A DNA stretch of 45,782 nucleotides. Source: Treponema sp. (GTDB lineage Bacteria > Spirochaetota > Spirochaetia > Treponematales > Treponemataceae). The notes under the pieces are model-generated. The model saw nothing but the letters and a program-made list of their open reading frames with translations. It was not told the DNA's origin and did not search any database. The position numbers and the translations under genes are program-made. Below are positions 1 to 45,782 of this stretch, piece by piece (positions within the stretch are counted from its first letter, which is position 1; each line of letters begins with the position of its first letter). The stretch is from positions 1 to 45,782 of the forward strand of contig JAHBAD010000111.1 in the NCBI GenBank assembly GCA_018385395.1, read 5' to 3'.

Positions 1-28
1 CTATATAATAGTAAATTTCCAAAGGAAT

Positions 29-56
29 TTGCAAATATCCAAATTAACAATACAAT
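29..56 (+). promoter_or_regulatory. Predicted promoter of the sensor diguanylate cyclase
   Basis: TTGCAA at 29-34 and TACAAT at 51-56 are 16 bases apart. The ATG at 65 follows the -10 box by 8 bases, so transcription would begin at or next to the start codon. The TTG at 29 could also be read as a start codon, but it would lie inside this -35 box. Confidence 0.5.
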
Positions 57-64
57 ATATATAT

Positions 65-1972
65 ATGGGTTTAAGAGATATTGCGGTTATCACACAATTT
101 ATTGATAACACTTACTGTTCAGACATTATTCAAGGAATAAAAAATTTTTACAGCGATAAAGACGTGCGTCTTTTTATTCTGGAAACACGTTCTCCATTTA
201 CAGATGCTTCAGACAATGAGTACCAGTTTTGGGCGTCAGCGCTTCTTGCCCAAAGCAAAAAAATTGAGGCAGTAATCCTGCTGTCTGCAACTTACTGTGT
301 CAATCTTTCAACAGAAAAAATTAAAGATCTTTTTGAGCCCCTGCTTCATGCACCCCTTATTTCCATTGCTATTGAACTGCCCATTAAAAATTCTTATCAC
401 ACAGTCGTGGATTGTTATTCGGGTTATTCAGAACTGATGAAGCATCTTATCCAGGAACATGGAGCAAAAAAAATCGGATTTGTGTCAGCCGAAAAAACTT
501 CGTCTCGCGAAGGTGCTGAACGACTTGATGCATATAAAAAAGCACTTACAGAAAACAATATGGAGTTTGATCCTTCCATTGTTATTCCTTCAAACTTCAC
601 CCAACGCGACACAATTATTTCTTTCCATGAACTTTTCAAAAAAAAGGAAGACGTTAAATTCGACGCGTTAATGTGTGCTAACGACTACACAGCCCTTGGA
701 GCAATTTACGCATTAAAAGAACTGGGAATAGATATTCCTGATGATATTGTGGTTACCGGTTTTGACGACTGCTCTACAGCTGAAGCCATGGGTGTTACTT
801 CCATAAACCAGCAGATTTTCCGTCAGGGATATGAAGCAGCAAATATTGCATGGAAAGTTATCAACGGAGAAACCGTAAATCATATTACAAAAATAGATGT
901 TAAGCCTGTTTTCAGACGTTCTTGTGGCTGTAATAACCTTATGTCTGCAGAACTTTCCAATAAACATTTTTCTATGGCCAAACAGTTTGTTGATGTTTCC
1001 CGGAACTATGGAACCCTTTATTCCCTTCTGGATAAAATGCAGGGCTACCATACTTTGAATGAACTTTACAACCTTCTGGATCGAATTCTGATTGAAGCGG
1101 ATATTACCGCTTTTGCAATTTGTCTTTACAAAACACCAATTTTCCAGTCAAAAGGCATGAAAATAAGACTTCCTGACTCTATTTCACTTTCAATGCATTA
1201 CAATAATCATAAGAATGTCCATATCCTGAGTGAAGATGTCTGTTTTGACCCTTATATCAGCATCCTCCCTCATGACTGCCTTGATGATGAACCTTCTGCT
1301 TACATAGTAAATCCTATTTTCTTTGCAGAAATGCAGTATGGATATCTGGTTTATCGTCCTGGTGGAAAAGATTTTAATCTGTACAGCCTTTACATGAAAA
1401 TTATTTCAAACTCTATCGCCCAGGCATACGAAATTACCAGAAAACTTGAAGAACAATCAAACCTGGAAAAAGCCAATAAAGAATTAAGTATTTCTTCCAG
1501 AACTGATGAGCTGACACAAGTTTACAATCGCCGTGGCTTCATGTTCCTGGGTAAAAAGACCATCGAACTTGCACAACAAATGGATACAGAAGGTCTTGTC
1601 ATTTTTGTTGATATGGACGGCCTTAAAATGATTAATGATAATTATGGCCACGAAAGCGGTGATAAAGCTATTATTGCCGAAGCACAGATTCTTTCAAAAT
1701 GTTTCCGTGGAACTGATGTTATAGGAAGAATTGGCGGGGATGAATTTGCAATTGTTGCGACAGGCATGAACGAAGAAATCCTGAAAGATATCCGGGTTCA
1801 AATTGAAAATGAATGCAGCGCATGGACAATTGAAAACAAATCTCCTTTCAGACTTTCCATGAGTATTGGTGCGGTTTCATTCACAAAAGAAAACTGCCTT
1901 CTTGAAAACCTTATTGCCCAGGCTGATATGAAGCAATACACAGAAAAAAAGAAAAAATATTCCTCAAGATAA
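65..1972 (+). CDS. Diguanylate cyclase with LacI-type sugar-binding sensor domain
   Basis: This predicted cytoplasmic enzyme should make cyclic di-GMP from two GTP under control of a bound ligand. Roughly the first 300 residues resemble the periplasmic-binding fold of LacI-family regulators, ending in the family-typical RRSCGC. A middle region (about 310-470) looks GAF-like, and a GGDEF domain fills the last 160 residues. The active-site GGDEF is at about residue 557 and is preceded, five residues upstream, by RGTD, an RxxD product-inhibition site. No signal peptide or membrane segment is visible, so the sensor probably binds an intracellular sugar. The ATG at 65 is chosen over the in-frame TTG at 29 because a promoter overlaps the TTG and the AAGGA before it is too close. 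The ligand is unknown. Confidence 0.88.
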   Translation: MGLRDIAVITQFIDNTYCSDIIQGIKNFYSDKDVRLFILETRSPFTDASDNEYQFWASALLAQSKKIEAVILLSATYCVNLSTEKIKDLFEPLLHAPLISIAIELPIKNSYHTVVDCYSGYSELMKHLIQEHGAKKIGFVSAEKTSSREGAERLDAYKKALTENNMEFDPSIVIPSNFTQRDTIISFHELFKKKEDVKFDALMCANDYTALGAIYALKELGIDIPDDIVVTGFDDCSTAEAMGVTSINQQIFRQGYEAANIAWKVINGETVNHITKIDVKPVFRRSCGCNNLMSAELSNKHFSMAKQFVDVSRNYGTLYSLLDKMQGYHTLNELYNLLDRILIEADITAFAICLYKTPIFQSKGMKIRLPDSISLSMHYNNHKNVHILSEDVCFDPYISILPHDCLDDEPSAYIVNPIFFAEMQYGYLVYRPGGKDFNLYSLYMKIISNSIAQAYEITRKLEEQSNLEKANKELSISSRTDELTQVYNRRGFMFLGKKTIELAQQMDTEGLVIFVDMDGLKMINDNYGHESGDKAIIAEAQILSKCFRGTDVIGRIGGDEFAIVATGMNEEILKDIRVQIENECSAWTIENKSPFRLSMSIGAVSFTKENCLLENLIAQADMKQYTEKKKKYSSR

Positions 1973-2015
1973 GGAAAAATGCAATGTTAGAATCTCTATT
2001 TTATCCAAATTATCA

Positions 2016-2043
2016 TTGCTAAATCTTTTTTCTATTATATAAT
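2016..2043 (+). promoter_or_regulatory. Predicted promoter of the chemoreceptor gene
   Basis: TTGCTA at 2016-2021 and TATAAT at 2038-2043 are 16 bases apart. The ATG at 2051 is 7 bases after the -10 box and no Shine-Dalgarno sequence precedes it, so the mRNA is predicted to be leaderless or nearly so. Confidence 0.6.
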
Positions 2044-2050
2044 TGATATC

Positions 2051-4156
2051 ATGAAGCAAACTATACGAAGAAGCATTTTTCTTGTCTCAGTTATTGTGGC
2101 TGTTCTTATTTTGAACCTGTTAAATCTTTATTGGGCAAAAAACTATAAAGAGGTAGGCATTACCAAAACTTCAAGTGATCTTGAAACTTTCAATATTGCA
2201 ATTGAAGCCAGCGCCTCAAAAAAATTCAGTGTAGCCGGTGAAATTTTGAAAGGTCTGGCAGGCAACAGATATATGCCTTTGGCTATGGATAATGAAGATG
2301 CTGAAGAAATAGTCCTTGATCTTTTTAAAACACAGCAGAATTCCACTCCAGACTTCCTTCTGATGTATTGTGGATATCCTAACGGTAAGTTGATTTTAAA
2401 TGACAATCCTCTTCCACCTGATTTTGACTGTACATCCCGCAGCTGGTACATCAACGCTTTTACTTCAAACGATGCAGTTCAATACTGTCATCCATATATT
2501 GATGCAATCACCGGGAACATTGTCATGACTGCAACTGCCCCAGTTCTGGTTTACGGACAGAAAAAGGGTATCCTTGGAATAGATCTTTCCATTGAAAGCC
2601 TTTCTGAATTAATGAGTTACGACAATGGCTATGAAACTCTTCAGCATTTTGTTGTTGATGCTGAGACGAATGAAATCATCATTGCAACAAACAAAGACCT
2701 GATTGGCCAGCAATTCACTCAAGTTATTACAGACCGCAACCGCAATTCCTGTAAAATCAACGGCATAGATAACCTTATGACCTCCCGAATTAACGCTCAG
2801 ACAAACTGGATGGTTATATCTTGTGTTTCAAGGGCAGAAATCGAAAAACCAATTATTAAACGTACTATCAATATGTTCCTTATGGGAACAATTTTCTTTA
2901 TTCTTGTTTTTGCCCTTACAAGTTTCATTCTTGGAACAAGTCTTGCAAAACCTATCATTAAAACCGTTAGCTTCACAAAACATCTTTCAGAAGGTGAAGG
3001 TGATCTGACTATCCGCATTCATACACACGCAAAAAACGAAGTTGGAGACCTTGTCCATTATTTCAATCAATTTGTTGAATCTCAAAGAATCATGATTTCA
3101 GATTTGAAGAAATCTGAAAACGATTTGAACTTGATTGGTCAGGAACTTCATTCAAGTGCCCAGGAAAGCGCAAGTTCTATTGCTCAGATTATGGCAAATA
3201 TCGAAGGAGTCCGCCGCCAGACTGAATCTCAGTCACATACTTTTGAACAGGTAATCAATCTTATAAATGAAAGTATTTTGAAAATTCATGAACTGGATTC
3301 CCTTATTACTCAGGAAGCAGACAGTATTTCTGATTCTTCCTGTGCCATTGAAGAAATGGTTGGAAACATTAATTCTGTTACTGATAATGTGGAAAAAATG
3401 GCACATGAATTCGGGGAACTTGAAAAAGTTTCAGGCGAAGGTCTTGCCCGTCAGAATGAAGTAAATGAAAAAATCAACAGGATGGTTGAACAGTCAAAAA
3501 TCCTGCTTGATGCTAACAATACGATTGCAAATGTTGCAGAACAGACAAACCTGCTGGCCATGAATGCTGCTATCGAGGCAGCTCACGCCGGCGAAGCGGG
3601 AAAAGGATTCTCGGTTGTTGCTGACGAAATCCGTAAACTTGCCGAAAACACTTCAGATCAGTCTGCTGCAATCGGACAGGAACTTCAGCGCATTTCTGCA
3701 ACAATCGAAGCCGTAGTTGATTCTTCTGATAAATCAAGAGTTGCATTCGATAACGTTCAGGCAAGAATCGGAAAAACAAATGAAATCGTTCGCATTATTT
3801 CCAATGCAATGGATGAACAGGCAAGTGCTTCTAAGCAGGTTCTCGAAAGTCTTCAGACAATTACTGCAAACTCGAACATTGTAAAACTAACAGCTTCAAA
3901 CCTGGAACAGGACTCTGTTCATATTCAGTCTTCTATGGCTGAATTGAATCAGGTAGTTTCTACGGTTAACGGAAGTATGGATGAAATGGCAATCGGAGCA
4001 AAAGAAATCAACAGTTCTGCACAGCACATTTCGGATATGGCTAACAAAACTCAGGACAACATCAATACTCTTAATGCTCTGGTTGGCAGATTCATTACAG
4101 AAAAAAATGAAACATCAGATGAACCAGTTTCTCAGGAAGAAATACAACCTGAATAA
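2051..4156 (+). CDS. Methyl-accepting chemotaxis protein with dCache sensor
   Basis: This is a transmembrane chemoreceptor that should signal to CheA/CheW. A first membrane helix (about residues 8-28) is followed by a large extracytoplasmic region (about 40-270) of dCache type, with the SRSWYINAF and DAITGNIVMTATAPV stretches typical of that fold. A second helix lies near 273-295, then a HAMP domain (about 296-350) and a long coiled-coil signalling domain. The conserved hairpin tip is present (EQTNLLAMNAAIEAAHAGE at about 500). The C-terminus is acidic and lacks a CheR-binding NWETF-type pentapeptide. The gene stands alone between the cyclase and the alpha-galactosidase. dCache receptors usually bind amino acids or small carboxylates, but the ligand cannot be read from the sequence. 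Confidence 0.93.
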   Translation: MKQTIRRSIFLVSVIVAVLILNLLNLYWAKNYKEVGITKTSSDLETFNIAIEASASKKFSVAGEILKGLAGNRYMPLAMDNEDAEEIVLDLFKTQQNSTPDFLLMYCGYPNGKLILNDNPLPPDFDCTSRSWYINAFTSNDAVQYCHPYIDAITGNIVMTATAPVLVYGQKKGILGIDLSIESLSELMSYDNGYETLQHFVVDAETNEIIIATNKDLIGQQFTQVITDRNRNSCKINGIDNLMTSRINAQTNWMVISCVSRAEIEKPIIKRTINMFLMGTIFFILVFALTSFILGTSLAKPIIKTVSFTKHLSEGEGDLTIRIHTHAKNEVGDLVHYFNQFVESQRIMISDLKKSENDLNLIGQELHSSAQESASSIAQIMANIEGVRRQTESQSHTFEQVINLINESILKIHELDSLITQEADSISDSSCAIEEMVGNINSVTDNVEKMAHEFGELEKVSGEGLARQNEVNEKINRMVEQSKILLDANNTIANVAEQTNLLAMNAAIEAAHAGEAGKGFSVVADEIRKLAENTSDQSAAIGQELQRISATIEAVVDSSDKSRVAFDNVQARIGKTNEIVRIISNAMDEQASASKQVLESLQTITANSNIVKLTASNLEQDSVHIQSSMAELNQVVSTVNGSMDEMAIGAKEINSSAQHISDMANKTQDNINTLNALVGRFITEKNETSDEPVSQEEIQPE

Positions 4157-4205
4157 CTTTCAGATGCATAATTAATGAACTAACAGACTGGAAAAAAATC
4201 AGTTG

Positions 4206-4251
4206 AAAAAACCGGCGAGACAACTTAAAGTTATCTTGTCGGTTTTTTTTT
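4206..4251 (+). terminator. Rho-independent terminator after the chemoreceptor
   Basis: ACCGGCGAGACAAC at 4211-4224 can pair, with a few G-U pairs, with GTTATCTTGTCGGT at 4230-4243, followed by a run of T. It ends just before the Shine-Dalgarno of the next gene. Confidence 0.75.
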
Positions 4252-4267
4252 CGACAGGAGATTTCAT

Positions 4268-5671
4268 ATGTACAACAAAAATAATGTGGCACCTTTTCCA
4301 CCTATGGGCTGGAACAGTTATGACTATTACAACACAATGGTCAATGAAGAACAGGTTCGTTCAAATGCCGACTATATGGCAAAAAACCTGAAACAGCACG
4401 GATGGGAATATATTGTAATTGATATTCAGTGGTCTGACCCTGATGCCGGAAAACGCAACGACGAATGGATTCAGTACATTCCTTTCAGTCAGTTCTGCCT
4501 GGACGAATATTCACGCCAGATTCCGGCTCCAAACCGTTTTCCTTCATCAGCAAATGGAGCAGGCTTTAAACCTCTTGCAGATTACATCCATTCTTTAGGA
4601 CTTAAATTCGGAATCCACATTATGCGCGGTATTCCACGTTATGCCTGCCACAATCATCTGCCAATCAAAACTCATGACGGCGCAAAAGTAACTGCCGACA
4701 TGATTGCAAATCCCTATTCTTCAAGCAGATGGAATCCTGACATGTACGGAGTTGATCCAAACAAAAAATATGCACAGGATTACTGGGATTCTGTTTTTGA
4801 ACTTTATGCAGAATGGGGCGTTGATTTTGTAAAAGTTGATGATATCTGTAACACAAACATGTATCCTGCAAATCCTTACTCTGCAGAAAAAGAGGTTGAA
4901 ATGATTGCCCGTGCCATTGAAGCTAGCGGACGCAACATGGTGCTTTCATTAAGCCCTGGACCTGCAGTTATTGAAAAATCATGGCACTACAAAAAATACG
5001 CAAATATGTGGCGCATTACAGATGATTTCTGGGACGACTGGAAACTTCTTAAGGCTATGTTTGAACGCTGCGAAGTATGGCAGAACCACACCGGCCATGG
5101 AAACTGGCCTGACTGCGACATGCTCCCTATGGGCAAACTTGGCTACGGCTGGGGACATGGAGCCTGGGATTGTAAATTCACGCTTGAAGAAACCCGCACT
5201 ATGATTTCTTTGTGGAGCATTTTCCGTTCTCCTCTCATGATTGGAACAGACCTGCCACAGATCAATGCCGATAACCTGAACCTTATTACAAATGACGAAA
5301 TCCTGGCTATGGAAAAGAACGGCGCACAGGCAGAACTTGTTTGCCGCGATAACAATGAAATTGTCTGGAAAGCAAAATGCAAAGATGAAGGCTACTATGT
5401 TGCCCAGTTCAACGTTAGTGATGAAGAACGCGAAATCTGTACGCCTGTAAAGGAGATTTTCGGATGTGATAAATGTGTTGCAAAAAGCGTCAGAGACCTG
5501 TGGAATCACTGCGATTGTACAGACAAAGCGCTGAAAAACGGCGTTTCTACTGCCTTTTCAACAACAACTACCCGTTCGGCTGAACCGGCAAGCTCGGTCA
5601 CTGAAACCGTACCGGTTATAAGCTCCACAAAAATCCAGGGACATTCCTGTGTGGTTTATCTGGTAAAATAA
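4268..5671 (+). CDS. Alpha-galactosidase, glycoside hydrolase family 27
   Basis: Predicted to release terminal alpha-linked galactose from oligosaccharides such as raffinose or galactomannan fragments. The N-terminal PPMGWNSYDYY motif, the (beta/alpha)8-barrel pattern, the nucleophile segment DFVKVDD (near residue 190) and the acid/base segment RITDDFWDDW (near 250) match GH27, as does GHGNWPDCDMLP. At 467 residues it has normal length for a bacterial member with a short C-terminal beta domain. No signal peptide is present, so it should act on imported oligosaccharides. AGGAG at 4257-4261 fixes the ATG at 4268. The Ser/Thr-rich stretch near residues 425-450 is a little unusual. Some GH27 enzymes act on N-acetylgalactosamine instead, and this cannot be excluded. 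Confidence 0.9.
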   Translation: MYNKNNVAPFPPMGWNSYDYYNTMVNEEQVRSNADYMAKNLKQHGWEYIVIDIQWSDPDAGKRNDEWIQYIPFSQFCLDEYSRQIPAPNRFPSSANGAGFKPLADYIHSLGLKFGIHIMRGIPRYACHNHLPIKTHDGAKVTADMIANPYSSSRWNPDMYGVDPNKKYAQDYWDSVFELYAEWGVDFVKVDDICNTNMYPANPYSAEKEVEMIARAIEASGRNMVLSLSPGPAVIEKSWHYKKYANMWRITDDFWDDWKLLKAMFERCEVWQNHTGHGNWPDCDMLPMGKLGYGWGHGAWDCKFTLEETRTMISLWSIFRSPLMIGTDLPQINADNLNLITNDEILAMEKNGAQAELVCRDNNEIVWKAKCKDEGYYVAQFNVSDEEREICTPVKEIFGCDKCVAKSVRDLWNHCDCTDKALKNGVSTAFSTTTTRSAEPASSVTETVPVISSTKIQGHSCVVYLVK

Positions 5672-5689
5672 GAAAGATAATTAATTTTT

Positions 5690-5724
5690 AAGGAGAACTT
5701 CGGAAGAGGTTCTCCTTTTTGTTT
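5690..5724 (+). terminator. Rho-independent terminator after the alpha-galactosidase
   Basis: AAGGAGAAC at 5690-5698 pairs perfectly with GTTCTCCTT at 5709-5717, followed by a T-rich tract. Confidence 0.88.
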
Positions 5725-5750
5725 TACAAAAAACACTTTATAATTTTATT

Positions 5751-7154
5751 ATGTCAGAAAAGGAATCCAGAGAAGCAAAACAATTTAATAAAATGATCAA
5801 TAAACCGGTGTGGAAACTCATTTCCACGCTGGCCGTTCCAACAATTATTTCAATGCTTATTACCGGCATTTACAACATGGCCGACACCTACTTTGTTTCA
5901 AAGCTTGGTACAGAAGCCAGTGCCGCTGTAGGCATTATGTTCCCGGTTATGAGCATTATTCAGGCCTGCGGGTTTACACTTGGTATGGGAAGTTCTAGCC
6001 TGATTTCCCGCAGGCTGGGCGAACGCAAAGAAAAGGAAGCAAGCGTTATTGCCTCAACAGCCTTCTTTACTGCTATTTTAGTGGGGCTTTGTATTGCACT
6101 TGTCTGTACAATTTTCTCATCCGGCATAATGCGCATAGTTGGAGCTTCGGAAACAATCCTTCCATTTGCCGTACAGTACGGTTCAGTTATTTTCCTTGGT
6201 GCGCCTTTTATGTGTGCAAGTTTCGTTTTGAACAATGTTCTGCGATCGGAAGGAAAAGCAAACTTCAGCATGATAGCCTTAACATTCGGCGGCATCCTGA
6301 ACATCTTCCTGGATCCTCTTTTTATTTTCACTTTCGGCCTTGGAATCCGCGGGGCTGCCATTGCAACTGTAATCTGCCAGATTATAAGTTTCTGCATTCT
6401 GCTTTCATTCTTTGTTTTCAAAAAAGCAATCTGTTCTTTGCGTTTAAGCCTTGCCTGCCGCAGCGTGAAAAACCTTTCAGGCGGCGAAGGGCCTGACGAA
6501 TCTTCTGCTTTATGTGGTGCCATTTTGTGGACAATTGTATGTACAGGCTTCCCATCTTTGTGCCGCCAGGGGCTTTCAAGCTTTGCAACAATCCTTCTGA
6601 ACCGCGCCGCCGGTACTTACGGAAATGACGCCGCTATTGCGGGCATGGCTATTGTAACCCGCGTCGTTATGCTTATCGCTTCTGTAATGATTGGTATCGG
6701 GCAGGGCTTCAGTCCTGTCTGCGGATACAACTACGGAGCTAAACGCTACGACCGCGTAAAAAAAGCTTTTGCTTTCACTGTTGTGTCCAGCTTTATTATG
6801 CTTGGAATTTTCTCAGGTTTTATTGCCCTTTTTGCAAAAGAAATTGTTCAGGGAATCAGAAACGATCCTGATGTTGTAAGAGTTGGAACTACTGCCCTGC
6901 GTTATCAGCTTTGTCTTATGCCGTTCCACTCAATCATCATCACAACAAACATGCTCATGCAGAGTACAGGTCACGTAAAGGCTGCAACATTCCTTTCATG
7001 TAACCGTCAGGGAGTTTTCTTTATTCCGGTAATCCTGCTTCTGCCACCTCTTATCGGAATCTTAGGGGTTGAACTGACTCAGACAATTGCAGATGCCTTA
7101 AGTACACTGGCCGCAATTCCTTACATCTTCTGGTTTTTTAAGAAACTTAAATAG
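5751..7154 (+). CDS. MATE family multidrug efflux transporter
   Basis: A 467-residue inner-membrane protein with about 12 hydrophobic helices in two homologous halves, expected to export cationic drugs or metabolites using a Na+ or H+ gradient. The start (KPVWKLISTLAVPTIISML, ITGIYNMADTYFVSKLG) is typical of the DinF/NorM-like MATE families. There is no Shine-Dalgarno; TATAAT at 5739-5744 lies 6 bases before the ATG, so a leaderless transcript is likely. A short charged insert near residues 235-250 (VKNLSGGEGPDES) sits in a cytoplasmic loop. The gene stands alone. Its substrate cannot be predicted. A second, distant MATE gene lies at 16821. Confidence 0.9.
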   Translation: MSEKESREAKQFNKMINKPVWKLISTLAVPTIISMLITGIYNMADTYFVSKLGTEASAAVGIMFPVMSIIQACGFTLGMGSSSLISRRLGERKEKEASVIASTAFFTAILVGLCIALVCTIFSSGIMRIVGASETILPFAVQYGSVIFLGAPFMCASFVLNNVLRSEGKANFSMIALTFGGILNIFLDPLFIFTFGLGIRGAAIATVICQIISFCILLSFFVFKKAICSLRLSLACRSVKNLSGGEGPDESSALCGAILWTIVCTGFPSLCRQGLSSFATILLNRAAGTYGNDAAIAGMAIVTRVVMLIASVMIGIGQGFSPVCGYNYGAKRYDRVKKAFAFTVVSSFIMLGIFSGFIALFAKEIVQGIRNDPDVVRVGTTALRYQLCLMPFHSIIITTNMLMQSTGHVKAATFLSCNRQGVFFIPVILLLPPLIGILGVELTQTIADALSTLAAIPYIFWFFKKLK

Positions 7155-7157
7155 AAA

Positions 7158-7859
7158 TTATTTTAATCCCTGAAGAACTGATATATTCCGGGTTTTTCCG
7201 TGTTTATCTGGAATATTATCAAACTGGTAAATTTTATTTCCTGAAGAAAGATAATTTGCCAGTTCTTCAGAAAGGTTTTCACCAACATAAAGACTGTTAC
7301 GGGAAAAGAGCTTGGCATCTAAAATTTCTGCTTCAGAGTTATCTTCAAGAAATTTCTTTTCAAGTGCTGCCTGCCCATAACTTAATATTCTTGCAGCTTC
7401 ATTCATCCCTTCGCCGATATAATTTTTATGTTTTGCTAAATCTAAAAATGGCACACATTCACCAAACAATGCCGAAGCTCTTAAAGCCCATGGATTCGGA
7501 TCATCTTTTCCTATGTATTGAAACCCGCGGATCAAAGCGACAAGAAAATCTAAGGCCCTTTTAGGATCACATTCATCAGCTACAATATAACAACCGTCAC
7601 CTGTTGGAATGAACTGATTAATTCTGATTCGATTTTTAAAATTGAAAAAATTTGAAAGAACATTTTTTATTACATAATGCTCGAAACAATAAATTTTATA
7701 CACCTGTTCCTTTGTTGTTTCTTTTGAAAATCCGACAATATCAATTAAAATGACAAGCTTATTTTCTGCCGGAATTTCTGTTGTAATAGACATAGGAGGA
7801 AGAATTTCATCTTTGTGGGCTGCTTCAAAATTAGCCCATATTTTTTCAAAATCTAACAT
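7158..7859 (-). CDS. Class III nucleotidyl cyclase-like protein
   Basis: A 233-residue soluble protein with a cyclase homology domain. LVILIDIVGFS (near residue 32) supplies the first metal Asp, PTGDGCYIV the second, and IGEGMNEAARILSYG carries the transition-state Asn and Arg in the expected order. The lysine that normally sits just before the second GD motif and recognises the base is not seen (IPTGDG), so the nucleotide, or activity itself, is uncertain. It lies 21 bases downstream of the HD-GYP gene on the same strand and may be cotranscribed. TATATT at 7866-7871 (minus strand) ends 6 bases before the ATG, so it may also have its own start. It may be a cAMP/cGMP cyclase or a non-catalytic relative. 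Confidence 0.65.
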   Translation of the reverse strand: MLDFEKIWANFEAAHKDEILPPMSITTEIPAENKLVILIDIVGFSKETTKEQVYKIYCFEHYVIKNVLSNFFNFKNRIRINQFIPTGDGCYIVADECDPKRALDFLVALIRGFQYIGKDDPNPWALRASALFGECVPFLDLAKHKNYIGEGMNEAARILSYGQAALEKKFLEDNSEAEILDAKLFSRNSLYVGENLSEELANYLSSGNKIYQFDNIPDKHGKTRNISVLQGLK

Positions 7860-7880
7860 ATTATTAATATAACACTTTTT

Positions 7881-9575
7881 CTAATCTTTATAACTCCGAT
7901 ACAGTTCTTCAAACTTTGGTCTGCAAATAAGAAACTCTGCTGCAAGCTCAGGATCAAAATGCTCTCCTGCATCTTCTTTGATAATCTTAAATGCGTCATC
8001 AAAACTCATGGAATCTTTATAAACTCGTTTACTTACCAGTGCATCAAAAACATCAGCCAAAGCCATAATACGTGCCTCAAAAGGAATATTTTCCCCGCTG
8101 ATCTGATCAGGATATCCTAATCCATTCCATTTTTCATGGTGATAATGAGCAACGTTTTCTGCAATTTCCTTGAAAGTTCTATCTTCAGAATGTGTCAGAA
8201 TTTTCTTTACAATTGCGGCCCCTTTTTCTGAATGTTTTTTCATTTCTTCATATTCGTCCGGTTCAAAGCGTCCAGGCTTATTAAGAATTTTGTCGGGAAT
8301 TGCAATTTTGCCAAAATCATGAAGATATGCTGCACGGACTGTATCGCGAAAACGCTCATCTGAGAAACGTTCTGTAAACTTTCCTGTTTTCATAAGGTGA
8401 TTTACAAAAATTTTTACTACATCACTGGTACGCTGAATATGACCGCCTGTATTTGAATCGCGGTTTTCAACGGTAATAGCCATACTTCGGATAATGTCAT
8501 TCAGAATGCGGCGCATTTTCTTTGTTTTTTCGTAAACGATTTTTTCCAGATTATCATTTATAGCTTTCATTTCAAGATGATGTTTCTGATCTTCTGTATC
8601 ATCTCGGATAAAAATACAGTGAATCACTTTTGAAGAATTTTCTTTTTTCATCGAATATTCAATCTGAAAAAATTGATCACCACGGTGAATCAGAATAGAT
8701 TTTACTTCTGATCCTTCAAAAACCCATTTATGAATCTGATTCAATAAATCACTTTTTTCTGGATCAAATCCCACATCAATTTTCAATTCCTGAATTTCCG
8801 GAAACCAGTTACGTGCGTCATCGTCAGCCCCAAGGAACCTTCCCTTTGTATCAAAACAAACGATGCCGCTTATTGCTGTTTCAACAAGAACGTCCGAGGA
8901 AATTAATCCAACATCATACATACTGATTCTGATCAGAAGAAAAACTACAATGGTCTGGCTTATATCATAAGCGATAGGAATAAGCGGGATTCCCCACCCT
9001 GAAAGTTTTTCTACCAGATAAGTAGTCAGGGTAAGTGTCATAGTGACCATAAGAAGGATAGAGTTCTTATATGAAACTGCTTTTCCGTTAAAGAATGATT
9101 TTATGATTATGAAATAGCCGCCTGTCATTGTAACAAGCATATACAGCGGATAAAGAATATGAAGGGGACCATATTCTTTCTTGAGCATGTAAACTCCGAA
9201 GTTATGTACAATTGTTACACTTTTATAATACACATCAAACTTTCCAACACTTGAAACAAAGAAGAAAAGAATTCCTCCATAAATAATCAGCAGAGTCTGA
9301 AACCAGATGGGAATTTTTGTTTTACACAAATCGGCAATACACATAAAAAGAAAAAAGGATGAAAAACTTCCACCAAGATATACCGTTTGATTTGCGTACA
9401 ACCCCATTTTTAAAGTGTCCGCATCAGACATCTGCATATAACCGAAATTCGTTATGAGGATTGAAGCAAAAAGTAAAATATAATATGAAGATATCCTGTT
9501 TCTAAAAACTGAAACCAGAATAAAAAGATATACAAAGGAAAGGATAAACGAAAAGGTGTAAATACTATTTAGCAT
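7881..9575 (-). CDS. Seven-TM, PAS and HD-GYP domain c-di-GMP phosphodiesterase
   Basis: A membrane-anchored signalling protein predicted to hydrolyse cyclic di-GMP. About 210 N-terminal residues form seven hydrophobic helices like the 7TM sensor of some histidine kinases. A PAS-like segment follows (about 220-330, with ISGIVCFDTKGRFLGAD), then a short coiled coil and an HD-GYP domain. The metal site HDFGKIAIPD lies near residue 418 and HHEKWNGLGYP near 480, the latter being the GYP signature. The frame can be extended to an ATG at 9593, but 9575 is preferred: TTGCAA and TATACT spaced 17 bases lie directly upstream on this strand and the upstream ATG falls inside that promoter. With the GGDEF protein at 65 it gives the locus both sides of c-di-GMP turnover. 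Confidence 0.9.
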   Translation of the reverse strand: MLNSIYTFSFILSFVYLFILVSVFRNRISSYYILLFASILITNFGYMQMSDADTLKMGLYANQTVYLGGSFSSFFLFMCIADLCKTKIPIWFQTLLIIYGGILFFFVSSVGKFDVYYKSVTIVHNFGVYMLKKEYGPLHILYPLYMLVTMTGGYFIIIKSFFNGKAVSYKNSILLMVTMTLTLTTYLVEKLSGWGIPLIPIAYDISQTIVVFLLIRISMYDVGLISSDVLVETAISGIVCFDTKGRFLGADDDARNWFPEIQELKIDVGFDPEKSDLLNQIHKWVFEGSEVKSILIHRGDQFFQIEYSMKKENSSKVIHCIFIRDDTEDQKHHLEMKAINDNLEKIVYEKTKKMRRILNDIIRSMAITVENRDSNTGGHIQRTSDVVKIFVNHLMKTGKFTERFSDERFRDTVRAAYLHDFGKIAIPDKILNKPGRFEPDEYEEMKKHSEKGAAIVKKILTHSEDRTFKEIAENVAHYHHEKWNGLGYPDQISGENIPFEARIMALADVFDALVSKRVYKDSMSFDDAFKIIKEDAGEHFDPELAAEFLICRPKFEELYRSYKD

Positions 9576-9581
9576 ACAATA

Positions 9582-9610
9582 AGTATATGCCATAGCAATG
9601 AATATTGCAA
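9582..9610 (-). promoter_or_regulatory. Predicted promoter of the HD-GYP gene
   Basis: On the minus strand TTGCAA (9610-9605), a 17-base spacer and TATACT (9587-9582) precede the ATG at 9575 by 6 bases. No Shine-Dalgarno is present, so a leaderless mRNA is predicted. Confidence 0.6.
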
Positions 9611-9635
9611 AACTACGGTTGTATTATGGTAAAAA

Positions 9636-9664
9636 TTGAATAAAACGCTGCAAAAGAATATACT
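9636..9664 (+). promoter_or_regulatory. Predicted promoter of aspS
   Basis: TTGAAT at 9636-9641, a 17-base spacer and TATACT at 9659-9664. The ATG at 9673 is 8 bases after the -10 box with no Shine-Dalgarno, again predicting a leaderless transcript. It is divergent from the HD-GYP promoter. Confidence 0.65.
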
Positions 9665-9672
9665 TCTTTACT

Positions 9673-11535
9673 ATGGAAAATTCTAAAAGAACTGTAACTT
9701 GCGGTGACCTTCGCAAGGCAGATGTTGGTAAAAAGGTCGTATTGAACGGTTGGGTAAGCCGCGCCCGTGACTTGGGTGGACTCACATTCATCATGCTCCG
9801 TGACCGTTACGGAATCACTCAGGTAATGGTTGGGGATTCTGCAAGCGACGACGTTAAAAAAATCGCTTCATCACTTAAAAGTGAATATTGTATTGCCGTG
9901 GAAGGTGTAGTTGCCGCCCGCGCTGACAAAGATATTAACCCTGACATGGCTACAGGTGAAATTGAAGTTGAAGCCACAGATATTGAAATCTTTACAACTA
10001 GCCAGGAATTGCCATTCTCAATTGAAGAAGTTCGCCAGAAAGACGGAACGATTGTTCTTCCAAACGAAGACCTGCGCCTTAAATACCGCTATCTGGACCT
10101 TCGCCGCGAGCCAATGCAGAAAAATATTATTCTGCGTTCACAGGTAACTTTTGCAACACGCGAATACCTTACATCAAAAGGTGTTTTGGAAATTGAAACT
10201 CCAACTTTCATTAAATCTACTCCAGAAGGTGCCCGTGACTACCTGGTTCCAAGCCGTGTTCACCCTGGAAAATTCTATTCACTTCCACAGAGCCCACAGC
10301 TTTACAAACAGCTGCTCATGGTTTCTGGATTCGACAAGTATTTCCAGATTGCACGCTGTTACCGTGATGAAGATGCTCGTGGTGACCGTCAGCCAGAATT
10401 CACACAGATTGATATGGAAATGTCATTCACCAACCGTGAAGAAGTTCTTTCTACAACAGAAGGAATGATGCAGCACATTTTCAAGAAAACTCTGAACTAC
10501 GATCTTCCTGCAAAATTTGACCGCATCACTTGGGAAGACGCATTTGACCTTTACGGTTCAGATAAACCTGACCTCCGTTTTGATATGAAAATGCAGGATG
10601 CCGCTTTCATGGCAGACATTTCTGATTTTGCTGCATTCAAAGCAGGCGCTGCAAAAGCAGACAAAGCTCTTCCACGCCACGAACGTTCAGGACTCAAAGC
10701 CCTGGTTGTTAAAAACGTTGCAGACAAATACAGCCGCAAAATGATTGAAGCTTTGGAAGCTGTTGCAAAAACCTACAAGGCAAAAGGTCTTGCATGGATG
10801 AAAGTGACCGAAGGTCATCCTGAGCTTGCCGAAGGATCTTGTAAATTGGCTTTCGAAGGCGGTATCTCAAAGTTCTACGCTGGAAAAGAAGCTGAAGTTT
10901 GTGCAAAACTTGGAGCTGAAAAAAATGACCTTCTGCTTTTTGTAAGCGACGAAAAATGGCAGCTTGCATGTACAGCTCTTGGTGCTGTTCGTAAACAGCT
11001 TGGTAAAGATCTGAACCTGTACAACCCAGAAGATGAATTCCACTTTGCATGGATCATCGACTTCCCATACTTTGCATGGAACGAAGAAGAAAATCACTGG
11101 GAAACAGAACACCACATGTTCACGCTTCCACAGAAAAAATACTGGGACACACTGGAATCAGATCCTGGTGAAGTAAAAGGTGACCTTTACGACCTGGTAC
11201 TGAACGGATACGAACTTGCGTCAGGTTCTATGCGTATCAACGACCCTGCCCTCCAGCAGAAGATTTTCAAAATCGTTGGTTACTCAAACGAACGCGCAGA
11301 AAAAGCATTCGGCTTTTTGGTACAGGCATTCAAATTCGGTGCTCCACCACACGGAGGAATTGCCCCAGGACTTGACCGCCTGATCATGCTCATGCGCCAC
11401 GAAGAAAGCATCCACGAAGTAATCGCATTCCCTAAGAATAACCTGGCAGCAAGCCCAATGGACGAGTGCCCGGCTCCAGTAGACGAGCAGCAGTTGAAGG
11501 ATTTACATATCACCTGTTACGATGTAGAAGAATAA
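9673..11535 (+). CDS. aspS: Aspartate--tRNA ligase
   Basis: Charges tRNA-Asp with aspartate in the cytoplasm. The bacterial-type layout is complete: an N-terminal OB-fold anticodon-binding domain (GWVSRARDLGGLTFIMLRD near residue 30), class II motif 2 (CYRDEDARGDRQPEFTQIDM near 230), an inserted GAD-type domain (about 290-420) and motif 3 (GGIAPGLDRLIML near 565). At 620 residues it is slightly longer than the usual 580-600. The last 19 codons including the stop (11479-11535) are remarkable because two more copies of this tail lie downstream at 11673-11729 and 12043-12087, separated by hairpin repeats. The start is set by a strong promoter placed so close that the mRNA should be leaderless. 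Confidence 0.97.
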   Translation: MENSKRTVTCGDLRKADVGKKVVLNGWVSRARDLGGLTFIMLRDRYGITQVMVGDSASDDVKKIASSLKSEYCIAVEGVVAARADKDINPDMATGEIEVEATDIEIFTTSQELPFSIEEVRQKDGTIVLPNEDLRLKYRYLDLRREPMQKNIILRSQVTFATREYLTSKGVLEIETPTFIKSTPEGARDYLVPSRVHPGKFYSLPQSPQLYKQLLMVSGFDKYFQIARCYRDEDARGDRQPEFTQIDMEMSFTNREEVLSTTEGMMQHIFKKTLNYDLPAKFDRITWEDAFDLYGSDKPDLRFDMKMQDAAFMADISDFAAFKAGAAKADKALPRHERSGLKALVVKNVADKYSRKMIEALEAVAKTYKAKGLAWMKVTEGHPELAEGSCKLAFEGGISKFYAGKEAEVCAKLGAEKNDLLLFVSDEKWQLACTALGAVRKQLGKDLNLYNPEDEFHFAWIIDFPYFAWNEEENHWETEHHMFTLPQKKYWDTLESDPGEVKGDLYDLVLNGYELASGSMRINDPALQQKIFKIVGYSNERAEKAFGFLVQAFKFGAPPHGGIAPGLDRLIMLMRHEESIHEVIAFPKNNLAASPMDECPAPVDEQQLKDLHITCYDVEE

Positions 11536-11540
11536 TCTGG

Positions 11541-12040
11541 GCTTGCTGCGTAGCAGCGAACCAATGGATTGAGGGTTGATAATTTTATATCAACCCTCAA
11601 AACGGCTGAGTCAAGGGCTTGAGAGAGCGATAGCGAACGTCCCTTGACCAGACATATGAATGTCCAAGTGCGGTAGATCAGACTCAGTTGGATGATTTAC
11701 ATATTGTAGTTACTGATCCCGAAGTATAATTGGGGAAGCTGCGTAGCAGCGAACCAATGGATTGAGGGTTGATAATTTTTAGCAACCCTCAAAACGGCTG
11801 AGTCAAGGGCTTGAGAGAGCGATAGCGAACGTCCCTTGACCGGGCGTATAAGGGTTGATAATTTTTAGCAACCCTCAAAACGGCTGAGTCAAGGGCTTGA
11901 GAGAGCGATAGCGAACGTCCCTTGACCAGACATATGAATGTCCAAGTGCCGTAGATGGCGGGTGTAGGCTTGTCCTGATACCCGACAAACAATTGAGTCA
12001 AGGCCGAAGAGCGAAGCGTGCCTTGACCAATTGTATGAAA
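11541..12040. repeat. Hairpin repeat island downstream of aspS
   Basis: This gap holds three copies (11571-11649, 11764-11841, 11851-11927) of a block with two hairpins: GAGGGTTGAT facing an inverted copy about 10 bases on, and TCAAGGG facing CCCTTGA about 23 bases on. A fourth, diverged hairpin at 11990-12033 has TCAAGGC facing GCCTTGA, a compensatory change in the last pair. The first two blocks begin with the small hairpin GCTGCGTAGCAGC. The segment ATGAATGTCCAAGTGC recurs at about 11656 and 11936. I see no credible gene here. Confidence 0.85.
11673..11729 (+). pseudogene. Detached second copy of the aspS 3' end (variant allele)
   Basis: Read in frame this 57-base stretch gives VDQTQLDDLHIVVTDPEV and a stop, against VDEQQLKDLHITCYDVEE and a stop at the end of the intact aspS; both stretches have exactly the same length. 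It is preceded by hairpin repeats rather than by the rest of the gene. The differences look like those between alleles or species, suggesting it is the displaced former end of aspS or a tail brought in with the repeat. Confidence 0.75.
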
Positions 12041-12042
12041 AT

Positions 12043-12087
12043 CAATTAAAAGATCTTCATATCACCTGTTACGATGTAGAAGAATAA
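12043..12087 (+). pseudogene. Detached third copy of the aspS 3' end
   Basis: This 45-base stretch decodes as QLKDLHITCYDVEE plus stop, the same as the end of the intact gene. The last 30 bases (12058-12087) are identical to 11506-11535, while the first 15 differ at synonymous positions. It directly follows the hairpin island and ends 21 bases before the tautomerase start. Confidence 0.8.
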
Positions 12088-12108
12088 TTGTGAAATAAGG
12101 AATTTTAT

Positions 12109-12330
12109 ATGCCACATATTACAGTGCAGATGTATCCTGGAAGAAGTGATGAAATTAAAGCAAAGCTTGCAAAAGTTTTAGCAGAAACTGCATCCAGGGA
12201 ACTTGGTAGAGAAATAGAACATTTTTCAGTAAGCATTGAAGATGTTCCGCAGGACGAATGGACCGATAAGGTTTATAAAAAAATCACAGATCCAGACAAT
12301 AAAGACGTTTTCGTACGTCCAGGATATTAA
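12109..12330 (+). CDS. 4-oxalocrotonate tautomerase family protein
   Basis: A 73-residue protein of the tautomerase superfamily. After removal of Met the N-terminal residue is proline (MPHITVQMYPGR), the catalytic base of the family, and the beta-alpha-beta pattern and length fit. It resembles the larger-than-usual 4-OT relatives of unknown substrate, so keto-enol tautomerisation is likely but the compound is not known. AAGG at 12097-12100 sits upstream of the ATG. The gene is isolated between the repeat island and the copper operon and has its own terminator. Confidence 0.8.
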   Translation: MPHITVQMYPGRSDEIKAKLAKVLAETASRELGREIEHFSVSIEDVPQDEWTDKVYKKITDPDNKDVFVRPGY

Positions 12331-12336
12331 AAACAC

Positions 12337-12370
12337 AAGGCAGTTTCCAAAACGGGAACTGCTTTTTTTT
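12337..12370 (+). terminator. Rho-independent terminator after the tautomerase
   Basis: GCAGTTTCC at 12340-12348 pairs with GGGAACTGC at 12354-12362 and is followed by eight T. Confidence 0.9.
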
Positions 12371-12382
12371 ACGCTCTTTTCC

Positions 12383-12412
12383 TTGACTTTTTATACCCCC
12401 TAGGGGTATATT
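12383..12412 (+). promoter_or_regulatory. Copper-operon promoter with CsoR operator
   Basis: TTGACT at 12383-12388 and TATATT at 12407-12412 are 18 bases apart. The palindrome TATACCCCCTAGGGGTATA at 12392-12410 fills the spacer and overlaps the -10 box; this is the classical CsoR operator form. Apo-CsoR should block RNA polymerase, and Cu(I) should release it. The ATG of csoR is only 6 bases past the -10 box, so the first gene is probably translated from a leaderless mRNA. Confidence 0.9.
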
Positions 12413-12418
12413 CAAAAT

Positions 12419-12748
12419 ATGGAAAAGAAATCTTGCTGCTGTTCAGCAGAAACTGAAGCATCCCTCGACGGAACAAAAAAGACAATCCGTCATGGTGAGG
12501 ACAAAAAACGACTCACTACACGTCTCAGTAAAATTGAAGGTCAGATCCGCGGAATTAAAAACATGGTAGATTCCGATGCATACTGTACTGATATTCTGAC
12601 ACAGGTCAGTGCTGCCCGATCTGCCCTGGAATCTCTTTCAATGGAAATCCTGAAGAACCACATAAAGGGCTGCATAAAACGTGACCTGAAAGAAGGTAAA
12701 GACGAAGTTATTGATGAGCTGATCTGGACTCTCCAGAAGCTTAAGTAA
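12419..12748 (+). CDS. csoR: Copper-sensing transcriptional repressor CsoR
   Basis: A 109-residue all-helical regulator of the CsoR/RcnR family that represses the copper-export operon until it binds Cu(I). The ligand set is visible as Cys56 (DAYCTD), His81 and Cys85 (KNHIKGC), the Cys-His-Cys pattern of copper sensors rather than the nickel or persulfide variants. The first 10 residues add a CCC run that could be an extra metal-binding tail. It is the first gene of the operon, directly behind its own operator, and ends 10 bases before copA, which has a strong Shine-Dalgarno. Autoregulation is inferred from the operator. Confidence 0.93.
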   Translation: MEKKSCCCSAETEASLDGTKKTIRHGEDKKRLTTRLSKIEGQIRGIKNMVDSDAYCTDILTQVSAARSALESLSMEILKNHIKGCIKRDLKEGKDEVIDELIWTLQKLK

Positions 12749-12758
12749 GGAGGACGCG

Positions 12759-15263
12759 ATGCAAGACTACGAAGTTACAGGAATGAGCTGTGCGGCCTGC
12801 GTGGCACGTGTTGAAAAAGCTGTTTCAAAGGTTCCGGGCGTAACAAGCTGTTCTGTAAATCTTCTTACAAACTCCATGGTTCTGGATGGAACTGCATCAG
12901 AAAGTGAAATCATTTCTGCAGTTGAAAAAGCAGGCTACGGTGTCAAAAATAAAAACGCCGTTAAATCATCTGAGAAAAAATCAGACAAAGATGATTTCCT
13001 TAAAGACAAAGAAACTCCTGTTTTGAAAAAAAGACTTTTCACATCTCTCGGTTTCCTTGCAGTTCTCATGTACATTTCCATGGGTCACATGATGTGGAAC
13101 TGGACTCTTCCCTTTTTTATGGAAGGCAACCACATAATGATAGGTTTAAGCCAGCTTCTTCTTGCGGCAATCATCATGGTTATAAACCAGAAATTTTTTG
13201 TAAGCGGATTCAAGTCCCTTTTCCACAGAAGCCCGAATATGGACACTTTGGTTGCTCTGGGTTCTTCGGCTTCATTTATTTACAGCACAATCATTCTGTT
13301 TTTGATGATTTATTTTCAAAATCTTGGTGAAAGCGAAAAAGTTATGAGCCTGATGCACGAATTCTATTTTGAATCGGCTGCCATGATTCTGACACTTATC
13401 ACTGTTGGGAAAATGCTCGAAGCAAAATCAAAAGGGAAAACAACAAATGCCCTTAAATCTCTTATGAAGCTTGCGCCAAAGGCCGCTACAGTAATACGTG
13501 ACGGAAAAGAAGTTGAAGTTCCGGTTGAAGAAGTACAGGTAGGCGATATTTTCACAGTGCGACCTGGAGAAAACATTGCCGTGGATGGAATTGTTATTGA
13601 AGGCTCAAGCGCCGTGAACGAAGCAAGCCTTACAGGCGAAAGTATTCCTTCCGAAAAAACTGAAGGAAGCAAAGTTTCAAGCGGCACTTTCAACACATCA
13701 GGATTTTTGAAATGCCGTGCCACAGCTGTTGGAAGCGAAACAACACTTTCAAAAATCATTCAGATGGTTTCAGAGTCTAGCGCCACAAAAGCACCTATTG
13801 CCAGAATTGCAGACAAAGTTTCGGGCATTTTTGTTCCGGTTGTTATCTGCATCGCCGTAATCACAATTGCAGTGTGGCTTCTTCTTGGAAAAGAAATCGG
13901 GTTTGCCCTTGCCCGCGGAATCAGCGTCCTTGTTATCAGCTGTCCTTGCGCCCTGGGGCTAGCAACACCTGTTGCAATCATGGTTGGAAACGGAATGGGC
14001 GCTCGTAACGGAATCCTTTTTAAAAACTCTGTTACTTTGGAACAGGCCGGAAAAATCAACATTGTGGCTTTTGATAAAACGGGAACAATCACAAAAGGAA
14101 CTCCGGAAGTTACAGAAATTTTTGAATGCGTTCCAGACTTACTGAAAGTTGCCGCAAGTCTTGAAGCAAAAAGCGAACATCCTCTTGCAAAGGCGGTTCT
14201 TGAAAAAGCTGGAGCCGAAAACATTGAACTTTCGGAAGTGACAGACTTCAATGCCGTTTTCGGAAAAGGACTCGAAGGTTTTATTGAAGGGAAAAAAGTT
14301 TTCGGCGGAAACAGAGATTTTATCGGCATAAAAACAAAGATTCCGGAAGAAGCTCTTCGTAAAGCAGACAGTTTTTCTGAAAGGGGACAGACCCCCTTAT
14401 TCTTTTCAACCGAAAATGATTTTCTTGGAGTCATTTCGGTTTCGGATACAATTAAAGAAGAAAGCGCACAGGCAATCAGCCAGCTAAAAAACATGGGAAT
14501 CAAAACAATCATGCTCACTGGCGACAATGAAAAAACTGCCCGTGCCATTGCAAAGCAGGCCGGAATTGATGAAGTTTATGCGGGCGTCCTCCCTTCACAG
14601 AAAGCTGAAATCATAAAGAAACTTAAGGCCGAAGGCGTAACCTGCATGACAGGCGACGGAATAAATGACGCCGTTGCACTTACAGAAGCTGACGTTGGTA
14701 TTGCAATCGGAACGGGAACAGACGTTGCAGTTAATGCCGCCCAGATCGTTCTTATGAAAGACAATCTGCTTGATGTTCCGGCTGCAATCCGCTTAAGCCG
14801 CATAACTCTTATGAATATTAAGGAAAATCTTTTCTGGGCGTTCATCTATAACACAATCGGTATTCCCCTTGCGGCGGGAGTTTTCATAAATCTTTTCAGC
14901 TGGAAGCTGAACCCGATGTTTGGTGCCCTTGCCATGAGTCTTTCGAGTTTCTGCGTAGTAACAAACGCGCTCCGACTGAATCTTGCAAAGATTTACAATA
15001 ATAAAGGTGACAAAAAAATAAAAAACAAATCACACAATAAGGAGAAGTCAAAAATGGAAAAGACTTTAAACATTACAGGTATGATGTGCGGACACTGTGA
15101 AGCACACGTAAAGAAGGCACTGGAAGCTGTTGCAGGAGTAACAGAAGCAGTGGCAAGCCACGAAAAAGGAACAGCTGTTGTTACTCTTTCACAGGAAGTA
15201 AGTAACGATGTTCTTACAGCTGCAGTAAAAGATGCAGGCTACGAAGTAACAGGCATTAACTAA
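12759..15263 (+). CDS. copA: Cu(I)-exporting P1B-type ATPase, fused in frame to a CopZ-like domain
   Basis: Inner-membrane copper exporter. An N-terminal metal-binding domain (GMSCAAC, Cys11 and Cys14) is followed by about eight membrane helices. The ion-binding CPC is at residues 395-397, the phosphorylated Asp at about 439 (DKTGT), then an SEHPLAKAV nucleotide motif and GDGINDAVAL. A normal CopA ends shortly after NALRLNLAK. Here the frame runs on through a lysine-rich linker of about 25 residues into a second heavy-metal domain (GMMCGHC) starting at Met766. The linker is encoded by A7-T-A6 (15012-15025). One extra A there would end copA at TAA 15038-15040, immediately before a Shine-Dalgarno for the CopZ part. 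Fusion, slippage and sequence error are all possible. GGAGG at 12749-12753 sets the start. Confidence 0.95.
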   Translation: MQDYEVTGMSCAACVARVEKAVSKVPGVTSCSVNLLTNSMVLDGTASESEIISAVEKAGYGVKNKNAVKSSEKKSDKDDFLKDKETPVLKKRLFTSLGFLAVLMYISMGHMMWNWTLPFFMEGNHIMIGLSQLLLAAIIMVINQKFFVSGFKSLFHRSPNMDTLVALGSSASFIYSTIILFLMIYFQNLGESEKVMSLMHEFYFESAAMILTLITVGKMLEAKSKGKTTNALKSLMKLAPKAATVIRDGKEVEVPVEEVQVGDIFTVRPGENIAVDGIVIEGSSAVNEASLTGESIPSEKTEGSKVSSGTFNTSGFLKCRATAVGSETTLSKIIQMVSESSATKAPIARIADKVSGIFVPVVICIAVITIAVWLLLGKEIGFALARGISVLVISCPCALGLATPVAIMVGNGMGARNGILFKNSVTLEQAGKINIVAFDKTGTITKGTPEVTEIFECVPDLLKVAASLEAKSEHPLAKAVLEKAGAENIELSEVTDFNAVFGKGLEGFIEGKKVFGGNRDFIGIKTKIPEEALRKADSFSERGQTPLFFSTENDFLGVISVSDTIKEESAQAISQLKNMGIKTIMLTGDNEKTARAIAKQAGIDEVYAGVLPSQKAEIIKKLKAEGVTCMTGDGINDAVALTEADVGIAIGTGTDVAVNAAQIVLMKDNLLDVPAAIRLSRITLMNIKENLFWAFIYNTIGIPLAAGVFINLFSWKLNPMFGALAMSLSSFCVVTNALRLNLAKIYNNKGDKKIKNKSHNKEKSKMEKTLNITGMMCGHCEAHVKKALEAVAGVTEAVASHEKGTAVVTLSQEVSNDVLTAAVKDAGYEVTGIN
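15054..15263 (+). CDS. copZ: Probable internally initiated copper chaperone CopZ
   Basis: The last 69 codons of the copA frame form a complete heavy-metal-associated domain beginning MEKTLNITGMMCGHC, with the Cu(I)-binding Cys12 and Cys15 and the usual beta-alpha-beta-beta-alpha-beta length. AAGGAG at 15039-15044 stands 9 bases before this ATG, an arrangement expected for a separate gene. A free 7-kDa chaperone that carries Cu(I) to CopA and CsoR is therefore likely to be made, alongside or instead of the fused form. It shares its stop with the long copA frame. Confidence 0.7.
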   Translation: MEKTLNITGMMCGHCEAHVKKALEAVAGVTEAVASHEKGTAVVTLSQEVSNDVLTAAVKDAGYEVTGIN

Positions 15264-15275
15264 AGGAGTAACCGA

Positions 15276-15488
15276 ATGGCAAATTCACAAAAAGATTATT
15301 TCGGACTGAACAGACTTATCAGCCTTATTCTTTGTATTCTGTTTGGACCGGTTCTTGGCATCGTTCAAAGAATCTTAGACGGACATATTTTTTGCGCCCT
15401 CTTCCGCCTTCTTACAGGATGGAATGTTATCTGGGTTCTTGATTTTATCTGCCTGCTTTTCAGCGGACACATTCTCAAAATATTCTAA
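15276..15488 (+). CDS. Small membrane protein of the copper operon
   Basis: A 70-residue hydrophobic protein with two probable membrane helices (about residues 12-30 and 48-67) joined by a loop containing GHIFCALFRLLTG. AAAGGAG at 15263-15269 is well placed before the ATG and the gene starts 12 bases after copA/copZ, so it is almost certainly cotranscribed. I do not recognise the family. The position suggests a role in copper export or in stabilising the pump, but no metal-binding motif beyond single Cys and His residues is evident. Confidence 0.75.
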   Translation: MANSQKDYFGLNRLISLILCILFGPVLGIVQRILDGHIFCALFRLLTGWNVIWVLDFICLLFSGHILKIF

Positions 15489-15492
15489 ATTA

Positions 15493-15522
15493 AAAAGGCG
15501 GCTCTTTCGAGTCGCTTTTTTT
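15493..15522 (+). terminator. Terminator of the copper operon
   Basis: AAAAGGCGGCTC at 15493-15504 pairs, with G-U pairs, with GAGTCGCTTTT from 15509, followed by more T. Confidence 0.85.
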
Positions 15523-15529
15523 CATAAAT

Positions 15530-16732
15530 CTATATCACAAGAATATAAACAATAAATGCCACTATCAGCGAAAGAGTCGTCAGGAATATTTTGTTACCAA
15601 CATTTTTCCGGGCTTTCTTTCCGTACCAGATTAACGGAATGCGCATTTCTTCTTTTCTAAGTCCTGCGTGATGAGACTTAAACTGGGTGCACTCTTTATT
15701 CCATAAAATTGTCTTATAAGAAATTGCGGCGGCAATAAAATCTCCGATGCCTGTCAGATTTTCATTAGGTTTACCAGGACCGAACAGTTTCTTTTCCAGA
15801 GCTTCTTCCCTTGTAAAAAGAATATAGTCCTTACTGAACTTGTCGTTGAACTCGCGGGCGAACACATCCTTATATTCCTCTTTTACAAAAAAACTGATGG
15901 CCCGAGGTTCTATACTGCAAGGGCGTTGAAGCATTTTTGCAATTTCAGGATAATCCTCCTGAAGGAACACATTCTGAATATCTTCGTGCCCATGGTCTGC
16001 CGTAATAAGAAAAAGAGTGTCTTTTGTTGTTCCACAAAGATAAGCCATTTCCGCATTCAGATCATTTATCATTTTCATTACATCATTACTGCGGTTTCCA
16101 CGGAAATGAAGTTCCTTGTCTGGGTTTTCCCAGTAAGCGTAAGTGAAAGTTTTCTGCGGAGTATTTACAGAATCCTTGATAGCCTGAACCCATGAACTTA
16201 AAGTGGAATGTCCGTTTTCCCCAAAAGGGAAAACAACATTAGCTTTTGCTTTTCCCGTTTCATTAATCATATCAATAATGCTTTTGTAAGGAAGATACTT
16301 ACGGGCAACATGATAATCGGCAGCAGGCGTGGTACTTCGTTGAAGGGTATTCTTAAAACAACAGACGGTTTTATCTTCCTGTTTGAAGTAAACATCCCAG
16401 CCAAGCCAGCCGTGTTCAACAGGACTTAATCCCGAAAGAAAGGTGGTTGTACTTGAAGTGGTAGTTGGTGGAAAAACTGAAGAATAATCTGAATAAAGAT
16501 TACGGCGCAAAAAATCGCGGTAAGTAAGATTCCGTTCAAGAATATTCATTCCAAGACCATCAAGAAGGATAACAACTACATGGGGAAAATTCTTGGAAAG
16601 AAGATAGTCAGCTCCAGGATGAGTTTCATGGAAAGGTTCTATTCCATAGTATTTCAAAATTGAATTTGAAAGATTCAGAATGCTGTCTGTGTAATCAGGA
16701 AAGCATGGTTCATTTGGAGTTTCTTTTGTCAT
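15530..16732 (-). CDS. Tail-anchored alkaline phosphatase-superfamily phosphodiesterase
   Basis: A 400-residue member of the type I phosphodiesterase/nucleotide pyrophosphatase branch of the alkaline phosphatase superfamily. HVVVILLDGLG (metal Asp58) and the PPTTTSSTTT stretch with the catalytic Thr near residue 90 mark the active site, and LITADHGHED near 238 supplies further metal ligands. There is no N-terminal signal peptide; instead the last 20 or so residues form a single hydrophobic helix. The enzyme thus looks tail-anchored, with the catalytic domain in the cytoplasm, unlike most relatives. The substrate (nucleotide, phospholipid head group or other phosphodiester) cannot be told. It is convergent with the copper operon and divergent from the MATE gene at 16821. 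Confidence 0.82.
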   Translation of the reverse strand: MTKETPNEPCFPDYTDSILNLSNSILKYYGIEPFHETHPGADYLLSKNFPHVVVILLDGLGMNILERNLTYRDFLRRNLYSDYSSVFPPTTTSSTTTFLSGLSPVEHGWLGWDVYFKQEDKTVCCFKNTLQRSTTPAADYHVARKYLPYKSIIDMINETGKAKANVVFPFGENGHSTLSSWVQAIKDSVNTPQKTFTYAYWENPDKELHFRGNRSNDVMKMINDLNAEMAYLCGTTKDTLFLITADHGHEDIQNVFLQEDYPEIAKMLQRPCSIEPRAISFFVKEEYKDVFAREFNDKFSKDYILFTREEALEKKLFGPGKPNENLTGIGDFIAAAISYKTILWNKECTQFKSHHAGLRKEEMRIPLIWYGKKARKNVGNKIFLTTLSLIVAFIVYILVI

Positions 16733-16820
16733 AATTTCATTTTACAACAAATTCGTTTTTTTACCATAACAGCCTTTTATGGAATCAGATTTTGTTAGGT
16801 GATACAATTCTATTACTGCT

Positions 16821-18182
16821 ATGAAAAACAAAAATGATAAAACTGAATTATTTGAAACATTGCCCGTGCCGCAGGCCGTAATGAAGCTCTGCATTCCGGC
16901 AATCATGGGCACCCTTGTAATGGTACTGTACTCCATTGCAGACACTTACTTTGTAGGCATGACTGGTGACCCAATCCAGAATGCGGCCGTTACTCTTGCA
17001 GGCCCGGTTCTTTTAGCATTCAACGCCATAAACAATCTTTTTGGTGTAGGCACTTCCAGCATGATGAGCCGCGGTCTTGGCCGCAAAGATTATGATACAG
17101 TTGCAAGAAGCAGTGCCTTCGGCTTTTACAGCGCCCTGATTTTTTCAATTGTATTTGCAGCAGGTTATACCGCTTTCCGGCCATTTTTCCTTAAATTGCT
17201 TGGCGCAACAGAAACCACACTGGTACCAACAAGAGATTATCTTTTCTGGACCTGTACCCTTGGCGCCGTTCCGGCAATTATGAGCGTAACCCTTTCTCAC
17301 CTTGTTCGTTCCGAAGGAAGCGCACTCATTTCAAGTATAGGCGCCATGAGTGGCTGTATTCTGAACATGATCCTGGATCCCTTCTTTATTCTGCCTCAGT
17401 TCCTGGGCATGGGAGTTGTGGGAGCAGGACTTGCAACCTTTATCGGTAACTGTGCCGCCTGTCTTGTTTTTGCAGGCTTCCTTATTGTAAAAAGGGGACA
17501 GACCTGTGTTTGCGTAGACCCAAGAAAGTTCAAATTCCAGAAAGAAATTGTCTTCGGTATTTTTGCAGTCGGAATTCCGGCCTGTATCCAGAACCTTCTG
17601 AATGTAACTGGCATGACAATCCAGAATAACCTTGCAGCTGCATACGGTTCAGACATTGTGGCAAGTATGGGAATTGCGTCGAAAATTTCGGTGATTTCAT
17701 TCTACGTTGCCATGGCAATCGGACAGGGCGTCATGCCGATTATAGGCTACAACTTTGGTGCAAAAAATACACAGCGCATGAAGGACGTCCTCAAGTTTAC
17801 AGTAAAAGTAGACATTGCTTTCCTTGCCGTTTCAACTTTTGTTTACATGACTTTTGCGCCTCAACTTGTGCGCCTGTTCCTGGATAACGACGTAATCGTA
17901 AATTACGGAAAAACCTATCTCCGTCTTATGTCTACAGCCATTCCTTTCCTGTGTATGGATTTCCTGGCAATCGGAATTTTTCAGGCCTGCGGTTTTGGAA
18001 AATACGCTCTTTTCTTTGCCTTCCTCAGAAAAATCATTCTGGAAATCCCGGCAATCATAATTCTGAACAAACTCATTCCGGTTTACGGACTCGGCTTTTC
18101 ACAGACTGTGGCAGAAATCGGCATGTGTATTGCATCCATCTTCCTTATCCGTCATATTTTCAAAAAACTTGCCCAGAACTAA
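16821..18182 (+). CDS. MATE family efflux transporter (second copy)
   Basis: A 453-residue, roughly 12-helix inner-membrane transporter. The N-terminal VPQAVMKLCIPAIMGTLVMV and SIADTYFVG segments and the GQGVMPIIGYNFGAKN repeat are MATE hallmarks. It is clearly different from the protein at 5751, so the two are not a recent duplication. No Shine-Dalgarno is seen; TACAAT at 16803-16808 lies 12 bases before the ATG, so the leader is very short. A bidirectional-looking terminator follows. Substrate unknown. Confidence 0.9.
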   Translation: MKNKNDKTELFETLPVPQAVMKLCIPAIMGTLVMVLYSIADTYFVGMTGDPIQNAAVTLAGPVLLAFNAINNLFGVGTSSMMSRGLGRKDYDTVARSSAFGFYSALIFSIVFAAGYTAFRPFFLKLLGATETTLVPTRDYLFWTCTLGAVPAIMSVTLSHLVRSEGSALISSIGAMSGCILNMILDPFFILPQFLGMGVVGAGLATFIGNCAACLVFAGFLIVKRGQTCVCVDPRKFKFQKEIVFGIFAVGIPACIQNLLNVTGMTIQNNLAAAYGSDIVASMGIASKISVISFYVAMAIGQGVMPIIGYNFGAKNTQRMKDVLKFTVKVDIAFLAVSTFVYMTFAPQLVRLFLDNDVIVNYGKTYLRLMSTAIPFLCMDFLAIGIFQACGFGKYALFFAFLRKIILEIPAIIILNKLIPVYGLGFSQTVAEIGMCIASIFLIRHIFKKLAQN

Positions 18183-18186
18183 ACAA

Positions 18187-18231
18187 AAAACCCCGAAATG
18201 TACATACATTTACAGTACATTCCGAGGTTTT
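18187..18231. terminator. Terminator between the MATE and flavoprotein genes
   Basis: AAAACCCCGAAATGTA at 18187-18202 pairs with TACATTCCGAGGTTTT at 18216-18231 with few mismatches. A and T runs on the two sides would let it work for both converging genes. Confidence 0.85.
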
Positions 18232-18332
18232 GGGCGTTGCCCTCGCTTCGCTCGGGCCGGCACTTTCAGGCTCCACTACGTTCGGTCCTCATTTCATTCG
18301 GACCCGCTTCGCGGCCTTCCAGCGCCTAACGC
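18232..18332. repeat. GC-rich structured intergenic element
   Basis: GCGTT (18234-18238) and AACGC (18328-18332) close a region rich in small hairpins, including GTCC facing GGAC around 18284-18302 and several arms with TTCG or CTTCG turns. It sits exactly between two convergent genes and resembles, in style, the other structured gaps of this window. No gene is seen. Confidence 0.55.
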
Positions 18333-18338
18333 AAAAAA

Positions 18339-20054
18339 CTACAGTTTTTCTACAGCTGTATCAGCGGCAATTTTTCCGTAAACACAGATATCTGCAACAG
18401 CGTTTCCACCAAGACGGTTTCCGCCGTGAACGCCGCCTGTAACTTCACCTGCAGCATAAAGACCAGGTACTACGTTTCCGTCTGTATCAAGAACTTCAGC
18501 CTTTGTGTTGATTACAATACCACCCATTGTGTGGTGAATTGCAGGTCCAACTTCTACAGCATAGAAAGGTCCCTTTGTAAGAGGGCGAGGCATTTCGTTT
18601 GCCTTACGTCCAAGAGGGTCATTTCCGCTTGCCTGGATTTCTGCGTAAGCTGCAAGTTCTGCTTCAAGGGCGTCAGCCGGAATAGAAAGTTTCTGTGCCA
18701 GTTCTGCAACAGTATCAGCCTGAGTAAGAAGTCCGTTCTTTACGTATCCTTCAATTGCTTTAAGTGATTCTCGAACATCCTGATCAAAGAACAGATAAGC
18801 AGTTTTTCCTGTCTGTTCAAGAATTGCTTTTGACATAACGTCGCGGGTTGCCATTTCTGTGCAGAAACGTTTTCCTTCGCGGTTGATCATAATAGCACCG
18901 TTTCCCCGGACAGCTTCTGTTATCATTGTTCCGTTTCCTGGAACTACTGTCGGGTGAGTCTGGATTTCATCCATCTGAGTAAGGGCAACATTAAATGGCT
19001 TTACCAGTTCAAAAGCATCACCTGTTGCGCCTTTGTGGTTTGTTGTTCCAAAGCCTGCAAGTTCAGGTTTGTAAGAAACAACCATATCTGGGTTGGCACC
19101 GAATCCACCGGCTGCAACGATTACTGCTTTTGCTGCGATTTTGTATTCGCCGTTTCTTGCAGAAACTTTTACACCGCAGGCAGCGCCGTTTTTGTCTTTA
19201 AGGATTTCAACAACTTTTGCGTTGTAGCGGATTTCAGCCCCTGCTTTTTTTGCAGCTGCTTCAAGAACAGGAACCAGGTGTGCTCCAACGGCAGCACCGC
19301 CCTGAGGTCTGTGTGTACGTTTGTTTGATGAACCTGCCATCTTACCAACGTCTGTAAGGTCTGCACCAATTGAAATAAGCCAGTCTACAGTTTCAGCCGA
19401 TTTTTCAACCATGTTGCGAACCAGATCAGGATTGTTCTTGTTGTATCCGCCTTTCATTGTGTCGTTGTAATATGATTCGTTTGAATCCTCAATTCCAAGT
19501 TTTTTCTGGATTGAAGTTTCAGAAGCGTTGAGACCGCCTGTTGAAGAAATTGTGTTTCCTCCGGCATTTCCCATTTTTTCTACAACGATTACTTTCTTTC
19601 CCTTAGAAGCAGCTTCTGTTGCAGCTGTAAGTCCGGCACCACCAGCACCGATAATCACGATGTCGCAGCTTGTGTCTTTTGCTTTTTCTTCCTTTACAAC
19701 TTCACCTTTTGCTTTAGCCATAGCAGCGTCCAGAGCTGTAAGTGTAGCCTTTGAAGTGATTGTTGAACCTGATACTGCATCGATTCCTTTTGTCGTTCCC
19801 TTTGCAGCAAACTTTTCAACAATTTTTGCTGCAGCAGGCTTTGCAAAATCAGTTTCTTCTTCTTTCAGAACTTTTGCACCTGTTACTTTTCCGCCGGCAA
19901 CTGTAACTTCAACTTCAACTGCTCCGTTACGACCGTCGCCGCTTCCAGTGTACGTACCGTCTTTAAGACTTGCTTTATTCCCACAGGAAGCAAGACCCAT
20001 AATCATCCCGAATGCTGCAGCAAGCACTACAGTCTTTGAGAATACTTTTTTCAT
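18339..20054 (-). CDS. FMN-binding, fumarate reductase-like flavoprotein (lipoprotein)
   Basis: A 571-residue extracytoplasmic reductase of the flavocytochrome c/fumarate reductase family. The signal peptide ends in LASC with Cys24 as the lipidation site. Residues 30-115 are an FMN-binding domain whose SGSTIT motif (95-100) should carry FMN covalently on Thr100, a job done by ApbE. The FAD domain starts near residue 130 (DIVIIGAGGAGLTAA) and ends with GGVHGGNRLGGNAVADI; IHHTMGGI is in the active-site region. No haem motif is present. It may reduce fumarate, urocanate or another enoate as an electron sink; substrate choice cannot be settled by eye. AGGAGG is 7 bases before the ATG. No apbE or partner is in the window. 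Confidence 0.9.
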   Translation of the reverse strand: MKKVFSKTVVLAAAFGMIMGLASCGNKASLKDGTYTGSGDGRNGAVEVEVTVAGGKVTGAKVLKEEETDFAKPAAAKIVEKFAAKGTTKGIDAVSGSTITSKATLTALDAAMAKAKGEVVKEEKAKDTSCDIVIIGAGGAGLTAATEAASKGKKVIVVEKMGNAGGNTISSTGGLNASETSIQKKLGIEDSNESYYNDTMKGGYNKNNPDLVRNMVEKSAETVDWLISIGADLTDVGKMAGSSNKRTHRPQGGAAVGAHLVPVLEAAAKKAGAEIRYNAKVVEILKDKNGAACGVKVSARNGEYKIAAKAVIVAAGGFGANPDMVVSYKPELAGFGTTNHKGATGDAFELVKPFNVALTQMDEIQTHPTVVPGNGTMITEAVRGNGAIMINREGKRFCTEMATRDVMSKAILEQTGKTAYLFFDQDVRESLKAIEGYVKNGLLTQADTVAELAQKLSIPADALEAELAAYAEIQASGNDPLGRKANEMPRPLTKGPFYAVEVGPAIHHTMGGIVINTKAEVLDTDGNVVPGLYAAGEVTGGVHGGNRLGGNAVADICVYGKIAADTAVEKL

Positions 20055-20179
20055 AAAAACCTCCTAGTTTTTATCATTTTACTACTTTATTAAAAGAAAA
20101 TCCCCTGCATTGGATTTCTCAGGCAGCCTCGCGCGAAGTTCGGCTACAAACGAAAGAAACAGATTCCTGTCGCGGGTCT

Positions 20180-20229
20180 GCACAAGTTCCATACGCTTTA
20201 ATTATCGGCAAAATAAAGAAAACTTGTGC
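20180..20229. repeat. Inverted repeat upstream of the structured repeat
   Basis: GCACAAGTT at 20180-20188 is exactly complementary to AACTTGTGC at 20221-20229, with 32 bases between. It belongs to the 360-base gap between the flavoprotein and the ABC transporter and has no assigned role. Confidence 0.5.
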
Positions 20230-20245
20230 AAGCAAAAAAAATACG

Positions 20246-20362
20246 CGAGGAAAGAAAGCATGCTCGCCAGCAGGACTCGTAGCGCGGCTTGAAAGTTTCC
20301 TATCCGCGCGTACGCGTCCAGCGACGCTAGCTAGCGTTGCTGGCAGCTGCTTTCTGACCGGG
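20246..20362. repeat. Multi-branched structured repeat, copy 1
   Basis: Four helices can be drawn. P1 is AGAAAGCA 20253-20260 with TGCTTTCT 20348-20355. P2 is GCCAGCA 20266-20272 with TGCTGGC 20338-20344. P3 is CGTAGCGCGG 20278-20287 with CCGCGCGTACG 20304-20314 (one bulge). P4 is the palindrome ACGCTAGCTAGCGT 20324-20337. Copy 2 at 24073 shares the plan, and its helices differ by paired changes, so the fold itself appears to be conserved. It may be an RNA, a cruciform or the body of a small non-autonomous element. Confidence 0.8.
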
Positions 20363-20415
20363 AGCATTTTGAAATGCTTCTATAAAATCTCTTTATTTTG
20401 CAGTAAAATGACTTT

Positions 20416-21924
20416 ATGTCTTTTATTTCTCTTCAACATATCTCAAAAACTTTTGGTGAAGTCCACGCAAACAGTGATGTAAGCCTTGATATTGAAAAAG
20501 GCGAAATCCTGGCTCTGCTTGGAGAAAACGGTTCAGGGAAAACAACCCTGGTTAACATGCTTGCCGGCCTTTATTCCCCTGACGAAGGAAGCATTTTTAT
20601 TGACGGCAAAAAACAGAATTTCGCCCGCCCTGCAGATTCTATTGCAGCCGGAATCGGTATGGTGCACCAGCACTACCTTCTTGTGGATGTTATGTCTGCT
20701 CTGGAAAACATTACAATGGGCGAAGCAAAAGCTGGATTCTTTGTAAACAAAAAACAGATCCGTGAAAAAATCCTGAAGCTTGAAGAGACTTACGGACTCA
20801 AAATCGATCCTGATAAAAAAATCTACGAAATGTCTGTCAGCGAAAAACAGACTGTAGAAATCCTTAAAGTTCTTTATCGCGGCGCAAATATCCTTATTCT
20901 TGATGAACCAACAGCCGTTCTGACACCGCAGGAAACTGAGCACCTTTTTGATGTTCTCCGCCGCATGAAAGAAGCAGGTTGTACTGTAATCATCATTACA
21001 CACAAAATGAATGAAGTTATGACCATTTCTGACCGTGTTGCAGTGCTTAGAAAGGGCGAATTCGTGGGAATTGTACAGACAAAAGCCTCAAATCCTGCAG
21101 AATTAACCGCTTTAATGGTAGGACGCGCAATCAGCCTGGAAATTGACAGGCCTGCTGTAGAAAAGAGCGAAAACCCGCTTTTGTCTGTACAAAACATCAC
21201 TTTTACCAATGATGAAGAAAACCGCAAGATACTTGATGATATGTCTTTCGATCTTTATGGAGGCGAAATCCTTGGTGTTGCAGGCATTGCAGGTTCAGGA
21301 CAGAAAGAACTTTGTGAAGCAATTGCTGGCCTTCTGAAGCCTGAAAACGGTTCCATTAAATTCATGGGGGACGAGCTTATCGGGCTTTCGCCCCTTGCAA
21401 TCAAAAAGAAGGGACTTCGCATGAGCTTTGTTCCGGAGGACCGCCTTGGAATGGGTCTTGTTGCCGGCATGAATATTATCGACAACGTTATGCTCAAAAC
21501 CTACGATGAAACAAAAGGCATCTTCATGGACCGCGAAGCCGGTAAAAACCGGGCAGAAGCAATCGTAGGTGAATACGATATTTCAACTCCATCAATTAAA
21601 CATCAGGTTAAAAAACTTTCCGGCGGAAATATTCAGAAAGTTCTTCTTGGACGCGAAATCGGGATGAAGCCAAAAGTTCTGGTTACTGCCTACCCTGTCC
21701 GCGGACTTGATATTGGTGCCAGCTATACAGTTTATGACATGCTGAACCAGCAGAAGAAAAAAGGCATCGGTGTAATGTTCATAGGCGAAGATCTTGATGT
21801 CCTCATGGCTCTATCTGACCGCCTTATGGTTATTCACGATGGGAAAGTTATGGGCATTGTTAATCCAAAAGAAATTAGTAAAGAAGACGTGGGCATGATG
21901 ATGCTTGGCGATTCACAGGAGTAA
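20416..21924 (+). CDS. Nucleoside/sugar-type ABC importer, double ATP-binding subunit
   Basis: A 502-residue ATPase with two nucleotide-binding domains, of the class that drives BmpA-type nucleoside importers (NupO-like) and simple-sugar importers. The first half has Walker A GENGSGKT and Walker B ILILDEPTAVL but a weak signature (MSVSEKQ). The second half has a degenerate P-loop (GIAGSGQKE), a good LSGGNIQK signature and a Walker B region reading VLVTAYPVRGLD, where this class usually has QPTRGLD. Such asymmetry is usual in the class. Two permease genes follow at once (3 bases, then overlap), making an operon. TAAAAT at 20404-20409 is 6 bases before the ATG and there is no Shine-Dalgarno. 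Confidence 0.9.
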   Translation: MSFISLQHISKTFGEVHANSDVSLDIEKGEILALLGENGSGKTTLVNMLAGLYSPDEGSIFIDGKKQNFARPADSIAAGIGMVHQHYLLVDVMSALENITMGEAKAGFFVNKKQIREKILKLEETYGLKIDPDKKIYEMSVSEKQTVEILKVLYRGANILILDEPTAVLTPQETEHLFDVLRRMKEAGCTVIIITHKMNEVMTISDRVAVLRKGEFVGIVQTKASNPAELTALMVGRAISLEIDRPAVEKSENPLLSVQNITFTNDEENRKILDDMSFDLYGGEILGVAGIAGSGQKELCEAIAGLLKPENGSIKFMGDELIGLSPLAIKKKGLRMSFVPEDRLGMGLVAGMNIIDNVMLKTYDETKGIFMDREAGKNRAEAIVGEYDISTPSIKHQVKKLSGGNIQKVLLGREIGMKPKVLVTAYPVRGLDIGASYTVYDMLNQQKKKGIGVMFIGEDLDVLMALSDRLMVIHDGKVMGIVNPKEISKEDVGMMMLGDSQE

Positions 21925-21927
21925 GCC

Positions 21928-22989
21928 GTGTTACATATAGTTGCAAAAAATGAACCTTCAAAAATGAAAGAACGCCTGCTCCGCATTTCAGCAGTTCTTC
22001 TTTCGCTCGTTGCCTCAGGCATTGTAATTGCCTGTATGGGAAAAAACCCTTTCATAGTTTTCTGGAAAATCATTTCCGGTTCCATCGGAAAAAAATATTA
22101 CCTTCAGCAGACTGTTCATAAAGCAATCCCTCTGACAATGCTTTCACTTGGTATTGCTATGTCATTCCGCATGAAGTTCTGGAACATTGGTGCCGACGGC
22201 CAGTTCTACATGGGCGCCTTTGGTGCCGCTTTCGTAGCTTTCAAATGTCCAGGACTTCCAATGCCTGTAATGCTTCCGCTTATGTTCCTTGCCGCAATTA
22301 TCTGCGGCGGACTCTGGGCAACACTTGCTTCATTCTTCAAGAACAAGTGGGGAGCAAGCGAAACTCTCGTAACACTTATGCTGAACTACATCGCAACAAA
22401 ATGGGTCACATATCTTCAATTCGGACCATGGAAACGCCCTGACGGATTCCCCCGCATGCCGAAATTCCCGGATTCAGCAATCCTTCCAAAAACCGGCGGA
22501 TTCCACATCGGCTGGATTATCACTTTAATCTGTGTTGCACTTATTTATGTCCTGTTCAGAAAAACAAAGCTTGGCTACGAAATTGATGTTATCGGCGAAA
22601 GCAAAGCAACAGCCCGCTACGCCGGAATCAACGTTGCAAAAGTTACTTTCATCACTGTTTTCATTTCCGGCGCTCTCTGCGGTATGGCAGGAATGATGCA
22701 GGCTTCCGCAATGGAAAAATCCCTTACCTATCAGCTTTCAGGCGGTATGGGTTTCACTGCCGTAATCACAACCTGGCTCGGTCAGCTGAATCCAATAATC
22801 ATCACTGTAGTTTCTTTCCTGTTCAGTATGCTCATTCAGGGTGGAGGCGGACTTCAGGCTTCTATGGGAATCCAGCCTACAATGGCTCAGGTTATTCAGG
22901 GAATCATCATTTTCTTTGTACTTGGAAGCGAATTCTTCCTTAAGTACAAATTCGTTTGGACATCAAATAAAACTGTGGAGGACAAATAA
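21928..22989 (+). CDS. Nucleoside/sugar-type ABC importer permease 1
   Basis: A 353-residue inner-membrane permease of the BPD_transp_2 family (NupP-like) with about 8-10 helices. MSFRMKFWNIGADGQFYMGAF is the typical conserved segment. It starts with GTG at 21928, three bases after the ATPase stop, behind AGGAG at 21917-21921, and its stop overlaps the ATG of the second permease. The importer most likely takes up nucleosides or related compounds. Confidence 0.9.
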   Translation: MLHIVAKNEPSKMKERLLRISAVLLSLVASGIVIACMGKNPFIVFWKIISGSIGKKYYLQQTVHKAIPLTMLSLGIAMSFRMKFWNIGADGQFYMGAFGAAFVAFKCPGLPMPVMLPLMFLAAIICGGLWATLASFFKNKWGASETLVTLMLNYIATKWVTYLQFGPWKRPDGFPRMPKFPDSAILPKTGGFHIGWIITLICVALIYVLFRKTKLGYEIDVIGESKATARYAGINVAKVTFITVFISGALCGMAGMMQASAMEKSLTYQLSGGMGFTAVITTWLGQLNPIIITVVSFLFSMLIQGGGGLQASMGIQPTMAQVIQGIIIFFVLGSEFFLKYKFVWTSNKTVEDK

Positions 22990-23933
22990 TGCTTGCACTT
23001 ACACTTTTCCTTCAGACTTCCGTTCAAATGGGAACACATATCCTCCTGGCAATCCTTGGGGGAATCCTTTGTGAAAAAGTCGGAAACTCAAACCTTGGTA
23101 TCGAAGGTATGATGCTTATGGGCGCTGCTGCAGGTTTTGCCACAGCCCTTGTCACAAATAATCCATGGCTCGCAATGCTGGTTGCAGGCCTTGCAGGACT
23201 TTCCGGCGCCGCCATCTACGGTTTCATTTCAATCACCCTTAAAGGAAATCAGACAGTTACTGGTATCGTTCTTACAACTTTCGGAACTGGCGTTGCAGGT
23301 CTTTTTAACGAGTTCCTTTCCGGCAAAGCACTTACAGAAAGCTTCCGCCATTTCTTCGCCCCAAAAGCAATTCCGCTTCTCAGCAAAATCCCGGTAATCG
23401 GACCTGTTCTTTTTGATCAGAGCATTTATGTTTACATGTCGCTGATTTTTGCAATCCTCATTTATATTTACATGTATAAAACAAGAATCGGACTTTCAAT
23501 GCGCGCTATAGGCGAAAACCCGGCCGCCGCCGACAGTTCGGGAATTCCTGTCACTGTAATCAAATATGCAAACGTCCTTACAGGCGGCTTTTTGTGCGGC
23601 CTTGGCGGAGCATACATTTCACTGGTTTTCGTTCCAAGCTGGCTTGAAAACATTACAGCCGGTGCCGGATGGATTGCCGTAGCCCTCATTATCTTCTGTA
23701 CCTGGAATCCTCTGAAAGCAATTGTTACCGCATACCTTTTCGGCGCCCTTCAGGGACTGGGCTTCAAATTCCAGGGCGCTTCTTTCCTTGGAATCAAAAT
23801 GAACTCAATTATACTGGATATGCTTCCTTACATCGCTACAATTGTAGTTCTGATTTTCATAAGTCTTCAGAAGAAAAAAGAATACCAGGCTCCAGCTAGT
23901 CTTGGAAATTCTTATTTCCGCGAAGAAAGATAA
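22989..23933 (+). CDS. Nucleoside/sugar-type ABC importer permease 2
   Basis: A 314-residue permease (NupQ-like), the partner of the preceding subunit. GGILCEKVGNSNLGIEGMMLMGA and GLSMRAIGENPAAADSSGI are family-typical. The ATG overlaps the previous stop (TAATG) and GGAGG at 22978-22982 serves it, showing translational coupling. The operon ends here; no binding-protein gene of the BmpA/PnrA type is found within the window, so it must be encoded elsewhere. Confidence 0.9.
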   Translation: MLALTLFLQTSVQMGTHILLAILGGILCEKVGNSNLGIEGMMLMGAAAGFATALVTNNPWLAMLVAGLAGLSGAAIYGFISITLKGNQTVTGIVLTTFGTGVAGLFNEFLSGKALTESFRHFFAPKAIPLLSKIPVIGPVLFDQSIYVYMSLIFAILIYIYMYKTRIGLSMRAIGENPAAADSSGIPVTVIKYANVLTGGFLCGLGGAYISLVFVPSWLENITAGAGWIAVALIIFCTWNPLKAIVTAYLFGALQGLGFKFQGASFLGIKMNSIILDMLPYIATIVVLIFISLQKKKEYQAPASLGNSYFREER

Positions 23934-23934
23934 A

Positions 23935-24049
23935 GTGGAGGGGGAAAGCCAAACGACCTTTGGTCGGCACTTCGTTGCCTCCACACCCCCTTCTCCGGGG
24001 TTCCACCCCGGCCCCTTTTCCAAAGTCAGAGACATCTCCTTTGGAAAAG
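23935..24049. terminator. Hairpin cluster and likely terminator after the ABC operon
   Basis: GTGGAGG 23935-23941 faces CCTCCAC 23978-23984 and encloses the hairpin CGACCTTTGGTCG. Next come CCGGGG 23996-24001 facing CCCCGG 24007-24012, and CTTTTCCAAAG 24015-24025 facing CTTTGGAAAAG 24039-24049. There is no strong T run, so termination is likely but not certain. Confidence 0.6.
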
Positions 24050-24072
24050 ACTATAATAAATGAAAACTTACG

Positions 24073-24313
24073 CGAGGAAATAAATCATGCTAGCCAGTAG
24101 GACTCGTAGCGTGGCTTGATAGTTTCCTCTCCATGCTACGCGTCCAGTGACGCTAGCTACGACCTTCGGCCGTTTGCCTATTGGAAACTATTTAAGTCGG
24201 CGTGCATTAAGCGCGCCTTGGGCATACGACCTTTGGTCGTTTGCCTAGTGGAAATAATTTACGTCGCCGCGAAACGCGGCTTGGGCATAGCGTTACTGGC
24301 AGCTGATTTATGA
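24073..24313. repeat. Multi-branched structured repeat, copy 2, with a nested insert
   Basis: The same plan as copy 1 at 20246: P1 ATAAATCA 24080-24087 with TGATTTAT 24304-24311; P2 GCCAGTA 24093-24099 with TACTGGC 24294-24300; P3 CGTAGCGTGG 24105-24114 with CCATGCTACG 24131-24140; P4 ACGCT 24150-24154 with AGCGT 24289-24293. The P4 loop, four bases in copy 1, is 134 bases here and contains two tandem units (24159-24225 and 24226-24288), each with its own two hairpins. Confidence 0.82.
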
Positions 24314-24363
24314 CCGTGAGTCAGTTTTTAAGTTTTTGTAATTATTTTTCAAAGGAGATATAT

Positions 24364-25050
24364 ATGACTAAAGTACTTTCACTTGGTGGTTCAATCGTTG
24401 TTCCGGAAAAACCGGATGCACCTTTTCTCAAAGCTTTTGTAGAAATGGCAAAAGAATGGCTGGACGCCGATAAATCAAACCGCCTTATCCTGGTTGTTGG
24501 TGGCGGTGCACCTGCACGTTTCTATCAGAACGCTTATAAAGAAGTTTGTGCTCATGCAGACAACAACTCAGCAGACTGGATCGGAATCATGACAACCCGT
24601 CTCAATGCACAGCTTGTAAAAGCCTGCTTCGGCGACTACTGCAAAAACGATGTTGTTTACAATCCAACAGAAGACGTTAAATTCGACGGTCAGGTTCTTC
24701 TGGCTGCAGGATGGAAACCAGGATTCTCAACAGACACAGATGCCGTTTACCTTGGTGAAAAATTCGATGCAAAAACAGTCGTAAACCTTTCAAACATCGA
24801 AAAAGTTTACACTGATGATCCACGCAAAAATCCTGATGCAACTCCAATTGATTCAATCAGCTGGGAAGACTTCCGCAAAATGGTTGGTGATGAATGGGTT
24901 CCAGGAAAGAACTGTCCTTTCGATCCTATTGCTTCAAAGAAAGCTTCTGAACTTGGAATGAAAGTTATCTGCGCTGGCGGAAAAAATATTGCCAACATCA
25001 AAGCAATTCTGAACGACCAGGATTACATCGGTACTACAATCGGCTGCTAG
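24364..25050 (+). CDS. UMP kinase, archaeal type (amino acid kinase family)
   Basis: A 228-residue cytoplasmic kinase of the amino acid kinase fold that should phosphorylate UMP to UDP. VLSLGGSIVVPEKPD at the start, LILVVGGGAPAR, the TTRLNAQL segment and VVNLSNIEKVYTDDPRKNPDA match the archaeal-type PyrH group, also found in some spirochaetes, rather than the common bacterial hexamer. AAAGGAG at 24351-24357 fixes the ATG at 24364; the upstream in-frame ATG at 24310 would lie inside the structured repeat and lacks a ribosome site. Its closeness to the nucleoside-type importer suggests a shared role in pyrimidine salvage, but a repeat and hairpins separate them. Confidence 0.85.
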   Translation: MTKVLSLGGSIVVPEKPDAPFLKAFVEMAKEWLDADKSNRLILVVGGGAPARFYQNAYKEVCAHADNNSADWIGIMTTRLNAQLVKACFGDYCKNDVVYNPTEDVKFDGQVLLAAGWKPGFSTDTDAVYLGEKFDAKTVVNLSNIEKVYTDDPRKNPDATPIDSISWEDFRKMVGDEWVPGKNCPFDPIASKKASELGMKVICAGGKNIANIKAILNDQDYIGTTIGC

Positions 25051-25061
25051 GCAGATTTAAA

Positions 25062-25124
25062 AGGGGAAAGCCTTCCCCTCGTTTCAAACAAAAAAACCGT
25101 CGAATTAATCCGACGGTTTTTTGT
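25062..25124 (+). terminator. Terminator after the UMP kinase
   Basis: A small hairpin (AGGGGAA 25062-25068 with TTCCCCT 25073-25079) is followed by a perfect one, AAAACCGTCG 25093-25102 with CGACGGTTTT 25111-25120, flanked by A and T runs, so it may work in both directions. Confidence 0.92.
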
Positions 25125-25175
25125 TTTCCACTACCCCTTCTGCGGGCCTCAAACGCCGGCCCGCAACGCCCGCTT

Positions 25176-26153
25176 TTATTTAAAAATCCTTTCGCAGAAA
25201 TTAAAGAGGCCGCTGGAGATTGCAGGGTCTCCGTGGTCACTTCCCGGAACCATCCACCAGAAATGATCAACTCCATTCTTTTTCAAAACAGCGTGATAAG
25301 TTGAAGGATAGAAAGTTACAACGCCGTCTGCGTCTCCCACACAAATCATAAGAACTTCTGGAGTAAGGCCTTCGGGGAATTTAAAATCTTCTTCCTTGAA
25401 CTGACCCGGATGCATTGTATTTGGAATTACTCCTGGAGCCGGTGCCATAGCTGCAACATAACCAAAAAGTTCCGGGTGTGCAACACCAATTGAAAGTGCC
25501 TCGCGACCGCCCATACTGAATCCGCAGACTGCTGTATTTTCACGTCCTTCAAGAACCGAAAACTGTGTCTTGAGCCATGGCATTACATCTTCTACAACTT
25601 CGTTAATACAGTTGTCATAAGCTGCCCAGTCTTCAGGTTCGCCAAAGCCTGTGCACTGTGCCTTTGTCTTACTTGAATAGATAAAAGGATATACAACAAT
25701 CATTTCTTTTGCGTCACCCATGTTTATCATATTACTGATAAGAACCTGTGTTCCAACCATAGACATTTCATTTCCCCAGTAACCATGGAAAACGTAAAGT
25801 ACCGGATATTTTTTTTCTTCCGAATAATCTGGTGGAAGCAGAACTGCAATATTCTTATTCTTTTCACAAACTGATGAATAGTAATTTGTATGAACCAGTC
25901 GACCAGGAGTCAAATCCCAGTGATTGTTCATATAAGTTTTTGGCGGATAAACAGCTATGCCATCATCATTACGCATGATTTTTTCTGCCTTCATCTCTTC
26001 TGCAGACGGAGGTTCATTAGACGGCGCCTTGTTTTCTGTTTTCACCTGACCTGCATATTTAGCCTCATTTGAAGTAGTACTGCATCCTGTGTTCATTGCA
26101 GCTGTCATAATTAATCCTCCAATACATAAAAATTTAAATAATGATTTTCCCAT
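25176..26153 (-). CDS. Secreted esterase lipoprotein (feruloyl/acetyl esterase-like)
   Basis: A 325-residue alpha/beta hydrolase of the esterase D/CE1-like family. The N-terminus is a lipoprotein signal ending AMNTGC (Cys24), a relaxed spirochaete-type lipobox. The nucleophile elbow is CGFSMGGREAL, an Asp is offered by CVGDADGV and the His by PGSDHGDP. YPVLYVFHGYWGNE supplies the oxyanion region. Such enzymes remove ferulate or acetyl groups from plant xylan, so a role in fibre breakdown on the cell surface is likely but not proven. AGGAG eight bases before 26153 identifies the start; the frame extends upstream to 26201 without a ribosome site. Two AAACGTTT palindromes lie upstream. Confidence 0.87.
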   Translation of the reverse strand: MGKSLFKFLCIGGLIMTAAMNTGCSTTSNEAKYAGQVKTENKAPSNEPPSAEEMKAEKIMRNDDGIAVYPPKTYMNNHWDLTPGRLVHTNYYSSVCEKNKNIAVLLPPDYSEEKKYPVLYVFHGYWGNEMSMVGTQVLISNMINMGDAKEMIVVYPFIYSSKTKAQCTGFGEPEDWAAYDNCINEVVEDVMPWLKTQFSVLEGRENTAVCGFSMGGREALSIGVAHPELFGYVAAMAPAPGVIPNTMHPGQFKEEDFKFPEGLTPEVLMICVGDADGVVTFYPSTYHAVLKKNGVDHFWWMVPGSDHGDPAISSGLFNFCERIFK

Positions 26154-26174
26154 TTTTGTTCTCCTGATTTTATT

Positions 26175-26239
26175 AAAACGTTTAACTATTTTATCCTGCA
26201 ATACATTTTTTTGTCATAGTGTTTTTTTCTGAAACGTTT
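26175..26239. promoter_or_regulatory. Two LacI-type operator candidates
   Basis: The palindromic core AAACGTTT occurs at 26176-26183 and at 26232-26239, with centres 56 bases apart, in the short gap between the divergent esterase and queH genes. Cores of this type are typical operators of LacI/GalR-family regulators. The first lies close to the likely transcription start of the esterase, where a repressor would block it. Confidence 0.45.
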
Positions 26240-26254
26240 TTATATAATCATCTT

Positions 26255-26971
26255 ATGGAATATCTGCAGAAATCCAGAGAGCGGAATCACAATTATCAGA
26301 AGTCTCTTGAAAACGTTATTACCAGAATCAAAAAATCTGGAGAACGCCCTTCACTTTGTCTGCACGCATGCTGCGGCCCATGTTCCAGTTATGTCCTTGA
26401 ATATCTTGCCGAATACTTCGATGTGACCGTTTTGTATTACAATCCGAATATTTACCCGGCCGCAGAATATGAACGCCGCCTTTCGGAACTGCAGACTTTG
26501 TATACACATTTTCCGCCTGTTCTTGAAAATAAGGTAAAAGTTGTGGTTCTTCCATATGATCCCGAAGAATACTATTCTGCAATAAACGTGCGGAATGAAC
26601 CTTTTATTGCACAAGAACCCGAAAAAGGTGAAAGATGCCATCGTTGTTACGAATTGCGCCTGAAATGTACATACAATTATGCCAAAACCAACGGTTTTGA
26701 TTACTTTTGTACTACACTTTCTATAAGCCCATTCAAAGATGCGGAGCAAATCAACTCTATAGGAATGGAACTTGCAGGTACTACAGAATATCGTTCCCTG
26801 AAGGGAAACGCCATTGAGCTTCCGCCTGCAAAAGACGGAGAACCAGCCTGGCTTATTTCAGATTTTAAAAAGAACGGCGGCTTCAGACGGAGCCTTGAAT
26901 TAAGCGAAGAATACAATCTTTTCAGACAGGAATATTGCGGGTGTATTTATTCCTATAAATCGCTATACTGA
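26255..26971 (+). CDS. queH: Epoxyqueuosine reductase QueH
   Basis: Catalyses the last step of queuosine synthesis, reducing epoxyqueuosine in tRNA to queuosine. The 238-residue protein has the full cysteine set of the QueH (DUF208) family: LHACCGPCSS near the start, ERCHRCYELR in the middle and EYCGCIYS at the end, which hold a 4Fe-4S cluster and catalytic cysteines. It replaces the unrelated, cobalamin-dependent QueG. The ATG at 26255 is preferred over GTG at 26219 because the family begins near here and TATAAT at 26243-26248 ends 6 bases before it. argA follows after 4 bases. Confidence 0.93.
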   Translation: MEYLQKSRERNHNYQKSLENVITRIKKSGERPSLCLHACCGPCSSYVLEYLAEYFDVTVLYYNPNIYPAAEYERRLSELQTLYTHFPPVLENKVKVVVLPYDPEEYYSAINVRNEPFIAQEPEKGERCHRCYELRLKCTYNYAKTNGFDYFCTTLSISPFKDAEQINSIGMELAGTTEYRSLKGNAIELPPAKDGEPAWLISDFKKNGGFRRSLELSEEYNLFRQEYCGCIYSYKSLY

Positions 26972-26975
26972 AAGA

Positions 26976-28280
26976 ATGGAACTCAGAACACAAAAAGCCG
27001 ACAACATTCGCGGCGTAATACGCTATCTCCAGAAATTCAAAAATGCAACAGTCGTTATTTATCTGGATGACAAACTTTTTGACTCACCGCTTTTTTCCAG
27101 CCACATTAAAGATATTGCACTTCTTCATGCTTCAGGCTTAAAAGTTGTAATTGTTCCAGGCGCAAAAAAAAGAATTGATGAAGTTCTTAGTTCCGCAAAT
27201 ATTTCCTGGGCTTATAAAGACAATGTCCGCATCACAGACGATGAGGCCATCCCTCTCATTAAAATGGCCGCATTCGATGTTTCAAATATTGTAATGACAA
27301 ATCTTGCCGCAAATAAAATCAACGCCGTTATCGGTAACTGGGTTACTTCGCGGGCAATAGGCGTTCTTGACGGACAGGATTTTGGAACTGCCGGTGAAAT
27401 CAGCAGACTGGATATTGATGCCGTTCACAAAATTCTTGATGACGGATTTACTCCTATTTTCCCTTGCATCGGATGGAACTCTAACGGTCACCCTTACAAT
27501 ATTTCTTCCCTGAACCTTGCTCAGAATATTGCAACAAGTCTTAAGGCTGACAAACTTTTCTTTGTAATGGATAACAAAGAAATCAATTCTGATTCTTACA
27601 ATATTCCTGAAGGTTTCGCACTTTCAGAGACAGGTGATGTTCCTGCCATGACCGTTGAGGAAGTTGATCAGTTTTTAAATGCTAACGAACGGTCGTTAGT
27701 AACAAGGCTTTTGGAACTTGCAAAAGACGCCTGTGAAAAAGGTGTTACACGTGCTCATATTCTTAACGGAAATCTTGACGGCGTACTGCCATGTGAAATT
27801 TTCAGCGACCTTGGTTCAGGAACCATGATTTATACAAGTGACTACGGTGGAATCCGCCAGATGACAACGGGAGACGTTCCTCGTGTTCTGGGTCTTATGC
27901 GCCCATTCTTTGAAAATGGAAAACTTCTTCCAAGAACAGAAAGTCAGCTTCTTGAAAAAGTTGATGATTACATTGTTTATGAATTTGATGGTGGTATCAG
28001 TGCCTGTGCCGCTCTCCACAAATATCCGGACGGACAAGGCGAAATTGCCGCTGTTGCTGTTGATGAAAACTTCAAGCATATGGGCATCGGCGAAAAAATG
28101 GTTAAGTTTCTTTGCCAGGCAGCAAAAGCCCGCGACGTAAAATCGGTTTTCATTTTAACAACACAGGCAGGCGACTGGTTCCAGAGTCTTGGCTTCAAAG
28201 CTGATTCAGTTGAATCTCTTCCACCTGAACGCCGTGCAAAATGGACTCCGGAACGCAATTCAAAAGTTTTCAGAAAATAA
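26976..28280 (+). CDS. argA: Amino-acid N-acetyltransferase (N-acetylglutamate synthase)
   Basis: First step of arginine synthesis: transfer of acetyl from acetyl-CoA to glutamate. The 434 residues comprise an amino acid kinase-like domain (about 1-280, regulatory in ArgA) and a GNAT domain (about 290-430, with VAAVAVDENFKHMGIGEKM as the acetyl-CoA loop). The closing region PPERRAKWTPERNSKVF matches the ArgA C-terminus. Length is close to the 443 of the E. coli enzyme. The gene follows queH by 4 bases and TATACT at 26964-26969 lies 6 bases before its ATG; either route of expression is possible. Arginine feedback inhibition is usual in the family. Confidence 0.9.
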   Translation: MELRTQKADNIRGVIRYLQKFKNATVVIYLDDKLFDSPLFSSHIKDIALLHASGLKVVIVPGAKKRIDEVLSSANISWAYKDNVRITDDEAIPLIKMAAFDVSNIVMTNLAANKINAVIGNWVTSRAIGVLDGQDFGTAGEISRLDIDAVHKILDDGFTPIFPCIGWNSNGHPYNISSLNLAQNIATSLKADKLFFVMDNKEINSDSYNIPEGFALSETGDVPAMTVEEVDQFLNANERSLVTRLLELAKDACEKGVTRAHILNGNLDGVLPCEIFSDLGSGTMIYTSDYGGIRQMTTGDVPRVLGLMRPFFENGKLLPRTESQLLEKVDDYIVYEFDGGISACAALHKYPDGQGEIAAVAVDENFKHMGIGEKMVKFLCQAAKARDVKSVFILTTQAGDWFQSLGFKADSVESLPPERRAKWTPERNSKVFRK

Positions 28281-28288
28281 TATAAAGA

Positions 28289-28873
28289 TTACCTGACAGA
28301 AAAATGCACCAGTGGATAAGGTGGCTTACCGCAGGTGAGTGCTGCCTCAGAAATGATTCCTTCGAAAATGGAAAAGTTTTTATTCACATAATCCATGGCA
28401 GCCGACTGCTGTTCCCGGGTCAAAGTTTTTCCAAGTGTTACATGAGGAAAAATATTTTCCGGAAGATAGTACGGATTAATTTTTATATCAGGGATTTTAA
28501 TAATTTCATCATAAATCAGATTAATCTGAGTTTTAAGTTCATCGGTCATTCTGACTTTTGCAAAAACAACGTTAGGGATTCCGTCGCCGCAGGATGCAAA
28601 AGTCAGGGGAACGGCTTTAAGTTTTCCTTCAAGATTTTTCACCGCCTGTTTAAGCTGCTCCTGGCCGGTGCGGGTCTGAATCTGAAGGAAAGTCAGATGC
28701 GGCGGAACATTAAATTCCAGCATGAACTGATTTCCTGTTACGTCCGCAATTCCATTAATCAAATTCTGTAATGTTCGGTTTGTAAGAGGATCAAAAAAAG
28801 CTGAAATCAGAAACATTGTTTTCTGCGGACGGCATGGGTTTCCAAGCTCGTCCTTTATCTGCCACAGTGACAT
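28289..28873 (-). CDS. 2H phosphoesterase (2'-5' RNA ligase-like)
   Basis: A 194-residue cytoplasmic protein of the 2H phosphoesterase superfamily. The two hallmark motifs are present, PPHLTF near residue 60 and FPHVTLGK near 146, spaced as in LigT-like proteins. Members act on 2'-5' linkages or cyclic phosphates of RNA or nucleotides; the exact substrate is not evident. It ends 8 bases from argA in convergent orientation and starts 3 bases after the small gene at 28877, with which it is likely cotranscribed. Confidence 0.8.
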   Translation of the reverse strand: MSLWQIKDELGNPCRPQKTMFLISAFFDPLTNRTLQNLINGIADVTGNQFMLEFNVPPHLTFLQIQTRTGQEQLKQAVKNLEGKLKAVPLTFASCGDGIPNVVFAKVRMTDELKTQINLIYDEIIKIPDIKINPYYLPENIFPHVTLGKTLTREQQSAAMDYVNKNFSIFEGIISEAALTCGKPPYPLVHFSVR

Positions 28874-28876
28874 TTT

Positions 28877-29113
28877 CTATAAACCTGCCTTTACACAAAA
28901 ATCTTTGTAGAGCTTACTGTCTTCGCCTTTCCATGCTTTAAGTTTTCCAAGAAGCTCATCCACTCTGCGCTGTCCGTCTTCTGCATAAACCAGATACGGC
29001 AGGAAATTTTCCTGCCGTATATTTGATTCAGTACCTGGAAGCTTTGCAATGTGCTCCCGTACTTCATCACCATGCTTTTTCCACAAAGCATTTTCTTCAT
29101 CAGAAAAATTCAT
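28877..29113 (-). CDS. Small hypothetical protein, possibly the C-terminal half of the HTH regulator
   Basis: A 78-residue charged protein with no recognised domain (NFSDEENALWKKHGDEVREH at the start). Its ATG at 29113 lies inside the end of the HTH gene, overlapping it by 14 bases. A T5 run (29105-29109) sits in the overlap; with one T fewer the HTH frame would continue directly into this one as NEFSDEENALW. It may therefore be a separate, translationally coupled protein or the severed tail of one 142-residue regulator. Confidence 0.6.
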   Translation of the reverse strand: MNFSDEENALWKKHGDEVREHIAKLPGTESNIRQENFLPYLVYAEDGQRRVDELLGKLKAWKGEDSKLYKDFCVKAGL

Positions 29114-29306
29114 TGAACAGTGCATCTGTTGAAATGTTCAGTGTTTTTGCCAGTGGAACAATCTGAGCTGTATCAGGCATACCCGCATCACTTTTCCATT
29201 TGCTTACTGCCTGAGCTGTTACAAAAAGCTGGGAAGCCAGTTCTTCCTGTGTGAGACCCAGCTGCTTTCTGTCAGATTTAATGTTCTGTCCGATTGAGTA
29301 ATTCAT
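29100..29306 (-). CDS. XRE-family helix-turn-helix regulator
   Basis: A 68-residue DNA-binding protein. IGQNIKSDRKQLGLTQEELASQLFVTAQAVSKWKSDAGMPD is a standard HTH_3 domain with its recognition helix at about residues 28-37. It ends right after the domain (STDALFNEFF), shorter than most relatives, which carry a tail. CCACGTGG at 29328-29335, just upstream, is a possible operator for autoregulation. The following overlapping frame may be the missing tail. Confidence 0.85.
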   Translation of the reverse strand: MNYSIGQNIKSDRKQLGLTQEELASQLFVTAQAVSKWKSDAGMPDTAQIVPLAKTLNISTDALFNEFF

Positions 29307-29389
29307 TTTACTTCTGCTTTTTTATTTCCACGTGGTAATTGTATATTAGCAGAATGGCATAAAGATTCCTAACAATTTTTTTTGGATAT

Positions 29390-29410
29390 AATTCAACGGT
29401 GAGTTGAATT
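29390..29410. terminator. Hairpin downstream of the 29446 gene
   Basis: AATTCAA 29390-29396 pairs with TTGAATT 29404-29410, with T and A runs on both sides. It could end transcripts from the minus-strand gene at 29446. The rest of 29307-29445 shows only the CCACGTGG palindrome and AT-rich sequence. Confidence 0.5.
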
Positions 29411-29445
29411 TTTCATTCATTAAAATTTACTTCCATAAGCCAGAT

Positions 29446-30270
29446 TTAGATTATGCCGGCACCTTTTAATTGTTTTTCAAATAGCCTCATATCAAAAGGG
29501 TGCCGGCTAGTTTCAGTTGTGAACAAAAATCTGCTGCCAGGAAAAATTCCATTTCGCCCGTATAGATTCAGTTTTTCTAGAGTGTGTGAAACATATTCAG
29601 GGTCATCCATACGACCAAAGTGTTCAAGGATTATTTCTTTGCGAGTTTCTTTATTAAGCAAAGTAAAATCAGGGTAAACCGTTATTTTTAATCCGTGACG
29701 GTCGCGAAGTTTATGAGGAAATTCATAACGATACGGAATGCCCAGGGAAGCAAGTTTATTTGCAATAAGCATTTCACTTTTTGACCGGACGCGTTCCCCT
29801 CGGTCTGTGACAAGTTCACTATTTGTTTCAAGAAATGCTTTTCCCTTGTATTTCACAAACAACCACGCCTTCACAAACTCCTCATCAGATAAAACTGAAT
29901 CGGTCAGATACTTTCTGCGAACCTGATTTTTTTCTGCCAGGAAATTTTCCAGGGAAGCGAAACAAAGTTCCGAAGGAAGGGCACTTAAAAACTTTTCCAG
30001 TTTATTTATTAAATCCTGAATTTTCTTCAGTACCCGTTTGCTGTAATCCCTTTGGCAATAACGAGAAATCATATTCGCATCTTTTTTCCCCAGGTATTTC
30101 CCATTTAGGTCTTTTGACTTTGTAATTAAGTAAATCTGTGGATATTTCGAAGAAGCATTTATTTTTATGCGACCTTTCAGAAGGTTTTCCTTAAAAGTTT
30201 TTTCGGTCTGAACTTCAAGCTTTTTTAAATATGACAATCGTTCATTTATTTCAGAAATGATGTGTTGCAT
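29446..30270 (-). CDS. Hypothetical protein with a PD-(D/E)XK nuclease-like domain
   Basis: A 274-residue cytoplasmic protein. The N-terminal 130 residues are charged and probably coiled coil. The C-terminal part contains VRSKSEMLIANKLASLGIPY, VYPDFTLLN and EIILEHFG, an order that resembles the E, D and E-x-K/H elements of restriction-endonuclease folds, as seen in conserved proteins of clostridia and spirochaetes. The last motif has His where Lys is usual, so nuclease activity is uncertain. GGAGG five bases before the ATG at 30270 decides the start; the frame extends upstream to 30354. It stands next to the tandem repeat array; no partner gene is nearby. Confidence 0.65.
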   Translation of the reverse strand: MQHIISEINERLSYLKKLEVQTEKTFKENLLKGRIKINASSKYPQIYLITKSKDLNGKYLGKKDANMISRYCQRDYSKRVLKKIQDLINKLEKFLSALPSELCFASLENFLAEKNQVRRKYLTDSVLSDEEFVKAWLFVKYKGKAFLETNSELVTDRGERVRSKSEMLIANKLASLGIPYRYEFPHKLRDRHGLKITVYPDFTLLNKETRKEIILEHFGRMDDPEYVSHTLEKLNLYGRNGIFPGSRFLFTTETSRHPFDMRLFEKQLKGAGII

Positions 30271-30342
30271 TTTTCCTCCAACATATAAATAGATTTTTTT
30301 TGGTTTTTCAGGCAAATACAGGAGGAATTTTTGAAAATTTTT

Positions 30343-31060
30343 CGAAATTCTCACACCTTTGGGGTAAAAATCACAGAAAGGTGTGAGTTTTCTGTGCCTG
30401 TCACACCGTTTGGAACGGACATTTCGACGTTACAAGCAGTAACGAAGGTAACAAAAATAACAAAAGGGGACATAACAAAAGGGGACAGACCCCTACTTGA
30501 GCCCCTACTTGAACTTCAAAAACTCACACCTTTTGATGTAAAATCACAGAAAAGTGTGAGTTTTCTGTTACAAAAGGGGTCAGACCCCTACTTGAATTTC
30601 AAAAACTCACACCTTAGGGGTAAAAATCACAGAAAGGTGTGTGTTTTCTGTGCCTGTCGCACCGTTTGGAACGGACATTTCGCCGTTACAAGCAGTAACA
30701 AAGGTAACAAAAGGGGACAGACCCCTACTTAATCTTCAAAAACACACACCTTTGGGGTAAAAATCACAGAAAGGTGTGAGTTTTCTGTGCCTGTCACACC
30801 GTTTGGAACGGACATTTCGCCGTTACAAGTAGTAACAAAGGTAATAAAAGGGGACAGACCCCCTACTTAATCTTCAAAAACTCACACCTTTTGAAGAAAA
30901 TCACAGAAAAGTGTGAGTTTTCTGTGCCTGTGGCTCTGTTTGGAACGGACATTTCGCCGTTACAAGTAGTATCAAAGGTAGCAAAAGGGGACAGACCCCT
31001 ACTTGAACTTCAAAAACTCACACCTTAGGGGTAAAAATCACAGAAAGGTGTGAGTTTTTA
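30343..31060. repeat. Tandem array of about 137-bp repeats
   Basis: The segment CTCACACC, or CACACACC in the fourth, recurs at about 30350, 30523, 30606, 30743, 30881 and 31017. Each unit has a left arm AAAACTCACACCTT and, about 20 bases on, its complement AAGGTGTGAGTTTT. These are followed by CCGTTTGGAACGG, ACAAGCAGTAACAAAGGTAA and the palindrome-like GGGGACAGACCCCT. The second unit lacks its middle. Unit-to-unit identity is high, suggesting recent expansion or gene conversion. No protein-coding signal was found. Confidence 0.9.
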
Positions 31061-31172
31061 TCCCAAAGCCACCGTTCGCCACCGGTTCCACCCCAGACCG
31101 TATCTTTCTACGTTTCTATGACGCCAAACGGCTAGCAAACACTCTTTTCACTTATAAAAAATCACGGAAATA

Positions 31173-31202
31173 TTGACTAAAATTTCTATACAAAAATATA
31201 AA
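31173..31202 (+). promoter_or_regulatory. Predicted promoter of the GH31 gene
   Basis: TTGACT at 31173-31178 and TATAAA at 31197-31202 are 18 bases apart. Transcription would start near 31210, giving a leader of about 190 bases that includes the structured element before the ATG at 31397. Confidence 0.6.
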
Positions 31203-31231
31203 ATCTCAAGGTAGAATTAAAGTAGGAAATA

Positions 31232-31380
31232 ATGCGCCAGGGATTGGAGCGGCGCCGAAGGCGTCCACCGCAGGGGCGGCTCCATTAGTGAGCTTTGCGA
31301 ACCAACGAGACGACCCGAGGAGGATGAACGTCAGTGAACCGCGAAAAGCCCGCCCCGAGTTTACGAGGGTGGCGCCCAAA
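31232..31380 (+). other. Branched structured element in the predicted GH31 leader
   Basis: GCGCCA 31234-31239 pairs with TGGCGC 31370-31375 to close the element. Inside are TGGAGC with GCTCCA (about 31245-31284, containing a CGCC-GAA-GGCG hairpin), GCTTTGCG with CGCGAAAAGC, and GACG with CGTC. It ends about 10 bases before the Shine-Dalgarno at 31386. It may be a dispersed repeat that landed in the leader or a cis-acting RNA; no known riboswitch class is recognised. Confidence 0.55.
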
Positions 31381-31396
31381 ATAACAAGGAGAACAA

Positions 31397-33388
31397 ATGT
31401 TCGTACAGGAAGAAAATGCCCTTATTCTGAAAAAGGGAAATGAAACACTGAAAATTGAACCATGGGGAAAAGATGCCCTCCGCGTTCGCTCAACACTTGA
31501 ACCTCAGTTCACAGGAAGTGTCTGGGGACTCACAGAAGAACCAAAAGCCTGCAAGGCAAAAATTAAAATTACTTCAGACGGAGCAGAAATCACAAACGGA
31601 AAAATGACAGCCCGCCTCAACAACAACGGGGTTCTGGCTTTCTACAAAGGAAGCGAATGTATCCTCCACGAATATTTCCGCTCTTACGATCCGAGCGCCT
31701 CAAAAGAAACCTGCTGTACAAAAGTTATCGCACGCGAATGGAAGGGCCTCCGAGGAGGCTACGACTACAAGCTGACTGTACGTTTTGACCCTAACGACGG
31801 CGAAAAACTTTACGGTATGGGTCAGTACGCCATGCCTTACCTGGACGTAAAAGGCTGTCAGCTTGAACTGGCTCAGCGCAACGGACAGATTACAATTCCT
31901 TTTGCAATTTCAAATCTTGGTTACGGCTTCATGTGGAATAACCCTGGCGTTGGCCGCGCCTCATTCGGAAAGAACATGACTGAATGGCTTTGTGAATCTA
32001 CAAAAGAAATGGACTACTGGATTGTTGCCGGCGACACACCTGCAGAAATTGTAGAAAAATATACTGCCGTTGTAGGACGCGCTCCTGTAATGACAAAGGA
32101 CTACCTGGGCTTCTGGCAGTGCAAGCTCCGCTACCGCACTCAGGAAGAAGTTCTTACTGTTGCACGCCGCTACAAGGAAATGGGAATCCACCTGGATGTA
32201 ATCGTTATTGACTTCTTCCACTGGATCCGCCAGGGTGACTGGGGCTTCGACCCTGAATACTGGCCTGATCCAAAAGCTATGTGTGACGAACTTCACGCCA
32301 TGGGCACAAAGGTTATGATTTCCATCTGGCCAAGCGTTGATAAAAAATCTGTTCACTACTACGACATGCTTGATAAAGGTCTCCTGGTTCGCACAGAACG
32401 GGGAACAAACCAGACATACGACTTCATGGGCGACTGTGTTACATTTGATGCTACAAACCCTGAAGCCCGCAAATACATCTGGGAGATTGCAAAGAAAAAT
32501 TACGTTGATTACGGAATCGATATGTTCTGGCTGGACAACGCTGAACCTGACTACAACATCTACGACTGGGAAAATTACCGCTACCAGATGGGACCAGCCC
32601 TTGCCTGCACAAACATTTATCCAAAATGCTACAACCAGGCTTTCTATGAAGGCATGACAGAAATGGGCAAAAAAAGCATCGTGAACCTGACTCGTTCAGG
32701 CTGGTTCGGAAGCCAGAAATACGGTGCAGTTCTCTGGAACGGCGATGTTCAGTCTACATGGGAATGTCTTGAAGATTCCATCGCTCAGGGCCTGAACATG
32801 GGTCTTGCAGGTTTCCCTTGGTGGAACACAGACATCGGCGGATTCATGTACGGAAACCCTGAAGATCCAGCCTTTGTTGAACTCCTTGAACGCTGGGCTC
32901 AGTTCGCTGTATTCAGCCCTATCATGCGCCTCCATGGCGACCGCGATCCTCACGACACACCTCCACTTTGTAAAGATCCTCAGCAGGATTACGGCGGAGG
33001 CTACCTTTACACTGGACGCCCTAACGAAATCTGGAGCTATGGTCCTGAAGCACAGAAAATTCTTGAAGCTCAGATTAAGCTGCGCCAGAGCCTTGTTCCT
33101 TACATCGCAAAGCTTTCAAAAGAAGCTGCAAAAACCGGCTCCCCTGTAATGCGCACAATGTTCTACGAATTCCCTGACGATGAAAAATGCTGGGATCTTC
33201 GTGACCAGTACATGTTCGGTGACGAATACCTGGTTGCTCCAGTTCTGAAAGCTGGCATGAAGAGCCGTAAGGTTTATCTGCCGGAAGGAAATTGGACAGA
33301 CATCCGCGACGGTAAAGTTTACGATGGCGGCACAACTGTTGAAGTTGCAACACCAATCGAAAGCATTCCGGTATTTAAGAAAAACTAA
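31397..33388 (+). CDS. Glycoside hydrolase family 31 (alpha-xylosidase/alpha-glucosidase)
   Basis: A 663-residue cytoplasmic enzyme predicted to remove alpha-linked xylose or glucose from imported oligosaccharides. It has the N-terminal beta-sandwich (about 1-220), the (beta/alpha)8 barrel with nucleophile WLDNAEPD near residue 380 and acid/base HGDRDP near 515, and C-terminal beta domains. DFFHWIRQGDWGFDPEYWPDP is the conserved substrate-recognition strand; its shape is closer to alpha-xylosidases such as YicI than to sucrase-isomaltase types. No signal peptide is seen. AAGGAG at 31385-31390 fixes the ATG. The gene is not next to a transporter. The long mRNA leader is unusual for this window. 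Confidence 0.92.
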   Translation: MFVQEENALILKKGNETLKIEPWGKDALRVRSTLEPQFTGSVWGLTEEPKACKAKIKITSDGAEITNGKMTARLNNNGVLAFYKGSECILHEYFRSYDPSASKETCCTKVIAREWKGLRGGYDYKLTVRFDPNDGEKLYGMGQYAMPYLDVKGCQLELAQRNGQITIPFAISNLGYGFMWNNPGVGRASFGKNMTEWLCESTKEMDYWIVAGDTPAEIVEKYTAVVGRAPVMTKDYLGFWQCKLRYRTQEEVLTVARRYKEMGIHLDVIVIDFFHWIRQGDWGFDPEYWPDPKAMCDELHAMGTKVMISIWPSVDKKSVHYYDMLDKGLLVRTERGTNQTYDFMGDCVTFDATNPEARKYIWEIAKKNYVDYGIDMFWLDNAEPDYNIYDWENYRYQMGPALACTNIYPKCYNQAFYEGMTEMGKKSIVNLTRSGWFGSQKYGAVLWNGDVQSTWECLEDSIAQGLNMGLAGFPWWNTDIGGFMYGNPEDPAFVELLERWAQFAVFSPIMRLHGDRDPHDTPPLCKDPQQDYGGGYLYTGRPNEIWSYGPEAQKILEAQIKLRQSLVPYIAKLSKEAAKTGSPVMRTMFYEFPDDEKCWDLRDQYMFGDEYLVAPVLKAGMKSRKVYLPEGNWTDIRDGKVYDGGTTVEVATPIESIPVFKKN

Positions 33389-33393
33389 AACAT

Positions 33394-33518
33394 AAAGGGG
33401 CTGTCCAATAAGTTTGCATTACGGTGGTTGAGTTTATTGAAACCACCACATTTAGTGTAGCAGTCATTTCGACGAGCTCAATGAGCGCTACACTCATTAC
33501 TTTTTGGACAGCCCCTTT
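33394..33518. repeat. Three-way-junction hairpin element and probable terminator
   Basis: AAAGGGGCTGTCCA 33394-33407 pairs perfectly with TGGACAGCCCCTTT 33505-33518. Inside are two arms: GGTGGTT 33423-33429 with AACCACC 33441-33447, and AGTGTAGC 33454-33461 with GCTACACT 33487-33494, extended by TCATT with AATGA. It lies exactly between the convergent GH31 and flavodoxin genes and could terminate both. Confidence 0.8.
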
Positions 33519-33537
33519 CTTTTACCAGGTTTATAAA

Positions 33538-34155
33538 TTATCTGATAAAATTCATAAATGTTGTCGGTTCCTTTTCAGGAAGTCCGAACTTTTCTTTTCC
33601 AAGCTGAATTGATTTCATAAGGAAAGCCATGTTATGTGCCAGTGTGCGCATCTGCTGCATTCCTTCTGCGTCTTCTGCAGCCTGTCCCGGAGCTGCACCA
33701 TGTGCACCGTTCCAGTACTGACCTGAAGCAACAGGCATGCCACTGATTCCAAAATATTTATTCAGCTGATCATAAGTTGCAGTAATTCCACCGCGGCGTG
33801 CAACTGCAACCGAGGCTCCAACCTTCATTGTTTTATTAAAATGAGCACTGTAAAAAAGTCTGTCACAAAGTGCGGTAAGAGTAGAGTTTGCAGAAGCATA
33901 ATAAACAGGACTTCCTAGAACAAGGCCGTCAGCTTCTTCGAAAAGTTTTGCAACTTCATTTACTTCATCATCAAAAACACATTTTCCTTTCTGGCCGCAT
34001 GAACCACATGCAACGCATCCACGGATTACTTTATTTCCAACCTGAACAATCTGTGTTTCGATTCCTTCTTCTGCAAAAACTTTGCACATTTCATTCAGGG
34101 CAGTAGCTGTATTTCCGTTTTCTTTTGGCGAGCCGTTCAATAAAAGTACTTTCAT
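33538..34155 (-). CDS. Flavodoxin-like NAD(P)H-dependent FMN reductase
   Basis: A 205-residue soluble flavoprotein of the NADPH-dependent FMN reductase group. LLNGSPKENGNTATAL near the start is the FMN phosphate-binding loop and GLVLGSPVYYASANS a second FMN contact. CVACGSCGQKGKC near residue 50 is a cysteine-rich stretch as in iron-sulfur flavoprotein relatives, though spacing suggests it may not hold a cluster. AGGAG precedes the ATG at 34155; one extra upstream TTG codon is ignored. It is the last gene of the long minus-strand run, 33 bases after the dCMP deaminase. Electron donor and acceptor are unknown. Confidence 0.85.
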   Translation of the reverse strand: MKVLLLNGSPKENGNTATALNEMCKVFAEEGIETQIVQVGNKVIRGCVACGSCGQKGKCVFDDEVNEVAKLFEEADGLVLGSPVYYASANSTLTALCDRLFYSAHFNKTMKVGASVAVARRGGITATYDQLNKYFGISGMPVASGQYWNGAHGAAPGQAAEDAEGMQQMRTLAHNMAFLMKSIQLGKEKFGLPEKEPTTFMNFIR

Positions 34156-34188
34156 CAAAATCTCCTCTTTTTAGTTTTCCCTTTCAAT

Positions 34189-34731
34189 TTACCATTTAGT
34201 AAGTTCGGCATATTCTTCTGTGTCTGGGTCGTACTGATCAATTACATCCTGCTTATAGGTTTTTCCATTTGTAATGTTCAAAGTTTCAACATCAGGCATT
34301 GCAGAAAGAAGACGGACAATTGCCAGATCACTTTCAAAATTTGTCATGCTTTTTGCAGCACCGCTGGCATGAGAATTCAAACGCAGATTCCTGTAAACAA
34401 AACGTTTGATTCCTGCCTGAAGACAATATTTCAGACAGTTGTCGCAGGTTGCAAGATTATTGTAAACAGTGCATCCTGTTAAATCCTGATGAGCAAAAAT
34501 AATTGCGTTCATTTCCGAATGAACGGCGAAACGATATTTTATTGGACGTTCACTCAGTGTCAGCTTTGATTCATCCGCTCCCTGAATAAGTCCGTTATAT
34601 CCTACAGAAATAACGCGGTGATTTTTATCAACAATTACACATCCGCACTGTGAAGACGGATCCTTGGATTTTTTCGAAACTTCGGCAGCAATGTTCAAAA
34701 AGTAATCATCCCAATCAGATTGCTTTCCCAT
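34189..34731 (-). CDS. dCMP deaminase family protein
   Basis: A 180-residue zinc enzyme that should convert dCMP to dUMP for thymidylate synthesis. The zinc and proton-shuttle motif is HSEMNAI (near residue 72) and the second motif is ATCDNCLKYC, where Thr replaces the Pro of the usual PCxxC. The GVIVD-like and SVGYNGL segments fit deoxycytidylate deaminases. A C-terminal tail of about 40 residues is acidic. A Shine-Dalgarno (GGAG) precedes the ATG. It follows the transglutaminase-like gene by 30 bases. Confidence 0.85.
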   Translation of the reverse strand: MGKQSDWDDYFLNIAAEVSKKSKDPSSQCGCVIVDKNHRVISVGYNGLIQGADESKLTLSERPIKYRFAVHSEMNAIIFAHQDLTGCTVYNNLATCDNCLKYCLQAGIKRFVYRNLRLNSHASGAAKSMTNFESDLAIVRLLSAMPDVETLNITNGKTYKQDVIDQYDPDTEEYAELTKW

Positions 34732-34761
34732 TTTTGTCTCCTAAAAATAAAATCTAAAAAA

Positions 34762-36459
34762 TTAATAAATTCCTTTTACAACCGGATCAGACCAGAAAGA
34801 ACTGTATTTTTCAACATTTGCAGAAGCTTCTTCCCAGAACATCTGAAAGGCAAATGAACGAGGACGCTGAACAATTTTATTGTCCTGATAGAACGGCTTC
34901 TGTGTATTTATTCCACGGCTGAATTTAATGTGATGCGAATCAAGATTTCCAAAATAGAATGCCTTTGCATCAATACCTTCATCCCACTTTTTGTATTCCA
35001 TTCCGGCACCAAGAGCAGGATCAACTGGAATCCATCCCATTCCGCTGATATAGAATTCTGACCACATATGATTTCTAGTTGAAAGATCCGGGCTTACAAG
35101 AACACCACAATTTGCAAAAGCCGGAATATCAAGTGCGCGAAGCAGAGCCGTGTAAACAATGGCAAAATCATAACTGTCGCCCGACTTTCTTTCAATTAAG
35201 TCCAGAGGATTAGCATCACCCTTTCTAAAATCATTTTCAATTTTGAAATTTGAAACCATATAATTATAAACAAGGCGTGCTTTTCTATAAGGATTCTTTT
35301 CAGCCTTTACTATGCTTGCCGCAAGTGAAATAATCTTTTCATTTTCCGATGGAATTAATTCATCAGCCCGTGTTGCAAAGGCATAAAGAACATCTGACAA
35401 TGCCTGATTCTTTGCAGATACTTTAATTTCATTTACTTCTGTTTTAATTCCGTAAACAGGGAGAACAAATGATTGTTTGAAATATGTTTTTTCGGAAAGA
35501 TTCCGTTCAACATTCAGCTGGTGAATCATTGTTTTCTGATAACTCATAAGAACCGGATCCGGACTTACTTCTGTTATTTCAAGTTCCCGCTGGCTTGCCG
35601 AAATTACAGGAAGCGGACAACGGAGTGTAATTGTTGAAGAATCTTTTGTGACAATATCTGCAATATCAACGTTATATGAAACAAGAAAAAACTTTTTATC
35701 TGTGAAGGTTTTTGTACCTACACCATTTGAAAAGAAGGTTTCTTTCTTTTCTGTTTTTCCAGAAGGTGTATTAACATAAACATAACCGGCTGCAGCTCCG
35801 TCAGGTATACGAACACGGATTTCTGTATCAGACCAGAACTCATAACAGAAGTCGTCTTCCAAAGCAGGAATCACTTCTACAGATTCAGAACCGTCAACAT
35901 TTGATGTGAAATAAACTTTTGACTGGCCGCGTGTATCTCCAAAATTATTTCCTGTAATTACAATTACGTCTCCCACTGATGCCTTTGACCAGGACGAAGC
36001 ACTCTTCGGGTCCACCTCGATTGAAGCAATCACAGGACCTGTTACAAGATTTACTTCCTGAACTTCTGTAGGAATATCTGTAATATTTGCAAAAAAAGCA
36101 GGACTGGACTGAAGTTTTCCGGTTCCAACAATTACAAGTCCGTTCTGGACATTTGAAGGAACAACCAGTTTGATTGTGTTGTCAGTCCACATTAAATAAG
36201 AAGAAGCTGTCAGTTTGCTTCCTGCAAATTCAACATAACTCATATCCCGGTTCTTTCCAAAGTTACGTCCTGAAATAACCACCACATCTCCAGGACTACC
36301 TACCGGCGGAGTAATTGCATCAATATAAGGAATAGGTCTTGTATTGTATTTAAAAATAAAAATCCCGCCTAAAATCAGACCGATTAATGCAAGAAGAATT
36401 ATCAGACGAATAAGCGGGGATTTTTTGAAATAATATTTTACTGTATCAGTTTGTTTCAC
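34762..36459 (-). CDS. Membrane-anchored TIG/IPT and transglutaminase-like protein
   Basis: About 565 residues. An N-terminal membrane helix (residues 20-40) anchors an extracytoplasmic part with two IPT/TIG immunoglobulin-like domains (starting near 47 and 145; both contain ISGRNFG or ITGNNFG) and a transglutaminase-like domain near 400-510. That domain keeps the expected His (RNHMWSEFY) and Asp (WIPVDPALG), but the catalytic Cys position reads SGDSYDFA, with Ser encoded by AGT. It is thus probably a non-catalytic relative. GTG at 36459 is chosen for its AAGGG; ATGs at 36480 and 36492 are alternatives. It overlaps the anti-sigma gene and may act in envelope-stress sensing. Confidence 0.8.
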   Translation of the reverse strand: MKQTDTVKYYFKKSPLIRLIILLALIGLILGGIFIFKYNTRPIPYIDAITPPVGSPGDVVVISGRNFGKNRDMSYVEFAGSKLTASSYLMWTDNTIKLVVPSNVQNGLVIVGTGKLQSSPAFFANITDIPTEVQEVNLVTGPVIASIEVDPKSASSWSKASVGDVIVITGNNFGDTRGQSKVYFTSNVDGSESVEVIPALEDDFCYEFWSDTEIRVRIPDGAAAGYVYVNTPSGKTEKKETFFSNGVGTKTFTDKKFFLVSYNVDIADIVTKDSSTITLRCPLPVISASQRELEITEVSPDPVLMSYQKTMIHQLNVERNLSEKTYFKQSFVLPVYGIKTEVNEIKVSAKNQALSDVLYAFATRADELIPSENEKIISLAASIVKAEKNPYRKARLVYNYMVSNFKIENDFRKGDANPLDLIERKSGDSYDFAIVYTALLRALDIPAFANCGVLVSPDLSTRNHMWSEFYISGMGWIPVDPALGAGMEYKKWDEGIDAKAFYFGNLDSHHIKFSRGINTQKPFYQDNKIVQRPRSFAFQMFWEEASANVEKYSSFWSDPVVKGIY

Positions 36460-37135
36460 TCGGGTTGCCCTTATACTCATCCACAGGAACATTAATTTCT
36501 GTTGTATAAGGTACAGTATTCATTCCGGGAATTGTAATTTTAATGGATATAGTATTTCCATTATCAAAATTCGGGCGGAAAACGTCAACAACCTGAGCCA
36601 TGTTTTCATTCATCATTCCCATATTCTTGTTCATACCCTGAGAACTCATACGATGCATTGATGAACGACGAATCATCTCATTATTCAGATTACTAAACGA
36701 AGAGGCTGTTCCTACTGTTGAAGCTGTTAAAGGCAAACTTGCAATTGCTGGAACAGAAATAGTAGCTTCAGCAGATTCACTTGCTTTTCGGTTAAGCCCA
36801 ACAGGAAGAACAAGTGCAAACACAGCGGCTGCTGCCATAGCAGGAACACTATATTTCACTACACTCATAAATGAAGTTTTCTTTTCGAATTTATTTGTGT
36901 GTTTGCTATAACTCATGCGGATTTGAAGACGGCGGAAACCTTCATCCATTTCCAGTCGATTGATTTCCGGAGTTTTAAGCTGTTCCAGACCAGCACGCAA
37001 TTTTTTAAGGCGTTCCAGTTCAGCAGAACACTTAGGACACGAGGCAACATGTGCTTCATATTCTTTTACAAGCGAAAGAGGAAGTTCTTCATCAAGATAT
37101 ACCGAATGGATATCCTTAGTTGGGCATAAAGACAT
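36446..37135 (-). CDS. Zinc-finger anti-sigma factor
   Basis: A 229-residue membrane protein expected to hold the adjacent sigma factor inactive. The N-terminal 60 residues form an anti-sigma domain of the ZAS type with Cys4 and HVASCPKC (H-x3-C-x2-C). One membrane helix lies at about residues 88-108 (PAMAAAAVFALVLPVGL). The extracytoplasmic part is Met-, Asn- and Ser-rich, with a run of MNKNMGMMNENM, and no recognised domain. Its start overlaps the sigma gene by 20 bases and AGGAG precedes it. Pairing with the sigma factor is certain from position; the signal is unknown. Confidence 0.88.
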   Translation of the reverse strand: MSLCPTKDIHSVYLDEELPLSLVKEYEAHVASCPKCSAELERLKKLRAGLEQLKTPEINRLEMDEGFRRLQIRMSYSKHTNKFEKKTSFMSVVKYSVPAMAAAAVFALVLPVGLNRKASESAEATISVPAIASLPLTASTVGTASSFSNLNNEMIRRSSMHRMSSQGMNKNMGMMNENMAQVVDVFRPNFDNGNTISIKITIPGMNTVPYTTEINVPVDEYKGNPSETN

Positions 37136-37655
37136 TATCTTCTCCTATTAGTTTTTCTAACTGTTCCCTGGCTCTAAAAATACGTATTTTTACGTTCCCC
37201 TCTGTTATTCCTAAAACCTTTCCAATTTCTTTATAATTCAAATCACCGTATTCACGAAGAATAATTACTTCCTTCAGCTTTTTAGGCAGTTTATCCAGAC
37301 ATTCCTGAATACGCTTTACTGTTTCTGCCTTAAGCAAATCTACTTCACCGCTGTCATATTTTCTATGATCTTCATAAAGAACTTTTTCATAAGCTTTCTT
37401 TTCACGGTCCTTACGCTTTACATAATTTAGCGAAGCATTTTTTACAACACGAATAAGCCAGTATTTAGCATCATCCAGTGAAGGAAAAACAAGTGATTTT
37501 TCATTTGCTTTGATTAAAGAATCATGTGCCAGATCTTCTGCCACTTCTTCATCGTTTACAATACGAATGGAGATACGAAACAAAAGCTGCATGCATTCAT
37601 CATAAATCTTTTTGAAATCAGAAGGGTTTCCTGCATTTACCTCTGGTGAGTCCAT
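37116..37655 (-). CDS. ECF-type RNA polymerase sigma factor
   Basis: A 179-residue sigma-70 family factor with region 2 (LFRISIRIVNDEEVAEDLAHDSL, about residues 25-90) and region 4 (LPKKLKEVIILREYGDLNYKEIGKVLGITEGNVK, about 115-170) but no region 1 or 3, as in ECF/sigma-24 factors. The ATG at 37655 with nearby AGGAG is preferred to a TTG at 37685. It overlaps its anti-sigma gene and lies 68 bases after the outer-membrane protein gene in the same direction, tying envelope proteins and stress response into one unit. Confidence 0.92.
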   Translation of the reverse strand: MDSPEVNAGNPSDFKKIYDECMQLLFRISIRIVNDEEVAEDLAHDSLIKANEKSLVFPSLDDAKYWLIRVVKNASLNYVKRKDREKKAYEKVLYEDHRKYDSGEVDLLKAETVKRIQECLDKLPKKLKEVIILREYGDLNYKEIGKVLGITEGNVKIRIFRAREQLEKLIGEDNVFMPN

Positions 37656-37723
37656 TTTCTCCTGACCTTCTCTTAAATTTAACAATCCACTTTCCTATTA
37701 GTTACAGAATATTTTGGATTTCT

Positions 37724-39304
37724 TTAATATTTAAAATCCAACAAAACAGAAACACTTCCGCTTCTTGCCGCATACTGTCCGGCAATCATTCGATTACTGC
37801 TATCTATTAATTTTACTGTATCTTTAAGGTTTACGGCAATTCTTGCGTGTTTATTCAGTTTATAACCACCTTCAAGGTCAAGAACCGGAATGGAATCCCC
37901 ATTTTGTGCTACCAATGGAAAATCAATTTCACCAAAAACGTCCCAGTTTTTGTATGAATAATCCGCAGAAACAAAAACCTCCTGTTCATTTGCAGTTGAT
38001 GGAACAAAATCAAAATAAGAAATCCAGCCCATATGCATATTTACAGGACCTGCTTTAAGAGTAACATTTTCTCGTGAAGCAATAAGCTGACGGTCAGAAG
38101 ATGAAAAAGCATAAAGACCGTTTACAATATAATCTTCACTATAAACTGGCTGAATAAAACCATTTCCAAATGCAGTTCTTCTGTATTCAACATTCATGTC
38201 CAAGGCAAAACTTGATTTTACAGGAAGACAAACCTTCAGAATGCCGTACCAGTCAGACACTTCTCCCGGCAGTTTCTGCCCACCTTCTTCATAACCAAAA
38301 GCACTGAATGGACAATTCTGTTCAAGGAAGTGAACTGTTTTTCCTTCTGAACTTAACCCACCTTCAAGTCCTATACTCATATCACGATCTGAAAATTTTA
38401 CCGGGAATGTAACAGCTGTTCCCAGTGTAAAAGGAACCAGGACTTTATTATTTCCAATATTGTTTCCAAGAACAGTTCCTGCTTTCCCAAAGATTTCTGC
38501 AAAACGGTTTCTCCACTGAAGATTCAAAGAAAAACAACTGCGATGAGTATTTTCATTTCCTGAATTTTCAAGGCTGTAATTTCCTTCTAAAGAAATTTCA
38601 AATCCATTGCGTTCCCACTTACCCTGAACAGATGGATTCAGATAACCGAATTTTGCATCTTCCACTTTTTCAATGCTTCTGAAAAAAAGATTTCCTTCAA
38701 GGGAAGTTGAAATAGAAAAACTTTTCGATAACATTCTTCTGTACGTTACTGCTGCATCATATTCAGAACGATTATAAAAGGCCGGTTCTGCAAGATTCTG
38801 AAAACCGTTTTCTGTATCGTTGAACATTCCTTCCAGGTTCAGCTGATTAACATCCCAGTTAAAAATTTTATTTCCTGAAACCGAAAGGTTTCTGTCATAA
38901 AATCCGTCAGCCTGACTGAGCCCTGAATAATTTTTCATTGTGTCATAAATGAAATTCATTTCATAAGGATTTTCATTTGTAATTCCATTCAGAAGATACT
39001 TCACGTTAAAGTTTCCGGGATACCCTACACCAACCTGTCCTTCCATTGTGAAATCATTTTTTTCTTCTATAACTGGTTCTTCTACATTAACTTCTGGTTC
39101 AGGAAGAACAACTTCTGTCTTAACAGTTCCAAAAGGCAGTTCAACCTCTTGTGACATTTCCATATCAATTTCTGGAATAAAAACTTCTGAATTGTCTTCT
39201 ACCACAGTTGTAAGGTCTGGAAGATAAATTCCTTCTGCAAACAAAGTGCCTGACAGAAAAAGACTTCCTGCCAGAACCATATATTTACTTTTAATATTTT
39301 TCAT
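37724..39304 (-). CDS. Probable outer-membrane beta-barrel protein
   Basis: A 526-residue exported protein. The signal peptide ends near residue 24 (FLSGTLFAEG). An acidic, Pro/Val/Glu-rich linker (about 40-85) is followed by about 430 residues of alternating hydrophobic and polar strands with many aromatic residues, ending in VSVLLDFKY, whose terminal aromatic is typical of outer-membrane barrels. I do not recognise a named family. The gene starts 1 base after the TPR gene. The sigma factor downstream may respond to barrel assembly problems, as SigmaE does in enterobacteria, but this is inference. Confidence 0.72.
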   Translation of the reverse strand: MKNIKSKYMVLAGSLFLSGTLFAEGIYLPDLTTVVEDNSEVFIPEIDMEMSQEVELPFGTVKTEVVLPEPEVNVEEPVIEEKNDFTMEGQVGVGYPGNFNVKYLLNGITNENPYEMNFIYDTMKNYSGLSQADGFYDRNLSVSGNKIFNWDVNQLNLEGMFNDTENGFQNLAEPAFYNRSEYDAAVTYRRMLSKSFSISTSLEGNLFFRSIEKVEDAKFGYLNPSVQGKWERNGFEISLEGNYSLENSGNENTHRSCFSLNLQWRNRFAEIFGKAGTVLGNNIGNNKVLVPFTLGTAVTFPVKFSDRDMSIGLEGGLSSEGKTVHFLEQNCPFSAFGYEEGGQKLPGEVSDWYGILKVCLPVKSSFALDMNVEYRRTAFGNGFIQPVYSEDYIVNGLYAFSSSDRQLIASRENVTLKAGPVNMHMGWISYFDFVPSTANEQEVFVSADYSYKNWDVFGEIDFPLVAQNGDSIPVLDLEGGYKLNKHARIAVNLKDTVKLIDSSNRMIAGQYAARSGSVSVLLDFKY

Positions 39305-39305
39305 T

Positions 39306-41231
39306 TTATTTGAGCAAGCTCCTTACTGCATTTGCATATTTGCTTTCGGGATAAAGCTGTTTCAGAAGTGATGCAGTTTCGTTTGCGTCTCCGCGTTTTC
39401 CTAAATGAACAAAACATTCAGTTGCTGTATAAAGACTGAAAGCCGCTGTGTCTCCGTCACCGTTCATACGTGAATATTCTGCAGCTTTCAGATATTTTTC
39501 TGCCGCTTCGGCTTTTCTATTCTCCTCGAAAAAATATTCCGCCATTATAAGAGAGTTTATTGCTGCGCTTTCTCTTTCATTTACAATATTTTTTTCCTGA
39601 ATTGCCAGAAGCTCACCGGCAAGTTTTACGCCCGCTGCCTTTGTTTCCGAATCTGAAACAAGAAGCTTGGCGTAAATGGTACCTTTGTCACGGCCCTCAA
39701 CAGTTGCCTTGCCTCCAGCATTTTCAAAATCAGCTTCTGCAAGGATCAGCTCCTTGTTACCGCCGCCGAGAATTTTTTTCAGGTAAGAAATTTTCTTTTC
39801 AAGTGATGCGTCTTTATGGCCTGTTCTTTCTGCCAGTTTTTCGGCGGCGGTAAGAGCGGCGCTGTAATCTTCGCGTTCGTAATTCAGTTCATAAAGCTTT
39901 TCCAGTACCGGGTTCAGGAATTCTGAATCTCCATATTTTGCTACGATTTTATTTCCCGTTAAAATTGCCTTTGGTTTTTCATTTGTCTTTACATATGAAT
40001 CAAATTCATAATACAAAGCAAGATTTGTATATTCGCCTTTTGTAAAAGTCTCAGAATAGTTTTTTAGTTTTGGAGCAGCTGGTGTATAAAGTCCTGCCAT
40101 ATAAAGAACGTCACCGCTTCTGAAAAGTGCTTCTTCACTTTCCTTTGCTACAGGATATTTTTTATAAACTTCTGAAAAAGCTTCGCTTGCTCCCGGAATG
40201 TCTCCCGCATTTGATTTACAAATAGCAATTCTGTACAGACATTTTACAGACCAGGCTTTATTCTGTTTTGCATACTTGTTATACAAAGAAATTGCTTTGT
40301 CATATTTTTTTTGATCAGAATAAATATCTCCAAGGAGCATTACGGCTTTTTCTATTTCTGAATCTGATTTAAGTATATCAAGATTTTTTTCTGTGCATTT
40401 TTCGGCTTTGGAATAATTTCCACAAAGAAGAAAACTCTGTGTTGCATACTGCCATGATCCGGCAGATTCAAAATCTTTTCCCGCTTCGGCATATTTTCCG
40501 TCTTTAAATTCCGCGTAAGCTTTCAGATAAAGCGCCTCAGAATTATTCTTAACTTTTCCGTAGTATTCTGCAGCGGCCGAATATTTTTTGCCGCTCAAAG
40601 CACAGCCACCAAGAATTAGCAAAGCTTCATCGCTGGTGTTGCCTTCTGCAATAGCGGCCGCTTTTTCATACTGCTTTGTTTTATATAGACAGCGTGCATA
40701 ATCAAGTTTTGAGCTTTCAGAAAGTAATTTATCTTTGTTCAAGCTTTCATATACTTCACAGGCTTCTGAATATTTTTTACTTTTAAAATAAGCCTGTGCC
40801 AGAAGCAGATTATTTTGCTTTTTCATCAGACCAATACATTTTTCAAAATCGCCTGTCTGAAAAAAAGCCAATGCTGTGTAATAATCTAATTCTTCTGAAA
40901 GAGCATTTTCACCTGCCGATTCAGCCTGACTTCTGATTCTTTTTACTTCATCAAAATTCTGCAGAATCAAATTTGTTTTTGCCAGAACAGCAAAATACAC
41001 CTTTTCAAAATTTTCTGCGTCTTTATGAACTTCAACTGATTTCAAAATTTCCAGAGCATTCTGCGCGTTATTCTTTAATGAATCAGGAATTAAAGTCAGA
41101 TTTTTATTTCCTTTTTCAACTAAAAGTTTCGCAGCATTCAGTTTATTCAAACTCTGTGAAATATCATCGCAAAATGCTGATCCTAAAGTCAGCCCTAAAA
41201 TAAGAAAAACGGTTACTATAGTCTTTTTCAT
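39306..41231 (-). CDS. Periplasmic TPR-repeat protein
   Basis: A 641-residue exported protein. A signal peptide (residues 1-21, LGSAFCDD) is followed by many helix-turn-helix TPR-like repeats, for example YFKSKKYSEACEVYESL, YLKAYAEFKDGKYAEAGKDF and LYNKYAKQNKAWSVKCLYRIA. It resembles YbgF/BamD-type periplasmic scaffolds in style. It ends 1 base before the barrel gene start and begins 5 bases after the upstream gene, so the three are cotranscribed. A scaffold or chaperone role for the neighbouring envelope proteins is likely. Confidence 0.85.
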   Translation of the reverse strand: MKKTIVTVFLILGLTLGSAFCDDISQSLNKLNAAKLLVEKGNKNLTLIPDSLKNNAQNALEILKSVEVHKDAENFEKVYFAVLAKTNLILQNFDEVKRIRSQAESAGENALSEELDYYTALAFFQTGDFEKCIGLMKKQNNLLLAQAYFKSKKYSEACEVYESLNKDKLLSESSKLDYARCLYKTKQYEKAAAIAEGNTSDEALLILGGCALSGKKYSAAAEYYGKVKNNSEALYLKAYAEFKDGKYAEAGKDFESAGSWQYATQSFLLCGNYSKAEKCTEKNLDILKSDSEIEKAVMLLGDIYSDQKKYDKAISLYNKYAKQNKAWSVKCLYRIAICKSNAGDIPGASEAFSEVYKKYPVAKESEEALFRSGDVLYMAGLYTPAAPKLKNYSETFTKGEYTNLALYYEFDSYVKTNEKPKAILTGNKIVAKYGDSEFLNPVLEKLYELNYEREDYSAALTAAEKLAERTGHKDASLEKKISYLKKILGGGNKELILAEADFENAGGKATVEGRDKGTIYAKLLVSDSETKAAGVKLAGELLAIQEKNIVNERESAAINSLIMAEYFFEENRKAEAAEKYLKAAEYSRMNGDGDTAAFSLYTATECFVHLGKRGDANETASLLKQLYPESKYANAVRSLLK

Positions 41232-41236
41232 AATTT

Positions 41237-42598
41237 TTATTCCGGGAAAAATGTATCGTTTGATCTAACACGAGTCAAATATACAAAGTCCTTTTTGAAA
41301 CGACTTAAAAAGTCTGACAAAGTCATTTCTGTTCCGTTTATGAATACATAACAATTAAAAAGTCCATTGGTTTCAAAATACGGCATAAGGACCACATTCT
41401 TATTAAACACTTTTACTTCAGGCGAACGGTAATCTGTTTCACGGATTGCACCAAAGTAAATTGTTCCAGGCTCTGTGTTTGCAAGTACATATAATAGAGA
41501 TCGAAGCACATCGATGTTATAGCCGCAATCCTTTATAAAAGTAACTGTATTTACAATTCCATTATCTGTCAGACCTGTAGCAAAAGGTTCTATTGTTACA
41601 TCAACGCCTGATTCATTAAATTTGTAAACCATTCCTGTATTTACTGAAAGAACTGCTGAGCTTAGGTTTCTTACAAAATCCAGAGCAAAAGAAAGCGAAT
41701 ACTGATTCGAAAGAACCCCCTGATACCCAATATCTTTATATTCAACTGTCTGACATAAAAGCGGGTAACGTTTCAACTTTCCGCCTGCAATCGGTTCAAC
41801 AAGTCCATCCGCAATCCATTTTAAAAAACCTGCCGATGACAAAGGCTGCTTATCCGAATCTTCTTCAAGCTGAATTTCTTTTCCAGTTGCAAAATCCACT
41901 GTCTTATTATTTTCATCAATCATTGCTGTATCGTGATAAACAATGCCGGGAAGCTTTTCGCGGATTACCGCTGCCATCTGATGAACACTGTGATACATTT
42001 CCGGGTCACAGGTTACAAAATTCCATGGCACATTGATTTTTGTGATACGCTGAACTTCTGCAAAACTTGCTGTATAGAAACGGTCAAAAGGAATTCCTGT
42101 CGGAACATTTTTTACAGCATAATTTCCAAAAATAACCAGGTCACAAACTGAAGAACGGTTATAGGGAGAGAACTGAATATAAACGTCACTGTTCGGAACA
42201 AAGTAATAACGGATGCGGATTGGTTTTCCGTCTTTTTTATTGCGGATTAAAACCCAGCTTCCTGCGGCATCTCCCGGGTAAACTTCCTGCTTTTTTGTAA
42301 TCTTCCCTGTATCAGACATAAAATCAACATTCATCATCATCTCAGGAGAAACAAAAATGTTAAATGTTGAATCTGATTCTTCAAGTCTCACCTGAAATTT
42401 CTGACCTGCAATATTATTTAAAATCTCAGGTTTGTTATTTCGAACAGTCAAAAGAGGCGCTTCAAGCCAGGTTTCCCGGATATCCCGTCTGATTTCTGCT
42501 GAATCAGGAATTCCGAAAGAATTGTTTTCGGCAAAAAGACAGAAGCCTGCCAGAATAAAAGAGAAAGCCAGAATTGTTTTTTTCATCATCTTTATCAT
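41237..42598 (-). CDS. Exported protein of unknown function
   Basis: About 453 residues with a clear signal peptide ending near CLFAENN. No domain is recognised. The body is rich in beta-strand pattern; TAMIDENNKTVDFATGKE and a final stretch on ETNGLFNCYVFINGTEMTLSDFLSRFKKD stand out. It is the first gene of the minus-strand run and reads into the TPR gene with a gap of 5 bases. The ATG at 42598 has GGGGA upstream; ATGs at 42607, 42589 and 42586 are alternatives. Position suggests an envelope role. Confidence 0.75.
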   Translation of the reverse strand: MIKMMKKTILAFSFILAGFCLFAENNSFGIPDSAEIRRDIRETWLEAPLLTVRNNKPEILNNIAGQKFQVRLEESDSTFNIFVSPEMMMNVDFMSDTGKITKKQEVYPGDAAGSWVLIRNKKDGKPIRIRYYFVPNSDVYIQFSPYNRSSVCDLVIFGNYAVKNVPTGIPFDRFYTASFAEVQRITKINVPWNFVTCDPEMYHSVHQMAAVIREKLPGIVYHDTAMIDENNKTVDFATGKEIQLEEDSDKQPLSSAGFLKWIADGLVEPIAGGKLKRYPLLCQTVEYKDIGYQGVLSNQYSLSFALDFVRNLSSAVLSVNTGMVYKFNESGVDVTIEPFATGLTDNGIVNTVTFIKDCGYNIDVLRSLLYVLANTEPGTIYFGAIRETDYRSPEVKVFNKNVVLMPYFETNGLFNCYVFINGTEMTLSDFLSRFKKDFVYLTRVRSNDTFFPE

Positions 42599-42644
42599 AA
42601 AATACATTTCCCCGTTTAAGTTTCGGCCTTTTTTTAACCCTACT

Positions 42645-42673
42645 TGAACAAAAATGTTCTCTTTAATTATACT
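42645..42673 (+). promoter_or_regulatory. Promoter of the amino-acid binding protein, with a palindrome
   Basis: TTGAAC at 42645-42650 and TATACT at 42668-42673 are exactly 17 bases apart. The palindrome GAACAAAAATGTTC (42647-42660) overlaps the -35 box and could be an operator. A leader of about 35 bases ends in AAGGAG before the ATG at 42715. Confidence 0.7.
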
Positions 42674-42714
42674 TCATTTATTAACTCACATTAAATTTTC
42701 ATAAGGAGACAACT

Positions 42715-43848
42715 ATGAAAAAATTTACAAGTGTTATGGCTATCGCCCTTACAGTAGTTATGGGTCTTTCAGCCAAACCAAAAAGCAACGATATCACAAT
42801 CGGTGGTATCTTCCCTCTTTCCGGTGCCGTAGCTGTTTACGGTGTTGAATGTAAAAAAGGTATCGACCTTGCTATCGAAGAAATCAACGCTGCAGGTGGT
42901 GTCATGGGAAAGAACCTTGTTCTGATCAGCGAAGATGATGAAGGAAATCCTGACAAAACAGTTAACGCTTTCACAAAGCTCGTTACTAAAAACAAAGTAA
43001 AGATGGTTATCGGTTCCCTTACATCAGGATGTACAAAAGCTATTACAACACGTGCTCAGGCTTCTAAAGTAATCCAGATTGCTCCAGCTGCTACAGCTGC
43101 AGACATTACAGATGCCGGAAACTACATTTTCCGTACATGTTTCATTGACCCATTCCAGGGAACAGTTGGTGGAAAATTCTCTGCTGAAAACCTCGGATGT
43201 AAAAATGCTGCTATTCTTTACGACATCGGAAATGACTACTCAGTTGGTCTTACAGACAACTTCGTAGCTGCTTTCGAAAAAGCTGGTGGAAAAGTTGTAG
43301 CAAAAGAATCTTACGCAACAAACGACAAAGACTTCAACGCTCAGATTACAAAAATCAAGAACGCTAACCCAGATGTAGTTTACCTTCCAGATTACTACGG
43401 AACAGTTGCTCTTATCGCAAAACAGCTCCGCGCTCAGGGAATCAACACACCAATCGTTGGTGCAGACGGATGGGATGGTCTCCACGAAAATGCTGGTGAT
43501 GAAGTTCTGAACGGATTCTACTCAAACCACTACGCAGCTGACTCAACTGACCCAGCTGTAGTTAAATACGTAACAAACTTCAAAGCAAAATACGGAACAG
43601 AACCAAACTCTTTCGCAGCTCTTGGTTACGATTCAGTATACCTTCTGAAAGACGCTATCGAAAAAGCTGGCGGAGCTAAAGATGTTGCAAAAGTTCGTGC
43701 TGCTCTCGAAGCTGCTGACGGATCTTATGTTACAGGTAACCTTAAGTTTGACTCTAAACGCAACCCAATCAAATCTGCTGTAATGGTAGAAATGATTAAA
43801 AAGGATGGTAAACTTAAGACAGTTTACAAGGCAACTGTTAATCCATAA
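42715..43848 (+). CDS. Branched-chain amino-acid-type ABC substrate-binding protein
   Basis: A 377-residue exported binding protein of the Peripla_BP_6 (LivJ-like) family. A signal peptide (residues 1-20, ending LSAKPK) is followed by ITIGGIFPLSGAVAVYG and the GIDLAIEEINAAGGVMGK segment typical of Leu/Ile/Val receptors. No lipobox is seen, so it is probably soluble in the periplasm. Codon use is markedly biased to a few codons (GTT, AAC, ACA, GCT), a sign of high expression, and promoter and Shine-Dalgarno are strong. The permease and ATPase genes are not adjacent; a terminator and the integron follow. The ligand could be another amino acid or amide. Confidence 0.92.
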   Translation: MKKFTSVMAIALTVVMGLSAKPKSNDITIGGIFPLSGAVAVYGVECKKGIDLAIEEINAAGGVMGKNLVLISEDDEGNPDKTVNAFTKLVTKNKVKMVIGSLTSGCTKAITTRAQASKVIQIAPAATAADITDAGNYIFRTCFIDPFQGTVGGKFSAENLGCKNAAILYDIGNDYSVGLTDNFVAAFEKAGGKVVAKESYATNDKDFNAQITKIKNANPDVVYLPDYYGTVALIAKQLRAQGINTPIVGADGWDGLHENAGDEVLNGFYSNHYAADSTDPAVVKYVTNFKAKYGTEPNSFAALGYDSVYLLKDAIEKAGGAKDVAKVRAALEAADGSYVTGNLKFDSKRNPIKSAVMVEMIKKDGKLKTVYKATVNP

Positions 43849-43935
43849 TTTGGGCCGGACATAAGTTCGGACAACAAAAAAGGCGGTCGGAAAATCGAGG
43901 CCACTGAAAAGGTCTCCAATTTTAAGGCCTGAAAA

Positions 43936-43980
43936 AAAAGCCAGATTTTTGAGAAAAAATCTCATAAATCTGGCTTTTGC
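43936..43980. terminator. Strong terminator after the binding protein
   Basis: AAAAGCCAGATTT 43936-43948 pairs perfectly with AAATCTGGCTTTT 43966-43978, and GAGA with TCTC inside. A and T runs on the two sides suggest use by both flanking strands. Confidence 0.9.
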
Positions 43981-43986
43981 TCTTTA

Positions 43987-44208
43987 TTAGAAGACATCAA
44001 CTTTTTCATCTTCAACTGATGTTGCATTATTAAAATAATAATATAAAAGTAAATGAGCATCTTCATAATGGAAAGCATCTTTATCGGCAACGCAATCTAA
44101 TGCGACTGAAATTAAATAATCTGCAAGTTCTGTTTTTTACCCCAAATGAAGAGGCAAATATTTTGACAGGTAGAATTGATAATATTAAAATTATAAAGAT
44201 TTTTTTTT
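43987..44208 (-). pseudogene. Degenerate small ORF at the end of the integron remnant
   Basis: From 44136 to 43987 the minus strand reads about 49 codons ending DEKVDVF and a stop, with a protein-like composition (LADYLISVALDC, HYEDAHLLLYYFNN). It has no start codon. Upstream, another frame starts after GGAGGAG but with ATA where ATG is expected. An A6 run at 44133-44138 (minus strand) with one extra A would join the two into about 73 codons. I do not recognise the protein. It follows the attC site and may be a decayed cassette gene. Confidence 0.45.
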
Positions 44209-44243
44209 ATTTCTCCTCCAAAAGCACCTCAATGCAGGTGTCC

Positions 44244-44308
44244 GTGTAACAACTGCTTAAACGGTGGCGCGGCTTGACCCACTGTCGGCTTTGAACTTCT
44301 TGTTAGGT
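44244..44308 (-). other. attC: Integron attC recombination site
   Basis: On the minus strand the site opens with ACCTAAC (44308-44302, matching RYYYAAC) and closes with GTTACAC (44250-44244, one mismatch to GTTRRRY). TAACAA pairs with TTGTTA (R boxes); an unpaired spacer, TTCAAA with TTTAA plus one extrahelical C (L boxes), and ACAGTGG with CCACCGT as terminal hairpin follow. That is the full bottom-strand attC fold. It sits 7 bases past the stop of higA, as expected for a cassette. Confidence 0.88.
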
Positions 44309-44315
44309 TTTGTAG

Positions 44316-44597
44316 TTATTGTAACTGTAATACTAATTTCTTTCCTAAAACATTTGCTGCTTTAGTAAGAGTTGCAAGTGTAACAGAATCATTATATGGA
44401 TTTAACAGTCTGTCTAAAGCAGCACGGGATGTAGACATTTTTTTTGCCATTTCTGTTTTGTTGATATTCTGTTTTTTCATTTCGTCGAGAAGATTATATG
44501 ATATTAAGCGTTTAATAGCTTCATTCTTTACTTCTACTGCAATGTTTTCTTCTTCAAGAAAATCATCAAAAGAACTTCCTATATACTCTTTATTCAT
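44316..44597 (-). CDS. higA: HigA-type XRE antitoxin
   Basis: A 93-residue antitoxin of a HigB-first type II system. The C-terminal half (LDEMKKQNINKTEMAKKMSTSRAALDRLL) is an XRE helix-turn-helix domain of the kind common in integron cassettes; the N-terminal 35 residues are acidic and should contact the toxin. AGGAGG precedes the ATG at 44597, which overlaps the toxin stop (ATGA). The frame extends upstream only by running into the toxin gene out of frame. It is intact, although its toxin carries a nonsense codon. It should repress the pair's promoter through the palindrome near 44964-44979. Confidence 0.88.
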   Translation of the reverse strand: MNKEYIGSSFDDFLEEENIAVEVKNEAIKRLISYNLLDEMKKQNINKTEMAKKMSTSRAALDRLLNPYNDSVTLATLTKAANVLGKKLVLQLQ

Positions 44598-44950
44598 TTC
44601 TTTCCTCCTAAAACAAGGCCTTTTCTTTTCTTTCCTAAATCCAGATCGTCTTTTGGAGTTTTCTGTGATTTCTTTATAAAGCCATGAAGTAATATCATTT
44701 TCTTTCCGCTGATTGTAAACAAAACCCGGCAGATTCTGTTGTCGGAAATATTTGTTCTTACTTCCCATAAATCTGTATCCAGCTTTCTTACTCTGGGATA
44801 GCCGATCGGTCATGACATTTCTACGGCCATTATATCTGCTCCAACTGATTTCTTGTCTTCCGATTCCAGAGATTTAAGAAAACCTCGCACCGGTTCATTA
44901 CTCTGCTCTGTTTTAAAGAACTCTGCTGTAATTTTCTTATTTATATCCAT
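44594..44950 (-). pseudogene. higB: HigB/RelE-family toxin gene broken by one nonsense codon
   Basis: The frame would encode about 118 residues of a HigB-like mRNA endonuclease: ITAEFFKTEQSNEPVRGFLKSL at the start, then PIGYPRVRKLDTDLWEVRT, ICRVLFTIS, MILLHGFIKKSQKTPKDDLDL to the end. At codon 47 (44812-44810) TGA stands where family members have Trp before P-[IL]-G (VEMS-stop-PIGYP); a single TGG to TGA change explains it. The rest is intact, so the loss is recent or read through. The gene overlaps the antitoxin start by four bases. Confidence 0.85.
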
Positions 44951-44957
44951 TGTTATA

Positions 44958-44987
44958 AATGTATCATTATTGGTACGTTTTTGTCAA
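44958..44987 (-). promoter_or_regulatory. Promoter and likely operator of the higBA module
   Basis: Minus strand: TTGACA (44987-44982), an 18-base spacer and TACATT (44963-44958). The imperfect palindrome GTACCAATAATGATAC lies within the spacer and is a good candidate for HigA binding. The toxin ATG at 44950 is 7 bases past the -10 box, so the mRNA would be leaderless. Confidence 0.65.
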
Positions 44988-44989
44988 AT

Positions 44990-45050
44990 AAAAAAGGCGG
45001 TCTTTGACCCGCCTTAATCAAAACCAGTCAAGCTTGACTTGACTGGTTTT
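44990..45050 (-). terminator. Two hairpins ending the small-ORF transcript
   Basis: AAAACCAGTCAAG 45020-45032 pairs perfectly with CTTGACTGGTTTT 45038-45050. AAGGCGG 44994-45000 pairs with CCGCCTT 45009-45015, which on the minus strand is followed by a T run. They separate the small ORFs from higBA; no attC site is visible between them. Confidence 0.8.
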
Positions 45051-45054
45051 ATAT

Positions 45055-45147
45055 CTATGAATTTAATTTATCTGCTATCCATTTTGCAAATTTTACGCAA
45101 AGAAATAAGCCTAAACAGATAAATATAAGTATGAGTAGTGTTTTCAT
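45055..45147 (-). CDS. 30-residue membrane peptide
   Basis: ATG AAA ACA at 45147 opens a 30-codon frame with one membrane helix (LLILIFICLGLFLCV) and a basic, amphipathic tail (KFAKWIADKLNS). It begins 4 bases after the stop of the 53-residue frame and has a weak ribosome site (GAAAAG). Size, composition and the location beside a toxin-antitoxin module are compatible with a small membrane toxin, but this is only a possibility. Confidence 0.5.
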   Translation of the reverse strand: MKTLLILIFICLGLFLCVKFAKWIADKLNS

Positions 45148-45151
45148 AGAG

Positions 45152-45313
45152 TTATTTCTTTTCCCCTAAAATAAGGAGTATAAACGCACCAATTAATGGT
45201 GAAAACAAAATAGATATTGCAAGGAATCCCCCATAAGATCTTCCCCTGTTTTTAGCACCAGCGGCTACAACAAACGCTAAGACTAACCATAAAATGAAAA
45301 CAATAAATCCCAT
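45152..45313 (-). CDS. 53-residue small membrane protein of an integron cassette
   Basis: The frame from ATG 45313 has a strong Shine-Dalgarno (GGAGG at 45323-45319) and encodes two hydrophobic helices (FIVFILWLVLAFVVAAG and FLAISILFSPLIGAFILLIL) around a short basic loop (AKNRGRSYGG). I do not recognise a family, although small two-helix proteins of this sort are common in integron cassettes. It is the first gene after the attI-like site. Confidence 0.7.
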   Translation of the reverse strand: MGFIVFILWLVLAFVVAAGAKNRGRSYGGFLAISILFSPLIGAFILLILGEKK

Positions 45314-45340
45314 AAAATCCTCCTTCAGATTTTATTTTCA

Positions 45341-45472
45341 TTACGGAGAAAAAAATGTTGGAAGATTTTCCTTACTGACAGTAAGTGGCGCAGTGCGCCA
45401 TCAACCTAACATATTTTCTCCGTATCAGTTGTAAGAAGTTTACACTGCAAAAAGTGTCAGTGGAAAATCTTG
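45341..45472 (-). other. attI: attI-like region with core site and inverted repeats
   Basis: On the minus strand GTTAGGT (45410-45404) matches GTTRRRY, the cassette insertion core, and lies between the intI end and the first cassette ORF. Around it ACGGAGAAA...ATGTTGG (45342-45362) faces CCTAACATATTTTCTCCGT (45405-45423), with TTACTGACAGTAA and TGGCGCAGTGCGCCA as inner hairpins. GAAGATTTTCC (45361-45371) also faces GGAAAATCTT (45462-45471). I call it attI-like from position; integrase binding sites cannot be assigned by eye. Confidence 0.55.
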
Positions 45473-45547
45473 CATCATTTTACTTATTCCTTAGTGTACA
45501 ACACTTTAACGAATGTATACAGATTTTTACACGGATACTGGTAAGCT

Positions 45548-45782
45548 TTACATTTTATCCAAAGGACTTATTACACCACCTGCTCTGCGATTCAGGATAT
45601 GGGTATAAATTATTGTTGTACTCACATCACTGTGGCCAAGAAGTTCCTGGATTGGCCTTATATAGTATCCGTTTTACAGCAAGTGAGTTGCAAAAGAATG
45701 ACGAAAGGTGTGGCTATTTGCGTTTTTATTGATGCCAGCTTCCAAAATGGCTTGTTTTACGGCACGCTGCATAAGTGATTCA
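45548..45782 (-). pseudogene. intI: Integron integrase IntI, C-terminal part, with an internal stop (partial at window edge)
   Basis: The frame reads [33 protein letters not shown], a TAA, then [33 protein letters not shown] and a final stop. These are the box II His and Arg ([12 protein letters not shown]), the LLGH block, the nucleophile Tyr (IYTH) and the VxSPLD ending specific to integron integrases. TAA at 45676-45674 replaces a codon usually Glu (LLENGYDIRT in relatives); GAA to TAA is one change. The 5' part lies beyond the window. The gene points toward the cassettes, the inverted layout reported for T. denticola. Confidence 0.88.

Follow-up and report, generated by a model that had tools for sequence, protein, structure and literature searches.

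A probable small mobile element of gut Treponema in the P4 loop of an unrelated structured repeat

Introduction

CGTC-tagged REPs are defined by a CGTC directly before a stem of 8–9 bp and by a CCA tail (PMC3733652), and CGTC repeats, including two RPE families, have no linked transposase (PMC3733652; PMC10969869). In Treponema, long attC sites have been reported for T. succinifaciens (PMC3607928). The literature on Treponema repeats yielded no description of the short folded repeat reported here, which we refer to as the unit.

The window analyzed, 45,782 nt in length, corresponds to contig C107 in a draft genome of 2.27 Mb from a Treponema sp. (G000, the home genome). This genome is fragmented (171 contigs, 84% complete) and several unit copies lie at contig ends. 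The genus sample comprised 196 genomes, largely drafts, and copy numbers are to be read as lower bounds. Searches of Rfam returned no match in the window above the gathering score, and only chance-level matches at a relaxed threshold.

Results

The window contains two copies of a structured repeat, the outer element, the second of which holds two units in the loop of its P4 hairpin. The relevant features are:

20242..20366, + strand: outer element copy 1, P4 loop empty (R2 match of 126 bits at 20240-20368)
23950..23966, + strand: hairpin CGACCTTTGGTCG within another repeat (at L004, on contig C23 of the home genome, the same flanking repeat is accompanied by a full unit)
24067..24320, + strand: outer element copy 2, P4 loop filled (87% to copy 1 by blastn; covariance model R2, 49 bits)
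24149..24158, + strand: P4 5' arm and insertion site (GACGCTAGCT^; the empty homologues in copy 1, C99, C96, C23, C82 and C146 have GACGCTAGCTAGCGTT)
24159..24225, + strand: unit 1, 67 nt, ACG...GCAT, hairpin A CGACC-TTC-GGCCG plus core (from sequence; R1 core match at 24172-24226, 62 bits)
24226..24288, + strand: unit 2, 63 nt, hairpin A CGACC-TTT-GGTCG plus core (from sequence; R1 core match at 24239-24289, 69 bits)
24289..24296, + strand: P4 3' arm (AGCGTTAC; by comparison with the same empty homologues)

The first-pass annotation had described a tandem two-unit module inserted exactly in the P4 loop, and this description was borne out. In copy 1 the loop consists of AGCT (GACGCT-AGCT-AGCGTT); in copy 2 it holds a further 130 nt besides AGCT, made up of tandem units of 67 and 63 nt that each run ACGACCTT...TTGGGCAT with the boundaries ACG...GCAT as annotated. 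The insertion point is the exact apical loop; empty copies of the same subfamily elsewhere in the home genome confirmed it, and the same point is filled in several elements of G000, G056 and G070. Both units lie 3' of the base T, with no clear target duplication. The annotation had also stated that the stems differ between the units while staying paired, which holds for the second hairpin (GGCGTGC/GCGCGCC versus GCCGCG/CGCGGC), whereas the first hairpin of unit 1 has an A.C mismatch and is not fully paired. Unit 2 was unusually stable (z -3.25), unit 1 alone was not (z -1.0), and the outer element with its insert folded 7.6 s.d. below shuffled sequences.

The two units belong to different subfamilies. 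Because they are only 78% identical to one another and unit 2 has a closer relative (94%) on another contig, C149, they look like successive insertions and not a local duplication; for unit 1, identity to copies elsewhere reaches 87%. The two-unit insertion explains why outer-element copies 1 and 2 differ. The further CGACCTTTGGTCG hairpin that had been noted at 23954-23966 is present, and is probably the scar of a lost unit, since a deletion between the two GGTCG copies of L004 would yield the form found in the window.

The outer element has 42 consensus pairs, and two-sided changes at 23 of these (nine aligned copies, inserts removed) indicate a conserved fold. The home genome contains 33 matches to it, and 57 of the 196 genus genomes carry it; among the matches listed nearly all are 124–130 nt in length, such that their P4 loop is empty. 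An ABC transporter ATPase ORF at 20416 is downstream of copy 1. The outer element often occurs in inverted pairs about 48 nt apart, like REPIN/BIME dimers (L296, G000:C99; L297, G000:C96), with further pairs in other genomes (L298, G029:C65; L299, G056:C63), and one partner of such a pair may have a different P4-region sequence. The P4 region of a related element likewise differs in sequence (C99, C96, C145). An inverted motif is common to P2 of the outer element (window 20285-20300, - strand) and the unit core (GGAAACTATCAAG versus GGAAATTATTTAAG), and is perhaps a common recognition site.

Three other features of the window were recorded. An integron integrase C-terminus remnant is at the contig end (45551-45781, - strand; TIGR02249, 120 bits, one internal stop). 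At 30315-31058 a 77-nt repeat occurs six times, mostly at a spacing of 137 nt, and contains GGGGTCAGACCCC-type palindromes, similar to the GGGGTCTGTCCCC palindromes that flank a RAYT-like gene on contig C123 (L055). A direct-repeat cluster (76–95 nt) with CAACCCTCAAAACGGCTGAGTCAAGGG motifs is at 11461-12088.

The unit proved to be a dispersed family of about 36 copies in the home genome. The R1 covariance model gave 35 matches there plus two cut off at contig ends, blastn placed the unit at many other locations (best E 5e-22), and the core pattern with up to three mismatches matched 37 times versus seven in the reversed control. The core is TTTGC-NTANAGGAAATTATTTAAGTC-hairpin B-TTGNGCAT and lies 3' of the variable hairpin A, whose arms are termed T and T'; the consensus of 24 aligned cores was GTTTGCNTANAGGAAATTATTTAAGTCGCCGC...GCGGCTTGNGCATA. 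Pairing is kept in 91% of cells, and in the C9 array TTTGC/GCATA has undergone a compensatory change to TTTAC/GTATA. Matches were found in 85 of the 196 genomes, and when a large collection of genomes was scanned with an exact pattern, only Treponema records were retrieved, among them T. porcinum.

These data bear on the proposal in the first-pass annotation that the outer element grows modularly at its apical loop, which was not upheld: the unit is an independent family, and roughly 27 of the 36 home-genome copies lie outside the structured repeat. Nor does the unit always sit in a P4 loop, as only about nine of the 36 do. The annotation had named units lying mostly outside, at random places, as the finding that would count against it; they do lie mostly outside, but their locations are not random, and include attC sites, arrays and gene ends.

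In the home genome filled P4 loops are present in copy 2 (two units), C29, C58 and C75, as well as in C104, C38, C103 and C149, these four on the evidence of half copies, most of them at the ends of contigs. Beyond it they occur in G070 (L126) and G056 (L090, L137). A precise empty/filled pair within one subfamily is provided by C99 and C96 (empty) and C29 (filled). Relative to the outer element, units in P4 loops stand either way round, as a palindromic loop would lead one to expect. L160 has empty and filled integron attC sites within one array, and at L097 and L113 units are in or beside attC sites, as judged by motifs. Unit arrays with variable hairpins in between are found on C9, C132, C139 and C130. 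A minority of copies are inside ORFs: L089, L095 and L101 are at the same place in orthologous ORFs of three species, and these ORFs, as also that of L132, run uninterrupted across the unit on the strand opposite to it. L016 (G000:C117) is near a tRNA gene and flanked by direct and inverted T-arm copies (GGTTCAAACCCAG), and the flank of L128 (G070:C75) is similar to this T-arm-bearing flank.

Three further ideas were rejected. That units sit in hairpin loops is weak as a general rule, with no significant preference over 84 sites (nine above the 95% control and one above the 99% control). An initial stem test without anchoring could not tell sites apart from controls. An exact TA target duplication is contradicted by 38 of the 84 sites ending GCATC, not GCATA, the base T being the minimal shared base. 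The long attC sites of T. succinifaciens might have been attC plus unit; however, G132, a congener whose integron is intact, has long attC-like repeats that do not match the unit.

At least nine gene 3' ends carry a unit: uvrB, rplJ, flgC, mutS2, a BPD_transp_2 permease, an ABC ATPase, an FGGY kinase, a DUF6937/6938 protein and a protein without a Pfam match. The order at these ends is gene tail T, stop, T' (a short inverted copy of the start of T) and core, followed in most by a second T, and in the cases read T starts with an in-frame tyrosine codon. Over the 84 sites direct repeats exceeded the 99% control in 12 and hairpin-A arms in only 11. The flgC site is empty in G080, G029 and G056 and filled in G000 and G070, while the uvrB site is empty in G029 and G080 and filled in G056, G070 and G000. 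At both, the right tail copy and downstream flank resemble the native ends of the empty relatives. The left and right flgC tails differ at 11–13 positions, each of them either a synonymous change or part of the stop codon. The uvrB tail differences are mostly synonymous, and one between-species amino-acid difference appears in the left tail as well as the right, suggesting that the two tails have exchanged sequence.

Two candidate mobilizers were considered, and neither proved to be linked to the unit. The Y1 transposase (PF01797) is absent from the high-copy genomes G177, G070, G030, G127 and G167, and was rejected as a present-day driver because most high-copy genomes lack it. Intact IntI showed no association with the unit over the 196 genomes (both in 21, unit only in 64, IntI only in 36, neither in 75; p = 0.27) and was likewise rejected. 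As Y1 is missing from several high-copy genomes and IntI does not track the unit, the mobilizing enzyme could be extinct, distant or absent.

Discussion

The unit is a repeat family with its own structure, has empty and filled sites, nests within another repeat and is found in both orientations. We consider it probable that it is a small, non-autonomous, structure-defined mobile element of gut Treponema, and that two different units landed successively in the palindromic P4 loop of an unrelated repeat. Against this reading count the failure of either candidate mobilizer to track the unit, the fact that no transposition event was observed, the non-significant preference for hairpin loops over the 84 sites and the small number of these (11) with hairpin-A arms above the 99% control. 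The findings show a single repeat family whose landing sites include structured repeats of other kinds, attC sites of integrons and the ends of genes.

Under this mobile-element reading the unit would insert whole, as ACG...GCAT, on the 3' side of a T, and would have neither terminal inverted repeats nor a clear target duplication. The lack of both fits single-strand (HUH-like) movement better than ordinary DDE transposition. Ends without inverted repeats, hairpins near both ends and the fact that several landing sites are hairpins lead us to propose that the unit may have been moved in trans as a folded single strand, by HUH-like logic. The content of the hairpin A loop would travel with it; in one clade that content would include gene 3' ends, with the host gene left intact after insertion there. 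A more tentative possibility, which we hold to be rather doubtful at present, is that these are mobile cassettes of less than 150 nt whose homing sites are the 3' ends of conserved genes and which bear their own synonymously different tail and stop, such that insertion into uvrB, rplJ, flgC, mutS2 and similar genes is harmless and tails are swapped across lineages. If confirmed, this would mean that very small elements enter conserved genes by end replacement, and would provide a mechanism, open to testing, by which species exchange gene tails.

The main rival with regard to mechanism is template switching, in which a stalled nascent strand copies the target tail, folds back to make T', switches to a core where CGTTTGC offers microhomology and comes back at GCATACG, with no need for a dedicated enzyme. 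The T' sequences speak for it, being perfect or near-perfect inverted copies of the start of T (19 bp long in L091 and 12 bp in both L136 and L143, while the 16 bp copy of L130 contains a mismatch), as does the direct abutment of T' on TTTGC and the direct repetition of T after the core. We nevertheless regard it as unlikely, as the 11–13 differences between the flgC tails and a right copy like the native end of empty relatives are unlike a local copy of the resident tail. Modular growth, by which the outer element would duplicate an internal module and enlarge its own P4 loop, is very unlikely: it would account for the exact apical insertion and the related element with a different P4-region sequence, and tandem duplication does occur elsewhere (the L147 array alternates A B A B at 100% identity), but most units are outside the outer element, both orientations are found and the window units, 78% alike, have nearer relatives elsewhere.

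Two further readings appear still less plausible. Units often lie directly 3' of stop codons and have strong hairpins with compensatory changes, as would a selected regulatory or terminator-type RNA element that does not move, yet such an element is highly improbable given the patchy distribution, the empty orthologous sites and the copies within ORFs and other repeats. The least credible in our view is integron-type recombination, with units as attC-like sites moved by IntI. The units in or beside attC sites and the resemblance of arrays with variable cargo and conserved core to cassette arrays favor it, but the unit ends are devoid of AAC/GTT core triplets, intact IntI does not track the unit, and the high-copy genomes G177, G070 and G056 have no match above the IntI cut-off.

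Among known systems, integron gene cassettes share with the unit a variable cargo beside a conserved folded site and a tandem arrangement; the cargo of the unit, however, is about 10–80 nt, and the unit has neither attC triplets nor a link to IntI. Bacterial MITEs (ERIC, RUP, Correia) are likewise non-autonomous, short and dispersed. The unit differs from them in that its ends, ACG... and ...GCAT, are not mutual inverted repeats, and the empty/filled pairs at P4 and attC require no target duplication beyond one T. GTAG-type REP/REPIN sequences (RAYT) are also small folded repeats, and the outer element forms inverted pairs, but the unit has no GTAG end, most high-copy genomes are without the Y1 transposase, and the RAYT-like gene of the home genome is near GGGGTCTGTCCCC repeats and not near the unit. 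The closest in behavior are the RPEs and CGTC-tagged REPs, although the defining CGTC tag, stem and CCA tail are not those of the unit, which has CGTC in few copies (e.g., unit 2), stems of 5–7 bp and a TTGNGCA tail. Like RPEs, which are short palindromic repeats between and inside genes, the unit lies within an ORF in three species, and the in-frame presence in coding genes that marks RPEs is seen in a minority of its copies (L089, L095, L101, L132). CGTC repeats share with the unit the lack of a linked transposase. What sets the Treponema unit apart from RPEs is the combination of two hairpins, a long asymmetric internal loop, tandem arrays and gene-tail cargo.
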